Source of the DNA: a virus
Virus record (IMG/VR): IMGVR_UViG_3300034104_005687
Location: 186,001 to 250,000 of that record
Reading direction: 5' to 3' (one strand)
Length of the DNA: 64,000 nucleotides
Shown here in pieces: positions 1 through 64,000 of the stretch. The notes under the pieces are model-generated. The model made no database searches and was not told the origin of the DNA. It worked only from the letters and a program-made list of their open reading frames with translations. A program made the position numbers and the translations under genes. The stretch's first letter is position 1; the number at the start of each line of letters is the position of its first letter.

Positions 1-501
1 GGCCTACGTGCAGAGATGCGCAGTTACGGTGTTCGCAATGCTACCTCAATGGCCATTGCTCCTGTGGAATCAAGCAGCGTGGTAATCAACTCGACCAACG
101 GCATCGAAATGCCCATGAGCTTGATCTCAGTCAAAGAATCCAAGGCAGGTAGTCTTACACAAGTGGTTCCTGAATATCACAAGTTGAAAAACAGATATCA
201 GCTGATGTGGGCACAAAAAGACTGTGATGGCTATTTGAAAACTGCCTCAGTATTGGCAGCTTATGTGGATCAATCAATCAGCACCAACACTTTCTACAAT
301 CCTGCACACTTTGAAGGTCGCAAAGTGCCCACTACATTGATTGCCAAAAACTTGATGCAGGCTCATTACTGGGGACTCAAAACATTCTACTACAGTCTGA
401 TCAACAAGCAAGGCTCAAAACAAGTAGAAGAGGCAGCGCCGGCAGTTCTAGAAGCCATAGATTTTGACGATCAAGAAGACTGTGAAAGCTGCAAGCTATG
501 A
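1..501 (+). CDS. nrdA: Ribonucleoside-diphosphate reductase large subunit, C-terminal part
   Basis: The gene enters from the left edge, so only the last 166 residues are seen. NrdA reduces ribonucleoside diphosphates to deoxy forms. The segment RNATSMAIAPVESSS and the following TNGIE match the conserved C-terminal barrel region of class Ia large subunits. The tail ends DCESCKL, the CxxC pair that passes electrons from glutaredoxin or thioredoxin to the active site. nrdB and a glutaredoxin lie 2-3 kb downstream, so a full class Ia system is present, split by three other genes. The stop codon overlaps the next start (ATGA). The family call is firm; the start and active-site cysteines lie outside the window. 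Confidence 0.95.
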   Translation, partial: GLRAEMRSYGVRNATSMAIAPVESSSVVINSTNGIEMPMSLISVKESKAGSLTQVVPEYHKLKNRYQLMWAQKDCDGYLKTASVLAAYVDQSISTNTFYNPAHFEGRKVPTTLIAKNLMQAHYWGLKTFYYSLINKQGSKQVEEAAPAVLEAIDFDDQEDCESCKL

Positions 502-689
502 ACAGCATTGAACGCATTTGGGCCAGGGCAACTGGGCACTTGATGGGAAAATCAGATCACGATCGTCCAGATGTTCCTATATTAACTCTTCAAGAAGCTC
601 GGATAGCCTTGTGGCTCAAGACTTTTTGGATTATACTACACGTAGTGACTTGCTGCTTTATTATTGCAAACACAATAAGACATTGGTAA
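498..689 (+). CDS. Small single-pass membrane protein, unknown function
   Basis: A 63-residue protein whose ATG overlaps the nrdA stop (ATGA) and whose TAA overlaps the next ATG, so it sits in a translationally coupled chain. Residues 1-35 are charged; residues about 38-60 form one hydrophobic helix rich in I, V, C and F, ending in a short basic tail (RHW). I do not recognise a family. The tight coupling on both sides is the main evidence that it is real. Confidence 0.6.
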   Translation: MNSIERIWARATGHLMGKSDHDRPDVPILTLQEARIALWLKTFWIILHVVTCCFIIANTIRHW

Positions 690-1609
690 TGGAATTTTTA
701 AAAAATATCGATTGGCAAAATCATAACGGAGTAAATCTGCCCATGATCAACGACTTTGTTCGAAATCAGTTTTATGATCGAATACTGTCAAGATATGTAA
801 AAGATCAACACTGTACTGACATTGGATTTGGCACAGGCTTGTTGTCCATACTGGCACTCAAACACGGAGCTGTCCATATTCGTGCATTTGAAAGTGACTA
901 TGATCGCTATCAACTGGGATGTGAAATTATTGATCAATTGAAATTGTCTGACCGCATTGAGTTAATCAACGAATATTATGATCACAATTATGAACCAACA
1001 CCAATCACATTTACTGAAACTGTAGATGGCAACTTATGGTGGGAAGGATTATGGAACAGCCTGCCATTTGATAACGAGTCTGTTTTCTTGCCAGGCCAGT
1101 ATTTTTTAGAAATGTGGGCAGTAGAAATACCCAGTAGTTTTGCACAAGGGCTGTGCGTACCTATGCAAAACCAATCATTCTTCTCTCCAGGGGTAGATAT
1201 CGACCCTGCATTTGTTTCTGTAGTTAACCAGTTGTCGGGCAACCTGTATGTGGAGTCTGAATCATTGCCACCTGGTATTGTAAACTTTGAACGCCAACAA
1301 GAAACTATATGGGGATGGGTGCCGTATCTTCGAGCCGTGGCAGCAGGATCTTGTGTGGCCGGCTACAGTGCTTCGCAGTGGGCAGCAGACACTGAGTTCT
1401 TCGAGTTAACCATACCAACTGCTGGTTGGAAAAACAAAACAGTGTTGATTGTACCACGCATGGGCATGCAACAAGATTCAGACAAACTGTATCTAGACAC
1501 AGGACACTGGGGTGCTGCAATAAAGCCAATTGTATTGGTAAACCCAGTTTCTAATTTGACAGTCACACACCGTGTGATTGACGGACTAATTACATACTCA
1601 TTGGAATAA
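689..1609 (+). CDS. Class I SAM-dependent methyltransferase, PRMT-like fold
   Basis: A 306-residue protein. Near residue 45 is the SAM-binding motif I, DIGFGTGLLSILALKHGA, followed by an acidic residue (AFESD) after the second strand, as in class I methyltransferases. The GTGLLSILALKHGA form resembles the protein arginine methyltransferase group, which has a barrel after the Rossmann domain; length and acidic residues fit that but substrate is unknown. The start at 689 was chosen because it overlaps the previous stop and keeps the SAM domain at the N terminus; the same frame is open further upstream but would overlap the membrane-protein gene. It lies between nrdA and nrdB. Confidence 0.75.
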   Translation: MEFLKNIDWQNHNGVNLPMINDFVRNQFYDRILSRYVKDQHCTDIGFGTGLLSILALKHGAVHIRAFESDYDRYQLGCEIIDQLKLSDRIELINEYYDHNYEPTPITFTETVDGNLWWEGLWNSLPFDNESVFLPGQYFLEMWAVEIPSSFAQGLCVPMQNQSFFSPGVDIDPAFVSVVNQLSGNLYVESESLPPGIVNFERQQETIWGWVPYLRAVAAGSCVAGYSASQWAADTEFFELTIPTAGWKNKTVLIVPRMGMQQDSDKLYLDTGHWGAAIKPIVLVNPVSNLTVTHRVIDGLITYSLE

Positions 1610-1610
1610 C

Positions 1611-2270
1611 ATGCTAGAAACAATCTGTGACATCATGGTAGATGCATACAAGCGAAACTGGATCACCAGCCGTGACGGAAATGTCAGCATTCGTCACCAC
1701 GACCGTGATCACTTTTACATCACACCCAGCGGTGTGCGCAAGCAAACACTGCAACCTGATCAGTTCAAAAAGATCAGCATTGACAAAAGCATTCACAGCG
1801 GCTATGGGTCGGCTGCCTTCAACTACAGTTGGAGAGACTTACCTTATTCGGACATCAGTGCAAATTTAAAGCCCAGCGGTGAAATCCCATTGCATTTTGG
1901 GTTGCAACGTGAAATGGGCCAACACAAGGATGATGTTCGGGTAGTGGTTCATGTGCATCCTACCTATTGTATTGCTGCCATGCATGCCGGGATTGATCTC
2001 AGCACAATCAGCAATGCATTTCCCGAACTGAACCGATACACACGAGTAGCACCCAATGTGGGTGATGTGCCTCCCATCAGTCAAGAGCTTGCAGACCAGT
2101 GTCATAAGATGTTACAATTAGACAACAACGGCAACATTGCTTATGACATAGTGGGAATCAAAGGACATGGTGTTGTTGCCATAGACACCAGCCCGTGGCG
2201 TGCTTACGAGCATATAGAAAGATTAGAACATATTTGCAAGATAGTACTTGCATCAGGAAACTACAAATGA
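1611..2270 (+). CDS. Class II aldolase/adducin family protein
   Basis: A 219-residue protein of the family of fuculose-phosphate and ribulose-phosphate aldolases/epimerases, zinc enzymes acting on sugar phosphates. Motifs in order: TSRDGNVSIR near residue 20 (phosphate binding), ITPSGVRK, PSGEIPLH with the catalytic Glu, VVHVHPTY with two zinc His, and IKGHGVVAID with the third zinc His. All expected zinc ligands are present, so it looks active. A segment of about 20 residues before PSGE is unlike the usual family. Substrate cannot be told. It is coupled to nrdB by an ATGA overlap, placing a sugar-phosphate enzyme inside the nucleotide-reduction operon. Confidence 0.85.
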   Translation: MLETICDIMVDAYKRNWITSRDGNVSIRHHDRDHFYITPSGVRKQTLQPDQFKKISIDKSIHSGYGSAAFNYSWRDLPYSDISANLKPSGEIPLHFGLQREMGQHKDDVRVVVHVHPTYCIAAMHAGIDLSTISNAFPELNRYTRVAPNVGDVPPISQELADQCHKMLQLDNNGNIAYDIVGIKGHGVVAIDTSPWRAYEHIERLEHICKIVLASGNYK

Positions 2271-3367
2271 GCAAACAACAATACAATTTAAAAACAAAAA
2301 CAGACTATTTGAATCGCAAGATGTTTCTAGACCCATCGGGTCCTGTGACCGTTCAACGATTTGAAGAAGTCAAGTACAACAAGCTGGCCAAGTTTGAACA
2401 AGAGGCCCGTGGCTTTTTCTGGGTGCCTGAAGAAGTCAGCCTGACCAAAGATTCGCAAGACTTCAAAGACGCCAGTGACACTGTGAAACATATCTTTACG
2501 TCAAATCTCTTGCGTCAAACTGCTCTAGACAGTTTGCAAGGACGCGGTCCCAGTCAGATCTTTACACCTGTGTGCAGTATCCCTGAGCTAGAAGCGGTTA
2601 TGTACAACTGGAGTTTCTTTGAAACCAACATTCACAGTCGCAGCTACAGTCACATCATTCGCAACATCTACAACGTGCCCAAGGAAGTGTTCAACACCAT
2701 TCACGACACCGAAGAAATTGTGGACATGGCATCCAGTGTGGGTGATTACTATGACAAGTTGCATGTGATCAACTGCCGCAAAGAAACAGGCAGCGTGGTC
2801 ACAGAAACAGAACACATTGATGCCATTTGGCTTGCACTCAATGCCAGCTATGCATTGGAAGCATTCCGCTTTATGGTAAGTTTTGCCACCAGCTTGGCCA
2901 TGGTAGAGAACCGTATCTTTATTGGCAACGGCAATATTATTGGTTTGATTCTGCAAGATGAAATCATGCATAAGGAATGGACTGCTTGGATGATCAATCA
3001 AGTGGTCAAAGAAGATCCGCGTTTTGCTGCTGCCAAAGCTCGCTGCGAAGCTGAAGTGTATCAGATGTACCTGGATGTGATTCGTGAAGAAAAAGACTGG
3101 GCCAACTACTTGTTCAAGCATGGGCCAGTGATTGGTCTCAACGCCAACATCCTGCGAGACTTTGTGGACTACACTGCCAAGAATGCCCTGCACGAAATTG
3201 GCATCAAGTATCTGGAGTCTGCACCCCGTTCGACTCCCATTCCTTGGTTCAACAAGCATGTGGACACCAGCAAGAAACAAACTGCACTGCAAGAGAACGA
3301 AAGCACTAATTATGTGATTGGTGTGATGAGTGATTCTCTTGACTACGACGAACTACCAACTCTTTAA
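2267..3367 (+). CDS. nrdB: Ribonucleoside-diphosphate reductase small subunit
   Basis: A 366-residue class Ia radical-generating subunit. The first metal Asp lies in TALDSLQGR. The next ligand region is FFETNIHSRSYSHIIRN, containing the metal Glu and His and the radical Tyr. The later ligands are in ALEAFRF (Glu) and LQDEIMHKEW (Glu and His). Compared with the E. coli sequence I remember (SETIHSRSY), one residue (Asn) is inserted between Glu and His, so the spacing is ExxxH. The start at 2267 overlaps the preceding stop (ATGA); the longer reading frame from 2195 lies inside the aldolase gene. It works with nrdA and the following glutaredoxin. Confidence 0.95.
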   Translation: MSKQQYNLKTKTDYLNRKMFLDPSGPVTVQRFEEVKYNKLAKFEQEARGFFWVPEEVSLTKDSQDFKDASDTVKHIFTSNLLRQTALDSLQGRGPSQIFTPVCSIPELEAVMYNWSFFETNIHSRSYSHIIRNIYNVPKEVFNTIHDTEEIVDMASSVGDYYDKLHVINCRKETGSVVTETEHIDAIWLALNASYALEAFRFMVSFATSLAMVENRIFIGNGNIIGLILQDEIMHKEWTAWMINQVVKEDPRFAAAKARCEAEVYQMYLDVIREEKDWANYLFKHGPVIGLNANILRDFVDYTAKNALHEIGIKYLESAPRSTPIPWFNKHVDTSKKQTALQENESTNYVIGVMSDSLDYDELPTL

Positions 3368-3377
3368 GGAAAACAAA

Positions 3378-3599
3378 ATGAAAGCCATTGTATGGTCCAA
3401 AGATCAATGTCCCTATTGTGTTCAAGCCAAAGCTCTGTTGGAGAGCCACGGTATTGAATACGAAGAACGTAATGTGTCCAAAGACTGGACCAAGGAACAA
3501 CTACTAGAAGCTGTGCCAACAGCTCGCACACTACCACAAATCTTCTTGGATGAAGAACATGTGGGCGGATTCACAGAACTCAGAAAGAAACTAACATAA
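3378..3599 (+). CDS. Glutaredoxin
   Basis: A 73-residue dithiol glutaredoxin. The active site CPYC is at residues 11-14, followed by the cis-Pro motif TLPQIF and the GGFTEL motif that binds glutathione. It probably re-reduces the CxxC tail of NrdA. The ATG at 3378 follows AAGGAAAACAAA, a usable ribosome-binding site; the upstream in-frame start at 3330 lies inside nrdB and is rejected. The stop overlaps the next ATG. Confidence 0.92.
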   Translation: MKAIVWSKDQCPYCVQAKALLESHGIEYEERNVSKDWTKEQLLEAVPTARTLPQIFLDEEHVGGFTELRKKLT

Positions 3600-3904
3600 T
3601 GCAAATAGCACTAGAACCCAATCAAGTATACACATTCAAAATGAACTCAGGCGAAGAAATGGTTGCCAAAGTAAAAATGTCAGGCAGCGACTGGATCTTC
3701 CTGGAAGAACCGGTAAGCATTGCGCCTGGACCACAAGGCATGGGACTTGTGCCCAGTTTGTTTACTGCAGATCCCAAGGAAGAAATCCGGTTAAATACTA
3801 ACAGCGTTTCTTTGATATCTAAAACAGACGATTCAGTCAAAATGAAATATCTAGAAGCAACAACTGGTATCAAAGTACCAGAAAAGAAACTTATACTAGG
3901 ATAA
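3599..3904 (+). CDS. Phage Sm-like small protein, unknown function
   Basis: A 101-residue protein that starts on the stop codon of the glutaredoxin gene (TAATG). The N-terminal 60 residues have the beta-rich pattern of small Sm/SH3-like barrels (VYTFKMNSGEEMVAKVK, then a hydrophobic strand and a PGPQGMGLVPSL loop). The C-terminal part ends TTGIKVPEKKLILG. I recall similar proteins next to structural genes in T4-like marine phages, but no function is established. Its position directly before the PAAR gene suggests a late or structural role. Confidence 0.6.
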   Translation: MQIALEPNQVYTFKMNSGEEMVAKVKMSGSDWIFLEEPVSIAPGPQGMGLVPSLFTADPKEEIRLNTNSVSLISKTDDSVKMKYLEATTGIKVPEKKLILG

Positions 3905-3905
3905 C

Positions 3906-4196
3906 ATGCCAGCAGTGCAGCGTCAAGGTGATTCAGATGCCGGCGGAGGAGTAGCCAATGGTGGTGTTCCTTCGGTCAAAGTCAACGGCCGTCCCATTAT
4001 GATTCCTGGGCAACCAGTGACTCCACATCCTCCATACCCACGTCGTGGTCGCAATGCACACAACAATGGCAGCACAGTCACAGGCGGCGGCATACCAACA
4101 GTTCGTGCAGGTGGACAACCTGTGGTAGTAACTGGCGACGCTGATTCCTGTGGGCATCCTCGCTCAGGCGGCAGTGACAATGTAAGGGCAGGATAA
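3906..4196 (+). CDS. PAAR-motif spike-tip protein
   Basis: A 96-residue Gly/Pro-rich protein. It has the PAAR-type pattern: N-terminal MPAVQRQGDSDAGG, repeated GG-IP/VP-V motifs (GGVPSVKVNGRPI and GGGIPTVRAGGQPV), and His/Cys residues (VTPHPP, SCGHP) suited to binding one metal ion at the cone tip. PAAR proteins cap the central baseplate spike of contractile tails (as gp5.4 in T4) and sharpen it. The gene touches the next one (stop/start overlap TAATG), consistent with a baseplate cluster. Confidence 0.85.
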   Translation: MPAVQRQGDSDAGGGVANGGVPSVKVNGRPIMIPGQPVTPHPPYPRRGRNAHNNGSTVTGGGIPTVRAGGQPVVVTGDADSCGHPRSGGSDNVRAG

Positions 4197-6280
4197 TGGG
4201 TATCATAACACCTTTGCAGATCATTGCATCTGCTGGACTGTTGGACAATCAAGGACTGAAACCTTTGCCGGCAGCATTGACCACAGCAATCAATCAGTAC
4301 AATGCTACCACACTGATGCAAAACTTTTTTGCCGCAGTTGACTATTACAAAGCACAAGGTTTTTTCACAGAAAGCACATTTGACCAGTTGATCAGCATTG
4401 GTAGTACTGTGTGCCCTGCCCTGGGCAACAGCATACCAGCATCACCAGTGGGCTCATATCCCAACTTGATTGCTGAGTACTTGACCATCAACACAGTCAC
4501 TGACAACAGTACCATTGATCCGTCTGGGTTTTCAAACTTGATTCAACAAACTGGTTCAGCCTACCTGGGCAATGGCGACATTGGTAGATTTGCACAGGGA
4601 TTTCTTGCAGTGCAAGGTTACTTGTCCACTGTGAACTCTTTTGTAAATTCTGTGGACAACAGTCAGACCTATCTTGGTCCCACGTTTACCACAATGACAG
4701 ACCTTGTGACCAACAACATCAGCCGTGTGACCACAGACATACCCAAGTTTGCTGTGGATCTGCGCAACACAGGCCGGTTGATCAATACAGGCAATCTAGA
4801 ATTGTTTGGCACACCTGCTGGATTACTACAACAACTGGCCACAGTGTCGGGTGCCACAGGAAGCTCATTGCCAGGTGTGCTTGCTCAACTAAAGAACCAA
4901 GACGCAGTTGCAACTAGATCAGGGCTCACAGACGCAGAAATCAACACATTGGCTTCGGACAATCGTGTGAGTTTGTTCAACCCAAGAGGTGTCAGCGCCT
5001 TGGCATTTGATCAACTGCAAAAAACAGCATATCAAGCAATGACTCAAGTTCGTGGAGCAGAACTGCAGGATGTGTTGTCTGTGCTGGAGATCAGCACTCC
5101 CAATATCAACACCATGGCCGATCTGTTGGATCTTGAAAAGATCATGCCCAACAGCTATCAAACTCTGCAGGTGCCCACTGCTGTTGGACCTCAGCCCATA
5201 TATCTCAGCAACGGTGCAGTGGACCAGACTTTGGCTCCAATTGTGAATGCAATTTTGCCTGCACCTTCGGGCTGCGACGAGCTGGGCAAAATCATTCCCC
5301 CGGCCAACGCTGTGTCCAACAAAGCATTTCAGTCTGCACTGCAACAAGTTACCAACATAGCTCAGACTCCTGCACCAAACTTTGCGGTATCCATGGTCGA
5401 TTTGCCACGTACCGCTTGGACCAACACAGTACCATATCAGGCCAATGCTGTGGTAGCACTGGCCCCTGCTTCTCCAGCTGGCCCTGCACAATTGTTGCCC
5501 GACACTGTGTTTTATAGAGCACAGCAAGATGTTGATGCGGGCACCAACATTGTGGACACCAATTACTGGCAACCATACACTCCTGAAGGCATCAGCACCA
5601 TGGCTGATTTACCGCTGATCGAAGCGTTGACCTCGGCAGTACCTGCATCAGTGGCCACTGCTTTCAATGCTGAAGCGGCCACAGGCACAGGCCCCAATGG
5701 CACTGTGACTGTTTGTGATGTGATTGGTACAGCTACAGACCACTGGGACTTTGCTGCCAGACTGGACACTGCTACCACTGCCATCAACACATTGCAAACT
5801 GCTGGTAGCCTGACCACACTGAACAACGCATATGTGGCCATTGTGAGTGCTGTAAACGATGCCGCTGTGTTGACACAAATTGGCAACGCCAATGCTGCCA
5901 TAGCCGCACTCAGTGCTGATCCTCAAGTGCCTGTGTTAAACACTGCCTGGAACTACATAGCCAACTATCTCAATCTAGAAAAAGGTTTTCAAAATCAAGC
6001 CGCACTGAATTATTTTGAACTGGTGTCTGACGAAAAAGTCAGTGTGTATGCCCTGGCCCAAAGTCTTGGTCAGTTTGGCACACAGTGTCAGGCCTGCGGT
6101 CCAAATCAGTTTTTGCAAGATGTTGTGGACCAGACCACGCTGACAGGACAGGCCGTGATCGGCGCTCTGCGCGAAGGCCAAAATCAAGCCCAGTTGTCTG
6201 CTGCCGGTCTACAAGTAGACATAACTCCCAACGCCACGCCTGAAATCACTCCGCCTTGTGCAGTAAATCCAGTGACTTGA
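4196..6280 (+). CDS. Large structural protein next to PAAR, probably virion-associated
   Basis: A 694-residue protein, rich in Ala, Thr, Asn and Gln and poor in charge, typical of phage structural proteins. I see no enzymatic motif. The N terminus (MGIITPLQIIASAGLL) is mildly hydrophobic but not a clear signal peptide. Residues about 400-470 hold a segment resembling small carbohydrate-binding or fibre modules (W, Y and DTNYWQPY). It directly overlaps the PAAR gene, so a baseplate or spike role is likely by position only. Its TGA stop is part of the -35 box of the next promoter. Confidence 0.6.
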   Translation: MGIITPLQIIASAGLLDNQGLKPLPAALTTAINQYNATTLMQNFFAAVDYYKAQGFFTESTFDQLISIGSTVCPALGNSIPASPVGSYPNLIAEYLTINTVTDNSTIDPSGFSNLIQQTGSAYLGNGDIGRFAQGFLAVQGYLSTVNSFVNSVDNSQTYLGPTFTTMTDLVTNNISRVTTDIPKFAVDLRNTGRLINTGNLELFGTPAGLLQQLATVSGATGSSLPGVLAQLKNQDAVATRSGLTDAEINTLASDNRVSLFNPRGVSALAFDQLQKTAYQAMTQVRGAELQDVLSVLEISTPNINTMADLLDLEKIMPNSYQTLQVPTAVGPQPIYLSNGAVDQTLAPIVNAILPAPSGCDELGKIIPPANAVSNKAFQSALQQVTNIAQTPAPNFAVSMVDLPRTAWTNTVPYQANAVVALAPASPAGPAQLLPDTVFYRAQQDVDAGTNIVDTNYWQPYTPEGISTMADLPLIEALTSAVPASVATAFNAEAATGTGPNGTVTVCDVIGTATDHWDFAARLDTATTAINTLQTAGSLTTLNNAYVAIVSAVNDAAVLTQIGNANAAIAALSADPQVPVLNTAWNYIANYLNLEKGFQNQAALNYFELVSDEKVSVYALAQSLGQFGTQCQACGPNQFLQDVVDQTTLTGQAVIGALREGQNQAQLSAAGLQVDITPNATPEITPPCAVNPVT

Positions 6281-6305
6281 CCTTTAATCAACTCCTTGCT
6301 ATAAT
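6277..6305 (+). promoter_or_regulatory. Sigma70-type promoter
   Basis: TTGACC, 17-bp spacer, TATAAT, with TGC just before the -10. The stop codon of the upstream gene lies within the -35 hexamer. It would drive the small membrane protein at 6329. Confidence 0.8.
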
Positions 6306-6328
6306 ATGCTATCAAACAAGGAGTCACG

Positions 6329-6604
6329 ATGTCTTTGCCCAAAACTGTAACTATGACACGACACGGTGGTCGCTTTTGGCGTGCACAGGCCTTTGGCTTG
6401 ACAATCAGCATCGCTGCCTTGGTACCAGTTCTAGTAGCACTTATACTGGCCATCATAAACCCATTTTGGTTTCGTGATGGATTTTTTAACTGGGTAGAAC
6501 GCACAGTAAATCGCATCACCGTTTGGCGCAATCGCCTCACTTACCGCATATATTTGGGCACGGACCCTGAAATCTGGCATGCACTCAAGGACCCACAAAA
6601 GTAA
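6329..6604 (+). CDS. Small membrane protein
   Basis: A 91-residue protein with one strong hydrophobic segment at about residues 21-45 (LTISIAALVPVLVALILAII) and a basic, aromatic C-terminal half (WVERTVNRITVWRNRLTYRIY). AAGGAG lies 5 bases before the ATG, downstream of a clear promoter. I do not know the family. The charge distribution suggests the N terminus inside and membrane anchoring. Confidence 0.65.
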   Translation: MSLPKTVTMTRHGGRFWRAQAFGLTISIAALVPVLVALILAIINPFWFRDGFFNWVERTVNRITVWRNRLTYRIYLGTDPEIWHALKDPQK

Positions 6605-6615
6605 TACTTTTTTAC

Positions 6616-6644
6616 TTGACCAATAAATCCCGTTTTGCTATAAT
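6616..6644 (+). promoter_or_regulatory. Sigma70-type promoter
   Basis: TTGACC, 17-bp spacer containing AATAAATCCCGTTTTGC, TATAAT. It precedes the 108-residue gene at 6675. Confidence 0.85.
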
Positions 6645-6674
6645 TAACACTTGAAAACTAATCGAGGGTCAGCA

Positions 6675-7001
6675 ATGAAACTACATATCCAGACATATTT
6701 TTTTGTCACCCACTTGACAGGTGGCCTTGCTTTTGGTAAAAGTTTCAACAACTACTTTTATATTCCCGATGAGCAAACATATAAAAAACATTTTCGAAAA
6801 CCCCAGAAATTATTTGAGTTTGTTACATACGAGTTAGAACCCCAGATACGATTGAATAATAAAAAAATACAGGAAAATCCCAAACGGTATCGAGAAATAG
6901 TAACGTGGTTCGATATAGTTGACAACGATTTTCTTACAGATTATGAGCAGATACAATTACGACGACACGGCGAAATTTGTGATCCTACCCCAATTATTTA
7001 G
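6675..7001 (+). CDS. Hypothetical protein, AT-rich gene
   Basis: A 108-residue protein rich in Phe, Tyr, Lys and Asn. The ATG at 6675 lies 30 bases after the -10 with GAGGG as ribosome-binding site; an in-frame ATG at 6651 is too close to the promoter. Base composition is clearly lower in G+C than the neighbours, and codon use differs (AAA, AAT, TAT rich), which suggests recent acquisition. It has its own promoter and its own terminator, so it is a self-contained unit. No family recognised. Confidence 0.65.
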   Translation: MKLHIQTYFFVTHLTGGLAFGKSFNNYFYIPDEQTYKKHFRKPQKLFEFVTYELEPQIRLNNKKIQENPKRYREIVTWFDIVDNDFLTDYEQIQLRRHGEICDPTPII

Positions 7002-7008
7002 GGCTACA

Positions 7009-7036
7009 ATCTGCTTAATTTTTAAGCAGATTTTGT
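7009..7036 (+). terminator. Rho-independent terminator
   Basis: Perfect 9-bp stem ATCTGCTTA / TAAGCAGAT (7009-7017 and 7023-7031) with a 5-base loop, followed by TTTGTT. It ends transcription of the 108-residue gene. Confidence 0.8.
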
Positions 7037-7061
7037 TGTAAAAATACAACACACGTTTTGG

Positions 7062-7090
7062 TTGACCAAATATTCCCAATTTGCTATAAT
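7062..7090 (+). promoter_or_regulatory. Sigma70-type promoter with conserved spacer
   Basis: TTGACC, 17-bp spacer AAATATTCCCAATTTGC, TATAAT, then a leader with GTATAGTAATTAAAAAGGAG before the ATG at 7121. The same module recurs many times between 47 and 50 kb. Confidence 0.9.
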
Positions 7091-7120
7091 ACTTGTATAG
7101 TAATTAAAAAGGAGCCAAAG

Positions 7121-7399
7121 ATGTCATACGTAATCGTAGCCAAAGGTACCGGTCTTATTGTTACAGACGGGCCCAACAAGACTCGTGCATACAAAACTTT
7201 TGGTGCCGCCAAAGCAACTCGTACTAGACTTTGTACCAAAGCTGGTTGGAACGAAAGCCAACTCAACATTGTTGCTCGTGACACTTACCAGGCTCCCAAG
7301 ATCACTGTTAAGAATTTAATGACGGGTAAGGCAGTAGAAATTGATGCTGACACACCTTGGGCTTGCCGTGTAGATAGCGAAGCATACTGGAGCAATTGA
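7121..7399 (+). CDS. Hypothetical phage protein
   Basis: A 92-residue protein beginning MSYVIVAKGTGLIV with a mixed alpha/beta pattern; the middle (AYKTFGAAKATRTRLCTKAGW) is basic and could bind nucleic acid. A strong AAAGGAG site precedes the ATG, behind the conserved promoter/leader module. The longer frame from 7058 starts inside the promoter and is rejected. Head of a run of co-directional small genes to about 11.6 kb. Confidence 0.7.
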   Translation: MSYVIVAKGTGLIVTDGPNKTRAYKTFGAAKATRTRLCTKAGWNESQLNIVARDTYQAPKITVKNLMTGKAVEIDADTPWACRVDSEAYWSN

Positions 7400-7400
7400 T

Positions 7401-7544
7401 ATGAAAATCGTTTACAATAGTTTATTGTCAGGTTGGTTCATTGTGCGTGGCGCACACCAAACGCCCATCAGTGGACGTTTTGAAACCAAGGAAGCCGCAT
7501 TAGCACACCTGCGTAGACGCAACCCTTTTCACACAGGAGTTTGA
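7401..7544 (+). CDS. Small phage protein, 47 residues
   Basis: A 47-residue gene that begins one base after the preceding stop. The sequence MKIVYNSLLSGWFIVRG followed by FETKEAALAHLRRR looks like a compact beta-hairpin plus helix. It ends one base before the next ATG, so it fits exactly between its neighbours in the same operon. Function unknown. Confidence 0.65.
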   Translation: MKIVYNSLLSGWFIVRGAHQTPISGRFETKEAALAHLRRRNPFHTGV

Positions 7545-7545
7545 T

Positions 7546-7821
7546 ATGATCAGCATCAAAGACGTTAATTCTGCAATCATGTTTGGTAACTTTACCAACA
7601 CTGAACTCACCAGCATTATCGATGCTGTGAAATATGCACGGGCTCAGCTCACACAACAAACCAAACGCAGTCTCATGCTAGGCGATACTGTGAAGTTTAC
7701 CAGCAACCGCAACGGCCGTACCTATACTGGCACCGTTCGTAAAATTGCCATCAAGTTTGTGACAGTTGACACTGGTCAAATGTTGTTCAAAGTCCCTGCC
7801 AACATGTTGGAGGCCGCATAA
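7546..7821 (+). CDS. Phage protein with KOW/SH3-like C-terminal part
   Basis: A 91-residue protein with a helical N terminus (about residues 1-40) and a beta-rich C terminus. The segment LMLGDTVKFTSNRNGRTYTGTVRKI resembles a KOW/SH3-type barrel strand pattern. CAGGAG precedes the ATG. Its last base is shared with the next ATG (TAATG). I recall this family as frequent in myoviruses but without known function. Confidence 0.7.
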   Translation: MISIKDVNSAIMFGNFTNTELTSIIDAVKYARAQLTQQTKRSLMLGDTVKFTSNRNGRTYTGTVRKIAIKFVTVDTGQMLFKVPANMLEAA

Positions 7822-8207
7822 TGGGACTGGATATGTACGCCTACGTGGCACACAAAGCAGGCCAACAAGAAGAATATTGGCAACAGGATGCTGATGCCAC
7901 TGGTGTTTTTAAGCCACGTGAGATTGCTTACTGGCGCAAGCATCCTAACCTTCATGGCTGGATGCGTCGGCTGTGGGAATCAAAAGGCAACTCAGGTGAC
8001 TTCAATGGCGACGAACTAGAATTGACCTGGCAGGATCTTGATGAGCTTGAACAGGCAGTAATGCATGGGCAGTTGCCGGGCACAACAGGATTTTTCTTTG
8101 GCGATGACTCAGACGAGCACTATCGTGAAAGTGATCTGGAGTTTGTTCGGAATGCTCGTGCTGAGTTGTTCTTGGGCTTAAAAGTGTTTTATAATTCCAG
8201 CTGGTAA
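7821..8207 (+). CDS. Conserved phage hypothetical protein (MGLDMY family)
   Basis: A 128-residue acidic protein that starts MGLDMYAYVA, a hallmark of a widespread phage family. Tryptophan-rich (YWRKHPNLHGWMRRLW) and with an acidic stretch (DDSDEHY). No catalytic motif. Translationally coupled to the preceding gene. Some databases give this family enzyme names; I see no support for these in the sequence. Confidence 0.75.
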   Translation: MGLDMYAYVAHKAGQQEEYWQQDADATGVFKPREIAYWRKHPNLHGWMRRLWESKGNSGDFNGDELELTWQDLDELEQAVMHGQLPGTTGFFFGDDSDEHYRESDLEFVRNARAELFLGLKVFYNSSW

Positions 8208-8217
8208 GAGCGTAAAT

Positions 8218-9594
8218 ATGATCAATGAAATCAACTTTAGTGACCCCAGGTTCAACAGCATAATGGCAGCTGGTTGGATACGAGATTTAGAGAGTTCGGA
8301 CAGCCGACTGCACAAAGAACGAGTGATTGAAAAAGCCTTGATGGCTGCAAAACTAGGCAGCGGTGATGCACAGATTTTCCTGTTCAACTGCTACCAGGCC
8401 TACAATCCTTTCTACACATTCAATGTCAAACAAGTGCCAGAAACCTCAGGCCTAACTGGTCGCGACAATCCTTGGCCAGTGTTCTGGGCCTTGCTGGAAG
8501 ATCTACGTACCCGTGGCGTCACCGGCGGCGCGGCACGTGCTAGGATCCAGGATTTGTCGGAACAGTTTGACAGCGAAGAATGGAACTTGATGTGTCGTCC
8601 TGTAATCATCAAAGACCTGCGTTGCGGCATCTCGGAAAAGACCATCAACAAGGTTGTGGGCAACACAGAGTGGCGTATTCCTGTGTTTGGTGTACAACTA
8701 GCACAGGATAGCACAGATCAGCCCAAGAAAATGAAAGGCATCAAACGCCTGGAAGTCAAACTAGATGGTGTGCGTGTGATTGCTGTGGTACAAGGTGCCA
8801 CTTGCACACTGTACAGTCGCAATGGCAAGACGTTTGAAAACTTCCCGCAGATTGCCGAAGCAATCGAAGATGCTCGCCGAGCATTCCAATACGGTCGCGG
8901 CACCGGCGGCCACTTTGTACTGGACGGTGAGATTGTGGGCGAGAGCTTCCAAAAACTCATGAAGCAGGCACATCGCAAAAGCGATGCCCAAACAGATGGC
9001 ATGGTGTATCATATTTTTGACATTATTCCCCTGGATGCACTCAAAGAAGGCCATTGGAATGTAAAACAACAGTCTCGCCTGGAGTGGTTGGAATCGGCTC
9101 AATCCGCGCTGGAACAAACTGATTGTTTGCGGATCATGCCCGGCATGAATGTGGATCTGGACACAGCAGAAGGCCATGATGTCATGCGCCGCTTTGCTGA
9201 AGCTTCGGTGGCACAGGGCTACGAAGGCATCATGATCAAGAATCTGGACGCACCCTACATCTGCAAGCGATCAGATTACTGGATGAAATGGAAACCCACT
9301 ATCACAGTTGACTTGACCATTGTGGGTTTTGAAGAAGGTACTGGTCGCAATGCAGGACGACTCGGTGCTATAATTTACGAAGGAGTTGACAATGACAGAA
9401 ATATTCGGGTTAATGTTGGTACTGGTTATAGCGATAGCGATCGCGATGAGTTTTGGTCCCTACGGGATCAGCTACTTGGTGTCATCGGTGAAATCCAAGC
9501 TGATGCAGTTACGCAAAACCAAGACGGAACATACAGTCTGAGATTCCCTCGGCATGTACGGTTCCGTGGTTTTGAACCAGGAGAGAAACTGTGA
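8218..9594 (+). CDS. ATP-dependent DNA ligase
   Basis: A 458-residue ligase of the T4 gp30 type that seals nicks during replication. The N-terminal 170 residues are a helical DNA-binding domain. Motif I with the lysine that takes AMP is EVKLDGVRV near residue 180. Motif III (DGEIVGE), motif IV (EGIMIKN) and motif V (WMKWKP) follow in order, then an OB-fold with RFRGFEPGEKL at the end. All key residues are present. TGGTAAGAG precedes the ATG. The stop overlaps a GTG start of the next gene. Confidence 0.95.
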   Translation: MINEINFSDPRFNSIMAAGWIRDLESSDSRLHKERVIEKALMAAKLGSGDAQIFLFNCYQAYNPFYTFNVKQVPETSGLTGRDNPWPVFWALLEDLRTRGVTGGAARARIQDLSEQFDSEEWNLMCRPVIIKDLRCGISEKTINKVVGNTEWRIPVFGVQLAQDSTDQPKKMKGIKRLEVKLDGVRVIAVVQGATCTLYSRNGKTFENFPQIAEAIEDARRAFQYGRGTGGHFVLDGEIVGESFQKLMKQAHRKSDAQTDGMVYHIFDIIPLDALKEGHWNVKQQSRLEWLESAQSALEQTDCLRIMPGMNVDLDTAEGHDVMRRFAEASVAQGYEGIMIKNLDAPYICKRSDYWMKWKPTITVDLTIVGFEEGTGRNAGRLGAIIYEGVDNDRNIRVNVGTGYSDSDRDEFWSLRDQLLGVIGEIQADAVTQNQDGTYSLRFPRHVRFRGFEPGEKL

Positions 9595-9785
9595 GAAAAG
9601 GTTTAGAAATTGATTTTGATACTGCAGATCGAATCACTGTGATCACGCTGAAAGAACAGCGCAAGTATCTCAAGAAAGAACTAGCTGACTTTAAAAAAGG
9701 CAATTACCTGCATCCTGAAGATGTTGTCAACAATACTCGCTTGGTGCAGGCTCTTGATCTTGTTATTGATTACTATGGTGGTTAA
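9591..9785 (+). CDS. Small conserved phage protein, GTG start
   Basis: A 64-residue protein. The start is GTG overlapping the ligase stop (GTGA), preceded by CAGGAGAG. The sequence (IDFDTADRITV, LKEQRKYLKKEL, HPEDVV, and LDLVIDYYGG at the end) belongs to a very common myovirus family often located beside replication genes. Probably a small helical protein; function unknown. Confidence 0.8.
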   Translation: MRKGLEIDFDTADRITVITLKEQRKYLKKELADFKKGNYLHPEDVVNNTRLVQALDLVIDYYGG

Positions 9786-10217
9786 ATGAAAATTGGACTC
9801 AGCTTCAGTCGATGTGTGCGTGACATTGTGGACGGTACTGTGGACATCAACGATGTGTTGGTGGTAATCTCCCGCACTGACTTTGACCCGCACGATGACG
9901 AACAATGGCAGGGTATCTGGACTGGATACGGCGGCGGCCAGCAGTTTGGCAGTCCATTTAGTAGCCCAGAATGGATAGACTATCCCACTGAAGACGAAGT
10001 TAAATTTCGTAATGTTAGCATCCAACTTTGGGACGAAGGCAAACTTCACCAGCCTCGCAAGTTTGGTACTCGTCCTCGACGCCGACCTGAAATTTGGTTG
10101 GAAACTGTGTTGCCAGATTCCGAACTGGAATCACGCCCGGCAGTCAAAGAAGCCTGGAACAATTTTCAACTGTTGGCCGGACTAACTGGCGTTAAACTGG
10201 ACCGAAAATACCAATGA
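9786..10217 (+). CDS. Conserved phage hypothetical protein
   Basis: A 143-residue protein that starts directly after the previous stop. MKIGLSFSRCVRDIVDG then VLVVISRTDFDP is a conserved phage signature. Tryptophan and acidic residues are frequent in the middle. No motif tells its role. Coupled to the next gene by a 4-base overlap. Confidence 0.75.
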   Translation: MKIGLSFSRCVRDIVDGTVDINDVLVVISRTDFDPHDDEQWQGIWTGYGGGQQFGSPFSSPEWIDYPTEDEVKFRNVSIQLWDEGKLHQPRKFGTRPRRRPEIWLETVLPDSELESRPAVKEAWNNFQLLAGLTGVKLDRKYQ

Positions 10218-10681
10218 AAAAAATCTACTATGTCAAAGAGGGTCGTAGATACAAACCTGTGAGTGAATACGACAGCGATCTTGTGGATAGTTTTCACAGA
10301 GGCACTCACCTGGTGATGGTGTACCCCGGTGGATCCAGCCGTAGGTACAACATTGATCCAGCGTATGCTCCTATGATTGCCGCAGGACGTTACGCAGAAG
10401 ATGCTATCTGTCGAGCCATGTTGACAGCCAGCGAACTCCGGCCACAGCGTACTCCAATTACTCTAGCACAGCAACGAGCTTGGAAAAAACTAGCCAAAGA
10501 GATGGGAGATGAATTATGTACCCTGACTGGCCTCAGTGTACGAGATTGTGCCGAAGCTGGCGTGCAAGCCATGCAGGCTGAAGCACTCCAACTAATGCAA
10601 CACCCTGCTGTTCGTGATGCCTACGAACAGTTTCAACTGGTATGCAAACTTGTAAAGGAACAACAAAATGTCCACAATTGA
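10214..10681 (+). CDS. Conserved phage hypothetical protein (MKKIYYVKEGRRY family)
   Basis: A 155-residue protein. The N-terminal 60 residues are beta-rich (HLVMVYPGGSSRRYN, IDPAYAPMIAAGR); the rest is helical (QQRAWKKLAKEMGDEL, then VRDCAEAGVQAM). The family is common in T4-like and related phages; no function is known. ATGA overlap with the gene before it and 14-base overlap with the next. Confidence 0.75.
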   Translation: MKKIYYVKEGRRYKPVSEYDSDLVDSFHRGTHLVMVYPGGSSRRYNIDPAYAPMIAAGRYAEDAICRAMLTASELRPQRTPITLAQQRAWKKLAKEMGDELCTLTGLSVRDCAEAGVQAMQAEALQLMQHPAVRDAYEQFQLVCKLVKEQQNVHN

Positions 10682-11579
10682 AGAACAAGAAAAACTCATT
10701 GCACATTTGAAATTCACTCCACGCACCTACAAAATTCAATTGTGGGGCTATGGCGGCGAGTATGTGATGGGCACTGTGTCACGTGAAATCTACGACTATT
10801 TTAGAGAGCACAGACTCAGTGTACCAGACTATGCCTGGGGCGGTGACGAGTTTGATGATGTGCCCGAAGACATGCGACCATTTGAGCCAGGATCATACTA
10901 TGACTGTGACAACATTGGACATGTCAATGGCGTTGATCGTAATTCTGGTACCATGCAGGTCTTGGACGAAAATGGCACTGTGGTCTACGAACGAGATCTG
11001 TCTGGCCTAGATGGATGTGATGTGCAACTCAGCACATTTGAGGAAGTTTGGGTTGACAGTCAACCGCCTGGCACGGTTGTGTATTTTGGCCATACATCCG
11101 ATAAGGGTACCTTCTTCGAAGCCGATATTGATCTCACAGAACCGTTTGACCCTGAAAAACTGTTGTTGAACCTTGCCGATTTTGACTCAAACGAAATTGT
11201 GATTGGCGTGGAATACGACGACCAAGAGCTGGACAACTATGGTGGTGACACCAATGGCAAAGGTTCAGATCATGCGTTCTACATTGCTGGCTCCAACCAG
11301 GGCTCGGGCTATGAACGATACCGCGACATGAATGACATCAAGTACCAGTTGACCAACTGGTTTCCAGCAAAAATCAACCCTGTGCGTGAAGGGATGTACA
11401 ACGTGCAGACTCAAACTGGGCATGAGTACCATGCTGGATGGAACGGCGAATACTGGTACAACGACTGGAAACCCACAGAGCTCATCAAGATCAAACAGTG
11501 GCAAGGTGTGGCCTACGATCCAGATGAACACTTTTTACGGGAAGAATTGGATCAAATCATTGTGGAATTCAACGTCTGA
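10668..11579 (+). CDS. Hypothetical acidic protein
   Basis: A 303-residue protein, strongly acidic (many D and E) and rich in Tyr, Trp and Gly. The C-terminal part (YNVQTQTGHEYHAGWNGEYWYN) has a repeated aromatic-Gly pattern. No signal peptide, membrane segment or catalytic motif visible. The high negative charge would suit a DNA-mimic or a binding protein, but that is conjecture. Last gene of the operon that starts at 7121. Confidence 0.65.
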   Translation: MSTIEEQEKLIAHLKFTPRTYKIQLWGYGGEYVMGTVSREIYDYFREHRLSVPDYAWGGDEFDDVPEDMRPFEPGSYYDCDNIGHVNGVDRNSGTMQVLDENGTVVYERDLSGLDGCDVQLSTFEEVWVDSQPPGTVVYFGHTSDKGTFFEADIDLTEPFDPEKLLLNLADFDSNEIVIGVEYDDQELDNYGGDTNGKGSDHAFYIAGSNQGSGYERYRDMNDIKYQLTNWFPAKINPVREGMYNVQTQTGHEYHAGWNGEYWYNDWKPTELIKIKQWQGVAYDPDEHFLREELDQIIVEFNV

Positions 11580-11598
11580 CTTTGTGACTCAATAACTA

Positions 11599-11627
11599 TT
11601 GACCAGCACTGATATTGTTGTTATAAT
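11599..11627 (+). promoter_or_regulatory. Sigma70-type promoter upstream of a structured leader
   Basis: TTGACC, 17-bp spacer, TATAAT. The next protein gene begins only at 11809, leaving a leader of about 175 bases that folds extensively. Confidence 0.8.
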
Positions 11628-11633
11628 TACTAT

Positions 11634-11790
11634 GCATGGACAAAGAGGTAAGCAGTTCAATGGTGAAACGGAGTAGCTAATCCGGGCCCGTTTCGACCGT
11701 GGCATGTGAACATCAGTCTTGTAGGTTGCGACAAGGACCATGATCGCAAGATCAAACCCCGGTTGGTACCCGGGAGTATGCCGAGTGGAT
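11634..11790 (+). ncRNA. Structured leader or small RNA, unknown class
   Basis: No long reading frame covers this stretch. A long hairpin pairs GGTGAAACGG (11662-11671) with CCGTTTC-G-ACC (11688-11698), 10 pairs with one bulged G. A second domain is closed by GGCATGT (11701-11707) with GTATGCC (11776-11782) and holds three arms: CTTGT/ACAAG (11718-11735, 8-base loop), TGATC/GATCA with a GCAA tetraloop (11741-11754), and CCCGG/CCGGG with a 7-base loop (11758-11774). The outline is cloverleaf-like, but the spacing, the missing TTCRA loop and lack of a 7-base anticodon loop argue against a normal tRNA. It could be a cis-regulatory leader of the gene at 11809 or a separate RNA. Confidence 0.5.
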
Positions 11791-11808
11791 TCATCTAGAA
11801 AGGACGTT

Positions 11809-12120
11809 ATGTCTGTCAACATTGAGGCCTCTACGTTGAGTATGCCTGAGTCACTTGACTCGCTTAAAACAACGCCTTTGTCCATGCACCGTATTTGGTT
11901 CCAGGTCAGCGACACTGATACCTGGTACAAGATTATTCATGAAGCCAACCGACAATACAGTCGTGATTGGCGGTGTCAGTCAGGAGTAAAACGCAAACTG
12001 GAACGCAATCAATGGCGGCCTGTGCCTGTTGCTGTGTGGTTTGATGTTCCTGACCCTACCTTTGCTTCTTGGATAGCAATTAAACATGCAGTAGTGGCCA
12101 CCGCAACCGCCACTAAATAA
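11809..12120 (+). CDS. Hypothetical protein behind the structured leader
   Basis: A 103-residue protein. The ATG at 11809 follows AAAGGACGTT; the in-frame ATG at 11740 lies inside the folded leader and is rejected. The middle is rich in Trp, Arg and Lys (IWFQVSDTDTWYKIIHEANRQYSRDW, split here by description only as an aromatic-basic segment). Its 3' end contains CTAAATA. No family recognised. Confidence 0.6.
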   Translation: MSVNIEASTLSMPESLDSLKTTPLSMHRIWFQVSDTDTWYKIIHEANRQYSRDWRCQSGVKRKLERNQWRPVPVAVWFDVPDPTFASWIAIKHAVVATATATK

Positions 12121-12124
12121 TCTT

Positions 12125-13555
12125 ATGTTCCTTAGTTACCTTACACTGGCAGTAGCACTGAGCCTGTCAGTCATTGCCGCCTACTACAGTATTGCAGGTC
12201 TTACTGCTGTTTTTGCCGCGGCTGTGATTCCTATCATTGTGATGGGCGGCATTCTTGAGATTGGCAAAGTAGTGGTCACACTGTGGCTGCATGAGTACTG
12301 GAGTCGTTGCCGTTGGTTGATGAGACTGTATTTGGTACCTGCAGTGGCAGTACTGATGTTGATTACCAGCATGGGCATCTTTGGCTTCTTGAGCAAAGCA
12401 CATTCGGACCAAAGCTTGGTAGGCGGCGATGTACAGGCCAAGATTGCAGTCTACGACGAAAAGATCAAAACAGCAAAGGACAATATAGATGCAAACCGTA
12501 AGGCGCTTAAACAGATGGATGAGGCTGTGGACCAGGTCATGGCAAGAAGCAGTTCGGAAACGGGTGCTGACAAAGCAGTTGGACTACGACGCTCACAACA
12601 AAAAGAACGTGCCCGCCTTCAGTCTGAGATCCAAACCGAACAAAAAACAATTAGTAGTCTTAGCGAAGAACGTGCGCCAATTGCAGCCGAAGTACGCAAG
12701 GTTGAGGCCGAAGTAGGACCAATCAAATACATTGCCAAGTTGATCTACGGGGACAATCCTGATGCTAACTTGTTGGAAAAAGCAGTGACTTGGGTCATTA
12801 TCATTATTGTTGCTGTGTTTGATCCACTGGCTATTATGATGCTGTTGGCAGCAACAGAGAGCATGAAGTGGGAACGGCAACGAGTGTTCGAACGGCTGGG
12901 ATTGGCACCCAAGGACGAAGAACACAAACCTGAGTTAGATAAATCAGTGGTTCAGGATCCACACCCCACAGGTTGGATGTTCACGTCAAACAGCGAGTCA
13001 ACGCCAGAAAAATCAATATTTGAACAGCATCCTTATCTGCTGAAGCCATTTACACATTTCAAAGATCTGGTGCCCATGGTTCACAAACCTGAACCTACAG
13101 AGGAATCTGAATCAACTGATGAAGAAATACACAACGAAACACCTGCAGTAAAAGCTGCAATAAAATTGTGGAAAGAACAAAATCCCAACAAAACCATCAA
13201 AGACCAACGCACCAAGTTGTCTCGAGGCGAAATAGCAGAACTGCCGTGGTTGGCTTTGGCAGCCGACAACGAAATGCCCAGAGAGCCAAAGTCGGGATTT
13301 GGGTCAGAATTTCCAATGGACGCTGCCAAAGGCGATTCATTTGTGAGAGTGGATCGATTGCCAAACGAGGTATACAAGCACAACGGAAATGTCTGGATTT
13401 TAGTTGACAAATCACGAACAGATAACTATACTTACAACACAGCCTATATTGATCATTTGATATCAAAGATTGATACTGGTGAATACGACATTGATCTGCT
13501 GAGCGACAATGAGCGTGAGCAAATTTCACAACGTCTACAAACCAAAAATACATGA
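12125..13555 (+). CDS. Phage membrane and coiled-coil protein with conserved C-terminal domain
   Basis: A 476-residue protein. Hydrophobic segments lie at about residues 1-45 and 73-93, then a long charged coiled coil (about 95-200, with DEKIKTAKDNIDANRKALK), then another membrane helix (WVIIIIVAVFDPLAIMMLL, about 225-245). The soluble C-terminal half ends in a domain (FPMDAAKGDSFVRVDRLPNE, then YKHNGNVWILVDKS, ending DLLSDNEREQI) that I recall from many myovirus proteins. Function unknown; a role at the host membrane is inferred from the topology. The end overlaps clpX by 4 bases. Confidence 0.75.
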   Translation: MFLSYLTLAVALSLSVIAAYYSIAGLTAVFAAAVIPIIVMGGILEIGKVVVTLWLHEYWSRCRWLMRLYLVPAVAVLMLITSMGIFGFLSKAHSDQSLVGGDVQAKIAVYDEKIKTAKDNIDANRKALKQMDEAVDQVMARSSSETGADKAVGLRRSQQKERARLQSEIQTEQKTISSLSEERAPIAAEVRKVEAEVGPIKYIAKLIYGDNPDANLLEKAVTWVIIIIVAVFDPLAIMMLLAATESMKWERQRVFERLGLAPKDEEHKPELDKSVVQDPHPTGWMFTSNSESTPEKSIFEQHPYLLKPFTHFKDLVPMVHKPEPTEESESTDEEIHNETPAVKAAIKLWKEQNPNKTIKDQRTKLSRGEIAELPWLALAADNEMPREPKSGFGSEFPMDAAKGDSFVRVDRLPNEVYKHNGNVWILVDKSRTDNYTYNTAYIDHLISKIDTGEYDIDLLSDNEREQISQRLQTKNT

Positions 13556-14760
13556 AACAAACTGAAACACTCGAAACCTGTAGCTTTTGCGGCAAACACA
13601 AAGATGCAGTGGCCAAATTGATTGTGGGCGCAGACGTTGCTATATGCAACGAATGTGTTGACCTTTGTGAGAATCTTCTCAAAGATGAAGATGTTAGCAT
13701 TGCAAAACCAGTTACACCTACCTTGGATCCTGTGGCTATCAAGGCGCATCTAGATCAATATGTGATTGGTCAAGACCTTGCCAAGCGTGTGTTGGCAGTG
13801 GCCATTGCCAACCACTACAAACGCATCAACAACACTGATAAAAATACTGAAATTGAAAAAGTCAACATTCTCATGCTTGGACCCACTGGTTCAGGCAAGA
13901 CCTTGCTGGCACGAAGTGTGGCTCGATACCTAGATGTGCCGTTTGTGATTGCAGATGCCACTAGCCTGACTGAAGCCGGATACGTAGGTGATGATGTAGA
14001 AAGCTTGATCAGTCGACTGTATGCTGCTGCCGAATACGATGTGAAAAAATGCGAACGTGGAATTGTGTTCTTGGACGAAGTTGACAAAATCAGTCGACGC
14101 AGTGAAAGTGCCAGCATTACCAGAGACGTGTCCGGCGAAGGTGTACAGCAGGCTCTGCTCAAGTTGGTGGAAGGTACCAAGTGTCGCATTGTGCCACAAG
14201 GCGGACGCAAACATCCATCAGGCGAAACTGTGGAGATTGATACCACCAACATCTTGTTTATTGCTGGCGGTGCATTTGTGGGCTTGGACAATTTGGTCAG
14301 AAATCGAACCAGTGGTACCAGCATTGGGTTTAGCGGCCAAGTAAAATCCAAACAAGACAAACCCGACCTGGGTCAAGTCAATCCTGAGGATATCATCAAG
14401 TTTGGTATGATTCCAGAATTTGTTGGTAGATTCCCCACATGGGTTGCGTTGGAAGAACTGACTCGTACAGATCTTATTGAAATCTTGATCAACATCAAGC
14501 ACAGTTACATCGAACAGTATCAGTGGTTGTTCCGTCAAGATCAAGTAGAACTGGAATTTTCTCGTGCTGCCTTGGAAACCATTGCAGACAACACCATGAA
14601 GAACAAAACAGGTGCTCGAGGCCTGCACAGTGAACTTGAACGTGTGTTGATGCCGCACATGTACAGACTGTCTGAGTACGCTCGCAACGGAATTAACCGC
14701 GTAGAAATTGACGAGCACATGGTAAATACTCCCAGGGAGTTAAAACAGGTCAATGAATAA
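13552..14760 (+). CDS. clpX: ATP-dependent Clp protease, unfoldase subunit ClpX
   Basis: A 402-residue AAA+ unfoldase that feeds proteins into ClpP. The N-terminal zinc domain has CSFC and CNEC at about residues 10-36. Walker A is GPTGSGKT (110-117), Walker B IVFLDEVDK (171-179), pore loop GYVG (143-146), RKH loop (219-221), and the IGF tripeptide (258-260) that docks on ClpP is intact. Sensor-2 motif TGARGLHSELE is present. Length matches bacterial ClpX (about 420). The intact IGF loop means it can in principle work with the two ClpP proteins encoded here or with the host ClpP. Overlaps the genes on both sides. Confidence 0.96.
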   Translation: MKQTETLETCSFCGKHKDAVAKLIVGADVAICNECVDLCENLLKDEDVSIAKPVTPTLDPVAIKAHLDQYVIGQDLAKRVLAVAIANHYKRINNTDKNTEIEKVNILMLGPTGSGKTLLARSVARYLDVPFVIADATSLTEAGYVGDDVESLISRLYAAAEYDVKKCERGIVFLDEVDKISRRSESASITRDVSGEGVQQALLKLVEGTKCRIVPQGGRKHPSGETVEIDTTNILFIAGGAFVGLDNLVRNRTSGTSIGFSGQVKSKQDKPDLGQVNPEDIIKFGMIPEFVGRFPTWVALEELTRTDLIEILINIKHSYIEQYQWLFRQDQVELEFSRAALETIADNTMKNKTGARGLHSELERVLMPHMYRLSEYARNGINRVEIDEHMVNTPRELKQVNE

Positions 14761-14977
14761 GTTACACGGTAGATCAGTGCTGGTTCAAGACGGCAATGTA
14801 GATCGCGCACTGCGCAAATTCAAAAAGAAAATTCAAGCAAGTGGCCTGTTGGACGATCTGCGCGAGCGTGAACACTACATCAAACCTACAACTGCTCGCA
14901 AGCTCCGCGCTGGTGCTGCCCGAAGTCGCTGGCGAAAGAAAATGCGAGAGCAAGAGCTTCCTAAAAAATTGTTTTAA
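14753..14977 (+). CDS. rpsU: Ribosomal protein bS21
   Basis: A 74-residue basic protein of the 30S subunit that sits near the mRNA exit and Shine-Dalgarno region. VLVQDGNVDRALRKFKKK, then HYIKPTTARKLR and a basic tail match bS21, with the usual length of 60-75 residues. It overlaps clpX by 8 bases and touches the next gene, so it is in the phage operon and not contamination. bS21 is known as the ribosomal protein most often carried by phages; it may bias ribosomes towards phage mRNA, which is inference. Confidence 0.93.
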   Translation: MNKLHGRSVLVQDGNVDRALRKFKKKIQASGLLDDLREREHYIKPTTARKLRAGAARSRWRKKMREQELPKKLF

Positions 14978-15627
14978 TGTCGGCACTGTTGATATTTGGC
15001 GATAGTTGGCCATCTGGACAAGAACTTGTTTCAGGCGAACAGCCGTATGGCGAGTTGTTGTATTCTCGTATAGGTTGCGATTGTGTCAAAACGTTTTCAG
15101 CACCTTCAACGTCAATCCCTCATTTGGTGTTGCAGCTTAATTCTGCATTGGAACAAGACGTAGCAGGATCCAAAGCTGTATTCTTTTTAACTGGTGTTGA
15201 TCGTGAATTGATTTGGGTCGACAACAGGCCCACGGAGTTGTGCCCGAGTGCACCCGGAGATGTCCACTGGTACACAAAATACAACAGTCCAGAATTAACA
15301 CAATATAGAATCAACACAACATTAATTGCATTGCAATCAATGTGCAAAAAATACAACATAGAAGATTACTATGTTTGGGGCTGGAACACTATTGAACTGT
15401 GGCCCAGTGTGGACTCTTCAAAATTTTATCACACCACCGTTGCTGATGAATTTGTTTCAAATATAACATTGCCCGACGATACCGGGTATCTTTGGCCCAA
15501 AGATGCCGACAACCTTTTCCGCATATCAAACACAAAAAATCCCTATATATGGCCAAAGATGTGTCATCCTAATCAGCTGGGACATCAATTGATTGCAGAT
15601 ATATTGGCAAAATGGATATGTACATAG
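14977..15627 (+). CDS. SGNH/GDSL hydrolase family protein
   Basis: A 216-residue protein. Block I is LLIFGDSWPSGQE (residues 4-16) with the nucleophile Ser; the C-terminal catalytic pair is in CHPNQLGHQLIAD (Asp of the usual DxxH is replaced by a Cys-His-Pro context; the His is present). SGNH enzymes remove acyl or other ester groups from lipids or sugars. In phages they may modify host surface glycans or act on fibres; the substrate is unknown. Starts on the stop of rpsU. Confidence 0.75.
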   Translation: MSALLIFGDSWPSGQELVSGEQPYGELLYSRIGCDCVKTFSAPSTSIPHLVLQLNSALEQDVAGSKAVFFLTGVDRELIWVDNRPTELCPSAPGDVHWYTKYNSPELTQYRINTTLIALQSMCKKYNIEDYYVWGWNTIELWPSVDSSKFYHTTVADEFVSNITLPDDTGYLWPKDADNLFRISNTKNPYIWPKMCHPNQLGHQLIADILAKWICT

Positions 15628-15881
15628 AATTCAGTTTGCCAAAAGACACTGATGGACCAGCAGCCATTCATGTAAATCAAATTCTTGTTAGAGAACTCGA
15701 TCGTTGGTCAAAGCAACATGGCATTGATTACAATACCAAAAACATCAAATACACAAAAAGAGTCACTTTCGAAAACGACAATTCCTACAGCTTTTTTGCA
15801 CTGAGCTGGGCTCCTAGATCTAGCAATTTTGAAAGCTATTTGCTCAATTATCGTTTGATAGAACCAATGAATCGTTTATAA
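15612..15881 (+). CDS. Small conserved phage protein
   Basis: An 89-residue protein, overlapping the end of the hydrolase gene by 16 bases. The better start may be the second ATG at 15618, giving MYIEFSLP. The pattern (VRELDRWSKQHGIDYNTK, then VTFENDNSYSFFALSW) is a ferredoxin-like alpha/beta alternation. I recall relatives in marine myoviruses with no function assigned. Confidence 0.65.
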   Translation: MDMYIEFSLPKDTDGPAAIHVNQILVRELDRWSKQHGIDYNTKNIKYTKRVTFENDNSYSFFALSWAPRSSNFESYLLNYRLIEPMNRL

Positions 15882-15920
15882 TAAATACTGTTGTGGATGC
15901 CCATGGTGGGGTTCACAACA
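15877..15920 (+). promoter_or_regulatory. Possible promoter and hairpin in hsp20 leader
   Basis: TATAATAAATA at 15877-15887 can be read as a sigma70 -10 or as a T4-late-like element. Immediately after it, TGTTGTG (15889-15895) pairs with CACAACA (15914-15920), with an inner CCC/GGG pair. The hairpin is not seen to cover the ribosome-binding site of hsp20. Confidence 0.4.
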
Positions 15921-15950
15921 ATCGTCATACTTGCTTAATAGGAGATAAAC

Positions 15951-16397
15951 ATGACAAAAACTCTAACCCTTCGTTCTTTCGATATTCCCCAACTGCACAA
16001 GTTTGGTATTGGCTTTGACAACATGTTTGATGAACTCATGCGTGTTACTTCGCAACAAACCAATTCAAATTATCCTCCCCACAACGTGATCAAGACTGGT
16101 GAAAACACAGTCACGATCGAAGTTGCTGTGGCCGGATTTGCAGAAGGCGATATTGACATCAGCCTGGAAAAACGTGTGCTGACCATTGCTGGTGCCAGAA
16201 AGGCCGTCGAAGACGCTGAACACGAATACATGCATCGTGGCATCAGCAGCCGTGACTTCCGTCACACATTTACACTGGCCGAGCATGTAGAAGTCAAGAC
16301 CGCTAGCATCCGAAATGGTATTCTCAGCGTGTATCTTGAGCGAGAAGTTCCTGAAGAAGCCAAGCCTAAAGCTATTGCTATCACCTATCAGAACTGA
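15951..16397 (+). CDS. Small heat-shock protein, Hsp20/alpha-crystallin family
   Basis: A 148-residue holdase chaperone. The alpha-crystallin domain spans about residues 35-140: VIKTGENTVTIEVAVAGF, then DIDISLEKRVLTIAG, the R-containing RGISSRDFRHTFTL and the GILSVYLE strand. The C-terminal IxI-like motif is KAIAITYQN. AGGAGATAAAC precedes the ATG. Hsp20 proteins are frequent in T4-like phages, where they may assist capsid or enzyme folding. It sits between clpX and clpS in a protein-quality-control cluster. Confidence 0.92.
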   Translation: MTKTLTLRSFDIPQLHKFGIGFDNMFDELMRVTSQQTNSNYPPHNVIKTGENTVTIEVAVAGFAEGDIDISLEKRVLTIAGARKAVEDAEHEYMHRGISSRDFRHTFTLAEHVEVKTASIRNGILSVYLEREVPEEAKPKAIAITYQN

Positions 16398-16403
16398 TAT
16401 AAT
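16375..16403 (+). promoter_or_regulatory. Possible sigma70-type promoter for clpS
   Basis: TTGCTA, 17-bp spacer, TATAAT, located at the end of hsp20. GTAAATAC follows at 16407-16414 and could act as a late element instead. Confidence 0.5.
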
Positions 16404-16454
16404 AGTGTAAATACAGTGGCAGCGCAGTGCTGCCACTGGCTACAAGGAAACAAC

Positions 16455-16766
16455 ATGGCACAAACTGAAACAAAAACTCGAACTCGCACACAGATACTGG
16501 TACAAGAACCGCCGAGATTCAAAGTAATTTACATCAATGACAACACCACCAGTATGGAATTTGTGATTGAAAGCTTGATGGAGTTCTTTGATTACAATGA
16601 AGAATCTGCTGCACAAATCACCATGGACATTCACGATGCTGGATCAGCAGTGGTTGCAGTGTTGCCGTTTGAAATTGCCGAACAAAAAGGCGTTGAAATC
16701 ACAGTGAGTGCACGGGCACAAAGCTATCCTTTGCAGATCAAGCTAGAACCCGAAACAATCAATTAA
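16455..16766 (+). CDS. clpS: ATP-dependent Clp protease adaptor ClpS
   Basis: A 103-residue adaptor that presents N-end-rule substrates to the Clp unfoldase. FKVIYINDNTTSMEFVIESL carries the conserved xNDxxTxMxFV signature near residues 22-41, followed by the helix with the conserved His (TMDIHDAGSAVV) and the IAEQKGVEI segment. ClpS normally docks on the N-domain of ClpA, and no clpA is seen here, so it would have to use host ClpA or work differently with the phage ClpX. The ATG at 16455 follows AAGGAAAC; the upstream in-frame ATG at 16416 has no site. Converges on the next gene with an 8-base overlap. Confidence 0.9.
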   Translation: MAQTETKTRTRTQILVQEPPRFKVIYINDNTTSMEFVIESLMEFFDYNEESAAQITMDIHDAGSAVVAVLPFEIAEQKGVEITVSARAQSYPLQIKLEPETIN

Positions 16767-17553
16767 GATCTACCACGATGCGTCGGGGATTGTACACATA
16801 CTGGTTGTAAGATGTGTCTGCTCGTCCTCGACAGTTGTTGACAAATCTCACGCCGTGATGTATCTGATCCACTGATCCATGATAGTGCCCAAAGCACCAG
16901 GTATGTATTTTTTCTTGCGAGTCGGCCATCAATGCCTGTTGCATGTAGGCATTGCCCATACAATTGAATCGCATACTGCCATCTAGATCAATATCGTGTT
17001 GTATCAATTCTGGCAGAGGCACAGTATGTGTGACCATTATGATTTTTTTAACATCTTTGTGAGACTGCAATCGTCGAACGCTAGACACCATGTAAGTGGC
17101 GTCTGTGGTGGCCATTCTAGCAACACTTTTGACAGCAACACCAGACACCGCCATTTTTTCTTGCCACCACAACGCAGACCGCGTGGGATCCACAGACAGA
17201 TCAAGATCAAACCCCCACCATCCATTGGTGCCCAATATGGCAACTCCGTCTACTACCACAACATTGTCTTGCAGATACACCACATTGGGAATTTTCTCTA
17301 TTTGTTTTACCAACGCTGAATAACTGAGATTCAAATGCTCGATGTGATTTACATGTTCATCGTTGCCGTCGATATAAAACACAGCTTGGTAACACTGCCC
17401 CAAATGACGCAGTGTTTGGATCAACAACTGTCGATCTTTGGCAACGTCACCTGCTACAATACAATATGGGCTGGTGGCCAACCCTGACCAATCAAAATCG
17501 TTGTTCCATGTTTCGATATGTAGGTCTGAAATTAAATCAAATGCTATACTCAT
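16759..17553 (-). CDS. Calcineurin-like metallophosphoesterase
   Basis: A 264-residue protein. Metal-binding motifs in order: SDLHIE (residues 9-14), VAGDVAKD, DGNDEH (in place of GNHE), VTHTVP, and CFGHYHG near the C terminus. All dimetal ligands appear present. The substrate may be nucleotide, protein or nucleic-acid phosphate; it cannot be told. A single minus-strand gene among plus-strand genes, divergent from the one at 17578. A second member of this superfamily is at 40325 but the two are not close in sequence. Confidence 0.85.
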   Translation of the reverse strand: MSIAFDLISDLHIETWNNDFDWSGLATSPYCIVAGDVAKDRQLLIQTLRHLGQCYQAVFYIDGNDEHVNHIEHLNLSYSALVKQIEKIPNVVYLQDNVVVVDGVAILGTNGWWGFDLDLSVDPTRSALWWQEKMAVSGVAVKSVARMATTDATYMVSSVRRLQSHKDVKKIIMVTHTVPLPELIQHDIDLDGSMRFNCMGNAYMQQALMADSQEKIHTWCFGHYHGSVDQIHHGVRFVNNCRGRADTSYNQYVYNPRRIVVDLN

Positions 17554-17577
17554 GATACATATTTAAAAGGAAATCAA

Positions 17578-17946
17578 ATGCACATTATATTTGGCGACGA
17601 TGCTAAAAAACTAGCAGACAAGTTCACTGTGTTGGAATTAGACACTGTTAAACTCAACGAAACAGATCAAAAAGTAACATCATACTGCATAGTGGAAAAT
17701 ATCCCGCTGGGAGACTTTCCGGTTGTGGATGCCTATGTAAAGGTACACCATGACATGATGCAGTCTTATCGAGATCAGAACTGGGACTATTGTGAGTCTG
17801 CAATCAAGGGACTAACTGGAAAATGGAACGGAGAACTTGATACTTTCTATCAAATCATGTTTGACCGTGTGAGCCTGTTGAGAACACAAACATTGGAACC
17901 CGGGTGGGACGGCACAATTGAAAAATCTGTGTCACAGCCTGCTTAA
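17578..17946 (+). CDS. Stand-alone protein resembling the C-terminal tail of the CHASE2 cyclase
   Basis: A 122-residue protein. The second half (YRDQNWDYCESAIK, then WNGELDTFYQIMFDRV, RTQTLEPGWDGT) lines up with the end of the cyclase encoded at 22026 (YRLQKFDAAIILCQEL, GKMAGYYEMWIERC, KTQTLPSDWNGV). In cyclases this tail is a small helical tetratricopeptide-like unit behind the catalytic domain. Here it stands alone with an unrelated N terminus (VLELDTVKLNETDQKV). AAAAGGAAATC precedes the ATG. A partner or regulator of signalling is possible; function is unknown. Confidence 0.6.
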   Translation: MHIIFGDDAKKLADKFTVLELDTVKLNETDQKVTSYCIVENIPLGDFPVVDAYVKVHHDMMQSYRDQNWDYCESAIKGLTGKWNGELDTFYQIMFDRVSLLRTQTLEPGWDGTIEKSVSQPA

Positions 17947-17984
17947 CTCATAACTACTTTTATTGCATTAAGGAACACTCATAT

Positions 17985-19229
17985 ATGAAAAAAATTGGAT
18001 TCATTGGCATTGGCAAACTGGGACTGGACTGTGCCGAAGTCATGGCAGAAAAACATGAAGTTCGAGGTTACGACATTTATCCACGAACTAGCAACGTGGT
18101 AAAAGTTTGCGGCATTGAAGAATTAGTCACAGAAAGTGACTGGATTTTTGTTGCTGTACCTACACCACACACTGAAGGCTACGATGGTAGTGTACCATCA
18201 AGTCACATGAAGCCCAAGGACTTTGGACACGATGCAGTGATTGATGCCATCAACAACATCAATCAGTATGCCACTACACCCAAAAAGATTGTGCTGATCA
18301 GCACAGTGTTGCCGGGCACAACACGCCGCAAGTTTGTGCCGTTGTTGGATCCCAAGCACGAATTTGTGTACAATCCTTATCTCATTGCCATGGGCAGCGT
18401 GAAGTGGGACATGGTCAATCCCGAAATGGTCATGATTGGCACCGAAGACGGCAGCATGACTGGTATTGCTGGCGAACTGATTGAATTGTACAAAACAGTG
18501 ATGGAAAATGATCCACGCTACGAAGTAGGTACCTGGGACGAATGCGAAGCCATCAAGATCTTCTACAATACATTTATTAGTGCCAAAGTTGGATTGGTCA
18601 ATATGATTCAGGATTTTGCACTTAAAATTGGCAACATCAACGTTGACGTTGTGACCAATGCGCTGGCTCGTAGTACCATGCGTATCATGGGACCCAAGTA
18701 CATGACTGCTGGCATGGGTGATGCAGGTGCTTGCCATCCACGTGACAACATTGCACTGCGTTGGTTGGCCAAAGAGTACGACATCGGCTATGACCTGTTT
18801 GACACTGTGATGCATGCCAGAGAAATTCAAGCAAAAAATCTTGCCAAGTTCTTGTTTGACACTGCTGCCCAGGATCAAAAGTTCTTGCCTATTGTGATTC
18901 ACGGCAAGGCCTACAAGCCCGACGTTGAATACTGCATTGGCAGCTACAGCACCTTGGTAGGGCACTACCTTCAGAAAATGGGTGTGGAGGTCAAATATGT
19001 AGACCCATTGGCCGATGATGCCACAGATGTTGTTGCAGAGATTGAAGGTCCAGCAGTTTACTTGTGGGCACATAACCGCAAGATCACATATGAGTACACT
19101 GGCGAGCAGGCAGAAACACAACCCTACTGCAAAATTGCCACAGGTTCGGTGATTGTGGATCCGTGGCGCAAGCTGGAATCCACCGACGATGTTCGGGTAA
19201 TTCATTATGGCAACACCCGCAGCCATTAA
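17985..19229 (+). CDS. UDP-glucose/GDP-mannose 6-dehydrogenase family protein
   Basis: A 414-residue protein that would oxidise a nucleotide sugar to its uronic acid with NAD. The N-terminal Rossmann motif is GFIGIGKLGLD (residues 4-14), then VAVPTPH. The central domain has the conserved YNPYLIAMG segment and the catalytic cysteine in GACHPRDNIAL (family signature G-x-C-x-P-x-D). The C-terminal domain has GKAYKPDVEYCIGSYS. All catalytic residues are present. The product would feed surface polysaccharide. Head of a cassette with the oxygenase and amidinotransferase genes, all overlapping. Confidence 0.88.
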   Translation: MKKIGFIGIGKLGLDCAEVMAEKHEVRGYDIYPRTSNVVKVCGIEELVTESDWIFVAVPTPHTEGYDGSVPSSHMKPKDFGHDAVIDAINNINQYATTPKKIVLISTVLPGTTRRKFVPLLDPKHEFVYNPYLIAMGSVKWDMVNPEMVMIGTEDGSMTGIAGELIELYKTVMENDPRYEVGTWDECEAIKIFYNTFISAKVGLVNMIQDFALKIGNINVDVVTNALARSTMRIMGPKYMTAGMGDAGACHPRDNIALRWLAKEYDIGYDLFDTVMHAREIQAKNLAKFLFDTAAQDQKFLPIVIHGKAYKPDVEYCIGSYSTLVGHYLQKMGVEVKYVDPLADDATDVVAEIEGPAVYLWAHNRKITYEYTGEQAETQPYCKIATGSVIVDPWRKLESTDDVRVIHYGNTRSH

Positions 19230-19725
19230 GTATCACATTGAACGGTTCTGGGACGATGAATTCAAAACTCTGGACTACATACAAGAACCGTTCAACGATC
19301 CTGAAACAGTGAGCCTATGGCTCAGTCAAGGATACACAAATAAAATCTGTGGCGACTTGTGTGACATGCGTCATCGATTGCCCAACTGGGTCAGCAAATT
19401 TGTCGACATCTACGCTGAACTGGGCTGGAAGGATATTGGCATTGCATTCTATCGCATGCCCACAGGTACAGTGATGCCGGTACACAGTGATCTTTACCGA
19501 CGCTACATTGAACTGTTTGATTTACAAGGTAGTGAACACACCATCAGACGTGCGTTGTTGCTGTTGGAAGACTGGAAGTCAGGACACTATCTTGAAGTAG
19601 ACAATCGTGCCTACACTAACTGGCGTGCAGGAGATGTAGTAGAGTGGGCATACAGTACTCCACACATGGCGGCCAATCTTGGTCTTGAAGACCGCTACTC
19701 ATTGCAAATTACAGGACACTTATGA
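19207..19725 (+). CDS. 2-oxoglutarate/Fe(II) oxygenase-like protein
   Basis: A 172-residue protein with a double-stranded beta-helix pattern. MPVHSDLYRR holds the HxD iron motif (about residues 92-94), PHMAANLG the distal His, and DRYSLQITGHL an Arg that would bind the co-substrate. It looks like the short aspartyl/asparaginyl beta-hydroxylase-like group. Overlaps the dehydrogenase gene by 23 bases and the amidinotransferase gene by 4. Substrate unknown. Confidence 0.72.
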   Translation: MATPAAIKYHIERFWDDEFKTLDYIQEPFNDPETVSLWLSQGYTNKICGDLCDMRHRLPNWVSKFVDIYAELGWKDIGIAFYRMPTGTVMPVHSDLYRRYIELFDLQGSEHTIRRALLLLEDWKSGHYLEVDNRAYTNWRAGDVVEWAYSTPHMAANLGLEDRYSLQITGHL

Positions 19726-20639
19726 TATCCAGCTACAACGAATACAGCACACTAAAAAAGATTGTGGTAGGTGATGCATCACATGCTAACTGGCCCGTGC
19801 ATGATCCTGTGTTCAGAGCTGAAGCAGAACACACACTGTGGAAAGAAACACCGTTACCTTCGGGGCCTGTGCCACAACACATCATTGACGAAGCCAACAA
19901 AGACTTGCAAGGCCTGTGCAATATCCTGACTGATCATGGAGTCGAAGTGGTTCGTCCTGATGTCATGAATTTTCAAGCACACGATGGCATGTACAACTAT
20001 TGTCCACGTGATCGATTCATTGTGTATGGCAGTACTGTGATTGATCCTTCCATGTTGTATCCCTGCAGAGACATGGAATATCAGTGTTATACCAACATAT
20101 TGAAATCAGCTGATCGTGTGATACACATGCCACGAGCCGCAGGCATGGTGCTGGATGCTGCCAATGTGTTGCGAGTGTCAGAAAACCAATGGTTGTTTTT
20201 GGAATCAGCGTCGGGCAACCGTGCTGCCTATGAATGGCTGTGCGATCAAGTGCCCGAAGTGGAGATCGAATTGTGCAACTTTTATGCTGGTGTTCACATT
20301 GATTCAACCATTGTGGCCTTGAATGCCGATACCTTTGTGGTCAACGGCAGCAGAGTTAACTCAACTACATTGCCTCGAATGCTGCAGGACAAACTCATAT
20401 TGTATGTGAACGAAGTGGTGCCACAGGACTTTTACCAGTACCCGTATGCATCAAAATGGATTGCCCTCAACATGCTGAGTATCAATCCACATACAGTAAT
20501 TGTGGACTCTGCCCAAACGGACCTGATTCGAACCCTGGAAAGCCGATTGGGCATGACAGTGATTCCTCACCAACTGCGTCACAGTCGCACACTTGGTGGT
20601 GGATTTCACTGTACAACACTGGATTTGATACGCGGTTGA
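19722..20639 (+). CDS. Amidinotransferase family protein
   Basis: A 305-residue protein of the guanidino-group-modifying superfamily. Motifs: YNEYSTLKKIVVGDAS at the N terminus, YCPRDRF with the catalytic acidic pair region, FYAGVHIDSTIV with the catalytic His and Asp, and GGGFHCTTLDLIRG with the nucleophile Cys near the C terminus. This order fits glycine or inosamine amidinotransferases, which move an amidino group from arginine to an amine. Target could be a sugar amine, an amino acid or a secondary metabolite. The TGA stop lies in the -35 of the next promoter. Confidence 0.85.
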   Translation: MISSYNEYSTLKKIVVGDASHANWPVHDPVFRAEAEHTLWKETPLPSGPVPQHIIDEANKDLQGLCNILTDHGVEVVRPDVMNFQAHDGMYNYCPRDRFIVYGSTVIDPSMLYPCRDMEYQCYTNILKSADRVIHMPRAAGMVLDAANVLRVSENQWLFLESASGNRAAYEWLCDQVPEVEIELCNFYAGVHIDSTIVALNADTFVVNGSRVNSTTLPRMLQDKLILYVNEVVPQDFYQYPYASKWIALNMLSINPHTVIVDSAQTDLIRTLESRLGMTVIPHQLRHSRTLGGGFHCTTLDLIRG

Positions 20640-20664
20640 CCAATATTCAGCTTTGTTGTATAAT
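20636..20664 (+). promoter_or_regulatory. Sigma70-type promoter giving a leaderless transcript
   Basis: TTGACC, 17-bp spacer, TATAAT. The -10 ends 6 bases before the ATG of the UV endonuclease gene, so transcription should start at or next to that ATG. Confidence 0.85.
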
Positions 20665-20670
20665 ACAAGC

Positions 20671-21699
20671 ATGAATACACATCCTCGAATTGGCTTCTGT
20701 TGCAAATGGCTCAATGACCCGTCCGAATGCGGCGGCATGAAAGTCAATGCAGTAGACCGGGACCTTAACGGGCGTTCAACCACTATGCGCTGGCTTCGCG
20801 AACACAAAGATGAAGCTGAACAGCGCCAGTGGGACATTATGAATCACAATGCCAGAGCCGCTGTGAAAATGATCGAGCGTGTGGCTACACTGCCGCCTGA
20901 ACGGCGCATGGTACGACTGGGTAGTGAAATGTTGCAAGGCTACACTGAACCCAGTTGGATTGACTGGTGGCAACAACCTGACATACAACGTCATTTGGAA
21001 CAGATCTTTGCACCCATTGGCGAAACTGCTCGTAGACTGGATGTGAGACTGAGCTTCCATCCTGGGCAGTTTTGTGTGCTGGCCAGCGAAGCCGATGAGA
21101 TTGTGGAACGCAGTATCCTGGAATTTGAGTATCATGTGGACATGGCTCGTTGGATGGGCTATGGTAGCACATGGCATGATCATGGCTTTATGATCAATGT
21201 ACACTTGAGCGGCCGAGGTGGTACTGCCAAGTTCTTGCAGACTTTGAGTCGCATGACTCCCGAAGCCCGCAATCTTATTACTATAGAAAACGACGAAATA
21301 TCAAATGGGCTTGACTCTACTCTTACTGTGGGCCAGCATGTGGCTCTTGTGTTGGACATACACCATCACTGGGTTAACACAGGTGAATATATCAGTGCCC
21401 AAGATGATCGCACTCAGCGGGTTATTGACAGTTGGCGTGGTGTGCGCCCTGGCATGCATTACAGTGTTAGCCGCGAAGATCTTCTTGTGGGTCATTGTAC
21501 CCGAACTCGGCCCGATCTTGCAGTCCTCATGGGTCAGGGCATGAAGAAACAAAAGATTCGAGCACATTCAGACTTTATGTGGAATTCTGCTGTGACTGAA
21601 TGGGCACTGACGTTTGCTGATCAGTTCGATATCGAAGTCGAAGCCAAAGGCAAAAATCTTGCCAGCGAACAAGTTTACAGGCAGTTGATCAATGGTTAA
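20671..21699 (+). CDS. uvsE: UV damage endonuclease, UvsE/UvdE family
   Basis: A 342-residue TIM-barrel endonuclease that nicks 5' of UV photoproducts. Conserved segments: IGFCCKWLN at the N terminus, RLSFHPGQFCVLAS (metal His), MINVHLSG, LITIENDEIS (metal Glu), LVLDIHHHWVNTGEY (metal Asp and His) and IRAHSDFMWN. All metal ligands appear present. The ATG at 20671 directly follows the promoter; the in-frame ATG at 20653 lies inside the promoter. There is no ribosome-binding site, so a leaderless mRNA is likely. Would repair phage or host DNA in sunlit water. Confidence 0.92.
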   Translation: MNTHPRIGFCCKWLNDPSECGGMKVNAVDRDLNGRSTTMRWLREHKDEAEQRQWDIMNHNARAAVKMIERVATLPPERRMVRLGSEMLQGYTEPSWIDWWQQPDIQRHLEQIFAPIGETARRLDVRLSFHPGQFCVLASEADEIVERSILEFEYHVDMARWMGYGSTWHDHGFMINVHLSGRGGTAKFLQTLSRMTPEARNLITIENDEISNGLDSTLTVGQHVALVLDIHHHWVNTGEYISAQDDRTQRVIDSWRGVRPGMHYSVSREDLLVGHCTRTRPDLAVLMGQGMKKQKIRAHSDFMWNSAVTEWALTFADQFDIEVEAKGKNLASEQVYRQLING

Positions 21700-21982
21700 G
21701 TTCGTTGCCGGTGTTGTGGATTGGGTACAACAAGATTGGCACAGCAATCCTGTGCGATGTGTGCTGGAAATATCAGCCTGGATTCTCAGTATTGGTTGTG
21801 CTACGACCATGATGCTGACAGTACCTAACCCGCCATTCTTGATATTGTATCCGTTGTTTATTATACAATGTGCAATTTTTGCCTGGGCGGCCTGGACAAG
21901 ACGCAGTTCAGGCATGCTGGCCAACTATGTGCTGTTGGTCACTATCGACACCGTGGCATTGGCTCGTTTGTTGATGCTGTAA
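21692..21982 (+). CDS. Small multi-pass membrane protein
   Basis: A 96-residue protein with three hydrophobic stretches (about residues 24-43, 48-67 and 76-95) and a basic loop (TRRSS). It overlaps the end of the endonuclease gene by 8 bases. I recall relatives in marine phages; function unknown. A terminator hairpin follows directly. Confidence 0.7.
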   Translation: MVKFVAGVVDWVQQDWHSNPVRCVLEISAWILSIGCATTMMLTVPNPPFLILYPLFIIQCAIFAWAAWTRRSSGMLANYVLLVTIDTVALARLLML

Positions 21983-21988
21983 TTGAAC

Positions 21989-22010
21989 AGGGTGGCAACG
22001 CCCTATTTTT
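21989..22010 (+). terminator. Rho-independent terminator with GCAA tetraloop
   Basis: AGGGTG (21989-21994) pairs with CGCCCT (21999-22004) around a GCAA loop, followed by ATTTTT. Confidence 0.7.
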
Positions 22011-22025
22011 ACGGCTAAATATTTG

Positions 22026-24068
22026 ATGCTTAAAAAAATTCTAACAAGTCCGTGGACAGCATTGGTTACACTGGCACTGGTATTGGGAGTAAGGATTGCA
22101 GATCCTGGCTTTGTGGAAAGTGTGAGACTGCGATATTTTGATACCTTGATCACTGGTCAGCCCGCTGTGCAAAACAACATACACACAGTGGACATAGATG
22201 AAGCAGCCCTGGAAAAATACGGACAATGGCCATTTCCACGTGATCAGTATGCCAGAATAATACAAGATCTCTACAGTAGAAATGCTGGCTTGGTGGTATT
22301 CAATGTGTTGATGCCTAACCCAGATCGTGCTGGCCAAGATGCAGCACTGGCTCGAGTTCTACGACAACACCCAGTGATACTGCCCAGTGTGCCCAGTGAT
22401 CGCACACAGAATCAGCCGCGTGTGCCTGGCTCTGCTGTGATTGGTGCAGAATGGGCCGATTCAATTGTGCAGTATCCCGGTATGATTGCCAACGTACCTG
22501 TGCTGGAAAATGCAGCCGCAGGTGTGGGCATTGTGGGAACCATGCCTGAAATTGACGGTGTGAATCGACGTGTGCCCTTGGTGGTCACTGTGGATGATCG
22601 CATCTATCCTGCATTGAGCCTGGAAGTATTGCGTGTGACAGCAGGAGACAACACTGTGCAGGTCAAGCTTGGTGAATTTGGTGTGGAAAAAATGCGTGTG
22701 CCTCAGTTTGGCCCTGTGACCACAGACAGTCTGGGCCGTGTCTGGATAGACTGGAGTCAACGCAGTCACAGTCACAGTCTTGTGAATTTACCACAGGACT
22801 TTGGCGGTGGTATTGTGATAGTGGGTCCCACTGCTGCCGGCATCGGTAATCCTGTGCCCACTGCTGTTGGTGCTGTGTTCCCGCATCAGTTGCAGGCCGC
22901 AGTGTCAGCGACCATGATCAATCAAGTGGTTATACAACGCCCTGCATATGCTGACTCTGCAGAAATTATAGCTGTGTTGCTGGCTAGTGTGTTGTTGTTG
23001 TTTTTGACAAGGTGGACTTATGTTGGACTTGCCTCAGTGGTTGTATTGGTCGGTGGCGGTGTTGCTGGCAGTATGTTTGCTTACAGCCATCTTTTATGGT
23101 TATTTGATGCTACTGCCTTTGCAGTTGGCACAACTTTGGTCGCTCTGCATGCCTATGGCGTCAAGTTTGTGAGTGAGTTCCTTCAGAAGCAAGCCATCAA
23201 GAAACAGTTTGCAGGCTATGCAAGTCCCACAGTGGTCCGACTGTTGCAGGAAAATCCAGACCTGATCAAGAAAGGCACCAAGCGTGAAGTCAGTATCTGC
23301 TTCTCAGACTTGCGTGGTTTTACACCGCTAGGCGAAAGCTTTGGCGACGATGTAGGCGGACTCACTGAAGTCATGAACGGCTACATGGATGCTATCACAC
23401 AGCCAGTGCTGGAAGCCAACGGCATGATCATCAAGTACATTGGTGATGCCAGCATGCACATACACAATGCTCCTATAGACGATCCTGATCATGCCAAGAC
23501 TGCTGTAGCTGTAGGGCTAAAGATGGTCAAGGCTGTGAAAGAGTTCAGCAAACAACTGGAGGCCAAAGGTCGTCCAGGTGTCAAGATGGGCGCAGGTATC
23601 AACACTGGTCTGGGCTACATTGGCGAAATGGGTTCTACAGCACGTCACAGTTATGATGTATTGGGCGATGCTGTGAGCACAACAGCACGTATTGAAAGCA
23701 AGTGCAAAGAATACGGCTGTGTGTTGTTGGTAGGTGAAGAAACTGTTCGACGTTGTGGAGATGATTTTTTCTTTCTCAAGATCGACGATCTAGCAGTGAA
23801 AGGAAAGTCAGTGGGCGTAGGTATATGCACTGTGCTAGATGATGTCACTGAAGCATATTATCGAGCCAAGCTCACACACAACAAGATGCACGAACTGTAT
23901 AGACTACAAAAATTCGATGCTGCTATTATCTTGTGTCAAGAACTCATGAACGAGTTTGATGGAAAAATGGCTGGCTATTACGAAATGTGGATTGAACGTT
24001 GCGAGTTCCAAAAGACACAGACACTACCGTCAGACTGGAACGGGGTTTTTATTGCTACGTCAAAGTGA
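22026..24068 (+). CDS. CHASE2-domain transmembrane class III nucleotide cyclase
   Basis: A 680-residue membrane receptor enzyme. Residues 1-25 are hydrophobic; about 30-305 form an extracytoplasmic CHASE2 sensor (VDIDEAALEKYGQWPFPRD is typical). Three membrane helices follow at about 309-385, then the cyclase domain. Metal Asp residues are in CFSDLRGFTPLG and YIGDASMHIHNAP; the substrate-binding Lys is present (MIIKYIGD). The transition-state motif reads LGDAVSTTARIES: the Arg is kept but the usual Asn is Ser. A helical tail of about 60 residues follows. The start is ATG 22026; an upstream TTG is in frame. It would make cAMP or cGMP in response to an outside signal, if active. Confidence 0.9.
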   Translation: MLKKILTSPWTALVTLALVLGVRIADPGFVESVRLRYFDTLITGQPAVQNNIHTVDIDEAALEKYGQWPFPRDQYARIIQDLYSRNAGLVVFNVLMPNPDRAGQDAALARVLRQHPVILPSVPSDRTQNQPRVPGSAVIGAEWADSIVQYPGMIANVPVLENAAAGVGIVGTMPEIDGVNRRVPLVVTVDDRIYPALSLEVLRVTAGDNTVQVKLGEFGVEKMRVPQFGPVTTDSLGRVWIDWSQRSHSHSLVNLPQDFGGGIVIVGPTAAGIGNPVPTAVGAVFPHQLQAAVSATMINQVVIQRPAYADSAEIIAVLLASVLLLFLTRWTYVGLASVVVLVGGGVAGSMFAYSHLLWLFDATAFAVGTTLVALHAYGVKFVSEFLQKQAIKKQFAGYASPTVVRLLQENPDLIKKGTKREVSICFSDLRGFTPLGESFGDDVGGLTEVMNGYMDAITQPVLEANGMIIKYIGDASMHIHNAPIDDPDHAKTAVAVGLKMVKAVKEFSKQLEAKGRPGVKMGAGINTGLGYIGEMGSTARHSYDVLGDAVSTTARIESKCKEYGCVLLVGEETVRRCGDDFFFLKIDDLAVKGKSVGVGICTVLDDVTEAYYRAKLTHNKMHELYRLQKFDAAIILCQELMNEFDGKMAGYYEMWIERCEFQKTQTLPSDWNGVFIATSK

Positions 24069-24767
24069 TCGAACGTGTGCCAGCCCAAATAGATTAAAAA
24101 TTTTAAACCAGGCCCAGCCTAGATCAAATTCCCAACTTTGCTGACTCAGCTTGGGGCTGGCAGGTTGTGCATGGTGATTGTTGTGCAGTTCTTCTCCGCC
24201 TATAACAATGCCCCAAGGCACAATGTTGGTGCTGTGATCCTTGGTATCAGTGTTGCGATACCCCCACCAATGTCCTAATCCATTTACCACACCTGCTGCC
24301 CAAAAAGGTATCCAGGCCATTTGCACCAGCCACATCACAATACCCCAACCATGAAACAACCATACTTCCAAACACAGCAATGCAACAATGCCTAGTTTGC
24401 AGTGCGGAGCGTACAAGTTGCGTTCGATCCAGTCGGTGGGTGTACCTTTGCTGAAGTTGTTGACCATTTGTGTGTCTTTGCTGGCATCATTGTACAGCCA
24501 GGCGCCGTGCCATAACACGCGGCCAATGCCAAACACATGTGGGCTGTGTGGATCACCAGGCTTGTCTGTTGCACTGTGATGTTTGCGATGTATCGCTACC
24601 CACTGACTTGTGACCATTCCAGTTGTAAGCCATAACCAAGCTCGCATAAAATGTTCTAGCACAGGATGAAACACCATGCTTTTATGTGCCTGTCCACGAT
24701 GTAGATACAGAGTAACGCACACAATGGTGATGTGCGTCATCACCAAAGTGATCAAAAGTTCTGTCAT
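24060..24767 (-). CDS. Fatty-acid desaturase
   Basis: A 235-residue integral membrane di-iron enzyme of the acyl-CoA/acyl-lipid delta-9 type. The three His boxes are HRGQAH (residues 23-28), HRKHH (60-64) and HNNHH near residue 197. Hydrophobic spans lie at the N terminus and at about 120-160. All eight iron-ligand His are present. It would introduce double bonds into membrane lipids, changing fluidity during infection. Its 3' end overlaps that of the cyclase gene by 9 bases. It follows two holin-like genes in the same minus-strand operon. Confidence 0.92.
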   Translation of the reverse strand: MTELLITLVMTHITIVCVTLYLHRGQAHKSMVFHPVLEHFMRAWLWLTTGMVTSQWVAIHRKHHSATDKPGDPHSPHVFGIGRVLWHGAWLYNDASKDTQMVNNFSKGTPTDWIERNLYAPHCKLGIVALLCLEVWLFHGWGIVMWLVQMAWIPFWAAGVVNGLGHWWGYRNTDTKDHSTNIVPWGIVIGGEELHNNHHAQPASPKLSQQSWEFDLGWAWFKIFNLFGLAHVRSL

Positions 24768-24770
24768 TGA

Positions 24771-25127
24771 TTAACCTTCGCCTGCAGTAGCAGTTTTTTT
24801 GTCTTCGTCGTCGACTTTGCCTTGTATGGCTTTTTGGAATTTGTCACTGGCTTCGGTGTCTACTTTGACAGACTCTAGCACACGCTCGCTTTCTATGATC
24901 TTGCCACGCAGGTGCAGCACAGTGTTGACTTTTTGGTTGAGTCTGATCAAGTCGTTGTCCAGCATGCGTATACGATCAATCAGTGCTATCAAGGTAGCAT
25001 TGGCTTCGCTCAGCACTGGCTTGATTTCTTTGGTGGCCCATTGCCACACGTAGAAAATCAAATATCCCATGCCCCCTGCGGCCACTATGGGAAACCCGTA
25101 TTTGTTGATTAATTCAGCTATGTCCAT
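24771..25127 (-). CDS. Holin-like small membrane protein (copy 1)
   Basis: A 118-residue protein with one membrane helix at about residues 12-32 (FPIVAAGGMGYLIFYVWQW), a long charged helical region and a hydrophilic C terminus. This arrangement and the N terminus MDIAELINKYGFPIV resemble holin-like proteins of marine T4-like phages. The start at 25127 is preferred over 25142. It shares layout with the gene at 25325-25606 (EVGFPIASAIAAGY), so the two look like paralogs. Confidence 0.6.
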   Translation of the reverse strand: MDIAELINKYGFPIVAAGGMGYLIFYVWQWATKEIKPVLSEANATLIALIDRIRMLDNDLIRLNQKVNTVLHLRGKIIESERVLESVKVDTEASDKFQKAIQGKVDDEDKKTATAGEG

Positions 25128-25344
25128 TTTGTGTTCTTTCATTCAGTGTCTGACCCATGGTAAATGCCACCAGTGGATCAATGCGTTCTAGTTGAGCACG
25201 ACCGTCTATGTTGACCAGTCGAAAAAAATCGCCAGCATTCCAGCCCAGCCTGTCAAGGTCGAGTTCTTCGTCCAGCACAATCCTGTCGTGACTTAGATCC
25301 CATGTATAATCCAAGTACAGCACATTAGTCTCTTCTAGCGTCAT
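25114..25344 (-). CDS. Hypothetical acidic protein between two holin-like genes
   Basis: A 76-residue protein (start ATG 25344; a TTG lies in frame at 25365). Acidic beta-strand pattern: VLYLDYTWDLSHDRIVLDEE, then LGWNAGDFFRLVNIDG. The WNAGDFF part recalls small AbrB/SH3-like phage proteins. It overlaps both flanking genes, 20 bases at its start and 14 at its end, so it is part of the operon. Function unknown. Confidence 0.65.
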   Translation of the reverse strand: MTLEETNVLYLDYTWDLSHDRIVLDEELDLDRLGWNAGDFFRLVNIDGRAQLERIDPLVAFTMGQTLNERTQNGHS

Positions 25345-25606
25345 TTTTACCGTCTGCTCGTGCAATACGATCTACGTCTGGGCGCAGTCCCAGTGCATTG
25401 CTCACAATAGTGTCAATGCGAATCACGTCGTGGTTCATGGTTTTTACACGATTGTCCAGGGCACCAATAATGCCTTTGAGGCCGTTTACGGTGCTGGTTA
25501 CACCAGCCAAGATAAACTTCAGTGTCAAAAACACAAAATACCCTGCGGCAATAGCTGATGCAATGGGAAATCCTACTTCAGCTACCAATTTAAAAAACTC
25601 ACCCAT
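25325..25606 (-). CDS. Holin-like small membrane protein (copy 2)
   Basis: A 93-residue protein with a membrane helix at about residues 9-34 (VGFPIASAIAAGYFVFLTLK) and a charged helical C terminus ending DGKNDARRD. AAAGGAG precedes the ATG and a late-type promoter lies 21 bases upstream. Paralogous in layout to the protein at 24771-25127. A role in lysis timing is suggested by topology and late expression, not shown. Confidence 0.65.
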   Translation of the reverse strand: MGEFFKLVAEVGFPIASAIAAGYFVFLTLKFILAGVTSTVNGLKGIIGALDNRVKTMNHDVIRIDTIVSNALGLRPDVDRIARADGKNDARRD

Positions 25607-25626
25607 GTCGGCTCCTTTGTTGACTA

Positions 25627-25633
25627 TATTTAC
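25627..25633 (-). promoter_or_regulatory. T4-late-like promoter element
   Basis: On the minus strand GTAAATA, 21 bases before the ATG at 25606, with AAAGGAG between. It lies inside the 3' end of the FecR-domain gene. Confidence 0.55.
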
Positions 25634-26724
25634 CGTTGTGTGATGTTGATTCGGGTGGTGCCGCCGTTGTTGACCTGCTGATACAGCATTACCCCTGCTT
25701 GATTGGCTTGTAATATAGCGTCTTGATCGCTGGGCATCCATATTTCAAATGCGTTGCCCAGATCCCTGCGCAGAATCAATCGATCTTCGTCGTCCAGATT
25801 CCATTTCAACAAACTGGATGCTTGATACCCGGGCAATATCTGATTGGTGGCCAGTATGGACTCAGCACTGGATATCATGCTAGCAGTGTCCACGTCCAGT
25901 ACACTGGCCAAGAAGTCACTGTCCAAGAAATTTTTGTCCAGTTGTCCCTTGGTGCTCAGCAGATCTTTGTTGAGCTCATCAAAATCCAAAAATTTCTGGT
26001 TCAGAAAATTAACATCCAAACTGGTTTGGCTTCGTGTCTCAACTTCTTGTGTTTTGAGTTCAGTGGGAAATGACACAATCATAAGGTTGCTGATGTTGGC
26101 AGGATCTATGTTGATTACCACAGGTGACTGCGGAGCAACGTCAACTGAACTCACAAAAGTGGCTTGGTATGCTGTGTCCATGGTCACTGATCCTGCGTTG
26201 TTGAAAACTTCAATCTTTCCAGTCACACACGATGTTGCATCACAACTGGGCAACAACATCACAATGCTGCGTCCCAATTCGTCTACGGTCATGGAAAAAT
26301 CTGTGCCACGAACTGCAATGGTGGCTGTGGGTGTTTTTACTGCTACCTGCTGTGGATTGCTTTTGGCAATCTGTCCCGACGCATACTTGGCAGTACCTAG
26401 GGCAACTTTGAGAGCCAATCTTCCAGTGCCACGATTGGCATCATACACAAAATCGTCGATCAGCAATTTGCTTTGTTCAGAGATTTTTACTGTGGTGTTG
26501 TCTTCAAAGGTCAGTTGAGCACGACTCCGTGCCGTCACAACTGTGTCATTCATTTCCACAGCCGTGTTTACTGCACTGGACACACTTTTTTTATCTCGTA
26601 CAATTTCCATGGGCCCAGTCTGTTCAGTGACTCGGCCCACCGCCGCATTAATCGGACTGTGTGATAGCAACAGTGTTGTTAGAACCAGCAGTAGAAGCAA
26701 TGATTGTTTTTGCAAGTAGGCCAC
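25630..26724 (-). CDS. Exported FecR-domain protein
   Basis: A 364-residue protein. The N terminus has a leucine-rich signal peptide (QSLLLLLVLTTLLLSHS, cleavage near NAA). A FecR-type domain follows at about 35-150: VVTARSRAQLTFEDN, VKISEQSKLLIDDF and VKTPTATIAVRGTDF. The rest is repetitive (NFLNQKFLDFDELNKDLL, with LxxDFL-like repeats near residues 230-280). The start lies 77 bases inside the curlin-like gene in another frame; no later Met would keep the signal peptide. FecR-like proteins sense or bind cell-surface structures. Position suggests a partner of the curli-like system. Confidence 0.8.
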   Translation of the reverse strand: MAYLQKQSLLLLLVLTTLLLSHSPINAAVGRVTEQTGPMEIVRDKKSVSSAVNTAVEMNDTVVTARSRAQLTFEDNTTVKISEQSKLLIDDFVYDANRGTGRLALKVALGTAKYASGQIAKSNPQQVAVKTPTATIAVRGTDFSMTVDELGRSIVMLLPSCDATSCVTGKIEVFNNAGSVTMDTAYQATFVSSVDVAPQSPVVINIDPANISNLMIVSFPTELKTQEVETRSQTSLDVNFLNQKFLDFDELNKDLLSTKGQLDKNFLDSDFLASVLDVDTASMISSAESILATNQILPGYQASSLLKWNLDDEDRLILRRDLGNAFEIWMPSDQDAILQANQAGVMLYQQVNNGGTTRINITQR

Positions 26725-27244
26725 TTTGTGTCATAGTAATTGTGTTGTTGCCGCCGTTCACTGTGTATTCCACTGTGCTAGCCCCGGTGTTGGTACTGGT
26801 GTGAGTCACTGTGTTGGTATCGCCAGTGATCACCAGTTTGCTGCTGTGATTGGCACCGCTGCCCAGATTCTGTATCACAATATTGTCGTCACCTGTGATG
26901 GTCTGAATAATGTCACTGCCGCTACATGTGGCCGATACTGATGTTCCACAGTTAACGGTCTTGACATTGTTGTTGCCATTGACTGTGAGAGTAACATTGG
27001 TAGCAGCACCGTTGACCGTTAGAGCCAAATCGTTGGCTGCACCAATTTGTTGTATGTTCACAGTGTTGCTGCCACCTCCAATGAATATGGGCGCCAGTTC
27101 TGTGCCTATTCGATTGTCTGCGCCATCCTGCAGAATTGTGATAGTGCTGCCGTTTCCTACCTGTTCCATGTATACTTTGTTTTGTGCTTGAGCAGCCCAT
27201 GCAACTGCTAACAAAGTTCCAGCGGTTATTATTTTTTTTATCAT
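26648..27244 (-). CDS. Curlin-repeat (CsgA/CsgB-like) exported protein
   Basis: A 198-residue protein. Signal peptide MIKKIITAGTLLAVAWAAQA, then a Gly/Asn/Thr/Ser-rich body with repeats of the type N-x-V-x-I-x-Q-x-G: VYMEQVGNGST, NTVNIQQIG, NIVIQNLG, NTITMTQSG, NTVAITQS. This is the pattern of amyloid curli subunits, though the repeats are less regular than in E. coli CsgA. Two Cys (near residues 98 and 105) are unusual for curlins. ATGA overlap with csgG. The ATG at 27244 is preferred over 27271. It is probably secreted through the phage CsgG pore. Confidence 0.75.
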   Translation of the reverse strand: MIKKIITAGTLLAVAWAAQAQNKVYMEQVGNGSTITILQDGADNRIGTELAPIFIGGGSNTVNIQQIGAANDLALTVNGAATNVTLTVNGNNNVKTVNCGTSVSATCSGSDIIQTITGDDNIVIQNLGSGANHSSKLVITGDTNTVTHTSTNTGASTVEYTVNGGNNTITMTQSGLLAKTIIASTAGSNNTVAITQSD

Positions 27245-28032
27245 TTGGAACCTCCTTGTTTGAAAGACCAAAGGCCTTTTCGTTCCCCTTCTTGTATCAT
27301 CTCATATACAGATTGCTCCACAGCAAGTCTAATAGCATATGTGGTAGGCTCATTGACTGCTACTCCAGCCTCTAACTCTACAGATCGTGTTCCGTCGGCT
27401 ATGAATCTCATCACACCAGTGTTGAATGCAGTACTGTACACAGTCTTGCTCACGCTGTTGCTGATCAGAATCTCGCCGGTGTTGACCGAGATCACACGCA
27501 GAGCCACAACAATTTCGTCCACACGATATTGCTTGCTTGCACCAATTCCCAGTATCCTGGCCCCGTGACCCCCAGATTTGGTATTGGCGTCAAATCCTAT
27601 GATGCCACCTTCGATTATGAGCCCAGCCACAATCATGGGCCGTAATGGTTTGGCATCCTTGCCTTCGTATACTTCACGCTGATTGCGTATGAGCTGACGT
27701 TCCTTGATCAAGTTGTCAAGACCCACTCGCTCTACCACAGTAAACCAACGTCCTGCATCCTGCAAGGCCTTGATCAAGAATACTTCAGATCCCTGTGTCA
27801 CAGCAGTGGAAAAACTGGCCAGGCGTTCGTTGGATTTTTTCTGTCCTGTTTTGTCTTGAAATCCATACACTGCCACAGTGATCGGTGGACCACTGGGTTC
27901 AGGCAGATTTTTTTGCAAGAACGTGTTGTTCTTCATGCTCTGCGGAGGCTCATACTCAACGTCGTCTCTGAAGTCAGCATCAAACGCACAACCTGACATC
28001 AACACTGCCACAATCACAATCCATTTTTTCAA
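27241..28032 (-). CDS. csgG: Curli secretion channel CsgG
   Basis: A 263-residue outer-membrane lipoprotein. The lipobox VLMSGC ends the signal peptide at about residue 15. Body: ITVAVYGFQDKTGQ, FTVVERVGLDNLIKERQLIR, IIEGGIIGFDANTKSGG (membrane-hairpin region) and YRVDEIVVALRVISVNTGEIL. These are the conserved CsgG segments, and the length matches (about 277 in E. coli). It forms a nonameric pore that exports unfolded curlin. Coupled by ATGA overlaps to csgF upstream and to the curlin-like gene downstream. Confidence 0.93.
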   Translation of the reverse strand: MKKWIVIVAVLMSGCAFDADFRDDVEYEPPQSMKNNTFLQKNLPEPSGPPITVAVYGFQDKTGQKKSNERLASFSTAVTQGSEVFLIKALQDAGRWFTVVERVGLDNLIKERQLIRNQREVYEGKDAKPLRPMIVAGLIIEGGIIGFDANTKSGGHGARILGIGASKQYRVDEIVVALRVISVNTGEILISNSVSKTVYSTAFNTGVMRFIADGTRSVELEAGVAVNEPTTYAIRLAVEQSVYEMIQEGERKGLWSFKQGGSK

Positions 28033-28469
28033 AATGCAAAACTCCCGATAGGCACAGTGATTTCAGTTCTGCTGCCATTGGCTTCTAGTATTACAAGAGT
28101 GACACTGGTTCCTGTCTTGAACCAACTAATAGAACTGCCTTGAAAGTCCAAGGTTCCTGAATCTCCTGCAGTCTCAGAAAACATAGCATCGGCTAGTTGT
28201 TTGCTGAGTTGTGCATAGATACGACTTTCCAGATTCACAATAAATTTGGACAAGGTGGTATTCTTGGCGTCTCGTTCTGCACGATCGGTCACAGATTTTG
28301 CTTCGTCGCGAAGCTTTTGCTTGCGACTGTCTTCCAGTTGTTTGATGGTCAGAACATGGCTCGAGAAACCTATTCCACTAAAACTGGGTGATGCAAACTG
28401 AAATGTCAGTTCACTGGCGTTGGCTCCCTGGGCTAAGATCAGACCGCATATTGCTATAATTTTTTTCAT
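28029..28469 (-). CDS. csgF: Curli assembly protein CsgF
   Basis: A 146-residue secreted protein. Signal peptide MKKIIAICGLILAQGANA, then LTFQFASPSFSG, the conserved N-terminal stretch that in E. coli inserts in the CsgG pore (TFQFRNPNFGG). The C-terminal region has beta-strands ending ITVPIGSF. It should couple the pore to curlin nucleation. First gene of the curli-like operon, behind a perfect late-type promoter. No csgE or csgD is seen. Confidence 0.88.
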   Translation of the reverse strand: MKKIIAICGLILAQGANASELTFQFASPSFSGIGFSSHVLTIKQLEDSRKQKLRDEAKSVTDRAERDAKNTTLSKFIVNLESRIYAQLSKQLADAMFSETAGDSGTLDFQGSSISWFKTGTSVTLVILEANGSRTEITVPIGSFAF

Positions 28470-28489
28470 GCGAAAACCCCACTATAATA

Positions 28490-28497
28490 TATTTATA
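28490..28497 (-). promoter_or_regulatory. T4-late-type promoter of the curli-like operon
   Basis: Perfect TATAAATA on the minus strand, 21 bases before the csgF start. Confidence 0.75.
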
Positions 28498-28526
28498 GCA
28501 GGGTTTCAAAAATAATCCAGGTGTTT

Positions 28527-28847
28527 TTAGTTTGCTTTTTTGGTTCTAGCAGGTTTTGCTGCTTTAACTGGAGCTTTTGTTGCTGCTGGTTTCGATGCGG
28601 CAGGTTTTGTAGCTGCTGGTTTTTTGACAGCAGGTTTGGCTCGTGGCTTGGCCGGCGCAGTGGACTCAACTCGGACAGCAGCGGGTTCGCCAACTTCAGC
28701 AGGTGCAGACACAACAGGTGCAGCCTCCATTACCGGGGCAACTTGAACAGTTGCTTCAACTTTGTAGGGTGCAGCTTCGGGTTGTACAGCAGGTGCTAGT
28801 GATTTTGGGTCGGGTTGGCGGAACCAATTGAAAATTGCTTTAAGCAT
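28527..28847 (-). CDS. Ala/Pro/Lys-rich low-complexity protein, histone H1-like tail
   Basis: A 106-residue protein. The N terminus MLKAIFNWFRQPDPKS could be an amphipathic anchor. From about residue 60 on it is a repeat of K-P-A-A-x motifs (KPAVKKPAATKPAASKPA), like histone H1 and bacterial H1-like tails; these bind DNA through charge. AGGAGATATCT precedes the ATG and GTAAATA lies 18 bases upstream. DNA compaction or membrane attachment are both possible. Confidence 0.7.
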   Translation of the reverse strand: MLKAIFNWFRQPDPKSLAPAVQPEAAPYKVEATVQVAPVMEAAPVVSAPAEVGEPAAVRVESTAPAKPRAKPAVKKPAATKPAASKPAATKAPVKAAKPARTKKAN

Positions 28848-28864
28848 AGATATCTCCTATGCAG

Positions 28865-28871
28865 TATTTAC
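28865..28871 (-). promoter_or_regulatory. T4-late-like promoter element
   Basis: GTAAATA on the minus strand, 18 bases before the start codon at 28847. Confidence 0.55.
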
Positions 28872-28933
28872 ATCAGAATGTCAAATTGGCAAAATTAGTG
28901 AATGGTCACTAAACAACTAAAAAATCTTGATTA

Positions 28934-28950
28934 ATGTTGCAGTGCAACAT
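28934..28950. promoter_or_regulatory. Perfect palindrome overlapping the phasin-like promoter
   Basis: ATGTTGCA-G-TGCAACAT, 8+1+8, covers the -35 region (TTGCAG, 28937-28942) of a promoter whose -10 is TACAAT (28961-28966, 18-bp spacer). The symmetry and position suggest an operator for a dimeric repressor. Confidence 0.55.
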
Positions 28951-28966
28951 AAATATATGTTACAAT
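28937..28966 (+). promoter_or_regulatory. Promoter of the phasin-like gene
   Basis: TTGCAG, 18-bp spacer, TACAAT. ATAAATATAT in the spacer could alternatively act as a late element. The leader to 29029 is about 55 bases. Confidence 0.5.
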
Positions 28967-29028
28967 AACACATAGGGCGCTGGATAGGCCGGGTCCTAAG
29001 TCAAACTCGCTTAAATTAGGAGAAACAC

Positions 29029-29304
29029 ATGTTTACAGCAGACGCAATCATCGACACCGTTCAAACCGGTAAAAAGACTTTTGTCAACACATTCGTTACA
29101 AATGAAACTGTCAAAGACTCAATGATCAAGTTCATTGATGCTCAGGCCGAGTACACCAAAAAAGCCACCAAAGTTGGCATGGACACATTTACCACATTGA
29201 CATCCGAAGCAGTTAAGGCTGGTCAAGAAGCCATGAAATTTGACTACACCAAATTTGGTGAAGGCATCATGAAAGCTTACACAGCACAAACATCCAAAAA
29301 GTAA
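29029..29304 (+). CDS. Phasin-like protein
   Basis: A 91-residue amphipathic helical protein: MFTADAIIDTVQTGKKTFVN, then IKFIDAQAEYTKKATKVGMD and GQEAMKFDYTKFGEGIMKAY. This layout and the MFTAD-type start resemble phasins, which coat polyhydroxyalkanoate granules, but phasins are usually longer. AGGAG precedes the ATG. It is a single-gene unit with its own promoter and terminator, which suggests strong, separate expression. Confidence 0.65.
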   Translation: MFTADAIIDTVQTGKKTFVNTFVTNETVKDSMIKFIDAQAEYTKKATKVGMDTFTTLTSEAVKAGQEAMKFDYTKFGEGIMKAYTAQTSKK

Positions 29305-29322
29305 TACTCAAGTATTACATTT

Positions 29323-29349
29323 AAAGCCCTGTTAATAGCAGGGCTTTTT
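29323..29349 (+). terminator. Rho-independent terminator
   Basis: AAAGCCCTG (29323-29331) pairs with CAGGGCTTT (29339-29347), 7-base loop, then T-rich. Confidence 0.9.
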
Positions 29350-29350
29350 C

Positions 29351-29379
29351 TTGACTTAAAATTGCCAATTTGCTATAAT
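29351..29379 (+). promoter_or_regulatory. Sigma70-type promoter
   Basis: TTGACT, 17-bp spacer with AAATTGCCAATTTGC, TATAAT; directly after the terminator. Confidence 0.88.
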
Positions 29380-29400
29380 ATTGACATAGAGTAACAAAAC

Positions 29401-29550
29401 ATGAAACCCATACAATTCAAAATTCAAGCACCTCCACAGCGACGGCACCGTGCTCTGTTTGATCAGAGCTTGCCGTTTCGTGGTCGCGTAGAACAACCTA
29501 AAACTCAATATCAACGTCAACCCAAGCATCGTAATCAGGAGACACTATGA
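29401..29550 (+). CDS. Small basic phage protein, 49 residues
   Basis: A 49-residue protein, rich in Arg, Gln and Pro (PPQRRHRALFDQSLPFRGRV, then QRQPKHRNQE). It lies 21 bases after a strong -10 but has no clear ribosome-binding site (GTAACAAAAC). Coupled to the next gene by ATGA. Likely disordered and nucleic-acid or ribosome binding; function unknown. Confidence 0.6.
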   Translation: MKPIQFKIQAPPQRRHRALFDQSLPFRGRVEQPKTQYQRQPKHRNQETL

Positions 29551-29738
29551 GCATTGAACCAGCTGAACCACCCTTGGATGGGCGAGCCACTGTGGAGATT
29601 GATCTGAGCCGTGAAGAATGGTATCAGCTCATGATGATGGCACACCAACGTGACATCACTCTGAATCAAATGGTAGAACAACTGTTGCGTGAAGCAATTG
29701 CTCATTATGGCAACTCACTGCCTGAATCTGCTGTATAA
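29547..29738 (+). CDS. Small ribbon-helix-helix-like protein
   Basis: A 63-residue protein. Strand RATVEIDLSREEW followed by helix YQLMMMAHQRDITLNQMVEQLLREAI fits a ribbon-helix-helix fold or a related phage family. Basic residues in the strand are few, so DNA binding is uncertain. CAGGAG precedes the ATG. Confidence 0.65.
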   Translation: MSIEPAEPPLDGRATVEIDLSREEWYQLMMMAHQRDITLNQMVEQLLREAIAHYGNSLPESAV

Positions 29739-29764
29739 TATCTATATCAACCAAGGAAATCATT

Positions 29765-30442
29765 ATGAAACGTTTTGCAACAATCGCGGCTGCCGTGGCA
29801 GTATTGACTTTGACTGCATGCAGTTCAACCAACAAGGTCGAAGGTTCTCCGGGCGTGACTCCTGGACCTCAGTCAGCTATCAGTGAACAACTGGCTGTGA
29901 GTGATTTCAAACGCCGTGGTATTCGTGTTGTGTATAGTTTGTCCGGCAAACTGGAAGCTATTGAAACTGTGGGCTATGCTCCTATTTGGGGCCGCAGTCA
30001 GAACTCTGTGCGTGAGGCATACCGTGTGGCCGAACTGGAAGCCAAGAAAGGTCTCAACGACTTTATCAATCAAGAAGTAATCAATTCAGAAACTTCGGTG
30101 ACCATGATCAGTCGCAACATTGAACGAGCACGTGACAACAAGGTCAACGACTTTGCTACCAACCGCAGTCGGGACGTTGTGAGTTCAGAAGAAACTGATG
30201 AGAAACCGCAGGACGATCGCAACTTCAATCGTGAAGCCAACACTGCCACCCGCAACGATGCACTCAGTATTGTCAGCGTGGTCAACAACACCATCCGCAC
30301 TCGCAACCAAGGTATCTTGGGCGGCCTGTATCTTGTGGAAGGTGATGTAGTAGATGGCGGCCGTGTGGTGCGTGTGGTGTATCGTTGGGATGAAAAGCAC
30401 AACCGACAGCGTGGTCATATCCGTCAACAAATGATGCAATAA
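29765..30442 (+). CDS. Exported lipoprotein
   Basis: A 225-residue protein. Signal peptide with lipobox LTAC (Cys at residue 19). The body has YSLSGKLEAIETVGYAPIWG, then REAYRVAELEAKKGLNDFIN, resembling LPP20-type surface lipoproteins, and a conserved end region GGLYLVEGDVVDGGRVVRVVYRW. AAGGAAATC precedes the ATG. With the next gene it forms an exported pair located just beyond the curli-like operon; I infer but cannot show a link. Confidence 0.78.
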   Translation: MKRFATIAAAVAVLTLTACSSTNKVEGSPGVTPGPQSAISEQLAVSDFKRRGIRVVYSLSGKLEAIETVGYAPIWGRSQNSVREAYRVAELEAKKGLNDFINQEVINSETSVTMISRNIERARDNKVNDFATNRSRDVVSSEETDEKPQDDRNFNREANTATRNDALSIVSVVNNTIRTRNQGILGGLYLVEGDVVDGGRVVRVVYRWDEKHNRQRGHIRQQMMQ

Positions 30443-30443
30443 C

Positions 30444-31496
30444 ATGCGCCGCACCGTTGCTGTTCTTGCTCTGGCGCTGGCCACCACACTGGCCCAGGCA
30501 CAATCATTCAGCGCCATTGGTACTGCACTCACAGTGGGACAATGGATTTCTTTGAACACCAAACGTGTTTACTACATTGAAGTTGACAGTCGAGGCGACA
30601 CATTTGAGGATGCAAAAAACGAAGCGTTCAGACTGGCCATTGAACAAGCTGTGGGCACATTGATTCTCAGCGAAACTGAAGCACAGAACTATCGCTTGAA
30701 ACGCAACGACATTGTGACCTATGCGTCGGGCTATGTAGATCGATTTGAAATTACAGATCGTAACCAACTGGCAGGGCAAACTCGTTTGCGTGTTCGGGTA
30801 TGGGTGGCTCACAGTGCCATTGCAGGCCGACTGCTACACCAACAGGCCGAACCACGTGAAATCAGCGGCAATACCATTGCCACACAAATACAGTCGTTTC
30901 AACAACAGCAACAGTCCGGGGATCGTTTGTTGAGCACTGTGTTGCAGGATTTCCCTCATCGTGCATTTGATGTCATAATGGAGCCTGCTAGAGTGATTGT
31001 AGACTCTCATCGTCAAGGGCACCTACAGGTACCTTTTGTAGTGGGCTGGAGCAAAACCTACACCAAGGCCATGGAAGAAACCTTGCACAACATCAATCAG
31101 TATCCGCAATGCACTAGCATAGGTGCCGATTGTACCAGAGTACGCAGTCGTATTGAACTGGACGTAAATCTGGTCAGCCGAGACCCAGGAGCGTGGTTTA
31201 ACGATGACACTGCCTGGAATCTGGCCATGAACGCCATGACTGCAGATCGCCCAGTGTATCGTATGACACTGAGCACTGTGAGTGGTAGAAAATTAACTTA
31301 TTGTTACAATGCCAGTGAGCTTGTGGATGGGTTTGATTATAGACCCAGATATTTTGCCAACATTGGCCCAGGATTGATCCGAATCAACGGACACAATCGC
31401 GAACGTGTGGTATTAACTGTGCCGTTAACTCAACTGCCTGTGCAAGACGTTACTCAGGCAACAGTGGATATTGTGCGTCAAACCAACTGCAAGTAG
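30444..31496 (+). CDS. Exported protein, LPP20-like N-terminal domain
   Basis: A 350-residue protein with signal peptide (MRRTVAVLALALATTLAQAQ). The domain at about 35-130 (YYIEVDSRGDTFEDAKNEAF, then RLAIEQAVGTLILSE) follows the pattern of periplasmic proteins that bind curli-type or flagellar-assembly partners. It has Cys residues that could form disulphides (QYPQCTSIGADC; C-terminal NCK). One base after the lipoprotein stop, so co-transcribed. Function unknown. Confidence 0.75.
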   Translation: MRRTVAVLALALATTLAQAQSFSAIGTALTVGQWISLNTKRVYYIEVDSRGDTFEDAKNEAFRLAIEQAVGTLILSETEAQNYRLKRNDIVTYASGYVDRFEITDRNQLAGQTRLRVRVWVAHSAIAGRLLHQQAEPREISGNTIATQIQSFQQQQQSGDRLLSTVLQDFPHRAFDVIMEPARVIVDSHRQGHLQVPFVVGWSKTYTKAMEETLHNINQYPQCTSIGADCTRVRSRIELDVNLVSRDPGAWFNDDTAWNLAMNAMTADRPVYRMTLSTVSGRKLTYCYNASELVDGFDYRPRYFANIGPGLIRINGHNRERVVLTVPLTQLPVQDVTQATVDIVRQTNCK

Positions 31497-31497
31497 C

Positions 31498-31505
31498 TAT
31501 AAATA
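31498..31505 (+). promoter_or_regulatory. TATAAATA element at the ClpP-like start
   Basis: Perfect T4-late motif, but it ends only 2 bases before the ATG at 31508. If used, the product would start at ATG 31523. Confidence 0.35.
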
Positions 31506-31507
31506 CC

Positions 31508-32092
31508 ATGCAAAATCCCAACATGAATACAGAACTAGACACAACCACATCACATACCCAAACCTTGGCCGATAACGGTATGTATGTTTTCATGGGCGAA
31601 GTTGACCATGAAAACATCAAACCCATAATTGAATGGATTTTGCACGAGAACTTTGTGTCCAAGAGAAAACGCAAAGAACTCTTGTTGATGATCTGTAGCG
31701 AAGGTGGGGACATGAGTGCCGCATTTGCCTTGATTGACGTAATGCGGAGTTCCAACATATTCATCAAAACAGTAGGGCTGGGCCAGATTGCATCAGCAGG
31801 GCTGTTGATCTTTTTGGCAGGATCTCCTGGACGCAGAACACTAACGCCCAACACTTCAATCATGAGTCATCAGTATGCCTGGGGCAATGATGGCAAGCAT
31901 CATGAACTGCTGGCCACAATTAGAGAATTTGAACTCACACAAAAACGCATGGTCAATCACTATGTGACATGCACTGGTCTAAGTGAAGAAGACATCAAGC
32001 AACACCTGTTGCCACCACATGATGTTTATTTGAGTGCAGACGATGCCCTGCGCTTGGGCATTTGTGATCATATCAGCCAACTGGCTCGTTAA
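31508..32092 (+). CDS. Divergent ClpP-family serine protease
   Basis: A 194-residue protein of the ClpP/crotonase fold. CSEGGDMSAAFALIDVMR replaces the NSPGG loop. The catalytic triad is kept: Ser96 (GQIASAG), His121 (SIMSHQ) and Asp172 (HDVYLSADDA). The N terminus is longer and unlike ClpP propeptides. It differs strongly from the second ClpP at 33838, so a mixed ClpP1-ClpP2 ring, as in mycobacteria and some cyanobacteria, is possible. Alternative start at 31523. Its stop overlaps that of the convergent gene by 4 bases. Confidence 0.82.
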   Translation: MQNPNMNTELDTTTSHTQTLADNGMYVFMGEVDHENIKPIIEWILHENFVSKRKRKELLLMICSEGGDMSAAFALIDVMRSSNIFIKTVGLGQIASAGLLIFLAGSPGRRTLTPNTSIMSHQYAWGNDGKHHELLATIREFELTQKRMVNHYVTCTGLSEEDIKQHLLPPHDVYLSADDALRLGICDHISQLAR

Positions 32093-33783
32093 CGTCGGCG
32101 TTTTTCTCTGCCCAAGGTGCCAGCATCAGTTTTGATCTCGCTGTTGGCCCGCGCTACTTTTGCTCCAGGTCCCTTGAGTCTGCCTTGAGTTACTGCATCC
32201 AAGTCATCAGTGCTTAACTTAGTTGGTGCTTCCACGCCTGAATCAGGTTCTTGAGTTTGACTGTCGTCTGCAGTTTTAGTACCCCTTTCGTTGCCCACAC
32301 TAAATGCCAAACGGCTAGTGGATTTTTTGTTGCTCTGAAAGTCACTGGCACTGAATTTAATTTTTCCAGTAAATGTCGGAGGCCATATAACATCAAATTT
32401 ACTAAATGACACACCGTCATCTTTTCTTTCTGTAAATTGATTCACTTGCACCAAGTTAGCACGGCTCAACATGAATTTGAAAAATTCTGTGGTTAGACCA
32501 ATGTTGTTATTCAGGTGTTTAACCACAAGTCTAGCCAAACTGGCTATCACATGGTAACAAATCTTGTAGTCAGGTTTGTCTGTTTTCGCACTAAAAATAC
32601 TTTTATCATTGATGATTTCTCGCAATCGAGGAGTCAACAAACGTGGATCATTGGTCTTTTGGTCTAGATTTTTTAAAGCATTGGCCGCATCGGCATCGTT
32701 GATATAGCCAAACTCTTGAGCTAGTTTAACTGGACCTTCGTACCCTCTTGAACCAGCAATGGTTCTTAGTGCGGTGATAAAATCTCCATACTTGCCGCCG
32801 GGTTCCAGCATGGCTTTGTCTTCTTCTGAAAACCGTTCTGGGTATTTGTCTATAATTTCTAATATAGAAGTAGTGCTGGCAGCACCACCCTTGCCTTCGG
32901 CTTTGTTGCTGATTCTTAACTTCACACCATTGGGCCACATAATTTGGCTGTCGTACAACGGTTCGTTTCCAGCTTCAGGATAAAACACTTGAGTGGCTGT
33001 GCTCCAACTCACTCCTAGAGGACCCAACAGCTCGCTGTCTACCTTGACATAGCTGCCTCCCACGTGTTTTCCCACTACCAATCCTAACGGAGCAGCCACT
33101 TCTCCATAGTCTACTCGTATATCTCTTTCATACGGTACCAGGCCTTGTACAGGCTCTGTACTGCCGGCCAAAGTATTGGTTAATAGTGTTTGTAGTTGTT
33201 GCGCCAGTTCAGGTCCTACTTTGTTGTCAGCGGCCAACATCTGACCTGATTTCGCTGGCACACTGGCAATGCTCATGTTGGTATTGGTAGGAATAGAAAA
33301 CTTTGGTTTCAACTCAATTCTGCTGATAACTTCTGCTTGTCGATCTTTACCTGTGCCTGTAACACGAGTCTGTTCCCAAGCTAGACCAGTTTCTCTTTCA
33401 AAATCTGCAGGAGGCCAATGCATGCCCAGACTGCCCATGTCACGTTTGTTAAAAAATCTAAAATACGGAAACAAAATGCCGTTTTGATTTTTCATTATAA
33501 TCAACATACCGGCTCCTTGTTTTGCTGGCATGCGATTTACAAATCGTATGTTTTCTTTTCCTAGACCCAGGGGTGCAATTGCAGTTTCTAATTCGGCTCC
33601 CAGTTCTGCAATAGGAGCTGCCGGAACTTGATCAGGAAACAGCAAAAGATTATCGATGGTATATCTATTTCCTTTTGCATCAAGAAAATATATTGGACGC
33701 TGTTGACTTTCTAGCCATCTTTTGGCCATACCGCCTGCTGACTCAGACAGCACATTATCTAGTAAATTGAGTAGGTCTCTCAT
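32089..33783 (-). CDS. Large hypothetical phage protein
   Basis: A 564-residue protein starting [18 protein letters not shown], a start style seen in marine T4-like phages. The start at 33783 is an ATG; a TTG four codons upstream is in frame. It has two similar wedge segments with [19 protein letters not shown] and [18 protein letters not shown], suggesting an internal repeat of a nuclease- or virion-type domain. The C terminus is charged and ends in REKRRR. No catalytic motif that I can name. It lies on the opposite strand between the two clpP genes. Confidence 0.6.
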
Positions 33784-33811
33784 TGTGGGTTCCAAAAAAA
33801 TATGTTATACT
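33783..33811 (+). promoter_or_regulatory. Possible sigma70-type promoter of clpP
   Basis: TTGTGG, 17-bp spacer, TATACT, 27 bases before the clpP ATG. Confidence 0.5.
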
Positions 33812-33837
33812 TACTTATCATTAACACAAGGAACTCT

Positions 33838-34461
33838 ATGCCAAATTTGGTACCAATCGTACTCGAACAAACTTCAAAAGGTGAACGCAGTTATGACATC
33901 TACAGTCGTTTGCTGAAAGATCGAGTGATCATGCTGGACACAGAAGTATCTGAACACACAGCCAGTCTCATAGTGGCGCAAATGCTGTTTTTGGAAAGTG
34001 ATAACCCCGACAAAGATATTTCGCTATATATAAACAGCCCAGGCGGCATTGTGACCGCAGGCCTGGCCATATACGATACCATGCAATTTATCAAGTGCGA
34101 CGTTCAAACCATTGTGATGGGCCAAGCTGCCAGCATGGGCTCTATGTTGGCTCAAGCAGGTGCACCGGGCAAGCGTTGGGTACTGCCCGAAAGCCGTACC
34201 ATGATTCACCGTGTGAGTTCAGGCACTCCGGGCACTCGCGGTAGTGTGCACGTTCAAGATCTGCAGTTTGAAGATTCAAAACGCAGTTTTGAAGAAAGTG
34301 TACGTATCAACAAGCGCCTAACTGAACTGTATGTCAAGCACAACACAGCAGGCAAGACCTATGAAGAACTGTATGAAACCATGAAGTTTGACACGTTTTT
34401 GAGTGCTGAACAAGCAGTGGCGTTTGGCCTGGCTGATCGGATTGTGGACAAACGTGTTTAA
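33838..34461 (+). CDS. clpP: ATP-dependent Clp protease proteolytic subunit ClpP
   Basis: A 207-residue protease that forms the tetradecameric chamber. SPGG (67-70), GQAASMGS with Ser99, MIHRVSSG with His124 and KFDTFLSA with Asp185 complete the triad. Length and order match bacterial ClpP. The handle region ([15 protein letters not shown]) differs from the usual GGFQGQ segment. ACAAGGAACTCT precedes the ATG at 33838; an in-frame ATG at 33802 lies in the promoter. With ClpX (13552) and ClpS (16455) it gives the phage a full Clp machine. Confidence 0.95.
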
Positions 34462-35612
34462 TGTTTTTTAGTATTGCACCTACTTTCTTGGAAAACTACC
34501 CTTGCCACTGGCAGCTGGGTAGTTTTTGTGTCAACACAGATCAAGGGTGGCACCACACTAGGTTGGGCACAGCAGAGATCTTGTACAAGGGCTATGTTGA
34601 CACAGCAATGTTGGCCCAAGTGTTGGAACAAATTTTGTTTCAAACTGAACCAATGTTGACCGGAAATTTTTGTGCATTGGTGTTGACAAACAACACAATC
34701 AAAATACAAACAGACCGATACAGAAGTTTTCCTATCTTTGTTGGCAACGGTGTCAACAATTTGATACCCACATCTCACACAGCTTGGACAGACAGCTTGG
34801 TCACAGTGCAGTCTGATCTGTCTGTGACCGAAAACAAATTTGATGTCATTGGATCTATCAATGCTGAGAATTTGTCCAAACATCAAGTGACACAGCAAAT
34901 TATCAACATTCTTGATGCCAAGACTCAGAGCTTTGTGGCCAACAATAAGTTGCCTATCAAAGTATTTTTGAGCGGCGGTGTTGACTCACTGTTGGTTTAT
35001 AGTTTTTTAAAAAAATACAGCAACAATGTTGAACTTGTGTTGGGTTCACATCATGAATGGGATTATTTCTGGGTTAAAAATTCCAGCGACATTACCAGGA
35101 ACTGGGGGTATACACAAATACATCACTGGAATCAGCACTGTGTGTTGACTTCGGGTGCACCTGGTGATGAATTTATGTTACGCAGTCCTGTCACAGCAGA
35201 TTTGTTTTTGAAACATCAAGGAATCAGCATTGTTGACTTGTTGAATGATCCCAAATGGAAAAACTGTTTGCATCAGGCATATTTTATGCAGGAAAAACAT
35301 CAACGTATATTTCAAACACAGCCATCGCCGGCTGTGACTGATCATCAACTGCACTGGGATTTGTGCAATGTTGTTGCAAATGATTGGCAACATTGGCATC
35401 TGGGTCGTACATTGACCTGGACCCCACTTCGGGATTTGGAAATTTTTAAATTGATGTTGCGACTGCCTCAACAAGATGCAATTGATCAAATAATGAACAG
35501 TCGTGTCAGCATTGACATAATTGAGCACAATAGCCCTGGACTGAGCGGTGTGCTATCACCACAAAAAAATATGCACAATCCACTGACCAATTTAGCTGGG
35601 TTGGTAGGTTAA
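34461..35612 (+). CDS. Asparagine-synthetase-like (PP-loop) protein
   Basis: A 383-residue protein. The PP-loop FLSGGVDSLLVYSFL near residue 168 binds ATP and marks AMP-forming amide synthetases. The N-terminal part (about 1-130) resembles the glutaminase half in layout but lacks the N-terminal Cys nucleophile (it starts MFFSIAP), so it would need ammonia or an amine. SGAPGDEFMLRSP is the second synthetase motif. Could make asparagine-like or macrolactam/amide bonds on a small molecule or peptide. Starts on the clpP stop; its end overlaps the convergent radical SAM gene by 21 bases. Confidence 0.78.
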   Translation: MFFSIAPTFLENYPCHWQLGSFCVNTDQGWHHTRLGTAEILYKGYVDTAMLAQVLEQILFQTEPMLTGNFCALVLTNNTIKIQTDRYRSFPIFVGNGVNNLIPTSHTAWTDSLVTVQSDLSVTENKFDVIGSINAENLSKHQVTQQIINILDAKTQSFVANNKLPIKVFLSGGVDSLLVYSFLKKYSNNVELVLGSHHEWDYFWVKNSSDITRNWGYTQIHHWNQHCVLTSGAPGDEFMLRSPVTADLFLKHQGISIVDLLNDPKWKNCLHQAYFMQEKHQRIFQTQPSPAVTDHQLHWDLCNVVANDWQHWHLGRTLTWTPLRDLEIFKLMLRLPQQDAIDQIMNSRVSIDIIEHNSPGLSGVLSPQKNMHNPLTNLAGLVG

Positions 35613-36722
35613 AATTTTGTTCAAAGTACTGCAATAGTCACTGGCAGCTATACCTTTGACCTGATCCATGGATTGAACAAAGTCGCACCACTGTTGGTGA
35701 CCATCAGCATTCCATGGCTGAGTTTGCAACCTTGTGGCAATGCTGGTCAGTGCATTTATTGCATTGTGTTGTTGTCCTGATTCAATTTTGGCATTTTTTA
35801 CCAGACCTATTGCTCTGTGTAAACTGTCAACAATTTCGTTCCGTAGTTCCACAGGCACAGTGCTTTCCAACAGGTACTCATCAAACGGTGTTCCAAATGA
35901 CACTACCTCAGGCCAATCAGGAGTCAGCAGTTCCATCAGAGATTCAAGATGATGGTAGTTGTACACCGAGGTGGTAATGTTTACTCGAGTATTGACCATG
36001 GTTTTGGCACGTTGATAATTGCTCCATACATCAGACCATACTGTGCCCATTCTTACATATTCGGCAGCACGGCCCACAGCATCAATGCTGAACACCAGAG
36101 TTATTTGGCCTTGATAGTTGTTTAAAAAATCCCAATCTATTATGGACCCATTGGTAAACATGGTCAAATTGGCAGAAAGATTTTGTTGAGCCCAGCTCAA
36201 GAATTCTCTACACGCTTTGTCGTAAAATGGTTCGCCACCTAGCAAAATTACATCACGAATTCGATGCTGAATAGGCAACAAGAATTCAAAGTCAGTGATG
36301 CGTTTGGAGTTTAAACTTTTGATATCAATCAAGCCAGCCTGACTGTGATACTGAGCAACTCTTGAACTGGCTTCGGGCCAACAAGTTTGGCAAGCAAAAT
36401 TGCAAGTATTGCCAGGGCGTATTTCTAAAGTGATGTCATTGGCGCCATAGTGTGCATACGCAGAATTCCCGTTGGCTCTCATGCTGTCTGCACGACCACG
36501 GCTTTCAATGCGGGCACAATCACTGCAAGCAGTTGGCCATTGATCCCGAGCTAGATTTTGTTGTATATTGATTACCGGCTGACTGATATGCCAGTCAGCA
36601 AGATTGGTAGTCGACAGCTGATTTTGTTGCTGCCAATTATTGTCTATTTTCCAAACACAACAAGGTTTGACCACATGATCGTAACTGATTGCTAGGCCGT
36701 TGTGTATAAATTTGCAGTCCAT
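35592..36722 (-). CDS. Radical SAM protein, twitch/SPASM type
   Basis: A 376-residue protein. The radical SAM cluster motif CNFACQTCW (CxxxCxxC) is near residue 107, followed by VILLGGEPFYDK, TMFTNGS and VFSIDAVG, the usual barrel strands. N-terminal Cys residues (VVKPCCVW, and TACSDCARIES) and C-terminal Cys residues (QWCDF, ASDYC) could hold a second Fe-S cluster as in twitch/SPASM enzymes. Such enzymes modify peptides or sugars. Four very small genes precede it on the same strand. A hairpin (CACTAG/CTAGTG, 36724-36747) lies just before its start. Confidence 0.85.
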   Translation of the reverse strand: MDCKFIHNGLAISYDHVVKPCCVWKIDNNWQQQNQLSTTNLADWHISQPVINIQQNLARDQWPTACSDCARIESRGRADSMRANGNSAYAHYGANDITLEIRPGNTCNFACQTCWPEASSRVAQYHSQAGLIDIKSLNSKRITDFEFLLPIQHRIRDVILLGGEPFYDKACREFLSWAQQNLSANLTMFTNGSIIDWDFLNNYQGQITLVFSIDAVGRAAEYVRMGTVWSDVWSNYQRAKTMVNTRVNITTSVYNYHHLESLMELLTPDWPEVVSFGTPFDEYLLESTVPVELRNEIVDSLHRAIGLVKNAKIESGQQHNAINALTSIATRLQTQPWNADGHQQWCDFVQSMDQVKGIAASDYCSTLNKILTYQPS

Positions 36723-36783
36723 ACACTAGTTAGCGACACTGCTAGTGGGACTGATTATATTCAATAACACACGGGGCTGGCTG

Positions 36784-36882
36784 TTAGAACCAACCGGTAA
36801 ATTCGTCAGTGATCAATGGGCGGACTTCCCATCCTTGTTGCTTCCAGCGCAGTAGCATTATCAGTGTATCTAACAAGTTCAT
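36784..36882 (-). CDS. Small protein, 32 residues
   Basis: A 32-residue gene coupled by ATGA to the one before it. A helix (LLDTLIMLLRWKQQGWEV) is followed by a short tail ending FTGWF. It is the last tiny gene before the radical SAM gene, 61 bases away. Could be an ordinary small phage protein or a substrate peptide; nothing in the sequence decides. Confidence 0.5.
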   Translation of the reverse strand: MNLLDTLIMLLRWKQQGWEVRPLITDEFTGWF

Positions 36883-36953
36883 AGCAATTCCTGACTTATG
36901 TAAGATAATACTAGTACACCTATAGTAACTAACTGTACAACAAATAGTTCCAT
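36879..36953 (-). CDS. Very small membrane peptide, 24 residues
   Basis: A 24-residue, almost wholly hydrophobic peptide (MELFVVQLVTIGVLVLSYIS). ATGA overlap with the next gene and 2-base spacing from the previous one support that it is translated. Would insert as one membrane helix. Confidence 0.5.
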   Translation of the reverse strand: MELFVVQLVTIGVLVLSYISQELL

Positions 36954-36955
36954 AA

Positions 36956-37075
36956 TTAGCTCGCCATCATTTTTCGAGCTTCTTTGTGCATACCTGCACG
37001 GGCCATGGCAGAGGCAGCACGAGCCTGACCAATGCTTAGGCCAATTTCGTATAGAATGTTTAGTAATTTTTTCAT
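36956..37075 (-). CDS. Small phage protein, 39 residues
   Basis: A 39-residue amphipathic, basic protein (MKKLLNILYEIGLSIGQARA, then a basic end KEARKMMAS). Its start overlaps the stop of the 55-residue gene (ATGA). The family of MKKL-start, ARAASxMARxG proteins is common in phages. Function unknown. Confidence 0.65.
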   Translation of the reverse strand: MKKLLNILYEIGLSIGQARAASAMARAGMHKEARKMMAS

Positions 37076-37239
37076 AGATAGCTTTCCTTTTGAGAATTAA
37101 ATTGTCGGATGTATGTTTCCAACTGTGCGGCATCGGTAATGCCTTTGGTGCTTAGATATTGATCCAAGCGGCTTTGGTAATCGGATCCTGGAAACATTTC
37201 GGATAAACGTTCCAGTAGTCGTGCTATGGTTTGTGTCAT
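37072..37239 (-). CDS. Small phage protein, 55 residues
   Basis: A 55-residue protein, helical throughout: IARLLERLSEMFPGSDYQSR, then YLSTKGITDAAQLETYIRQF. The DYQSRLDQYLSTK part is typical of a small phage family of unknown function. AAGGAAATAAA precedes the ATG and a late-type element lies 20 bases upstream. First gene of a minus-strand chain of four tiny genes leading to the radical SAM gene. Confidence 0.7.
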   Translation of the reverse strand: MTQTIARLLERLSEMFPGSDYQSRLDQYLSTKGITDAAQLETYIRQFNSQKESYL

Positions 37240-37258
37240 GATTTTATTTCCTTCTACG

Positions 37259-37265
37259 TATTTAC
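37259..37265 (-). promoter_or_regulatory. T4-late-like promoter element
   Basis: GTAAATA on the minus strand, 20 bases before the start at 37239. Confidence 0.55.
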
Positions 37266-37315
37266 CACTAGTGGTTAGTACTAATAAAGTATTACTTTTC
37301 TCCGAAACTTGTTGG

Positions 37316-37344
37316 TTGACTCAAATTGCCCAATTTGCTATAAT
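37316..37344 (+). promoter_or_regulatory. Sigma70-type promoter with conserved spacer
   Basis: TTGACT, 17-bp spacer ending CCCAATTTGC, TATAAT; leader with CATAGTAATAAACAAAGGA. Confidence 0.9.
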
Positions 37345-37374
37345 ATACACATAGTAATAAACAAAGGACCTTTG

Positions 37375-37476
37375 ATGACGCTGTACACAATTCAATGGAC
37401 ACAACCCTACGCCACTTGGCCTGTGGAAGATCTTGCCGCGGCCCGTGACGTACTTGCAAGGATCATGGCACTATGA
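37375..37476 (+). CDS. Small protein, 33 residues
   Basis: A 33-residue gene (MTLYTIQWTQPYATW, then an Ala/Arg helix) behind a strong promoter and an AAAGGACC site. Its stop overlaps the next ATG (ATGA), which supports translation. Function unknown. Confidence 0.55.
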   Translation: MTLYTIQWTQPYATWPVEDLAAARDVLARIMAL

Positions 37477-37715
37477 ACCAACAAATTCAACAACTTGCTG
37501 AACAGGCTGGTATGGTCAGGATTCTAAATGAACACGCCCACGAATATGGCAATGGTACATTTGAGAATACTCCGTATCCAGAATTAAAAAAGTTCGCCGA
37601 GTTGATTGTTAGGCAATGCGGAGAAGTTGCCTATAAAGCGTATTGGGACAATCCCGAAACAGTTAGAGGCGTACACATTCAAGAAAAGATTAAAGAACAT
37701 TTCGGAGTTGAATGA
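37473..37715 (+). CDS. Phage protein of the FAELIV family (copy 1)
   Basis: An 80-residue protein: MNQQIQQLAEQAGM at the start, LKKFAELIVRQCGEVAYKAY in the middle and a helical end. The motif KFAELIVxxC is shared with the next gene, so the two are tandem paralogs of a family common in T4-like phages. Function unknown. Confidence 0.75.
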   Translation: MNQQIQQLAEQAGMVRILNEHAHEYGNGTFENTPYPELKKFAELIVRQCGEVAYKAYWDNPETVRGVHIQEKIKEHFGVE

Positions 37716-37921
37716 TGAACGAACGATACAAAGAACTTGCTGAACAGGCTAATTTAAAGTTGGATGAATTATCAGATGATACATTTATACCTTTGGAAAA
37801 GTTCGCCGAGTTGATTGTAGAAGAATGCGCTACAGTGATTGAACGAAATCTATTTCAAGGCATAGGCTGGAACACCAGCAGAGCAGTCAAACGCCATTTT
37901 GGAATTGGAGTTGAAGAATGA
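37712..37921 (+). CDS. Phage protein of the FAELIV family (copy 2)
   Basis: A 69-residue protein: MNERYKELAEQANL, then LEKFAELIVEECATVIERN and VKRHFGIGVEE. Close in layout to the preceding protein (KIKEHFGVE end). Two ATGs lie in tandem (37712 and 37715). Overlaps genes on both sides. Confidence 0.75.
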   Translation: MMNERYKELAEQANLKLDELSDDTFIPLEKFAELIVEECATVIERNLFQGIGWNTSRAVKRHFGIGVEE

Positions 37922-38268
37922 AATGGTTTGCCGAAACAACCGACTACCGAGACTCAGTGCCCAACGGCATTTACTTGCTGGACGACTCCAAGTCCAAGAT
38001 GTATGCTTTCCGCTCACATGCAGGGCAAGGTGAGATCCGGACGTTTAAAAACCCCATCAGGATTGACGTGCGTGGCCGCAAGTTTGTGATCAATCCTGTA
38101 CAGTTTAGAACTGGGTTGAAAGAGCCCGAGCCCGAAGGTCGTACATGGGTTGTAAAAGGATCAAAAGGCGATGAGTACAAGGTATCAGAACTCAATGGCA
38201 ACTATTCCTGCACTTGTTCAGGTTTCAAGTTCCGCGGCGACTGCAAGCATGTCAAGAGTGTGGTATAA
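37918..38268 (+). CDS. Small SWIM zinc-finger protein
   Basis: A 116-residue protein. The last 25 residues form a SWIM finger, CTCSGFKFRGDCKHVKSV (CxC then CxH). The N-terminal 80 residues are beta-rich (YAFRSHAGQGEIRTFKNP, WVVKGSKGDEYKV). SWIM domains bind DNA or proteins. Overlaps the previous gene by 4 bases and abuts the end of the minus-strand gene. Confidence 0.75.
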   Translation: MKWFAETTDYRDSVPNGIYLLDDSKSKMYAFRSHAGQGEIRTFKNPIRIDVRGRKFVINPVQFRTGLKEPEPEGRTWVVKGSKGDEYKVSELNGNYSCTCSGFKFRGDCKHVKSVV

Positions 38269-38700
38269 TTACTTGTAAATGTAGTTTACAGTGGTAGAAT
38301 TTTCACGGTAAATCCCAGCACCATTCTTCAAATGGAAACGTCGGGCCATCTCGGTCTTGGGGCTCAAGGTCACGTAGGTTTCAATGTTGGGAAACTCTGC
38401 CTGAATTGACTTCTGTGCTTCCACAATCAGTTCGCGTCCAGATCCTGCGGTATAACTCCAAATGGTATAAAATACCGCAGTTGTGGCACCACCGACCAAA
38501 CCGACCAAGTCATCCACGGCCGCAGGAATCGAGCTCAAAAACTTAACGCAGGTCACTGCCTGTGTTTTGTCCCCGTCTTTGAGCATGTAAATTCTGCTGT
38601 TGGAGTTGACTCGTTGAGTCACAGGAATTTCAGGGCGAACAGGGTCGTCCCGGATAATGATTTCTAATTCGTCAGTGATGGTAGTGATAGCTTGCAACAT
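38269..38700 (-). CDS. Possible GNAT-type acetyltransferase
   Basis: A 143-residue protein. A GNAT-like core can be read as VTCVKFLSSIP (strand), FYTIWSYTAGSGRELI (motif A region with GSGREL in place of the usual pyrophosphate loop), and FPNIETYVTLSPKTEMARRF, HLKNGAGIY at the end. GGAGGGCG precedes the ATG at 38700, and TATAAATA lies 24 bases upstream. The substrate is unknown; the family call is tentative. Confidence 0.55.
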   Translation of the reverse strand: MLQAITTITDELEIIIRDDPVRPEIPVTQRVNSNSRIYMLKDGDKTQAVTCVKFLSSIPAAVDDLVGLVGGATTAVFYTIWSYTAGSGRELIVEAQKSIQAEFPNIETYVTLSPKTEMARRFHLKNGAGIYRENSTTVNYIYK

Positions 38701-38723
38701 GTTACGCCCTCCATTTGCAACCT

Positions 38724-38731
38724 TATTTATA
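38724..38731 (-). promoter_or_regulatory. T4-late-type promoter
   Basis: Perfect TATAAATA on the minus strand, 24 bases before the start at 38700. Confidence 0.75.
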
Positions 38732-38794
38732 TGTGCGTATATTAAAATTTTGTGACAATTGGCAAATTTTGTCAAAATACTTGTCCAATAAGTG

Positions 38795-38823
38795 TTGCAA
38801 CAACAATCAATAACCAGTACAAT
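38795..38823 (+). promoter_or_regulatory. Sigma70-type promoter
   Basis: TTGCAA, 17-bp spacer, TACAAT; drives the gene at 38871. Confidence 0.65.
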
Positions 38824-38870
38824 AGATACATGCTGTAGACAACAGCATCTTTTTAACTTAGGAGATTATT

Positions 38871-39140
38871 ATGCGTTTCAATGAAGACACCAAAACTTTC
38901 AAACTGTTTACAGCCTTGCGTACCGGCGAAGCTATTACCCCTGCTGCCGCTGCCAAGCGTTTCGGCATCAAGAACATGAGTGCTGAAGTCAGCCGTGTTC
39001 GTGCTGGTGGGTTTGCAGTGTATGCCAACACCCGTGTGGCTGGTAATGGCGTGCGTGTGACCGAGTACCAAATGGGCAAGCCAAGTCGCAAGCTGATTGC
39101 AGCCGGCTACAAGGCCATGGCACTGGGCTTGGTTGACTGA
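38871..39140 (+). CDS. Small helix-turn-helix-like phage protein
   Basis: An 89-residue protein. FKLFTALRTGEAITPAAAAK then RFGIKNMSAEVSRVRAGG fits a helix-turn-helix with a wing (YANTRVAGNGVRVTEYQMG). Basic overall, so DNA binding is likely. TTAGGAGATTATT precedes the ATG. It is a single-gene unit with its own promoter and terminator, a layout typical of strongly expressed small regulators or nucleoid proteins. Confidence 0.75.
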   Translation: MRFNEDTKTFKLFTALRTGEAITPAAAAKRFGIKNMSAEVSRVRAGGFAVYANTRVAGNGVRVTEYQMGKPSRKLIAAGYKAMALGLVD

Positions 39141-39158
39141 TCAGTAACTGATACTGCC

Positions 39159-39188
39159 AAAAAGCCCGCTGATTTGGCGGGCTTTTTC
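39159..39188 (+). terminator. Rho-independent terminator
   Basis: AAAGCCCGC (39161-39169) pairs with GCGGGCTTT (39177-39185), 7-base loop, T run; directly followed by a new promoter. Confidence 0.92.
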
Positions 39189-39217
39189 TTGACCATATAT
39201 GCTATATCATGTACAAT
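39189..39217 (+). promoter_or_regulatory. Sigma70-type promoter
   Basis: TTGACC, 17-bp spacer, TACAAT, downstream of the terminator; heads the operon from 39238. Confidence 0.82.
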
Positions 39218-39237
39218 AAACATGCAAAGGAGTTTTT

Positions 39238-39690
39238 ATGTTTCTCAAATTGCTAGAACGTTTGGGTCGCAAGCGCATTGTATATGATCGCATAGACAAC
39301 GAGCCCTATCTGGAACGCTATTACCTGTTTCTCAAAGAGCGAGATCGTTTTCCCTTCAACGTGTTCCTACACAAGTTTTTGAAATCCGATCCGGATGACG
39401 TACATGATCATCCTTGGCCCTTTGCTACCTTGATCCTTCAAGGTGGATACTGGGAATGGCGCCCTCAGTTCAATGCGCAAGGTCAAAAAATTGGCGAAGT
39501 TGCTCGTTGGTGTGGTCCTGGTAGCTTTAGAACTGCCCGAGCCACTACATATCACCGCATTGAACTGGACCCTGCAGTAACTTGCTGGACCTTGTTCATG
39601 CCTGGACCCAAGCAACGAGACTGGGGCTTCTTGGTACGCAACGTGTGGGTGCAGTGGGAACAATATTTGAAACAAAGGAAGGCCTCATGA
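39238..39690 (+). CDS. Cupin-like phage protein
   Basis: A 150-residue protein. DDVHDHPWPFATLILQGGYW is a cupin motif 1 with metal His residues; TTYHRIELD is the second. A beta-barrel of this type binds a metal and small ligand. RWCGPGSFRTARATTYHR connects them. The family is common in T4-like phages and its reaction is unknown. AAAGGAGTTTTT precedes the ATG. Confidence 0.75.
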   Translation: MFLKLLERLGRKRIVYDRIDNEPYLERYYLFLKERDRFPFNVFLHKFLKSDPDDVHDHPWPFATLILQGGYWEWRPQFNAQGQKIGEVARWCGPGSFRTARATTYHRIELDPAVTCWTLFMPGPKQRDWGFLVRNVWVQWEQYLKQRKAS

Positions 39691-39983
39691 ATTGGCTTAA
39701 ACTAAAACTTCGTGATTGGGTAAACAGTGCTCATGATATTGATGCACCTGAGACTGTCTATGCCACTAGGTCAAAGAATCGATTGATTGCTCGCAGTGAC
39801 GTAGAGTCAGAAGACGGGCTAAGTATCACTGTGAGATCAGCCATTGGTGGCCGCATTGTGACGTTCAGACATTATGATCACAAGACAGACCGCACCAATC
39901 ATCGCCTGTACATTGTTCCAGAAGATCAGGACTTTGAACGCGAACTGGGCAAAATGATCACATTGGAAAGCATGCGAGGTTGA
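39687..39983 (+). CDS. Hypothetical phage protein
   Basis: A 98-residue protein, ATGA overlap with the cupin gene. A basic helical N terminus (MNWLKLKLRDWVNSA) is followed by a beta-rich region (ISVRSAIGG-like and VTFRHYDHKTDRTNHRLYIV). Function unknown. Confidence 0.65.
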   Translation: MNWLKLKLRDWVNSAHDIDAPETVYATRSKNRLIARSDVESEDGLSITVRSAIGGRIVTFRHYDHKTDRTNHRLYIVPEDQDFERELGKMITLESMRG

Positions 39984-39984
39984 C

Positions 39985-40359
39985 ATGGAATATTTCTTGG
40001 TATTTTTGGCAGGTATGGCAACATCCTTGTTGCTTCTGCGTTGGGCAATCAATTGTGCCATCGATCGCATGCTGGACCGCATGGCTCAGGATGATGAAGA
40101 AGATGCTGTGGCCGAGACCACAGCGAACATGGAACTCAGAGTTGAGTTTGACCGAAATATCTATTTCTGCTACAATATCACTGATGGTGCATTTGTGTGC
40201 CAAGGCACCAATTTAGCAGAGATACAGTCAAACTTTCGAAACCGATTCCCCAGCGTCAATGCAGTCATAGTAGATGGTGATGACAACAGTGTGAGTTGGC
40301 TAAAAACAGAAATGAGCAAAAGCAATGAAGATAGCAGTAGCGTCAGATCTACACCTTGA
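39985..40359 (+). CDS. Membrane-anchored hypothetical protein
   Basis: A 124-residue protein. One membrane helix at about residues 3-22 (YFLVFLAGMATSLLLLRWAI), an acidic linker, then a domain (LRVEFDRNIYFCYNITDGAF, followed by NFRNRFPSVNAVIVD) that I recall as a small phage module. Overlaps the next gene by 35 bases. Confidence 0.65.
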   Translation: MEYFLVFLAGMATSLLLLRWAINCAIDRMLDRMAQDDEEDAVAETTANMELRVEFDRNIYFCYNITDGAFVCQGTNLAEIQSNFRNRFPSVNAVIVDGDDNSVSWLKTEMSKSNEDSSSVRSTP

Positions 40360-41215
40360 ATTTGGTGATTTAGATATTCCGAACACAGATGGTGCTGATG
40401 TTTTAATCCTCAGCGGCGATATTCTTGTTGCCGCCGACATTGGCAAGCCAGATCCGCACAACTTCATGGAAGGTGCTCGTAGCAATCGTTATGCAGATTT
40501 CTTTAAACGTTGCAGTTTTCAGTTTCCGCATGTGATCTATGTGCTGGGCAACCACGAACACTATCATGGTGATTTTGCTACAACTGCTGATCGAATCCAG
40601 GCCATGCTGGATGGCAACCAGTTGAGCAATGTTTATCTGCTGGACCGTGGTGTCAAGATCATTGACGATGTTACATTCGTTGGTGGAACACTGTGGACCG
40701 ACATGAACAACGGCGATCAACTTACCTTGTATCACATGAAGTCTATGATGAATGATTTTCGATCTGTGGAAAACTCCGGCAAGGTTGTGCATTACAAAAC
40801 CTACGAACAAATTGACGGCGTTGAAAATCGTGACAAGCCTATCTTCAAAACTCGCACAGCCAAGTTTTCACCCGAAGATGCGGTCGAAGAGCATGTCAAA
40901 ATGAAAGGCTATATTCAACAAATTGTAGAAGGCAAATTTGATCAAAAGTTTGTGGTGGTGGGACATCATGCACCCAGCAGATTGTCCACACATGAAATGT
41001 ACAAAGACGACACCATAATGAATGGCGGCTATTCGTCAGAGTTGGACGAGTTTATTCTTGATCATCCACAGATCAAATTGTGGACACACGGACACACCCA
41101 TCACAATTTTGATTACATGATCGGTAGCACAAGAATTGTATGCAACCCACGTGGCTACATCAACTATGAAGCACAGGCAGATACATGGCAACTACAGACA
41201 GTGGAGATTCAATGA
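40325..41215 (+). CDS. Calcineurin-like metallophosphoesterase
   Basis: A 296-residue protein with complete motifs: SDLHLEFGD (residues 7-15), LSGDILVA, LGNHEHYHG, VVGHHAPS and THGHTHHNFD. A small helical insert lies at about 130-195. Acts on a phosphoester of unknown identity, possibly a nucleotide or RNA. A second member is at 16759. Confidence 0.9.
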   Translation: MKIAVASDLHLEFGDLDIPNTDGADVLILSGDILVAADIGKPDPHNFMEGARSNRYADFFKRCSFQFPHVIYVLGNHEHYHGDFATTADRIQAMLDGNQLSNVYLLDRGVKIIDDVTFVGGTLWTDMNNGDQLTLYHMKSMMNDFRSVENSGKVVHYKTYEQIDGVENRDKPIFKTRTAKFSPEDAVEEHVKMKGYIQQIVEGKFDQKFVVVGHHAPSRLSTHEMYKDDTIMNGGYSSELDEFILDHPQIKLWTHGHTHHNFDYMIGSTRIVCNPRGYINYEAQADTWQLQTVEIQ

Positions 41216-41496
41216 GCAATCAAGAAACCCCAGCTCGAGGACAACGTGGTATCCTGATATCAGGATTTGGTGGCGGTGTGTACTTTAGACAGTACCGTGA
41301 AGACCATTCTTTTGTGGACTATGAAGTCACTAACTATGACGTGGAGATTGAAATCCGTGATCCAGACGCTGCCTTGATACGCAATGAACATGGAGATTTC
41401 TTGGACTATACATCGGAGAGCATGAATGTCGTATCAAACAGTGACCTTGACCCGAAACCAGATCACGCAGTTAGCAACGTATTTCGCCATAGATGA
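41212..41496 (+). CDS. Hypothetical phage protein
   Basis: A 94-residue acidic protein, ATGA-coupled to the phosphoesterase gene. GILISGFGGGVYFRQY near residue 13 gives a Gly-rich beta turn. The last 23 residues overlap the next gene in another frame. Function unknown. Confidence 0.6.
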   Translation: MSNQETPARGQRGILISGFGGGVYFRQYREDHSFVDYEVTNYDVEIEIRDPDAALIRNEHGDFLDYTSESMNVVSNSDLDPKPDHAVSNVFRHR

Positions 41497-41626
41497 AGGC
41501 ATTCACAGTGTGACTATAACTGAATCACACGGTAGCGGAATTGGTGCTAACCACTATGGCCAGTTCCACAAGGAACAAATCGAACGTGAGTTCGAAGCAG
41601 ACATAACAGACGTAGGAAATTGGTAA
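41426..41626 (+). CDS. Hypothetical phage protein
   Basis: A 66-residue protein: MSYQTVTLTRNQITQLATYF, then VTITESHGSGIGANHYGQFH, a phrase typical of a phage family of unknown function. It overlaps the gene before it by 71 bases; its more typical sequence makes it the surer of the two in the overlap. Confidence 0.65.
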   Translation: MSYQTVTLTRNQITQLATYFAIDEGIHSVTITESHGSGIGANHYGQFHKEQIEREFEADITDVGNW

Positions 41627-42339
41627 TGAAAATATATTTAGGCAAACCCCGCTATCACTGGATCAGTCCATACACTATGTTGGATTACATGTTCTTTTGG
41701 ACAGACTGGTCACGATGCAGTCGTGACAAGAGTTTTCGTGGGCTTGATGAAGAAAGCAAATATGTTGAGCACCCTGAATGGGTAGAACGTTGGAGTGATC
41801 GTTTGGAGCCTGTCAGCAAGGCCATTCAATGGGTACTGGATCGAGTGCATCCTAAAATCAAAGTGGTCAAAATTGACTACTGGGATACCTGGAGCATGGA
41901 TCATACTCTGAGTCCTATCATCCTGCCCATGTTGCGACAACTCAAAGAAAAGAAACACGGTGCTCCGTTTGTGGACGATGAAGATGTACCTGAGCATCTT
42001 CGTAGCACAGCCGCACCTGCTAAGGAAAACGAGTGGGACACCGACGCCAATCACTTCCTGCGTTGGGACTGGGTCATGGACGAAATGATCTTTGCATTTG
42101 AGTGCAAAGTGGACAATAGCTGGGAAGATCAGTTCCGCTCTGGAGAACATGACATGTTGTGGGTGCCTGTGGATGCCAAGGGCAACGAAGTACCCAAGGG
42201 CGAGCACAAGTACTACCAAATGAAGGATGGTCCAAACAACACCTACAAGTGCGATTATGATGCCATGAAAGTCGTAGAGGCTCGCATCCAAAACGGTTTC
42301 CGACTGTTTGGCAAGTACTATCAGGCCCTGTGGGACTGA
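41626..42339 (+). CDS. Conserved phage protein (HTLSPIILPML family)
   Basis: A 237-residue Trp-rich protein. Segments DHTLSPIILPMLRQLKEKKH, APFVDDEDVPEHLR and RWDWVMDEMIFAFE are hallmarks of a family found in many myoviruses. No catalytic motif known. The ATG at 41626 overlaps the preceding TAA; a TTG at 41620 is in frame. ATGA overlap with the next gene. Confidence 0.85.
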   Translation: MKIYLGKPRYHWISPYTMLDYMFFWTDWSRCSRDKSFRGLDEESKYVEHPEWVERWSDRLEPVSKAIQWVLDRVHPKIKVVKIDYWDTWSMDHTLSPIILPMLRQLKEKKHGAPFVDDEDVPEHLRSTAAPAKENEWDTDANHFLRWDWVMDEMIFAFECKVDNSWEDQFRSGEHDMLWVPVDAKGNEVPKGEHKYYQMKDGPNNTYKCDYDAMKVVEARIQNGFRLFGKYYQALWD

Positions 42340-42809
42340 TGAGCCAAGAGTCAAACTCTGCCAAAGGGCGTGACAGCTTTGATATTGCCACGGGCAATAC
42401 CCTGGTGCATTTTTTCAATCGCAATGTCACACCCTATGCTACATCTACTCTGGGACCGCAGTTTGACCTAATTCCTGTTGAAAAACAAAAGGACATCATG
42501 GTCAATGTGGCTCGCATGCATGCTCAACAAGAGTATGATCGAATCATGGATCTTGTGTCAGTGCTCAGCAAACAGGCCGAAGAAATCAAACATAGATTGG
42601 ATATCACAGACATGGTGCATGCGGCCAAGTATGATTTCCAAACCTACCATGGCCAGATCTACTGGTTGTTGTATGATCGACGCAAAGACTGTACTCGTCT
42701 CAGCATCAATGGGCCCACTGACTGGAGCACTGGCATTCCCGAAGGCTACGAATACATTACTCAGGTAAAATGGTTGGGAGACTATACCTGGATCCAAGTT
42801 GACACATAA
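42339..42809 (+). CDS. DUF2452-like phage protein
   Basis: A 156-residue protein. VHFFNRNVTPYATSTLG, FDLIPVEKQKDIMVNVARMH, and the end segment YITQVKWLGDYTWIQV match what I recall of DUF2452. Start at the ATGA overlap (42339). Its last codons contain the -35 box TTGACA of the next promoter. Confidence 0.8.
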   Translation: MSQESNSAKGRDSFDIATGNTLVHFFNRNVTPYATSTLGPQFDLIPVEKQKDIMVNVARMHAQQEYDRIMDLVSVLSKQAEEIKHRLDITDMVHAAKYDFQTYHGQIYWLLYDRRKDCTRLSINGPTDWSTGIPEGYEYITQVKWLGDYTWIQVDT

Positions 42810-42827
42810 TTGACTATATGTTACAAT
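42799..42827 (+). promoter_or_regulatory. Sigma70-type promoter giving a leaderless transcript
   Basis: TTGACA, 17-bp spacer, TACAAT; the -10 ends 5 bases before ATG 42833. Confidence 0.75.
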
Positions 42828-42832
42828 ACGAT

Positions 42833-43525
42833 ATGACTACTCAAGACCTGACATTAGACTGTGACGACGGCTTCAAAGCCTTGTTCAACACCCCCGAACC
42901 AGACATGACGTTTGCAGACGACCCTGTGGCCCTGGCCTGGGCTGCTTATCGGGTGTATTTGTCTAACCCGGCCCTGCGATGGATTGACTTTGCTGATGTC
43001 GAAGTCACTGTGCATGATCGTGCGGTAGCACAAGAAATTCGCAGTTACTACACCGGTCGTATCTTGATGGATACCATGAGGTCCAAAAAATCCATGAGTG
43101 AGTTTAGAAAAAAACTGTACGGATTGTTGATTGGTGAAACTGGTCTCAAGAAAAAGGACATTGGCTTGTTGTATAGACTGCCGTATTTTTATGTGGAAGA
43201 CACTGCACTGGACCAAGTGATTGCACAAACTGAAGCACCAACGTCTGCACTGACACCGGCCACAATAACTGGTACGTTCAATTTGATCAAGCGTATACAA
43301 GTAAGTCGTAGAAGTGCTGAGTTTGTTCAATTTTGGCTCCAGCATCACAAAAAAACTGAGCCGTTTATGATTGCAGTTAAAGCAGACAATCCCTTGTTGC
43401 CGTTGTTAGAAAATATTCTACAACGTTGCTTGCCAATAAGCGCAATAGCACATTTTAGAATACATCGCGGATATCATCGCAATCGAGGTTTTTATCAACT
43501 GAGCAATGTGGAGTTGGCGTCTTAA
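42833..43525 (+). CDS. Hypothetical phage protein
   Basis: A 230-residue protein. The ATG at 42833 comes right after the -10; an in-frame ATG at 42818 lies within the promoter. Segments RKKLYGLLIGETGLKKKDIG and FMIAVKADNPLLPLLENIL. No motif recognised. Likely translated from a leaderless mRNA. Touches the next gene. Confidence 0.65.
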   Translation: MTTQDLTLDCDDGFKALFNTPEPDMTFADDPVALAWAAYRVYLSNPALRWIDFADVEVTVHDRAVAQEIRSYYTGRILMDTMRSKKSMSEFRKKLYGLLIGETGLKKKDIGLLYRLPYFYVEDTALDQVIAQTEAPTSALTPATITGTFNLIKRIQVSRRSAEFVQFWLQHHKKTEPFMIAVKADNPLLPLLENILQRCLPISAIAHFRIHRGYHRNRGFYQLSNVELAS

Positions 43526-43764
43526 TGCATTCAGTGTTCCAACACATGGCCATGAACATTCCGCACATTTACCCCCGTGACAATACTCCAGTAGAGTCGG
43601 CAGATTATCAGCAGTGGCGTCAAGAATCTGTGTTTGACATGTTGCGTGGTGTACGATACGGTCAAAGTTTTTGCAATCGTTTTGACATCACAGATAATAT
43701 TTTGTTCTATGAACAAGATCCCGAATGGGCAGATGTGTACATTCGAAAAACCTATATTGCATGA
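43525..43764 (+). CDS. Hypothetical protein
   Basis: A 79-residue protein starting on the previous stop. QWRQESVFDMLRGVRYGQSF near the middle resembles a short helical phage module. ATGA overlap with the next gene. Function unknown. Confidence 0.6.
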   Translation: MHSVFQHMAMNIPHIYPRDNTPVESADYQQWRQESVFDMLRGVRYGQSFCNRFDITDNILFYEQDPEWADVYIRKTYIA

Positions 43765-43979
43765 CACCTGTAAAAATTTTGCATGTCAATGCTGTTCGAG
43801 CACTAGAAATGCGAGATCAACTGCAGGACGCAGGTCTGATTATGAATCAGGACTTTGAATGGGAATATCGTCAGGCTGTATACGACAACTTTTCTTATGA
43901 TGCTGTGGTGCCCAGGCACGTGACATTTAGATTTCGTGATGCTGCCTTGGCCACCTACTACAGTCTAAAATGGACATAA
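43761..43979 (+). CDS. Small phage protein of the FRFRDxAxATYYSLKW type (copy 1)
   Basis: A 72-residue protein with an N-terminal strand-helix (VKILHVNAVRALEMRDQL) and an end FRFRDAALATYYSLKWT. The end pattern recurs in the next gene (FYFDSERDCCAFALKWT), so the two share a ferredoxin-like module. The ATG at 43761 overlaps the preceding stop. Confidence 0.7.
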   Translation: MTPVKILHVNAVRALEMRDQLQDAGLIMNQDFEWEYRQAVYDNFSYDAVVPRHVTFRFRDAALATYYSLKWT

Positions 43980-44015
43980 AATGTGTATTACACAGTTTGA
44001 CCATAATTAAGGATA

Positions 44016-44255
44016 ATGAGTACCACTGAGTCCACTGAGTATAGACCGCGAGACAAAGACAGTTTTTTGTACACTCGTGAAATTACCAAACCTTTTGGCT
44101 ATCTGGACCCAGTGATAGAATGGTGCAAGGCCGAATGTGAATCAGACTGGAGATGGCAAGTGCTTGATGTCAGTTCGGATATTCGTCCGGGGGTATATGT
44201 ATTTTACTTTGATTCTGAACGTGATTGTTGTGCATTTGCTTTAAAATGGACTTGA
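44016..44255 (+). CDS. Small phage protein of the same module (copy 2)
   Basis: A 79-residue protein ending VYVFYFDSERDCCAFALKWT, like the preceding one. Tryptophan and acidic residues are frequent. The TGA stop is part of the -35 box of the following promoter. AAGGATAATG supplies a weak ribosome-binding site. Confidence 0.7.
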   Translation: MSTTESTEYRPRDKDSFLYTREITKPFGYLDPVIEWCKAECESDWRWQVLDVSSDIRPGVYVFYFDSERDCCAFALKWT

Positions 44256-44280
44256 CCAATAATTGACTGTGTTGTACAAT
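44252..44280 (+). promoter_or_regulatory. Sigma70-type promoter
   Basis: TTGACC, 17-bp spacer, TACAAT; upstream stop codon embedded in the -35. Confidence 0.8.
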
Positions 44281-44304
44281 ACAAGCTCACTACAGGACCA
44301 TTCA

Positions 44305-44541
44305 ATGAATCCACATGACAAACAAAATCTTGAATTTATTCTGACTCGCAGTGCAGACCAACTTGCACACTGGTTTCGTGATATGCAACAGCAGGGCGAT
44401 GCCGATGAGCTTCAGTATGCTACAGAGCTCTTGATGGCAGCAAGAAATCAAGTCGAAATGGAACTGCTGGAACTCACAGATCATGACAGCGACCATGACG
44501 TGCACCTGGCTTGTGAATATCTCAAGAAATTTCAACTGTGA
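44305..44541 (+). CDS. Hypothetical acidic helical protein
   Basis: A 78-residue protein: LEFILTRSADQLAHWFRDMQ, then YATELLMAARNQVEMELLEL. Acidic, fully helical; such phage families have no known role. ATG 44305 lies 24 bases after the -10; an earlier in-frame ATG at 44263 is inside the promoter. Confidence 0.65.
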   Translation: MNPHDKQNLEFILTRSADQLAHWFRDMQQQGDADELQYATELLMAARNQVEMELLELTDHDSDHDVHLACEYLKKFQL

Positions 44542-44888
44542 TGTTGGACTCACAAGATCCCAGACCCGGTCAGTTTGCTATCATGTGGGACTGCCGCGGA
44601 CTTGAAGCAGTGCAACGGGTGCCAAACCCTGCAGACACCACTTTTGCCTTGCTAAAAGGCACTGAACCTCCCAAGTTGCCCAACATCATGCACTGGGAGT
44701 TGAGAGCACGATACAACAGTCAGCGACACTACGAAATCTACATTATCACAGCAACTCCGGGTATCGATGAAGACGACATTCGTGAAATGTTTGAGGCCAA
44801 CCCACAATCAGCCGCGGATACTATTCGGCGAATTGGTTACCAGTACTACAGTGACCGAGTCAGTGAAGATCGCGTTGTAATACGATAG
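44541..44888 (+). CDS. Hypothetical protein
   Basis: A 115-residue protein. The ATG overlaps the last base of the previous stop; a GTG precedes it in frame. Mixed alpha/beta: WELRARYNSQRHYEIYIITA then IDEDDIREMFEANPQSAADT. No family recognised. Confidence 0.6.
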   Translation: MLDSQDPRPGQFAIMWDCRGLEAVQRVPNPADTTFALLKGTEPPKLPNIMHWELRARYNSQRHYEIYIITATPGIDEDDIREMFEANPQSAADTIRRIGYQYYSDRVSEDRVVIR

Positions 44889-44905
44889 TATTACTTTTTG
44901 CAGGT

Positions 44906-44934
44906 TGACCAGAATTAATCAATTTGCTATAATT
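44906..44934 (+). promoter_or_regulatory. Sigma70-type promoter
   Basis: TTGACC, 17-bp spacer ending CAATTTGC, TATAAT; drives the ParB-like/HNH pair. Confidence 0.88.
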
Positions 44935-44962
44935 TTGAACATATTAAACAACTGGAGTCATC

Positions 44963-46105
44963 ATGGCAATTAAAAAGCGTTTGCGCGAAAAAGCCACAGC
45001 CGTTGCAAAACGAGTTCAAGCTGAACTGCTTGAGTCCGGTATGCTTACTACCACGCAATTGAAAAAGTTTCAGCATGCGGCCAAGCATACACAATTCAAG
45101 TTTCCTCGCGCAGAGATGGTGTCGGTCAAAGATCTCTGGATTGACTACGAAGTTCAGCGAGATGTTATCCTGCATCACATCTTGAACATCATTGCTCGCT
45201 TTGACCCGCGCCTGTGCGGCCCTGCTAGTGCATGCCAAATGATTGGCGAAACTGAAATCACTGTTTACGATGCCCAGCATCGTGTGATCTCTTGTATTAT
45301 CTTGGGCTTTGATCGTGTGCCTGGTTCCATTGTAGAAACAGATGACCCGCAATTTCCCAGTTATGCATTTGAGCAACAAAACCACTCGGGTACTGTGGGC
45401 TTGACACCTGGCGATTTGCATCGCAATGCTTTGACACGTTTTGCCAAGGGCAGTCGTGAGAAAAAGAACTGCAATGCTCGTGCCTTGCAAGATCAATTTG
45501 ACAAATTGGACATTGACCTTGAAAGCAAGTCAGTTCGTGCCAGTGCCGCAAAGAAAGGCGACGGCAAGTTCTTCATGAGTCACTTTAACTATGCCTACAA
45601 AGGTATTGCCTTGGACGAAGACAGCGACAACCCAGGCCGAGCTTTGTACGAGATCTTGCATGCCATTACCACTGTTTACCCCGACGATGAAGAAATTGAT
45701 CAAGGTATCTTTATTGGCCTATACGAGCTCAAGCGTATGATGGGAGGCAAACCCGGCTTCACCAAACGTGATGGTTGGCCGCAAGACTGGATGGTGCAGG
45801 TGCTTGAAAAAGTGCATGAGAGATTCTCTCGTAGCCATGTGGTGCATAAGAAAAGCAAGGCACAATGGTTGCATGTTTCGCCAACTGGTTGGACTGCTCC
45901 GCGAGCCATGGCCAACTTTCTGCGCGAAGTGTATGAAATGCAAGGCGGTGAACTTAACTTGCCTACTCATACCGTGGGCGGCAAGAAACTCACTGTTGGC
46001 GTATTCCCCAATGCCAATCATGTCAAGAACTTGTTCCGTGTAGTAGACGCAGACAATGTGGCCATCGACGAAGAAGAGGTAAATGAAAATGCAGACCTTG
46101 ATTGA
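44963..46105 (+). CDS. ParB/Srx-like nuclease-fold protein
   Basis: A 380-residue protein. The N-terminal part after a basic helix has the ParB-like pattern: VKDLWIDYEVQRDVI, then ITVYDAQHRVISCIILGFD, where the usual D/E-G-x-x-R is DAQHR. Similar domains bind DNA or hydrolyse NTP and occur in DndB-like proteins. The C-terminal 200 residues are a helical domain without a motif I know. ACTGGAGTC precedes the ATG. The end overlaps the HNH-like gene by 23 bases, so the two are likely to act together. Confidence 0.72.
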   Translation: MAIKKRLREKATAVAKRVQAELLESGMLTTTQLKKFQHAAKHTQFKFPRAEMVSVKDLWIDYEVQRDVILHHILNIIARFDPRLCGPASACQMIGETEITVYDAQHRVISCIILGFDRVPGSIVETDDPQFPSYAFEQQNHSGTVGLTPGDLHRNALTRFAKGSREKKNCNARALQDQFDKLDIDLESKSVRASAAKKGDGKFFMSHFNYAYKGIALDEDSDNPGRALYEILHAITTVYPDDEEIDQGIFIGLYELKRMMGGKPGFTKRDGWPQDWMVQVLEKVHERFSRSHVVHKKSKAQWLHVSPTGWTAPRAMANFLREVYEMQGGELNLPTHTVGGKKLTVGVFPNANHVKNLFRVVDADNVAIDEEEVNENADLD

Positions 46106-46637
46106 ACGCATCGACGGGTTTGTGCCCGTTGTGCATACTCGCGTCACACGCAATGACGATGCTTATCGTGAAACCGAAACATACTTTCGCGAATCGCTAG
46201 AAGAGCTGTTGAAAAAGCTAGGTGAAGCAAAGCATGAACAACGCCAACGCCTGGCACGTGATGACATTGACAATGCTCTGCGCCGATACCACGAGTACTG
46301 CATCGAACAAGGTCCCACTGGAGCACACTATCGAGAAGTGGGTGCCACTGACACAGACTTTGAGCACGTGGTTCCCAACAAGATCATTCGAGGTTTGCTG
46401 ATCGATGGCCGCATCACTGTTGACGAAGCATTCAATGCACCCACTTGTCTTTTGAGCAAAGACAAGCACAAAGAGATTGGACGTCTTGGCTGGGCCGGCA
46501 GTACACCCAGCATCAAAAACTTTTGGCGTAGGTATACACAGGTGTATCCCAACATTCAAATTGAAACTTGCGATGGCCATGTTGTAGATCTAGAGACATG
46601 GGATTTGGAACAACACTACAAATATTTTTCAATATAA
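46083..46637 (+). CDS. HNH-nuclease-like protein
   Basis: A 184-residue protein. DFEHVVPNKIIRGLL (EH of the HNH motif, Pro following), then APTCLLSKDKHKEIGRLGW with the downstream Asn/His-type element matches the pattern of a degenerate HNH fold (EHVxP...P.C.LS..xH). The first 80 residues form a charged helix. Coupled to the ParB-like gene. Endonuclease activity is plausible but the second Asn ligand is not obvious. Confidence 0.6.
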   Translation: MKMQTLIERIDGFVPVVHTRVTRNDDAYRETETYFRESLEELLKKLGEAKHEQRQRLARDDIDNALRRYHEYCIEQGPTGAHYREVGATDTDFEHVVPNKIIRGLLIDGRITVDEAFNAPTCLLSKDKHKEIGRLGWAGSTPSIKNFWRRYTQVYPNIQIETCDGHVVDLETWDLEQHYKYFSI

Positions 46638-46646
46638 GGAGCTCAA

Positions 46647-46868
46647 ATGAGTCAACTTGCATTACACAATCGTCCTTGGGTAGTTTTTGATCCTGGCAAC
46701 AACGAACATCGACGCTGGTACGCCAACTTTGTTGAAACAGGCACTTGGGGAAGGTGTCCTGTGAGATTTGTTATTTCCGATGATCATGGCAATCTGGTTA
46801 CCATGATACAACGCAAACTGGTGGAGTATTATGTCAAACAAGAATTCAAACGCAAAAGGAGTCGCTGA
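46647..46868 (+). CDS. Conserved phage hypothetical protein
   Basis: A 73-residue protein. WVVFDPGNNEHRRWYANFVE then GTWGRCPVRFVISDD is a familiar phage signature. Basic C terminus (EFKRKRSR). AAGGAGCTCAA precedes the ATG. It shares its last base with the next ATG. Function unknown. Confidence 0.75.
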   Translation: MSQLALHNRPWVVFDPGNNEHRRWYANFVETGTWGRCPVRFVISDDHGNLVTMIQRKLVEYYVKQEFKRKRSR

Positions 46869-47290
46869 TGTTGTATTTTGCATATGGTATGAATACCAAT
46901 CTCAAAGAAATGTTTCAACGATGCCCGGGCGCAAAATCGTTGGGTCATGCTCGCTTGGTCAATCACAGTTTTAGATTTGCACGACATGCAGATGTGGAAC
47001 CCTGTGACGACAGTTTTGTAGACGGGGTGTTGTGGGAAATCACAGACGAACATTTAAAATCTCTGGACCAGTTGGAAGGTTATCCTTTCTACTACAATCG
47101 CGTAGTGAGTTCGGTTGTGCATGACACAAGAACGTTTCATGCTGTAGTGTACCGCATGCAACCTGGACATGAAGATTCGGAGCCTACTCTTGGTTACTAT
47201 AATCTAGTCTGTGAAGGATATCGTGCTCACAACATACCTGTAGATCAGCTAGAAAACTGCTTGGAATACCGCAACACAACATTCGGTTGA
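46868..47290 (+). CDS. Gamma-glutamylcyclotransferase-like protein
   Basis: A 140-residue protein. LYFAYGMNTNL at the start is the Y-G-S-N type substrate loop, and LDQLEGYPFYYNRV holds the catalytic Glu. Fold and length match the AIG2/gamma-glutamylcyclotransferase family, which cleave gamma-glutamyl amines. Its real substrate is unknown. The TGA stop lies in the following -35 box. Confidence 0.85.
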   Translation: MLYFAYGMNTNLKEMFQRCPGAKSLGHARLVNHSFRFARHADVEPCDDSFVDGVLWEITDEHLKSLDQLEGYPFYYNRVVSSVVHDTRTFHAVVYRMQPGHEDSEPTLGYYNLVCEGYRAHNIPVDQLENCLEYRNTTFG

Positions 47291-47315
47291 CCAAAAATTG
47301 CCAATTTGTTATAAT
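47287..47315 (+). promoter_or_regulatory. Sigma70-type promoter giving a leaderless transcript
   Basis: TTGACC, 17-bp spacer AAAAATTGCCAATTTGT, TATAAT; -10 ends 6 bases before ATG 47322. Confidence 0.88.
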
Positions 47316-47321
47316 AATAAC

Positions 47322-47555
47322 ATGAAATTAGATACCGACGAAATACTACAGTGGGCAGGGGCCGTGTTTATTGTGGCAGGGCACAGTCTCAATGCTATGG
47401 GACCTGAAGCTTATCCTTACAATATCCTTACATTTTTTGTGGGTACTTTGCTGTTTTTAGCCTGGACCATTCGTGTTGCAAATAAACCACAGATGTTTGT
47501 GAATCTTGTAAGTGTAATAATCGGCCTTTCTGGACTGGTAAAAGCCTTTGGTTGA
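47322..47555 (+). CDS. Small membrane protein
   Basis: A 77-residue protein with three hydrophobic stretches (about 9-25, 35-53 and 58-76). No ribosome-binding site precedes the ATG, which follows the -10 by 6 bases, so a leaderless mRNA is expected. The TGA stop is embedded in the next -35 box. Confidence 0.7.
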   Translation: MKLDTDEILQWAGAVFIVAGHSLNAMGPEAYPYNILTFFVGTLLFLAWTIRVANKPQMFVNLVSVIIGLSGLVKAFG

Positions 47556-47580
47556 CCCAATATTCCCAATTTGCTATAAT
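47552..47580 (+). promoter_or_regulatory. Sigma70-type promoter with conserved spacer
   Basis: TTGACC, CAATATTCCCAATTTGC, TATAAT. Confidence 0.92.
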
Positions 47581-47610
47581 ACGAGTATGAAAACAAAAAA
47601 GGAAAAGAAG

Positions 47611-47712
47611 ATGAAAAAAACCAAAAAGCCAACCCTAGGTGAACTCTTACGCAAGAAGTTGGGACTTAAACCAACCCTAAATCAATTGTTAATGAAGAGG
47701 TTGCGTGGTTGA
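47611..47712 (+). CDS. Very basic small protein, 33 residues
   Basis: A 33-residue protein with 11 Lys/Arg (MKKTKKPTLGELLRKK, then KPTLNQLLMKRL), containing two copies of a PTLxxLL(x)KK-type unit. AAAAAAGGAAAAGAAG precedes the ATG; an in-frame ATG at 47587 would add eight residues. Likely binds nucleic acid. Own promoter; stop embedded in the next -35. Confidence 0.6.
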   Translation: MKKTKKPTLGELLRKKLGLKPTLNQLLMKRLRG

Positions 47713-47737
47713 CCGAATATTCCCAAACTGCTATAAT
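47709..47737 (+). promoter_or_regulatory. Sigma70-type promoter with conserved spacer
   Basis: TTGACC, GAATATTCCCAAACTGC, TATAAT. Confidence 0.9.
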
Positions 47738-47766
47738 ATAGCATAGTTTAACAAAAAGGAGCCAAA

Positions 47767-48042
47767 ATGAGTACAGAAACTTATAACCGTTTGACAGAAC
47801 AAGAAAAACGCCAAGTTGGCATGTATGGTTGCACTGAATCCCAAATGCGTGAAGCAGTGGAATCTAGCTCAACTTTCAAATTCTCCGGTCCTGCAATGGT
47901 TGTGGCCAGCATGATGAGTGACGCACAAGAAATGATGGCTTACGAACAGCCCGATTTCAACACCATCGAAGATCAGCGCCAACTGTTAAATCGTGCAAAA
48001 TTTGTGCTTTTTGAGTACATTTTGGACCGCGAAAACGGTTGA
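47767..48042 (+). CDS. Hypothetical phage protein
   Basis: A 91-residue protein; MYGCTESQMREAVESSSTFK and DQRQLLNRAKFVLFEYIL give a helical pattern. AAAAAGGAGCCAAA precedes the ATG. Own promoter; TGA stop is part of the next -35 box. A relative family with MTEYxG-type starts exists in phages; role unknown. Confidence 0.7.
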   Translation: MSTETYNRLTEQEKRQVGMYGCTESQMREAVESSSTFKFSGPAMVVASMMSDAQEMMAYEQPDFNTIEDQRQLLNRAKFVLFEYILDRENG

Positions 48043-48067
48043 CCAAATATTCCCAATTTGTTATAAT
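48039..48067 (+). promoter_or_regulatory. Sigma70-type promoter with conserved spacer
   Basis: TTGACC, AAATATTCCCAATTTGT, TATAAT, then the shared leader TTGTATAGTAATTAAAAAGG. Confidence 0.92.
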
Positions 48068-48097
48068 ACTTGTATAGTAATTAAAAAGGACTTGAAA

Positions 48098-48451
48098 ATG
48101 AAAGCAATCGCAACAGTAGTTACCGCAGAAGCAGTTCAATTGGCTTGTCAAGAAGCCGGCCTAGAAGCCCGTGCGGCAGCCAGAGACTTTTTTGAAAAGC
48201 ATGGTGACCGTGATGCTTGCGGCTTTGCCTGGGTGAATGTTTGGGGTGTTCGCTCCAACAGCAAGATTGGCAAAGCACTCCAAGCTCAAGGCTTCCGTAA
48301 AGACTACACCGGCTCTTTGTGCATGTGGAACCCCAGCGGCTTCCCGACACAGAGCATCAGCATCTTGGAAGCAGGTGCCGAAGCCTACGCTCAGGTACTG
48401 AAAGAACAACTGGGTCTGGACCGTGTTTACGCAGGTTCACGTTTGGATTGA
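48098..48451 (+). CDS. Hypothetical phage protein
   Basis: A 117-residue protein: helical start (EAVQLACQEAGLEARAAARD), then GDRDACGFAWVNVWG and a Trp/Pro region (GSLCMWNPSGFPTQSI). The residues CGFAWV resemble a small phage family I have seen. Own promoter and AAAAAGGAC site; stop embedded in the next -35. Confidence 0.7.
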   Translation: MKAIATVVTAEAVQLACQEAGLEARAAARDFFEKHGDRDACGFAWVNVWGVRSNSKIGKALQAQGFRKDYTGSLCMWNPSGFPTQSISILEAGAEAYAQVLKEQLGLDRVYAGSRLD

Positions 48452-48476
48452 CCAATAAATCCCGATCTGTTATAAT
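48448..48476 (+). promoter_or_regulatory. Sigma70-type promoter with conserved spacer
   Basis: TTGACC, AATAAATCCCGATCTGT, TATAAT. Confidence 0.9.
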
Positions 48477-48506
48477 ACTTGTATAGTAATTAAAAAGGAG
48501 CCCCAA

Positions 48507-48782
48507 ATGAAAGCACTGCAAACCTACATTGACAACAAGAACAAATACCAGGCCCTGTTCCGAGGCCAGCGTACTGAACCCTTGTACGAAGTTCGAACTG
48601 CCGCAGGCCGCAAGCGTGTGGCAGAAATGATCGACTGTGCCTTGAGCCCCGAAAATTTGAGCTGTGATGGCGAATTGCCTAGGGCAGAAGTCAACCGTCG
48701 CTATCGCGAACTCACAGCGGCAGCAAAAGATCTTGTGAAATTGGATCCCAGCGTGGCCCAGTACATGTACGAATTTGGTTGA
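48507..48782 (+). CDS. Hypothetical helical protein
   Basis: A 91-residue basic helical protein (MKALQTYIDNKNKYQALFRG, then RAEVNRRYRELTAAAKDLVK). Own promoter with AAAAAGGAGCCCC; TGA stop is part of the next -35. Function unknown. Confidence 0.68.
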   Translation: MKALQTYIDNKNKYQALFRGQRTEPLYEVRTAAGRKRVAEMIDCALSPENLSCDGELPRAEVNRRYRELTAAAKDLVKLDPSVAQYMYEFG

Positions 48783-48807
48783 CCAAATATTCCCAATTTG
48801 CTATAAT
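48779..48807 (+). promoter_or_regulatory. Sigma70-type promoter with conserved spacer
   Basis: TTGACC, AAATATTCCCAATTTGC, TATAAT; identical in both boxes and spacer to the copy at 7062. Confidence 0.93.
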
Positions 48808-48836
48808 ATAAACATAGTAAGAAATAAGGAGAATAA

Positions 48837-49034
48837 ATGTCAAGTTTTGCACAAGATGTATTTGCAGTCAATCCCAAGCTCACAACAGAGAATGACATTC
48901 TTGCACTGGGTTTTGAGGTTGTAAAAAAAGCACAAGGTTTGAAATCTGCCAAGTACTATTTTTGGTACCACGAGGATTTCCCTGCAGATTTGATCAATGA
49001 ATATTTTTGGTTGCAACAGAAAGAGGTAGCTTAA
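48837..49034 (+). CDS. Small hypothetical protein
   Basis: A 65-residue protein; MSSFAQDVFAVNPKL then KSAKYYFWYHEDFPADLINE, rich in aromatics. AATAAGGAGAATAA precedes the ATG. One base separates it from the next gene. Function unknown. Confidence 0.65.
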   Translation: MSSFAQDVFAVNPKLTTENDILALGFEVVKKAQGLKSAKYYFWYHEDFPADLINEYFWLQQKEVA

Positions 49035-49035
49035 A

Positions 49036-49533
49036 ATGGGTACACGTTCAAGAATTGGTGTTATGCATGGTGAAGTTTGCAAATCAGTTTACTGTCACTG
49101 GGACGGCTATTTGGAACACAATGGTGTGATTTTGCAAGAATCATACAACAGTGCCAAGGCCAACAACTTGGTAGCCTTAGGCGACTTGTCAAGCCTGGCA
49201 CCTGAGATCGGTGAAGAGCATCCCTTTGGATATCACGCCGCCAATATATCTGCAGAAGAATACAATATCAAGTTCAGCGGCATGTGTACCTTTTACAGTC
49301 GTGACCGTGGCGAGTCGGGTACAGAGTTCCGGTCGGACTTGACCTTTGACGCATTCTTTGAACGTGCCGAAGGTTGTGGTGCAGAGTGGTATTACATCAT
49401 GCAAGACGGTGTGTGGTATGTTGGCAACACATATGAGAGTGATACAAAGTACTACAAAAAACTGGTGTTGTTGTCAGAAGCATTGACTGCGGCAATGGAA
49501 GTCAGCAAGACATGGGACACAGTTGACCTGTAA
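49036..49533 (+). CDS. Conserved phage protein (MGTRSRIG family)
   Basis: A 165-residue protein. MGTRSRIGVMHG then SVYCHWDGYLEHNG is the signature of a widespread phage family. The rest is acidic and aromatic. No function known. The -35 of the next promoter lies within its last codons. Confidence 0.82.
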   Translation: MGTRSRIGVMHGEVCKSVYCHWDGYLEHNGVILQESYNSAKANNLVALGDLSSLAPEIGEEHPFGYHAANISAEEYNIKFSGMCTFYSRDRGESGTEFRSDLTFDAFFERAEGCGAEWYYIMQDGVWYVGNTYESDTKYYKKLVLLSEALTAAMEVSKTWDTVDL

Positions 49534-49551
49534 TTCCCAATTTGTTATAAT
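49523..49551 (+). promoter_or_regulatory. Sigma70-type promoter with conserved spacer
   Basis: TTGACC, TGTAATTCCCAATTTGT, TATAAT, then the shared leader. Confidence 0.9.
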
Positions 49552-49581
49552 ACGAGTATAGTAATTAACAAGGAGCCCAAT

Positions 49582-50352
49582 ATGCTAGGATTTGTAGACG
49601 TAAGCAACATGACACCACAGGAAATCAAACGCCTGGGCCAAATGGATGACGACTACGAGGCACCGCGTCAAACGTGGAAGCCCAAATCTAAATCTCAAGG
49701 GGTTGTTCACTCTGTGGACAATGTCTGGGGCGCGGCATGTGCGGCTCAACGCATCAATGGCTCCTACGTAAAAGAAACTCAGCATCGGTTTGATGAAGAT
49801 CGTAACACCATGGTGGTTGAGCGACTGCGTAATCGCGATATCATGTCAGATATTCTTGCCAACCCTGCCCAGCTCACAGTAGAAGATATCGCACAAGGTC
49901 AGGAGTGCCGAAAGTTTTTGCAACAGGACTTGACCTTTCGTGGACTCAAAAGTCAGCTTACTGAATTTGATCTCAACGTGGTCAAGACTCTGGCAGTCTC
50001 TGAAGAATTCAACACTGCTACTCACAAGTTGGAATTGGCTCTTGTGGCATGCTTGCCAGAAAGTCAGAAACGTGCATTGGCTCGTCAAGAAGTTCAAAGC
50101 CGTGTAGGTCAGACCACTGGTGGCTATGTGGGTGCTGTAGACAACAAAGTCGAACTTGACGTAGAAGTTGTCAGTGCCAATTACAGTCAATCCTATGGTA
50201 TCTTTTGGGTTACTGCAATCACCCGAGACAACCAGGCTGTGTTCTTCAGCTACAAATCTAAATTGGTCACTGGATCTTGGATCCAAATCAAAGGCACCGT
50301 CAAGGCACACCGCGACGGTAAAACTCAACTCAATCGCGTAAAGGTGATCTAA
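49582..50352 (+). CDS. Conserved phage protein with OB-like C-terminal domain
   Basis: A 256-residue protein. N-terminal 80 residues are charged and probably flexible. Residues about 90-170 are helical. The last 60 residues (YGIFWVTAITRDNQAVFFSY, then GSWIQIKGTVKAHRDGKTQL) look like an OB-fold that binds single-stranded nucleic acid. Found in many myoviruses as I recall; no known function. AACAAGGAGCCC precedes the ATG. Confidence 0.72.
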   Translation: MLGFVDVSNMTPQEIKRLGQMDDDYEAPRQTWKPKSKSQGVVHSVDNVWGAACAAQRINGSYVKETQHRFDEDRNTMVVERLRNRDIMSDILANPAQLTVEDIAQGQECRKFLQQDLTFRGLKSQLTEFDLNVVKTLAVSEEFNTATHKLELALVACLPESQKRALARQEVQSRVGQTTGGYVGAVDNKVELDVEVVSANYSQSYGIFWVTAITRDNQAVFFSYKSKLVTGSWIQIKGTVKAHRDGKTQLNRVKVI

Positions 50353-50480
50353 TGCGCAACTTGGTAATCGGATTCGTTTTTGGTTTGGTAGTGGCCAGTG
50401 TGGGCTTTGGTGGTATCGCCCGCATGTTGGACCGTGGTGTTCAAACTATCCAAACCCAAAGCAAAGAATTGGCCCAATAA
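50352..50480 (+). CDS. Small membrane protein, 42 residues
   Basis: A 42-residue protein: one hydrophobic helix (LVIGFVFGLVVASVGFGGIA) and a polar tail. It starts on the last base of the preceding stop. Similar short single-helix proteins are common after this gene in phages. Confidence 0.65.
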   Translation: MRNLVIGFVFGLVVASVGFGGIARMLDRGVQTIQTQSKELAQ

Positions 50481-50516
50481 AATGGGCAACCTGAATCAAA
50501 ATTGTAGCAAAAATGA

Positions 50517-50545
50517 TTGACCATAAACAGTTCTTTTGCTATAAT
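50517..50545 (+). promoter_or_regulatory. Sigma70-type promoter
   Basis: TTGACC, 17-bp spacer ending TTTTGC, TATAAT; long leader of about 65 bases follows. Confidence 0.85.
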
Positions 50546-50616
50546 ATTGATATGTTGTGTAACAAGCAACATGTATTTTAACTTTAACTTAACCGGCAAC
50601 TTTGAAAGGCAACACA

Positions 50617-50982
50617 ATGTCAGAATCTAAACTCTTTACAGTGGCAGGTACTGCAACTAACGCAGACGGTACCACTAAGGCTCGCTTTGCTAACGACTTG
50701 GTGGCACGTATCAAGATCCTCAACAAGGCAGGTTGCACTGCTATCAACTTGATGGAACTGCCCAAGCCCATGACCAAACTGCAGGCTTTGCAGTATTTGA
50801 CAGACACGCAAGGCTACACTGGTGATGCCAGTTATGCTGTAGCAACCAAGCTGGCAGAGAAAAGCAAAATCGCCAAGAAAGGCGAAGTCAAGATCAAGGC
50901 TCAGGCTCCCAAAGCCAAGTCTGCTACAAAGAGTGTGACTCCCCGCCAGATCTTGGCAGCGGTCGAAGACGCACCACTCTGA
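50617..50982 (+). CDS. Small basic protein with Lys/Ala-rich C terminus
   Basis: A 121-residue protein. The N-terminal 80 residues are helical (NDLVARIKILNKAG, TKLQALQYLTDTQGYTGD); the end is Lys/Ala rich (KKGEVKIKAQAPKAKSATK), suited to DNA binding. GAAAGGC precedes the ATG at 50617; an in-frame ATG five codons upstream is less likely. Monocistronic with a strong terminator, so probably abundant. Confidence 0.68.
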   Translation: MSESKLFTVAGTATNADGTTKARFANDLVARIKILNKAGCTAINLMELPKPMTKLQALQYLTDTQGYTGDASYAVATKLAEKSKIAKKGEVKIKAQAPKAKSATKSVTPRQILAAVEDAPL

Positions 50983-51002
50983 TACTCAACACTTGAGTAC
51001 CC

Positions 51003-51027
51003 AGCGGCCCAAAAGGCCGCTTTTTTT
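51003..51027 (+). terminator. Rho-independent terminator
   Basis: AGCGGCC (51003-51009) pairs with GGCCGCT (51015-51021), loop CAAAA, then TTTTTTG. A second inverted repeat TACTCAA/TTGAGTA lies just before (50983-50999). Confidence 0.92.
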
Positions 51028-51102
51028 GTGGCCAAGATAATTACAGTATGCGCCGCAAGAGCTTAAATATCTTGACACCTGGGAAACCAGCGCATCTGTT
51101 TA

Positions 51103-51351
51103 ATGACCATACCAAGCTATCGTTCAGTGGAACCACTGTACATTTTGACCCTACGCAATCACACACAGGCCGAACAACTGTTCAAGACCTGGGTAAGTGA
51201 CCATCGTGTTGAGCATGTTCACATCTCCGGTAACCGCATGATGTTGCATGCTCAATCGGCGTTTGACAATTTCTTGATAACTTGGAATCACGGTATGTCG
51301 CTGATCACAGTGTGGGACACCTGGAATCGTCGGCACATCTATCTAGACTAG
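51103..51351 (+). CDS. Hypothetical phage protein
   Basis: An 82-residue protein: LYILTLRNHTQAEQLFKTWV, HVHISGNRMMLHAQSAFDNF, then ITVWDTWNRRHIYLD. The pattern is alpha/beta and typical of a small phage family. There is no clear promoter or ribosome-binding site close to its ATG, so the start is uncertain. Confidence 0.6.
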   Translation: MTIPSYRSVEPLYILTLRNHTQAEQLFKTWVSDHRVEHVHISGNRMMLHAQSAFDNFLITWNHGMSLITVWDTWNRRHIYLD

Positions 51352-51374
51352 AGTGCCAAAATCCTGGTTAATTG

Positions 51375-51403
51375 TTGACATTGCCATCACAGGCATGTAT
51401 AAT
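51375..51403 (+). promoter_or_regulatory. Sigma70-type promoter
   Basis: TTGACA, 17-bp spacer, TATAAT: both boxes fully match the consensus. Confidence 0.9.
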
Positions 51404-51428
51404 TGTTATTCTAACAAAGGAAACCATC

Positions 51429-51614
51429 ATGACACAACATGAACAAATCGTCGCCGCTTACGAGCAATACATCTCTGAAAACGAGAAGTTCACTACCAAA
51501 GGCGTCAAAGCTGCCGCTGCTCGTGCCCGCAAAGCCTTGCAGGAAATGAGCAAAGGAATCAAGGAACGCCGCAAGGAAATCACTGCTGAGAAAGAAGCAC
51601 TGGCAGCAAAATGA
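51429..51614 (+). CDS. Histone H1-like (Hc1-type) small protein
   Basis: A 61-residue protein: EQIVAAYEQYISENEKFTTK, then GVKAAAARARKALQEMSKG and a Lys/Glu-rich end. This fits the short Hc1-like family seen in bacteria and phages, thought to bind DNA. AAAGGAAACC precedes the ATG; consensus promoter upstream suggests high expression. ATGA overlap with the next gene. Confidence 0.75.
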   Translation: MTQHEQIVAAYEQYISENEKFTTKGVKAAAARARKALQEMSKGIKERRKEITAEKEALAAK

Positions 51615-51799
51615 AAACTCTGGCACACAAATTTCAATACCATGGTCGGGCTGAACATATCACAGACTGGCCTGTGGAGCTGACTCCTGAAATGAAGCAA
51701 CGCCTTATTCAAGAAAAAGCCGAACGTGTGCAAGCATTCATCAAGATTAGAGATTATCCAACTCGAAACTGCCATGAAACTGACTGTCAGTGTAGTTGA
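51611..51799 (+). CDS. Small hypothetical protein
   Basis: A 62-residue protein, coupled by ATGA. HKFQYHGRAEHITDW, then helix MKQRLIQEKAERVQAFI and a Cys-containing end (NCHETDCQCS) that could hold zinc. The end overlaps the next gene by 26 bases. Confidence 0.6.
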   Translation: MKTLAHKFQYHGRAEHITDWPVELTPEMKQRLIQEKAERVQAFIKIRDYPTRNCHETDCQCS

Positions 51800-51947
51800 G
51801 GATCCTGAAGATCCAACACAACTAATGTTGGATCTTGGTTCAGAATTGTGTAGCAGCCTGGGTTGGAAACCGGGAGACACTGTACTCTGGACTGACAACA
51901 AGGACGGAACATGGACCCTAACAAAATTACCGCCACTACCTCTATAA
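51774..51947 (+). CDS. Small AbrB-like phage protein
   Basis: A 57-residue protein. LGSELCSSLGWKPGDTVLWT then DGTWTLTKLP fits the C-terminal half of a swapped-hairpin (AbrB/SpoVT-like) fold. Start at 51774 (MKLTVSVVEDP). Overlaps both neighbours. Possibly DNA binding. Confidence 0.62.
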   Translation: MKLTVSVVEDPEDPTQLMLDLGSELCSSLGWKPGDTVLWTDNKDGTWTLTKLPPLPL

Positions 51948-52345
51948 CTGGTGCTCAAGGCAGCAATACTGCCATTGGCGCATCTAGTAACTGGAACATA
52001 ACTTCAGGACCGTATACTACCAGCATTGATACCAGCAACGTTATGTGGTCCGCTACCCCCAACACTGTGTGGACCACTAACACAGCAGATTGGAGAATTG
52101 GCCCTACTCCCCAAGCAGGTACAATGGAGTTGAGAGGCGACAATGCTGACATCCTGGTCAATGGTCGCAGCCTGATGAATGCAATTGATGCGCTGGAGCA
52201 ACGTCTCAACATCATGGTTCCCAACCCTGAACTGGAAGCAGAATGGGACGAACTGCGTGAATTGGGCGATCGTTATCGAGAACTAGAACGTCAGTGCAAG
52301 GAAAAAGGCGACATGTGGGCCAAACTCAAGGAAATCAAAAAGTGA
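51911..52345 (+). CDS. Conserved phage protein
   Basis: A 144-residue protein. Thr/Ser/Asn-rich N-terminal half, then MELRGDNADILVNGRSLMNA and NPELEAEWDELRELGDRYRE, a signature common in T4-like phages, ending in a charged coiled coil. Role unknown. Its stop overlaps a GTG start of nadE. Confidence 0.75.
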   Translation: MDPNKITATTSITGAQGSNTAIGASSNWNITSGPYTTSIDTSNVMWSATPNTVWTTNTADWRIGPTPQAGTMELRGDNADILVNGRSLMNAIDALEQRLNIMVPNPELEAEWDELRELGDRYRELERQCKEKGDMWAKLKEIKK

Positions 52346-53160
52346 CACCCAAACAACGAATAAATCACATAACAAAATGGTTAAAGGCCTATGCCCGGAG
52401 TGCCAATATTTCCACTTTTGTGGTGGGCATATCTGGTGGCATTGACTCCAGTGTGGTATCAGCTTTGTGTGCTCGAACAGGACTAAAAACCATTGTGGTT
52501 CAGATGCCTATTCGACAAAACAAGAAATTAGACAATCGCAGTTCAATGCAGGCAACTTGGCTGCTGGAACGTTATCCCAGCACAGTCACGCACATGAGCA
52601 TGGATTTGACCCCAGTGTTCTCTGCGTTTGAAAAGAAGGTAGATCCTTACTGCGAGATCAATGATGATACCTACAATACTTACAAGTTGGCCAGTGCCAA
52701 CAGTCGTAGCCGACTGCGCATGATGACACTGTATCAGATTGCACAGTGTCACGGTGGTTTGGTTGTGGGAACAGGCAACCGAGTAGAAGACTTTGGGGTA
52801 GGGTTCTTTACCAAATACGGAGACGGTGGTGTGGATATCAGCCCCATTGGTGATTGCCTCAAGACTGAAGTCTGGGACATGGGCCGTGAGCTGGGCCTTG
52901 CTCAAGAGATCATTGATGCACCGCCCACTGATGGGTTGTGGGACGATGGCCGCACTGACGAAGATCAATTGGGTATGAGCTACCCTGAGTTAGAACGTGC
53001 GATGGCCAACGATCGAATCGATCGAGAGTGCGTGTACCAGACACTAGAGATCCCAATGGCTCGAGATGAAAAGGCTCAACTTAAACAATATCGTAGCATT
53101 CGTCGTCGCAATCTGCACAAAATGACACCTATTCCGGTGTGTGTTTTTCGCAACACCTAG
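52342..53160 (+). CDS. nadE: NH3-dependent NAD+ synthetase
   Basis: A 272-residue enzyme that converts deamido-NAD to NAD with ATP and ammonia. The PP-loop ISGGIDSSVVSAL is near residue 29, with GTGNRVEDFGVGFFTKYGDG and DISPIGDCLKTEVW as NadE signatures. It lacks the glutaminase domain, like ammonia-dependent NadE. The GTG at 52342 gives a 4-base overlap with the preceding gene and follows AAGGAAATC; an in-frame ATG at 52294 lies inside that gene. It may restore NAD during infection. Confidence 0.92.
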   Translation: MTPKQRINHITKWLKAYARSANISTFVVGISGGIDSSVVSALCARTGLKTIVVQMPIRQNKKLDNRSSMQATWLLERYPSTVTHMSMDLTPVFSAFEKKVDPYCEINDDTYNTYKLASANSRSRLRMMTLYQIAQCHGGLVVGTGNRVEDFGVGFFTKYGDGGVDISPIGDCLKTEVWDMGRELGLAQEIIDAPPTDGLWDDGRTDEDQLGMSYPELERAMANDRIDRECVYQTLEIPMARDEKAQLKQYRSIRRRNLHKMTPIPVCVFRNT

Positions 53161-53161
53161 G

Positions 53162-53190
53162 TTGATCAACAATCAAATTTCGTGTACAAT
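53162..53190 (+). promoter_or_regulatory. Sigma70-type promoter
   Basis: TTGATC, 17-bp spacer, TACAAT. Confidence 0.6.
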
Positions 53191-53218
53191 ACAATTGTGT
53201 TCAACAATACGGTGTATT

Positions 53219-53362
53219 ATGCTCAAAACACAATGTTATTTTGCCACTAGGCTAAGTAAAAGTGCTGGTAAAACTGCCGGCAATTTCAACAAGTTGGCCA
53301 CGCCAGCTTTGTCTATTAGAGATCCTCGGCAGATCTCTTCGTTGACAACTAGAATTGGATAG
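53219..53362 (+). CDS. Possible small basic protein, 47 residues
   Basis: A 47-residue reading frame behind a plausible promoter (MLKTQCYFATRLSKSAG, basic and polar). No clear ribosome-binding site. Kept with low confidence. Confidence 0.35.
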   Translation: MLKTQCYFATRLSKSAGKTAGNFNKLATPALSIRDPRQISSLTTRIG

Positions 53363-53384
53363 TGTTTCACTGTCCCAGACGAGT

Positions 53385-53462
53385 ATGCCAAAGAGGCCCG
53401 AGGTCTTTCTGCTATCCTTACTCACCTTTGTCAACGGCGCTACCATAGGCGCAGCCGTGTGA
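53385..53462 (+). CDS. Possible 25-residue membrane peptide
   Basis: A short frame reading MPKRPEVFLLSLLTFVNGA and ending IGAAV. Basic start and a hydrophobic helix just before the cell-wall hydrolase gene suggest a small lysis-related membrane peptide. Weak translation signals. Confidence 0.4.
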   Translation: MPKRPEVFLLSLLTFVNGATIGAAV

Positions 53463-53491
53463 TCTTGCGTCACCTTGAAAGGAGAAAAATT

Positions 53492-54040
53492 ATGGAACGA
53501 GTTATCAAACTCATGCTGTGTGTAATGGGACTACTGTTACTGATTACTTTGGTACAGGCAGTTACACAACACAAATTCTTAAAACTCACAGACTTTGTGG
53601 GAGAGCGACCCACAGTCACCGCGGCAGAACGCCAACGGCAACTAGACTGTTTGGCCATCAATATCTATCGCGAAGCTGGACATGAACCATTTGAAGGCAA
53701 AGTGGGTGTGGCACAGGTCACACTGAATCGTGCCGCACACCCAGACTTCCCCAAAGACATCTGTGCTGTGGTGTATCAAAAGAACAAGGTCATGGAACGA
53801 GTGGTGTGCCAGTTCTCATGGTATTGTGACAGTGCTCACCGGGCTCGAGCTATCAACCGGCCAGCCTACAACGAAAGCATGGAAGTGGCCAAAAAGGTCC
53901 TGCTGGAGGGATTTAGACTGCCCAGTTTGGAACCAGCTTTATACTACCATGCCGACTATGTGAACCCGCAATGGCGCCTGGATCGCGTTGCCAAGATTGG
54001 TACACACATTTTCTACAAACCACGTGATCGGAATATCTAA
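53492..54040 (+). CDS. SleB-type cell-wall hydrolase (endolysin candidate)
   Basis: A 182-residue protein. N-terminal membrane anchor or signal at about residues 5-25 (LMLCVMGLLLLITLVQA). The hydrolase domain has CLAINIYREAGHEPFEGKVG (catalytic Glu), VAQVTLNRAAHPDFP, ICAVVYQ, and CQFSWYCD, all typical of SleB-type lytic enzymes that cut peptidoglycan. AAAGGAG precedes ATG 53492. Probably a signal-anchor-release endolysin, followed by a membrane protein gene. Confidence 0.88.
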   Translation: MERVIKLMLCVMGLLLLITLVQAVTQHKFLKLTDFVGERPTVTAAERQRQLDCLAINIYREAGHEPFEGKVGVAQVTLNRAAHPDFPKDICAVVYQKNKVMERVVCQFSWYCDSAHRARAINRPAYNESMEVAKKVLLEGFRLPSLEPALYYHADYVNPQWRLDRVAKIGTHIFYKPRDRNI

Positions 54041-54041
54041 C

Positions 54042-54353
54042 ATGAACTACAATCAATTTGACATTGAAACATTCAAGCAACGCTCGCAAGAGATCTTCAG
54101 CAAAGTCAGCACCGAAACAGTGGGCTGGTTAGCTGTGGTAGTGATGCATGCTGCCACCATTCCCAGTTTGCTGGCTGTGATGAACGGACTCACAGACGTA
54201 ATGCTGCCAGTAGACATTGTGCTGTTGGTATGGACTGCATTAGTACTGTTGTTTGTAAAGGCCGCTATCCAGCGTGATCTCCTGAATCTGATCACTATTG
54301 GCCTGGGCTTTTGTGTGCAAGCAGTACTGATGGCCTTGATCTTTTTCAAGTAA
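54042..54353 (+). CDS. Multi-pass membrane protein next to the endolysin
   Basis: A 103-residue protein. After an amphipathic start (FDIETFKQRSQEIFSKV) there are three helices: TVGWLAVVVMHAATIPSLL, VDIVLLVWTALVLLFVKAAI and LITIGLGFCVQAVLMALIFF. Size and location suit a holin, but the family is also common away from lysis genes. One base after the hydrolase stop. Confidence 0.72.
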   Translation: MNYNQFDIETFKQRSQEIFSKVSTETVGWLAVVVMHAATIPSLLAVMNGLTDVMLPVDIVLLVWTALVLLFVKAAIQRDLLNLITIGLGFCVQAVLMALIFFK

Positions 54354-54364
54354 AAAGTACTATA

Positions 54365-54393
54365 TTGACCATTTATTCTGATTGTGCTATAAT
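54365..54393 (+). promoter_or_regulatory. Sigma70-type promoter giving a leaderless transcript
   Basis: TTGACC, 17-bp spacer ATTTATTCTGATTGTGC, TATAAT; -10 ends 6 bases before ATG 54400. Confidence 0.85.
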
Positions 54394-54399
54394 ATACAC

Positions 54400-54624
54400 A
54401 TGTTTAAAATAAACAAATCACATGTATCTTTGCGGCAAGGACAACCGGACTTTACGTTCAGCCCCGATGGCATTACACTTGTGCACAGGGCTAGCATTGA
54501 GATCTCACAGGATTGCCCTTATGAATATAAACTGATCTTGGCAAAATGTTTGGACCAAGGTTGGCTACGGACTGTTGCCCACATGCGCGAAACTGAATAC
54601 ACCATGGAGTTACTACGCAAATGA
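54400..54624 (+). CDS. Small hypothetical phage protein
   Basis: A 74-residue protein, beta-rich at the start (MFKINKSHVSLRQGQPDFTF) and helical at the end. The residues GITLVHRASIEISQDCPYEY belong to a phage family of unknown role. Leaderless start expected. ATGA overlap with the next. Confidence 0.68.
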   Translation: MFKINKSHVSLRQGQPDFTFSPDGITLVHRASIEISQDCPYEYKLILAKCLDQGWLRTVAHMRETEYTMELLRK

Positions 54625-54785
54625 TTCGACATACGTTGGGCATTGTAATCTTGTTGTTTTTAATTTTTGGTCCTTATGTGTTGCTTGACAAGCCATTCAT
54701 GGTAAAGTATAATTGTGACATGGCCAGTTTCCATCCCGACATTCCCATTGCGGTCAAAGAAGAATGCAGAAAGGTATCTCGATGA
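54621..54785 (+). CDS. Small membrane protein, 54 residues
   Basis: A 54-residue protein with one membrane helix (TLGIVILLFLIFGPYVLL) and a polar part (KYNCDMASFHPDIPIAVK) of a family common in T4-like phages. ATGA overlaps at both ends. A promoter for the next gene lies inside it. Confidence 0.7.
   Translation: MIRHTLGIVILLFLIFGPYVLLDKPFMVKYNCDMASFHPDIPIAVKEECRKVSR
54685..54713 (+). promoter_or_regulatory. Consensus sigma70-type promoter inside a gene
   Basis: TTGACA, 17-bp spacer, TATAAT, within the 54-residue gene; would drive the gene at 54782. Confidence 0.75.
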
Positions 54786-55177
54786 GCATGCATCTACATC
54801 ATCCCAGTCTCAGCTTGAATGGTAAAAAGAAAGGCCGGGTCAAGTTTCGCAACGCCGCTGAAGCCGCCCGTGCCCGCGAACTTGATGCTAGTTGGAAAGA
54901 ACTGTTGAAGTCGCAGGGCATTGAGGCCGAAGAAAAACGTCGCCGTCGTGCCATGGTTGCAGAGCCTTTGACATACCAACTCAGCGCACCTGCGGGCCGT
55001 GAGACACGGCACATTGCCAGCCGTGACACAGGACATTCTGGTGCTGTGCGTACCAAGGACATTCCGCAGTACACAGGCACAAAAATTCTGGGCATTGGTA
55101 CCATGCACAAGAGCAATGCTGTGCCAGTGTTCAGTGATGAAGAAGCTCACGATATTGCAACCATGCGTCGTGGGTGA
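54782..55177 (+). CDS. Conserved phage hypothetical protein
   Basis: A 131-residue basic protein. MSMHLHHPSLSLNGKKKGRV then KFRNAAEAARARELDASWKE is a familiar phage signature; the end (VPVFSDEEAHDIATMRRG) is conserved too. Likely binds nucleic acid or ribosomes; function unknown. Start overlaps the preceding stop. Confidence 0.75.
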   Translation: MSMHLHHPSLSLNGKKKGRVKFRNAAEAARARELDASWKELLKSQGIEAEEKRRRRAMVAEPLTYQLSAPAGRETRHIASRDTGHSGAVRTKDIPQYTGTKILGIGTMHKSNAVPVFSDEEAHDIATMRRG

Positions 55178-55208
55178 TCAACGCAGTATACACAACAAAG
55201 GAAATATC

Positions 55209-55604
55209 ATGACTCTTGACGACACTGTGGCAACTTGGAATCAATCGGAAATTGTGCGATTGTTGAAAAATGCACCCGGTACTCAGTATCAAGAAGCCGA
55301 CGATGCCAACAAAGCTATCATTCGTGACTGGGTTCGAAGCCTGCTACAAACAGGTGCAGTATCTGTGACTTTTGTCAAAGCAGATGGCACAGAACGGCAG
55401 ATGCTGTGCACACTGAAGCCCGAACAACTGCCACCGCCGCCTGTGGCAACTGGTCCAATAGACGGCATTGTACGCGAAAGCAAAAAGCCTCGCAAAGAGC
55501 CTGATCCACACAGCCTGCGAGTGTTTGATCTTGAAAAATCTGAGTGGCGAAGTTTTCGTTTTGATCGCCTAAAAAAGGTCACCGCTGAGCTGAATTTTGG
55601 CTAA
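55209..55604 (+). CDS. DUF2693-like phage protein
   Basis: A 131-residue protein. VSVTFVKADGTERQMLCTLK followed by a Pro-rich linker and RVFDLEKSEWRSFRFDRLKK matches DUF2693 as I recall. Both parts are beta-rich. AAAGGAAATATC precedes the ATG. Confidence 0.72.
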   Translation: MTLDDTVATWNQSEIVRLLKNAPGTQYQEADDANKAIIRDWVRSLLQTGAVSVTFVKADGTERQMLCTLKPEQLPPPPVATGPIDGIVRESKKPRKEPDPHSLRVFDLEKSEWRSFRFDRLKKVTAELNFG

Positions 55605-55614
55605 GTAGTTGCTT

Positions 55615-55833
55615 ATGGCAAAAGAAGACATTATCAACATGGAAGGGCGAGTAGAAGAAGTTTTGCCTGCTGCCATGTTCCGCATCAAATTAGACAATTT
55701 ACCAAACTTGGTTATAGCTCATTTATCAGGGCGTATGCGCAAGAACAACATCAAAGTATTGCTTGGAGACAGAGTTGAACTAGAGTTCAGTCCATACGAT
55801 CTCTCCAAGGGACGTATTACTCGTCGCAAATAA
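55615..55833 (+). CDS. infA: Translation initiation factor IF-1
   Basis: A 72-residue S1/OB-fold protein of exactly the bacterial IF-1 length. [38 protein letters not shown] and [14 protein letters not shown] are the conserved blocks. IF-1 sits in the ribosomal A site and helps form the initiation complex. The ATG at 55615 gives the classic MAKED start; a TTG two codons upstream is in frame. It is flanked by phage genes on both sides. With bS21 at 14753 it points to phage control of translation initiation. Confidence 0.95.
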
Positions 55834-55840
55834 ATACAAC

Positions 55841-56401
55841 ATGGACACAGCCACATCAATACATGATTTTATCCACATAGTGGAAGCCAGCACTCGCCCG
55901 GCCAAGTTGGAAACAACCCCACTGCCCTACGGAGAACGAGACCTCGAGCCGGTGTTGAGTAAAGAAAGTTTAGAGTATCATTACGAACATTTGGCCAAGG
56001 GCTATGCAAAGCGTTACAATTCTGGAGAAGGCAATGCGGATTTTAATCGTGCTGGCAGTTTTTTACACAATAAGTTCTTCCCTCAGCTTAGGGCTCCTAA
56101 AGGCGCCAACCGCCCCCGTGGTGCAGTACTCGCGTTGATCGAACAACACTTTAAAACCTACGAGGATTTTCAAGAACAGTTCAAACTGGCTGCAATGAAA
56201 ATTCAAGGTTCAGGTTGGGTGTATCTCAGCACCGGTGGCGAGATCAAAACCATTGCCAATCATGCTGTGCGCACTGACATCTGTGTGTTAGTAGATTGGT
56301 GGGAACATGTTTGGGCCACCGATTATCAGTGGGACAAAGAAAAGTATCTCAACAATATCTGGAAGATCATTGATTGGGATGTTTGCAACGAAAGATTATG
56401 A
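55841..56401 (+). CDS. Superoxide dismutase, Fe/Mn family
   Basis: A 186-residue enzyme removing superoxide. Metal ligands: LEYHYEHL (first His), GSFLHNKFF (second His), and [12 protein letters not shown] (Asp and His) near the C terminus. GSGWVYL is the conserved core. The residues around the ligands do not decide between iron and manganese. AATAAATA lies just before the start. Its stop overlaps the next ATG. Confidence 0.93.
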
Positions 56402-56718
56402 TTACACTACAACCTGGCGCAGTGACAAAACTGCAAGAACTTTTTGCTGAAGAAAACAATCCTAACACAGTGCTTCGTGTGTTTGTACAAGGTGGAGGTT
56501 GTTCAGGATTTAGTTATGGATTCACATTTGATGAGACTGTGGGCGAAGACGATTTTCGTGTAGAATCTGAAGTGCCAGTTGTGGTAGACAGCATGAGTAT
56601 GCAATACCTACAAGGTGCCGAAATTGACTACAAAGAAGATCTTATGGGTGCCAGTTTTGTGATCAACAACCCTCAAGCCACTACCACCTGTGGCTGTGGA
56701 TCCAGTTTCAGCGTTTAA
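56398..56718 (+). CDS. A-type iron-sulfur carrier (IscA/ErpA/HesB family)
   Basis: A 106-residue protein that carries Fe-S clusters to target enzymes. The three conserved Cys are in [10 protein letters not shown] and TTCGCGSSF. The start at the ATGA overlap (56398) is preferred over 56374. Could serve Fe-S enzymes such as the phage radical SAM protein, which is inference. Its 3' end overlaps the convergent fibre gene by 4 bases. Confidence 0.93.
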
Positions 56719-58049
56719 CTAAAAGGTCTGCTGTTGACGCCAACGGTGTCGGAGACTATGCCAAACACCGGCGGAACACCCCCAAGTGCAGGTTTCCAAA
56801 CACCACCGTCTTTGATCCAGGTTGTTCTGACAGTCTGCCAGGTTCCTGCGTTGTTGATGTAGGTTTGTTGAATAGGCTCAAATTGGCCGCCGTTGTATAC
56901 ACTGGTTCCTGTGGTCTCAATCACTATAGCAGCGTATCCGGCTGTGGCCGACTGCAATGCAGACGCTCCTTGTGCTATGCCACTTGTGTAGTACTGATTT
57001 CCAAGCCCACCGGGGTCGACTCCAGACGGATTTTGGGCAGGCGCACGGCCAAACCCAAACGATCCTGCCTGTGCTCCAGAATCACCGTCTCCAATTGGGC
57101 CGCCGTTGCCTCCAGCCCAACCACCACCTCCTCCGCCTCCGCCTCCGCCGTCGCCGGGGTGATCTTGACCATCTTGACCTGGGAAAACCTCAGGATTGGC
57201 TTGTCCTCTAGTACCGGGGGCTGATTGTCCGGCGCTGAATCGACCGCCACCGCCACCACCACCGCCACCACCGGCAACAGACATTATGACATTGTTGAGT
57301 ATGATTCCTGTTGCGCCACCGCCACCGCCACCGCCACCTGAGAAGCCACTAGGACCTGGGTTACCTCCGCGGCCCCCGGACAATGTAGCACCACCTGTTA
57401 TAGTCACAGCTATGCTGCCAGGGCCGCCTGTGTTGACTCCTCTTACTCGTACACTACGGAAACCTGCTGAAATGTTTACTGTGGCCTGATATGACCTAGT
57501 AAAATTTTCACGAGAGTTTCCACTGAGAGAAATAACTGTTGTGCCGTCTACTGCAACGTCTCCGTAGTTGTCAACACTGAAAGTAAAAGTATAAAGTCCT
57601 GTTGTGGGAAATTCGACAATGTAGGTACGTTCAAAATTGACAAATCCAGCAGTCCCAGATTCCCAGATTCCGTATGTATTTAAAAATGATCCCCAGTTAG
57701 GATCAAAATAAACCGCCACAGGGGGAAATGCAACAGCAGTACGAGTGTCAAATGTCAACAAGGATGAAGACAAACTTGCTCCCGCTGAGCCGCCACCTAC
57801 ACCTTGAGCACCGCTTAACCCGTTGCCGCCAGGACCTCCTACTGCAACATCTATCACATCGCCATCTACCACAGTAAAACTATTGAAAGCATATCCGCCA
57901 CCGGTGCCGTTGCCGCCACCAAATGCATCGCCGCCGCCAAACCCGCCGCCGCCACCCCAGAGATGAGCATAAATGGTTCCAGGAGGACCCGACCAGGTCA
58001 GTCGCTGAATTCCGTTGGTAAAACCTAAAAATCTTGTGCTTATTGCCAT
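56715..58049 (-). CDS. Glycine-rich tail-fibre tip adhesin
   Basis: A 444-residue protein, about one third Gly. The N terminus ([20 protein letters not shown]) and a middle beta domain (about 105-220, with [22 protein letters not shown]14-like) frame several Gly-rich tracts that would form polyglycine-II helices, as in the T4-like gp38 adhesin. A C-terminal domain has [20 protein letters not shown]. The tip would bind the host receptor. Directly after the long repetitive fibre gene, as gp38 follows gp37. Confidence 0.8.
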
Positions 58050-58052
58050 GTT

Positions 58053-60371
58053 TTAAACTTGATACCAGATGTCGCCGTCGTTGCCACCAATAGGAGAATC
58101 AGTTGAAATAGTTCTAATTCCAAACCCATTGGAATTTGATGCAATGCTGATGGTTCTAGAAGTTGTTAAATTGCCACCTCCAGTAAGCCCATCACCAGCA
58201 GTTATAACCACCGACTCAGCTGCGGCACCAAGTTGTGTTCTTGCATCTGCTGCGGTACCGCCACCTGTGCCCCCTGAAGCTACAGGCAGAGGGGCTATGC
58301 CAGTGATTGTTCCGCCAGTGATTACAACTGAACTGTTGCTTTGCACAGACATTGATCCCAACCCAAGGTTAAATCTAGCCGAAGCTGGATCGCCGCCACC
58401 TGTGCCTCCTACACCTATGGTCAACGGGGTTATGCCGGTGATTGTTCCGCCAGATATGGCTACTGCATCAGCATTTTGCACAGAAATAGACCCCAACCCA
58501 AGGTTTGATCTAGCATTCGCTGAATTAGAGGCTCCTGTGCCGCCAGCAGCTACTGGCAACGGAGTACTCAGTGCTGATATTTCACCACCTGTAATATTGA
58601 CGTTGTTGGCATTTTGAGTAGCAATAGTTCCAACATTAGCAGTTGCTCCTGATCCCAGTCCCAATGCAATTCTTGCATTAGCAGCACTGTTAGCGCCAGT
58701 GCCTCCTGCACCTATAGGCAACGGGGTAGACAGAGCCTCAATGTTACCACCAGTGATCAACACATTGCTTGAACTTTGTACAGCCATAGTTCCCAGCCCA
58801 AGGTTTAATCTAGCTGATGATGCGTCGTTGCCGCCGGTGCCACCGTTGATTACCGGCAACGGACTTATACCTGTGATGGTTCCACCAGTGATGTTGACAT
58901 CACTGAGATTTTGTGTTGCCATGGACCCCAGGCCAAGGTTGGTTCTTGCGTTGAACGCACTTGACCCACCAGTTCCGCCTGCTGTCACAGGTAATGGTGC
59001 TACCAGATTATCAATTTGAACGTTGTTGATGGATCCACCTGTGATATTTACTGCGGTAGAACTTTGAGTGGCCATGCTGCCCAGTCCTAATTGACTTCTT
59101 GCTGCTCCTGCCTCAGAAGCACCTGTTCCGCCAGATTCCAGTGGCAAAGGGACTATACCAGAAATTGATCCGCCAGTGATTGCAACTGTGTTGGCATTTT
59201 GTACAGCCATAGATCCCAGCCCAAGGTTGGTTCTTGCGTCTGGGGCAGTGCCAGCACCTGTGCCGCCCGAGGTTATGGGCAGTGGATCAATACCAGTGAT
59301 TGTTCCGCCAGATATGGCCACTGCATCAGCATTTTGCACAGACATTGAACCCAGCCCCAAGGAGCTTCTGGCACCTGCAGCAGTGCCAGCGCCTGTTCCG
59401 CCTGACGCAATTCCTATTGGTGCTGACAATCCTGAAATAGTGCCACCGGTTATTGCTACAGCATTAGAGGTCTGCTGTGCCATGGTTCCCAGTATGCTGT
59501 TAGGGCCTGTAACAGTGTTGACAACAAATGCGGTTGTTGCAAGTTGACTTGTATTGGTTCCTGGCAGTGCGTTAGGGGCTGTGGGCACGCCTGTAAATGC
59601 TGGATTGTTCTTTTCTAGTTGTACAAATTCAGTGGTGGCAATTTGTGTGGTATTGGTACCTGCCGCAGCAGTGGGTGCAGTAGAAACACCCAACAATACC
59701 ATGTTGGTTTTCTGCGCCTGCACAAATGCTGTGGTAGCTAATTGAGTACTGTCATTTGTGGCAACAGCGGTGGGTGCTGTGGGAATTCCTGAAAATTGTG
59801 GTCCCACTGTCACAAAAGCTGTGGTAGCCAACTGCGTGGTACTGGTACCTGGAGCGGCAGTGGGCGCAGTAGGTACGCCTGCTAACGCAGGACTACTGGT
59901 AACAAAAGCTGTGGTAGCCAACTGCGTGGTACTGGTACCTGATGCAGCAGTGGGTGCTGTGGGCACGCCTGTAAATGCAGGGCTATTGGTAACAAAAGCT
60001 GTGGTAGCCAACTGCGTGGTACTGGTACCTGATGCAGCAGTGGGTGCTGTGGGCACGCCTGTAAATGCAGGGCTGACCTTGGCTGCTTCAATGTTGAGTT
60101 GGGTAGCCAACGGTGCCCATGCGTTGGCACTGTTGTAAACTGACAAAATATTGGTGTTGGAATTATACCAAAGTTGTCCCAAAATTGGTTGTACTGGAGC
60201 GGTTCCGTTGGCAAAATTTTCAAGCAAAAACACATAATTTTCGTTTTCGCTAGTACCATACCCTGACACTCCTCGTCCAACCAACGCTAAATCTGTGGCC
60301 GTGGTGTTTATAGTGCCGTCCGAAACCACGGCAACAACCTGTCCTCTGCTATTATTGATGATATAACTCAT
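58053..60371 (-). CDS. Repetitive tail-fibre protein
   Basis: A 772-residue protein. The N terminus (VALVGRGVSGYGTSENENYV-like, then LGQLWYNSNTNILSVYN) is the conserved attachment domain of T4-like marine fibres. It is followed by about five PxTAPTA-AxGTSTTQLATTAF repeats (30 residues each) and about twelve repeats of the type ITGGTITGIxPLPVxSGGTG. The protein ends with GDIWYQV. GGAG precedes the ATG and a late-type element lies 20 bases upstream. Confidence 0.85.
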   Translation of the reverse strand: MSYIINNSRGQVVAVVSDGTINTTATDLALVGRGVSGYGTSENENYVFLLENFANGTAPVQPILGQLWYNSNTNILSVYNSANAWAPLATQLNIEAAKVSPAFTGVPTAPTAASGTSTTQLATTAFVTNSPAFTGVPTAPTAASGTSTTQLATTAFVTSSPALAGVPTAPTAAPGTSTTQLATTAFVTVGPQFSGIPTAPTAVATNDSTQLATTAFVQAQKTNMVLLGVSTAPTAAAGTNTTQIATTEFVQLEKNNPAFTGVPTAPNALPGTNTSQLATTAFVVNTVTGPNSILGTMAQQTSNAVAITGGTISGLSAPIGIASGGTGAGTAAGARSSLGLGSMSVQNADAVAISGGTITGIDPLPITSGGTGAGTAPDARTNLGLGSMAVQNANTVAITGGSISGIVPLPLESGGTGASEAGAARSQLGLGSMATQSSTAVNITGGSINNVQIDNLVAPLPVTAGGTGGSSAFNARTNLGLGSMATQNLSDVNITGGTITGISPLPVINGGTGGNDASSARLNLGLGTMAVQSSSNVLITGGNIEALSTPLPIGAGGTGANSAANARIALGLGSGATANVGTIATQNANNVNITGGEISALSTPLPVAAGGTGASNSANARSNLGLGSISVQNADAVAISGGTITGITPLTIGVGGTGGGDPASARFNLGLGSMSVQSNSSVVITGGTITGIAPLPVASGGTGGGTAADARTQLGAAAESVVITAGDGLTGGGNLTTSRTISIASNSNGFGIRTISTDSPIGGNDGDIWYQV
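59897..60074. repeat. Tandem 90-bp coding repeat
   Basis: Two copies, 59897-59984 and 59987-60074, are identical over 88 bases (period 90). Weaker copies lie upstream at about 59810-59890. Each encodes one 30-residue fibre repeat. Confidence 0.85.
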
Positions 60372-60390
60372 TGATCACTCCGAACTGGTG

Positions 60391-60397
60391 TATTTAG
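60391..60397 (-). promoter_or_regulatory. T4-late-like promoter element (minus)
   Basis: CTAAATA on the minus strand, 20 bases before the fibre start at 60371. Confidence 0.6.
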
Positions 60398-60414
60398 CGG
60401 TAGCGTATGTTTTG

Positions 60415-60421
60415 GTAAATA
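60415..60421 (+). promoter_or_regulatory. T4-late-like promoter element (plus)
   Basis: GTAAATA, 20 bases before ATG 60441. With the element at 60391-60397 it forms a divergent late promoter pair. Confidence 0.6.
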
Positions 60422-60440
60422 CTATAACAGGACTAGATTT

Positions 60441-63400
60441 ATGGCCATTGTACTACAACAAATCAATATAGGTAATACCGCAAATGACGGAACAGGTGAT
60501 CCGTTAAGAAGTGCGTTTGACATTGTCAACGAAAACTTTGCAGTTTTAGAAATTGCTGGAGGCGTTTCAGGCGTTGCAAACGGCGTTTCAAACGTGTCTA
60601 TCCCGGTAGTAGACGGACCAATTACTATGTCCAGTGGCGCTACTGCCAACGTGATAGTGGTCACTGCCACTGGCGCCACAGTCAAAGGCACACTAGTTGC
60701 CAATGTCAGTGCTACTGGAAACGTTTCTGCCGGCGGATTCTTTATTGGCAACGGAAGTCAGCTAACTGGTGTGGTAAGTCAGGCCAATGCTGCATTGCTG
60801 ACTGGCAACATACTGAGTGCCAATGTTACCTCAGCCAGTCTTACTTCGTTGGGCACACTAGCTAATTTAACAGTCACAGCAACCACTACTTCAGGTAATT
60901 TTGTGACCAGCGGCACCATCAGCGCATCTGGTGCAGTACAGGCCGCAAGTTTATCTGCAGGTGCAGGAATCAGTGCAGCCGGCAACGTCACAGGCGGCAA
61001 TATTGTTACCGCGGGCAACGTAGAAATAGGAGGTGCTGCCAACATTGCTGGCAACATAACTGGTTCTTATTTTGTTGGCAACGGTAGTTTGTTGACAGGT
61101 ATTTCTGTGAGTTCAAATGCTGCATTGCTGACTGGCACAACACTGAGTTCCAACGTAGTTAACTCAAGTTTGCAAACGGTAGGCACACTCAATAATTTAG
61201 TAGTAAGCAATGCATTAGGCGGCACTGGCAATGTCACTGCCAACAACTTATCTACACAAGCACAGTTGATAGCATCAGGCAACATCACTGGAGGAAATTT
61301 ATTGACCACCGGGTTGGTTGATGCAGCAACCGTGACAGTGACTGGGTCAGTAACTGGGGGCAACATAGTGGCCATTGGCAATATTGCAGCAAACAATGTG
61401 GCTGCCACAACACAGATGTCAACCGCAACACTGACTGCATCAGGCAATATCACTGGTGCCAACTTCAACACTGCAGGCTTGGTCAGTGCCACTGGCAACG
61501 TAGTCGGCGGCAACGTGATAGCAGTTGGTATTGTCAGTGCGTCAGGAAGTTTGTTCACTGGTACTGAAGTCACTGCCACTGGCAACGTAAGAGGTGGCAA
61601 CATTGAGACTGCAGGAATTGTCAGTGCCACTGGCAACGTAGTCGGCGGCAATGTTGTTTCTTTGGGAACCATACAAGCAGTGACGTTTTCAGCACCAACC
61701 ATAGTTGGTAGTACTGTAACTGGCAACGTAATCAGTGCAGTAGGTAATGTGATTGCTGGCAATCTCACTACCAGTGGCGTTGTTACCACCAGCGGCAACG
61801 TCATAGGTGGCAATTTGATCACTGCAGGAGCACTGCAAGCAGGATCAGCGTTGATCACCGGCGATCTCATAGTAGACGGCAATGTTGTTTACACCAACGT
61901 AGGTACATTAGAAGTCGAAGATCCCGTGATTGGCCTGGGTCGAGGGCCCAACAACGCTCCACTGACCAGCAATGATGGCAAGGATCGCGGAACTCAACTG
62001 TGGTATTATAGTGTCACAGAAAAATCAGCATTCTTAGGTTACGATCAATCTGCTGGTAAAATGGTTATTGCGTCTAATGTAGCTATCAGCAGCGACGTTG
62101 TCAGCTATGCTAATTTTGGAACCACTGTGGTTGGTAATTTAGAGGTTGGATCTTTGCAACCAGGTGGCACCGGTGGGGAAATAAGTGTATTTGGCAACGT
62201 CACTGGTTACAATCTCAACACAGGCAACATAGTCAGTGCTGTGGGCAACGTGGTTGGTGGCAACATTACCACTGCAGGAATTGCCAACATTGCCACAGCA
62301 GAAATTGTCACACTTGTCAACATCAAAGCCACAACTGCTGCCACAACAACCACCTCAGGCGCATTAAGAGTAGCTGGAGGCGCCGGTGTTGTTGGCAACG
62401 TGTATGCTGGTAATTTTTACACTGGTGGCATAGTAAGTGCAACAGGCAATATCGACGGCGGAAATATCAACGCCGCCAGCGGAGTATATGCTGCTGGTAT
62501 AGTCAGTGCTGTGGGCAACATAATTGCTGCGACATTTATTACTGGTGGTTCTTTGGAGGCAACAGGCAATATTGTGGGAGGCAACATCAGTACCACAGGC
62601 ATTGCTAATATTGCTACACTGGAAATTACCACACTGGCCAACATCAAAAATGCTGCCGCAGCAACTTCGACCACATCGGGTAGTTTAAGAACTGCAGGCG
62701 GTGCTGGCATAGGTGGTAACGTGTTTGCCGGAGGACTGATCAGTGCTGTAGGCAACATTGACGGTGCAAATATCAACACCGCAGGACTGGTCAGTGCTGT
62801 GGGCAGTGTTGTAGGTGGCAACATTGTCACAGGTGGCACAGTGAGTGCTACTGGAAATATCACTGGCAACTGGTTGTTGGGCACTAATATTTCTACTGGA
62901 GGAGTGATTACTGCAACTGGCAACATTAGTGGTGGCAACATCAATACCGGTGGTGTTGTAAGTGCTACAGGAACTATTACAGGTGGCAACATTGCCACAG
63001 GTGGCACAGCAAGTGCAACTGGTACTATCACAGGTGGCAACATTGCCACAGGTGGCACAGTAAGTGCAACTGGTACTATCACAGGTGGCAACATTGCCAC
63101 AGGTGGCACAGTAAGTGCTACAGGAACTATTACAGGTGGCAACATTGCCACAGGTGGCACAGCAAGTGCAACTGGCAACATTGGTGGTGGCAACATCAAC
63201 ACTGCCGGACTTGTGAGTGCAACTGGTAACATCACAGGTGGCAACATCAACACTGCCGGACTTGTGAGTGCAACTGGTGCAGTAATAGGAGCCAGTTTAT
63301 CTACTGCAGGCACAGCAAGTGCCGCAGGCAATGTCATTGGTGGCAACGTCAACACTGCAGGAGTTGTGAGTGCCGCAGGCAATGTCATTGGTGGCAACGT

Positions 63401-63629
63401 CAACGGTGGTGCCAATGTGTTTGCTACCATTCATACAGGAACAACAGTCAGTGTAACTGGTGCTGTGCAAAGCGCCAACGTTGCTGCAGGTAACGTACAA
63501 GCAACGTCAAGACTGATCATACCTACTGCCGCAAGCGATCCTGCTAGCCCAGTAGCTGGACAATTGTATTACAGCACTTCGCTTGGTGGGCTAAGACTGT
63601 GGACTGGATCTGCATGGGACAGCGTATAA
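60441..63629 (+). CDS. Long repetitive tail-fibre protein
   Basis: A 1062-residue protein. The N terminus MAIVLQQINIGNTANDGTGD, then PLRSAFDIVNENFAVL is a common T4-like marine fibre start. The shaft has dozens of VSATGNITGGNINTAG-type repeats of about 16-17 residues. A globular insert at about 470-570 (VEDPVIGLGRGPNNAPLTS, GTQLWYYSVTEKSAFLGYD) breaks the shaft. The C-terminal LYYSTSLGGLRLWTGSAWDS is a typical fibre end. Expressed from a late-type promoter. Confidence 0.88.
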   Translation: MAIVLQQINIGNTANDGTGDPLRSAFDIVNENFAVLEIAGGVSGVANGVSNVSIPVVDGPITMSSGATANVIVVTATGATVKGTLVANVSATGNVSAGGFFIGNGSQLTGVVSQANAALLTGNILSANVTSASLTSLGTLANLTVTATTTSGNFVTSGTISASGAVQAASLSAGAGISAAGNVTGGNIVTAGNVEIGGAANIAGNITGSYFVGNGSLLTGISVSSNAALLTGTTLSSNVVNSSLQTVGTLNNLVVSNALGGTGNVTANNLSTQAQLIASGNITGGNLLTTGLVDAATVTVTGSVTGGNIVAIGNIAANNVAATTQMSTATLTASGNITGANFNTAGLVSATGNVVGGNVIAVGIVSASGSLFTGTEVTATGNVRGGNIETAGIVSATGNVVGGNVVSLGTIQAVTFSAPTIVGSTVTGNVISAVGNVIAGNLTTSGVVTTSGNVIGGNLITAGALQAGSALITGDLIVDGNVVYTNVGTLEVEDPVIGLGRGPNNAPLTSNDGKDRGTQLWYYSVTEKSAFLGYDQSAGKMVIASNVAISSDVVSYANFGTTVVGNLEVGSLQPGGTGGEISVFGNVTGYNLNTGNIVSAVGNVVGGNITTAGIANIATAEIVTLVNIKATTAATTTTSGALRVAGGAGVVGNVYAGNFYTGGIVSATGNIDGGNINAASGVYAAGIVSAVGNIIAATFITGGSLEATGNIVGGNISTTGIANIATLEITTLANIKNAAAATSTTSGSLRTAGGAGIGGNVFAGGLISAVGNIDGANINTAGLVSAVGSVVGGNIVTGGTVSATGNITGNWLLGTNISTGGVITATGNISGGNINTGGVVSATGTITGGNIATGGTASATGTITGGNIATGGTVSATGTITGGNIATGGTVSATGTITGGNIATGGTASATGNIGGGNINTAGLVSATGNITGGNINTAGLVSATGAVIGASLSTAGTASAAGNVIGGNVNTAGVVSAAGNVIGGNVNGGANVFATIHTGTTVSVTGAVQSANVAAGNVQATSRLIIPTAASDPASPVAGQLYYSTSLGGLRLWTGSAWDSV
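62970..63173. repeat. Tandem 51-bp coding repeats
   Basis: Four near-identical 51-bp units start at 62970, 63021, 63072 and 63123. Each encodes a GTITGGNIATGGTxSAT fibre repeat. Confidence 0.85.
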
Positions 63630-63630
63630 T

Positions 63631-64000
63631 ATGACAAGACCAATTTGGATAACCCCAACAGGTAGTTTGGGAGTCATTCCCGAAGGAGTGTTTTATCAGC
63701 AGCCCTTGCTGGCCGCCGCAGAGCCGTTGCCTATGCGACCAATTTGTACGGCCACTGCTGCTGGCACAAACTTGGTGACCTGCGACAGCACAGCAGGGGT
63801 GTATGCAGGCCTGGAGGTTACATTTGTAGGCACAACATTTGGCGGATTGTCAGAAAACACACGCTATTTTGTGCTGCAGGTCACAAACTCCACACAGTTT
63901 AGTCTTACTACCAGCGAGATTGGCACTGTGCCTGTGGCACTGACTGCAGGTACAGGCAACATGATCGCAGTATTTGCGCCACACGTATTTTACAGGCTGA
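63631..64000 (+). CDS. Structural protein, N-terminal part
   Basis: The gene runs off the right edge; 123 codons are seen. MTRPIWITPTGSLGVIPEGV is the start of a large structural or fibre protein family of T4-like marine phages, followed by a beta-rich region (TNLVTCDSTAGVYAGLEVTF, then SENTRYFVLQVTNSTQFSLT). One base after the previous stop region, so in the same late operon. Confidence 0.75.
   Translation, partial: MTRPIWITPTGSLGVIPEGVFYQQPLLAAAEPLPMRPICTATAAGTNLVTCDSTAGVYAGLEVTFVGTTFGGLSENTRYFVLQVTNSTQFSLTTSEIGTVPVALTAGTGNMIAVFAPHVFYRL

What the first reader, a model, noticed from the sequence alone, without database searches (positions are those of the whole stretch)
25630..28497. Curli-like export locus with its own curlin-repeat subunit in a phage genome
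A minus-strand operon encodes CsgF, CsgG (lipobox present), a secreted protein with N-x-V-x-I-x-Q-x-G repeats and a FecR-domain exported protein, all overlapping and headed by a perfect TATAAATA late element. Phage-borne csgG/csgF have been seen in some marine phages as I recall, but a linked curlin-type substrate would make a self-sufficient amyloid secretion unit made late in infection. Roles could be pore-mediated lysis, superinfection exclusion, or aggregation of lysed cells.
Basis: partly seen in the sequence, partly recalled or inferred. Interest (0 to 1): 0.8.

Follow-up and report, generated by a model that had tools for sequence, protein, structure and literature searches.

The report
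Phage curli-type amyloid export gene cluster
A very large phage carries its own gene cluster for making and exporting a curli-like amyloid fibre protein, linked to a probable envelope-to-cytoplasm signalling pair; phage clusters like this have been described before, so the find is real but mostly a new member of a known kind.

Summary
On the minus strand, csgF, csgG, a secreted curlin-repeat protein and an exported FecR-domain protein overlap in that order behind a TATAAATA element. The window's curlin alone scores below Pfam's cut-off (15.5 vs 20.7 bits), but 48 of 53 family members match Curlin_rpt, the family profile finds a solved curlin (E 4e-14), and AlphaFold2 gives a confident all-beta repeat fold (pLDDT 88.5). 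The linkage is not chance: in 73 IMG/VR loci csgF (72/72), curlin (62/62) and FecR (52/52) are always present where sequence allows, under purifying selection, with a CHASE2 cyclase close by. What I add: a 349-kb member; a CX7C motif in 50/53 curlins; a curlin-like tail on FecR; SH3-like tails on some CsgG; and three alphaproteobacterial loci with the same five genes, whose CsgG groups with phage CsgG (that paper reported FecR and cyclase absent from bacterial T8SS operons). Best reading: a late-made curlin secretion unit whose export is monitored by FecR and a CHASE2 cyclase. The fibre's role (aggregation, superinfection exclusion or lysis) is undetermined.

The parts
28490..28497 (-). TATAAATA, T4-type late-promoter-like element, 28 nt upstream of the csgF ATG
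   Evidence: Exact match; TAAATA conserved upstream of csgF in 39/56 related loci against 4 expected
28473..28507 (-). 13-bp-arm inverted repeat enclosing the TATAAATA element (possible terminator of the upstream gene or operator)
   Evidence: Arms GAAACCCTGCTAT / ATAGTGGGGTTTT (G-U pairs allowed); mean arm 8.0 against 5.8 in shuffled flanks across relatives
28029..28469 (-). csgF (146 aa, signal peptide)
   Evidence: Pfam CsgF 2.5e-15, phrog_35372 5.8e-48; present in 72/72 loci
27241..28032 (-). csgG (263 aa, TTG start, lipoprotein; outer-membrane curli pore)
   Evidence: Pfam CsgG 1.4e-52; aligns to solved E. coli CsgG at 1.4e-49 over residues 5-258
26648..27244 (-). curlin-repeat secreted protein (198 aa, mature pI 4.5, CX7C), probable export substrate and fibre subunit
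   Evidence: 48/53 family members match Curlin_rpt; profile hits 8c50 4e-14 and CsgA 8enq 2e-5; AF2 pLDDT 88.5, 16 strands; median dN/dS 0.10
25630..26724 (-). FecR-domain exported protein (364 aa, GTG start, signal peptide), 77-bp overlap with the curlin gene
   Evidence: Pfam FecR 2e-12; phrog_37870 5e-88; AF2 model matches PupR anti-sigma signalling domain
25630..25770 (-). C-terminal curlin-like tail of the FecR protein (QxG...QxVNxGxxTxIxIxQ)
   Evidence: hhalign score 31.0 against the curlin family; 200 column shuffles max 17.3; reversed 15.4; two Gln invariant in 36/36 aligned tails
25325..25606 (-). small one-TM coiled-coil protein (93 aa), paralogue 1; probably the 'HK' of Wittmers et al., but no kinase domain
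   Evidence: Family found in about 40 of the loci; no Pfam match
24771..25142 (-). small one-TM coiled-coil protein (about 120 aa), paralogue 2; weak holin-family score
   Evidence: phrog_18771 2.6e-31, phrog_4898 holin 6e-4
22023..24068 (+). CHASE2 adenylate/guanylate cyclase (681 aa), linked to the operon but on the opposite strand here
   Evidence: Pfam CHASE2 3.5e-37, Guanylate_cyc 1.7e-17; inside the flank in 35/41 loci, and just beyond it in 4 of the other 6 that were checked

Best explanation
This is a phage-borne type VIII (curli) secretion module of the FecR/CHASE2 type. Late in infection the phage makes a CsgG:CsgF outer-membrane pore and an acidic curlin-repeat subunit, which is exported to the cell surface and assembles into a beta-solenoid amyloid. 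The FecR protein from the same operon sits in the periplasm. Its curlin-like C-terminal tail can join or sense curlin strands, and it signals the state of export through the CHASE2 cyclase as cyclic nucleotide. Shown by computation: the families, their conserved linkage, selection, predicted folds and tail homology. Inferred: late expression, export, fibre formation and signalling. Guess: the fibre coats and clumps infected cells, keeping competing phages out or bringing new hosts close.
For: csgF, csgG and FecR domains. Curlin family membership by profile and an all-beta repeat model at pLDDT 88.5, similar to 'Curlin associated' phage models. Fixed synteny: csgF 72/72, curlin 62/62, FecR 52/52, CHASE2 cyclase 35/41 plus 4 of the rest just outside the flank. 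Purifying selection on every part, median dN/dS 0.09-0.20. The FecR C-terminal tail resembles curlin repeats; 0 of 200 shuffles reach its score. Three alphaproteobacterial loci with ordinary metabolic neighbours carry the same five genes and their CsgG groups with phage CsgG at 100/98 support. FecR next to CHASE2 cyclases or kinases is an established pairing (PMC9239204; PMC5192318), and CHASE2 cyclases in Sinorhizobium respond to a protein signal through an outer-membrane barrel (PMC13001267). TAAATA is conserved upstream of csgF.
Against: No experiment on any phage curlin was found. No clumping was seen in Melnitz infections (PMC9004378). In this phage the cyclase is on the opposite strand, and its usual transition-state Asn is Ser, as in 12 of 24 phage cyclases. 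No CsgE was found. The tail homology rests on short, low-complexity sequence (hhalign probability only 66%). Foldseek finds no significant solved structure for the curlin model (best E 0.03).
Confidence: 0.6

Rival explanations
1. The CsgG:CsgF pore has been turned into a lysis device (a gated outer-membrane pore or pinholin analogue) and the curlin protein is its plug or timer rather than a fibre.
For: Proposed for Melnitz from synteny (PMC9004378). The two small TM coiled-coil proteins beside the operon have a weak holin-family score and accompany the module in about 40 loci.
Against: The curlin gene is never absent (62/62) and conserves the repeat core residues with median dN/dS 0.10. CsgG:CsgF would breach only the outer membrane. 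FecR and CHASE2 are not needed for lysis.
Confidence: 0.17
2. The pore serves uptake of nutrients or iron compounds, with FecR as an iron-citrate-type sensor.
For: Suggested in the literature (PMC7029224; PMC9599517). The FecR model resembles the PupR signalling domain.
Against: No TonB-dependent receptor or sigma factor was seen in the operon. FecR is linked to a CHASE2 cyclase and ends in a curlin-like tail. It does not explain the invariant curlin.
Confidence: 0.08
3. The FecR protein is a CsgB-like nucleator or cap of the curlin fibre rather than a signal transducer, and the cyclase is only a neighbour.
For: The tail resembles the terminal curlin repeats. No other CsgB candidate was seen in this operon, whereas a few phages have a second curlin after FecR.
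Against: A FecR domain is not known in nucleators. The cyclase linkage is near universal, including the bacterial loci.
Confidence: 0.15

Closest known systems
Pelagiphage T8SS modules (Wittmers et al. 2022, PMC9599517; Zaragoza-Solas et al. 2020, PMC7029224)
   Same: csgF-csgG-curlin repeat-FecR, often a second curlin and an adenylate cyclase, preceded by one or two small genes called HK
   Different: Here in a phage record of 349 kb; one curlin only; cyclase on the opposite strand; small TM genes downstream of FecR rather than before csgF, and these lack any kinase domain
Methylophilales phage Melnitz (MZ577098) and Pelagibacter phage HTVC008M (KC465899)
   Same: Same gene order; CsgG 45-48% and FecR 43-46% identical; curlin-repeat genes annotated in GenBank
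   Different: The Melnitz paper says csgA/csgB are missing although a Melnitz record annotates two curlin-repeat proteins; 141-147-kb genomes; second curlin after FecR
Bacterial curli (Csg) operon, e.g. E. coli
   Same: CsgG pore aligned nearly end to end with solved CsgG, CsgF, curlin repeats
   Different: No CsgE and no separate CsgA/CsgB pair found; degenerate curlin repeats with a CX7C; FecR and CHASE2 cyclase added
Caulobacteraceae and Hyphomonas five-gene loci found here (L084, L086, L115)
   Same: csgF-csgG-curlin(s)-FecR-CHASE2 cyclase in one row; CsgG in the same supported clade
   Different: Among ordinary bacterial genes; two curlins or one longer curlin; canonical cyclase Asn
FecR-CHASE2 signalling clusters (Campylobacterota, PMC9239204; Burkholderia biofilm operon, PMC5192318)
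   Same: Exported FecR-domain protein encoded beside a CHASE2 signalling enzyme
   Different: No curli export genes reported there

Membership tests
Curli / type VIII secretion system | CsgG lipoprotein pore with two transmembrane hairpins | tested here: met
   Pfam 1.4e-52; aligned through both hairpin regions of solved CsgG, E 1.4e-49, one single-residue gap; lipobox Cys invariant in 21 aligned sequences. By sequence only, not modelled in 3D here
Curli / type VIII secretion system | CsgF partner | tested here: met
   Pfam CsgF 2.5e-15 across the profile (positions 6-132 of 132)
Curli / type VIII secretion system | Curlin-repeat substrate (N-x-psi-x-psi-x-Q motifs, beta-solenoid) | tested here: met
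   Family: 48/53 match Curlin_rpt, profile hits curlin structures, AF2 all-beta repeats. The window protein alone is below the Pfam cut-off; degenerate class
Curli / type VIII secretion system | CsgE periplasmic adaptor | tested here: not met
   No match in the record; but also none in 14 alphaproteobacterial curli genomes, so either the Pfam model does not reach or CsgE is not defining outside the E. coli type
Curli / type VIII secretion system | Amyloid formed outside the cell | not testable with these tools
   Needs expression, Congo red or ThT staining, and electron microscopy
Phage T8SS-FecR-cyclase module (Wittmers et al. 2022) | Conserved order csgF-csgG-curlin-fecR with linked adenylate cyclase | tested here: met
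Phage T8SS-FecR-cyclase module (Wittmers et al. 2022) | Histidine kinase gene(s) beside the module | tested here: not met
   The equivalent small genes match no Pfam family, kinases included; they are one-TM coiled-coil proteins of 90-120 aa. Identity with the paper's HK is inferred from position and number
T4-type late promoter | TATAAATA upstream of the operon | tested here: met
   28490-28497, TAAATA conserved; use in transcription not tested
Class III adenylate cyclase (active) | Metal Asp pair, Lys, transition-state Asn and Arg | tested here: inconclusive
   Asp pair, Lys and Arg kept; Asn is Ser in the window and 11 other phage cyclases

The most novel reading that the evidence does not exclude
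The phages and a rare alphaproteobacterial lineage share a dedicated export-sensing curli system: FecR docks onto curlin through a curlin-like tail and reports export or assembly through a CHASE2 cyclase, so that amyloid secretion is coupled to cyclic-nucleotide signalling, and the phage uses it to time or tune the infected cell's surface coat.
Probability: 0.3. Interest if true: 0.75.

Novelty: new member of a known kind. Interest (0 to 1): 0.45.

Why it matters
Phage amyloid export is still a puzzle with no experimental answer that I could find, and two of the three papers treated the substrate as missing or unidentified. The conserved curlin, its tail-matched FecR partner and the bacterial counterpart give concrete, testable parts: a fibre subunit to express, a predicted FecR-curlin contact, and a cyclase read-out. 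The bacterial loci also narrow the possible source of the module and qualify the published statement that FecR and cyclase are not in bacterial T8SS operons.

Tried and rejected
PDB fold search of the curlin model: nothing significant, so the solenoid claim rests on strand pattern, family profile and similarity to phage curlin models. 'Salmonella phage S.Kent' CsgG hit (OR851715, 1.5 kb, unverified): groups with gammaproteobacterial CsgG and is probably host DNA. Pelagibacter and Pirellulales MAG hits (L078, L079): CsgG branches inside the phages, probably misbinned phage contigs. CsgE loss as a mark of this lineage: rejected, because the model finds none in ordinary alphaproteobacterial curli genomes either. 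Searching for more bacterial FecR relatives: 1 of 299 (order) and 11 of 385 (class) genomes; the class hits other than L115 cover mainly the FecR domain, mostly in long proteins, and were not followed further. PCC_BT Pfam hit on the curlin: sub-threshold and shared by only 2 of 53 members, rejected.

Full report
What is there. The window is bases 186001-250000 of a 349,369-base virus record. On the minus strand, in order of transcription, lie csgF (28469-28029), csgG (28032-27241, TTG start), a secreted 198-aa protein (27244-26648) and a FecR-domain exported protein (26724-25630, GTG start). Adjacent genes overlap by 4, 4 and 77 bp. Pfam gives CsgG 1.4e-52, CsgF 2.5e-15 and FecR 2e-12. PHROGs matches the same three proteins to phage families of unknown function, so relatives were already in phage databases. 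The csgG product aligns with solved E. coli CsgG (3x2r) over residues 5-258 at 1.4e-49, continuous through both transmembrane hairpin regions apart from one single-residue gap.

Is the third protein a curlin? By itself it scores 15.5 bits against Curlin_rpt, under the 20.7 cut-off, and PHROGs has nothing. A family of 53 non-redundant homologues settles it. 48 match Curlin_rpt at E up to 0.01, best 3.7e-9. The family profile finds the solved curlin 8c50 at 4.3e-14 and CsgA (8enq) at 1.9e-5. Sleutel et al. 2023 (PMC10192328) define the motif N-x-psi-x-psi-x-Q, commonly followed by x-G. The family averages 3.4 strict motifs per protein against 0.4 in shuffles, and the window protein has 6 wide motifs against 1.2 (P 0.0014); it belongs with their degenerate class. 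AlphaFold2 with the family alignment gives 16 short strands at regular spacing, pLDDT 88.5, pTM 0.82. Foldseek finds 'Curlin associated' phage models (E 9e-10) but no significant solved structure.

How firm is the linkage? In 73 IMG/VR loci found by CsgG, csgF is present in 72 of 72 with enough upstream sequence, the curlin follows csgG in 62 of 62, FecR follows in 52 of 52, and a CHASE2 cyclase is inside the 6-kb flank in 35 of 41. Of the other six, four were checked in their whole records and have a CHASE2 protein just beyond the flank. In this window the cyclase is at 22023-24068 on the plus strand. Median dN/dS is 0.10 (curlin), 0.09 (FecR), 0.20 (csgG, including its variable tail) and 0.14 (csgF). 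The genes are therefore maintained together as working proteins.

Features not found in the papers I read. (1) A CX7C pair (one CX8C) is present in 50 of 53 curlins, mostly as CGTxxSAxC-like. (2) The FecR protein ends in a curlin-like tail; the C-terminal profile aligns to the last curlin repeats with hhalign score 31.0, while 200 column shuffles reach at most 17.3, the reversed profile 15.4, and other stretches of FecR at most 17.1. (3) 26 of 73 CsgG proteins carry a long C-terminal extension; in the three tested it ends in an SH3-like domain (SH3_3 6.5e-9 in L012; 4e-5, just under the cut-off, in two others). (4) The two small genes that Wittmers et al. appear to call histidine kinases correspond, by position and number, to 90-120-aa one-TM coiled-coil proteins without any kinase match; one has a weak holin-family score. 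That correspondence is my inference.

Bacterial counterpart. Among 80 CsgG loci from genome contigs, three carry csgF-csgG-curlin(s)-FecR-CHASE2 cyclase in a row: two Caulobacteraceae MAGs (L084, L086) and Hyphomonas sp. TMED17 on a 705-kb contig (L115). Their neighbours are ordinary metabolic genes. In a CsgG tree of 112 sequences, the phages and these three (with one Flavobacteriales-binned fragment and two probable misbinned phage contigs) form one side of a 100/98 split; the other side holds the CsgG of bacteria in which the phage-built FecR and cyclase models found nothing nearby. The tree is unrooted, so direction of transfer is not shown, and several of these rows have long branches. 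Wittmers et al. stated that FecR, HK and cyclase are not within bacterial T8SS operons; these loci are an exception for FecR and cyclase. The module is rare: 1 of 299 sampled genomes of the order had a close FecR match, and that one was the starting genome.

Promoter. TATAAATA at 28490-28497 is one of three in the window against 0.88 expected, so alone it is weak. TAAATA lies within 60 nt of csgF in 39 of 56 loci against 4 expected, and here it sits inside an inverted repeat with 13-bp arms. Late expression remains an inference.

How it most likely works. CsgG and CsgF make an outer-membrane pore; the acidic curlin (pI 4.5) passes through and stacks into a beta-solenoid fibre. FecR, whose model matches the PupR signalling domain (6ovk, 2.5e-4), sits in the periplasm. 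FecR next to CHASE2 enzymes is a known arrangement in Campylobacterota and in a Burkholderia biofilm operon, and Sinorhizobium CHASE2 cyclases respond to a protein through an outer-membrane barrel. The curlin-like tail suggests that what FecR contacts is curlin. Caution: the cyclase here has Ser in place of the transition-state Asn, as do 11 other phage cyclases, though metal Asp, Lys and Arg positions are kept.

What is known. Zaragoza-Solas et al. 2020 (PMC7029224) first reported csgF/csgG in phages and guessed at sibling capture. Buchholz et al. 2022 (PMC9004378) said csgA/B are missing and proposed a lysis pore, although the GenBank record of Melnitz-3 annotates two curlin-repeat proteins. 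Wittmers et al. 2022 described the full module including CsgA/B, FecR and cyclase. So the finding is a new member of a known kind, in a larger phage, with added detail that sharpens the mechanism. I found no experimental work on any phage curlin in the papers searched.

Noticed in passing
31508-32092 and 33802-34461 (+): Two ClpP-like protease genes (Pfam CLP_protease 1.7e-28 and 1.3e-62) flank a 568-aa minus-strand ORF without any family match (32089-33795); a second TATAAATA (31498-31505) lies right before the first.
   Followed up: partly
28473-28507 (-): The late-promoter-like TATAAATA sits inside an inverted repeat; many relatives show the same arrangement (TAAATA between arms such as ATTCGCT...AGCGAAT), which could be a terminator-promoter hybrid or an operator.
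   Followed up: partly
L012, L017, L053 and other CsgG genes of 340 aa or more (26 of 73 loci): Phage CsgG with a low-complexity linker and a C-terminal SH3-like domain, possibly anchoring the pore to peptidoglycan.
   Followed up: partly
17578-17946 (+), and upstream of csgF in L020, L041, L044: Small protein (about 105-140 aa) homologous to the C-terminal tail of the CHASE2 cyclase, recurring near the module.
   Followed up: no
24060-24767 (-); 20653-21699 (+); 17985-19229 (+); 35592-36722 (-): Auxiliary genes near the operon: fatty acid desaturase, UvdE endonuclease, UDP-glucose dehydrogenase, radical SAM protein.
   Followed up: no
29029-29304 (+): 91-aa protein with no family above cut-off; it reads to me like a small phasin, unconfirmed.
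   Followed up: no
22023-24068 (+) and homologues: Phage CHASE2 cyclases fall into two types: canonical VNLA(A/S)R and a VS-type variant (12 of 24), which may differ in activity.
   Followed up: partly
L004 (OR851715): A 1.5-kb 'Salmonella phage' record holds a bacterial-type csgG and is probably host contamination.
   Followed up: yes
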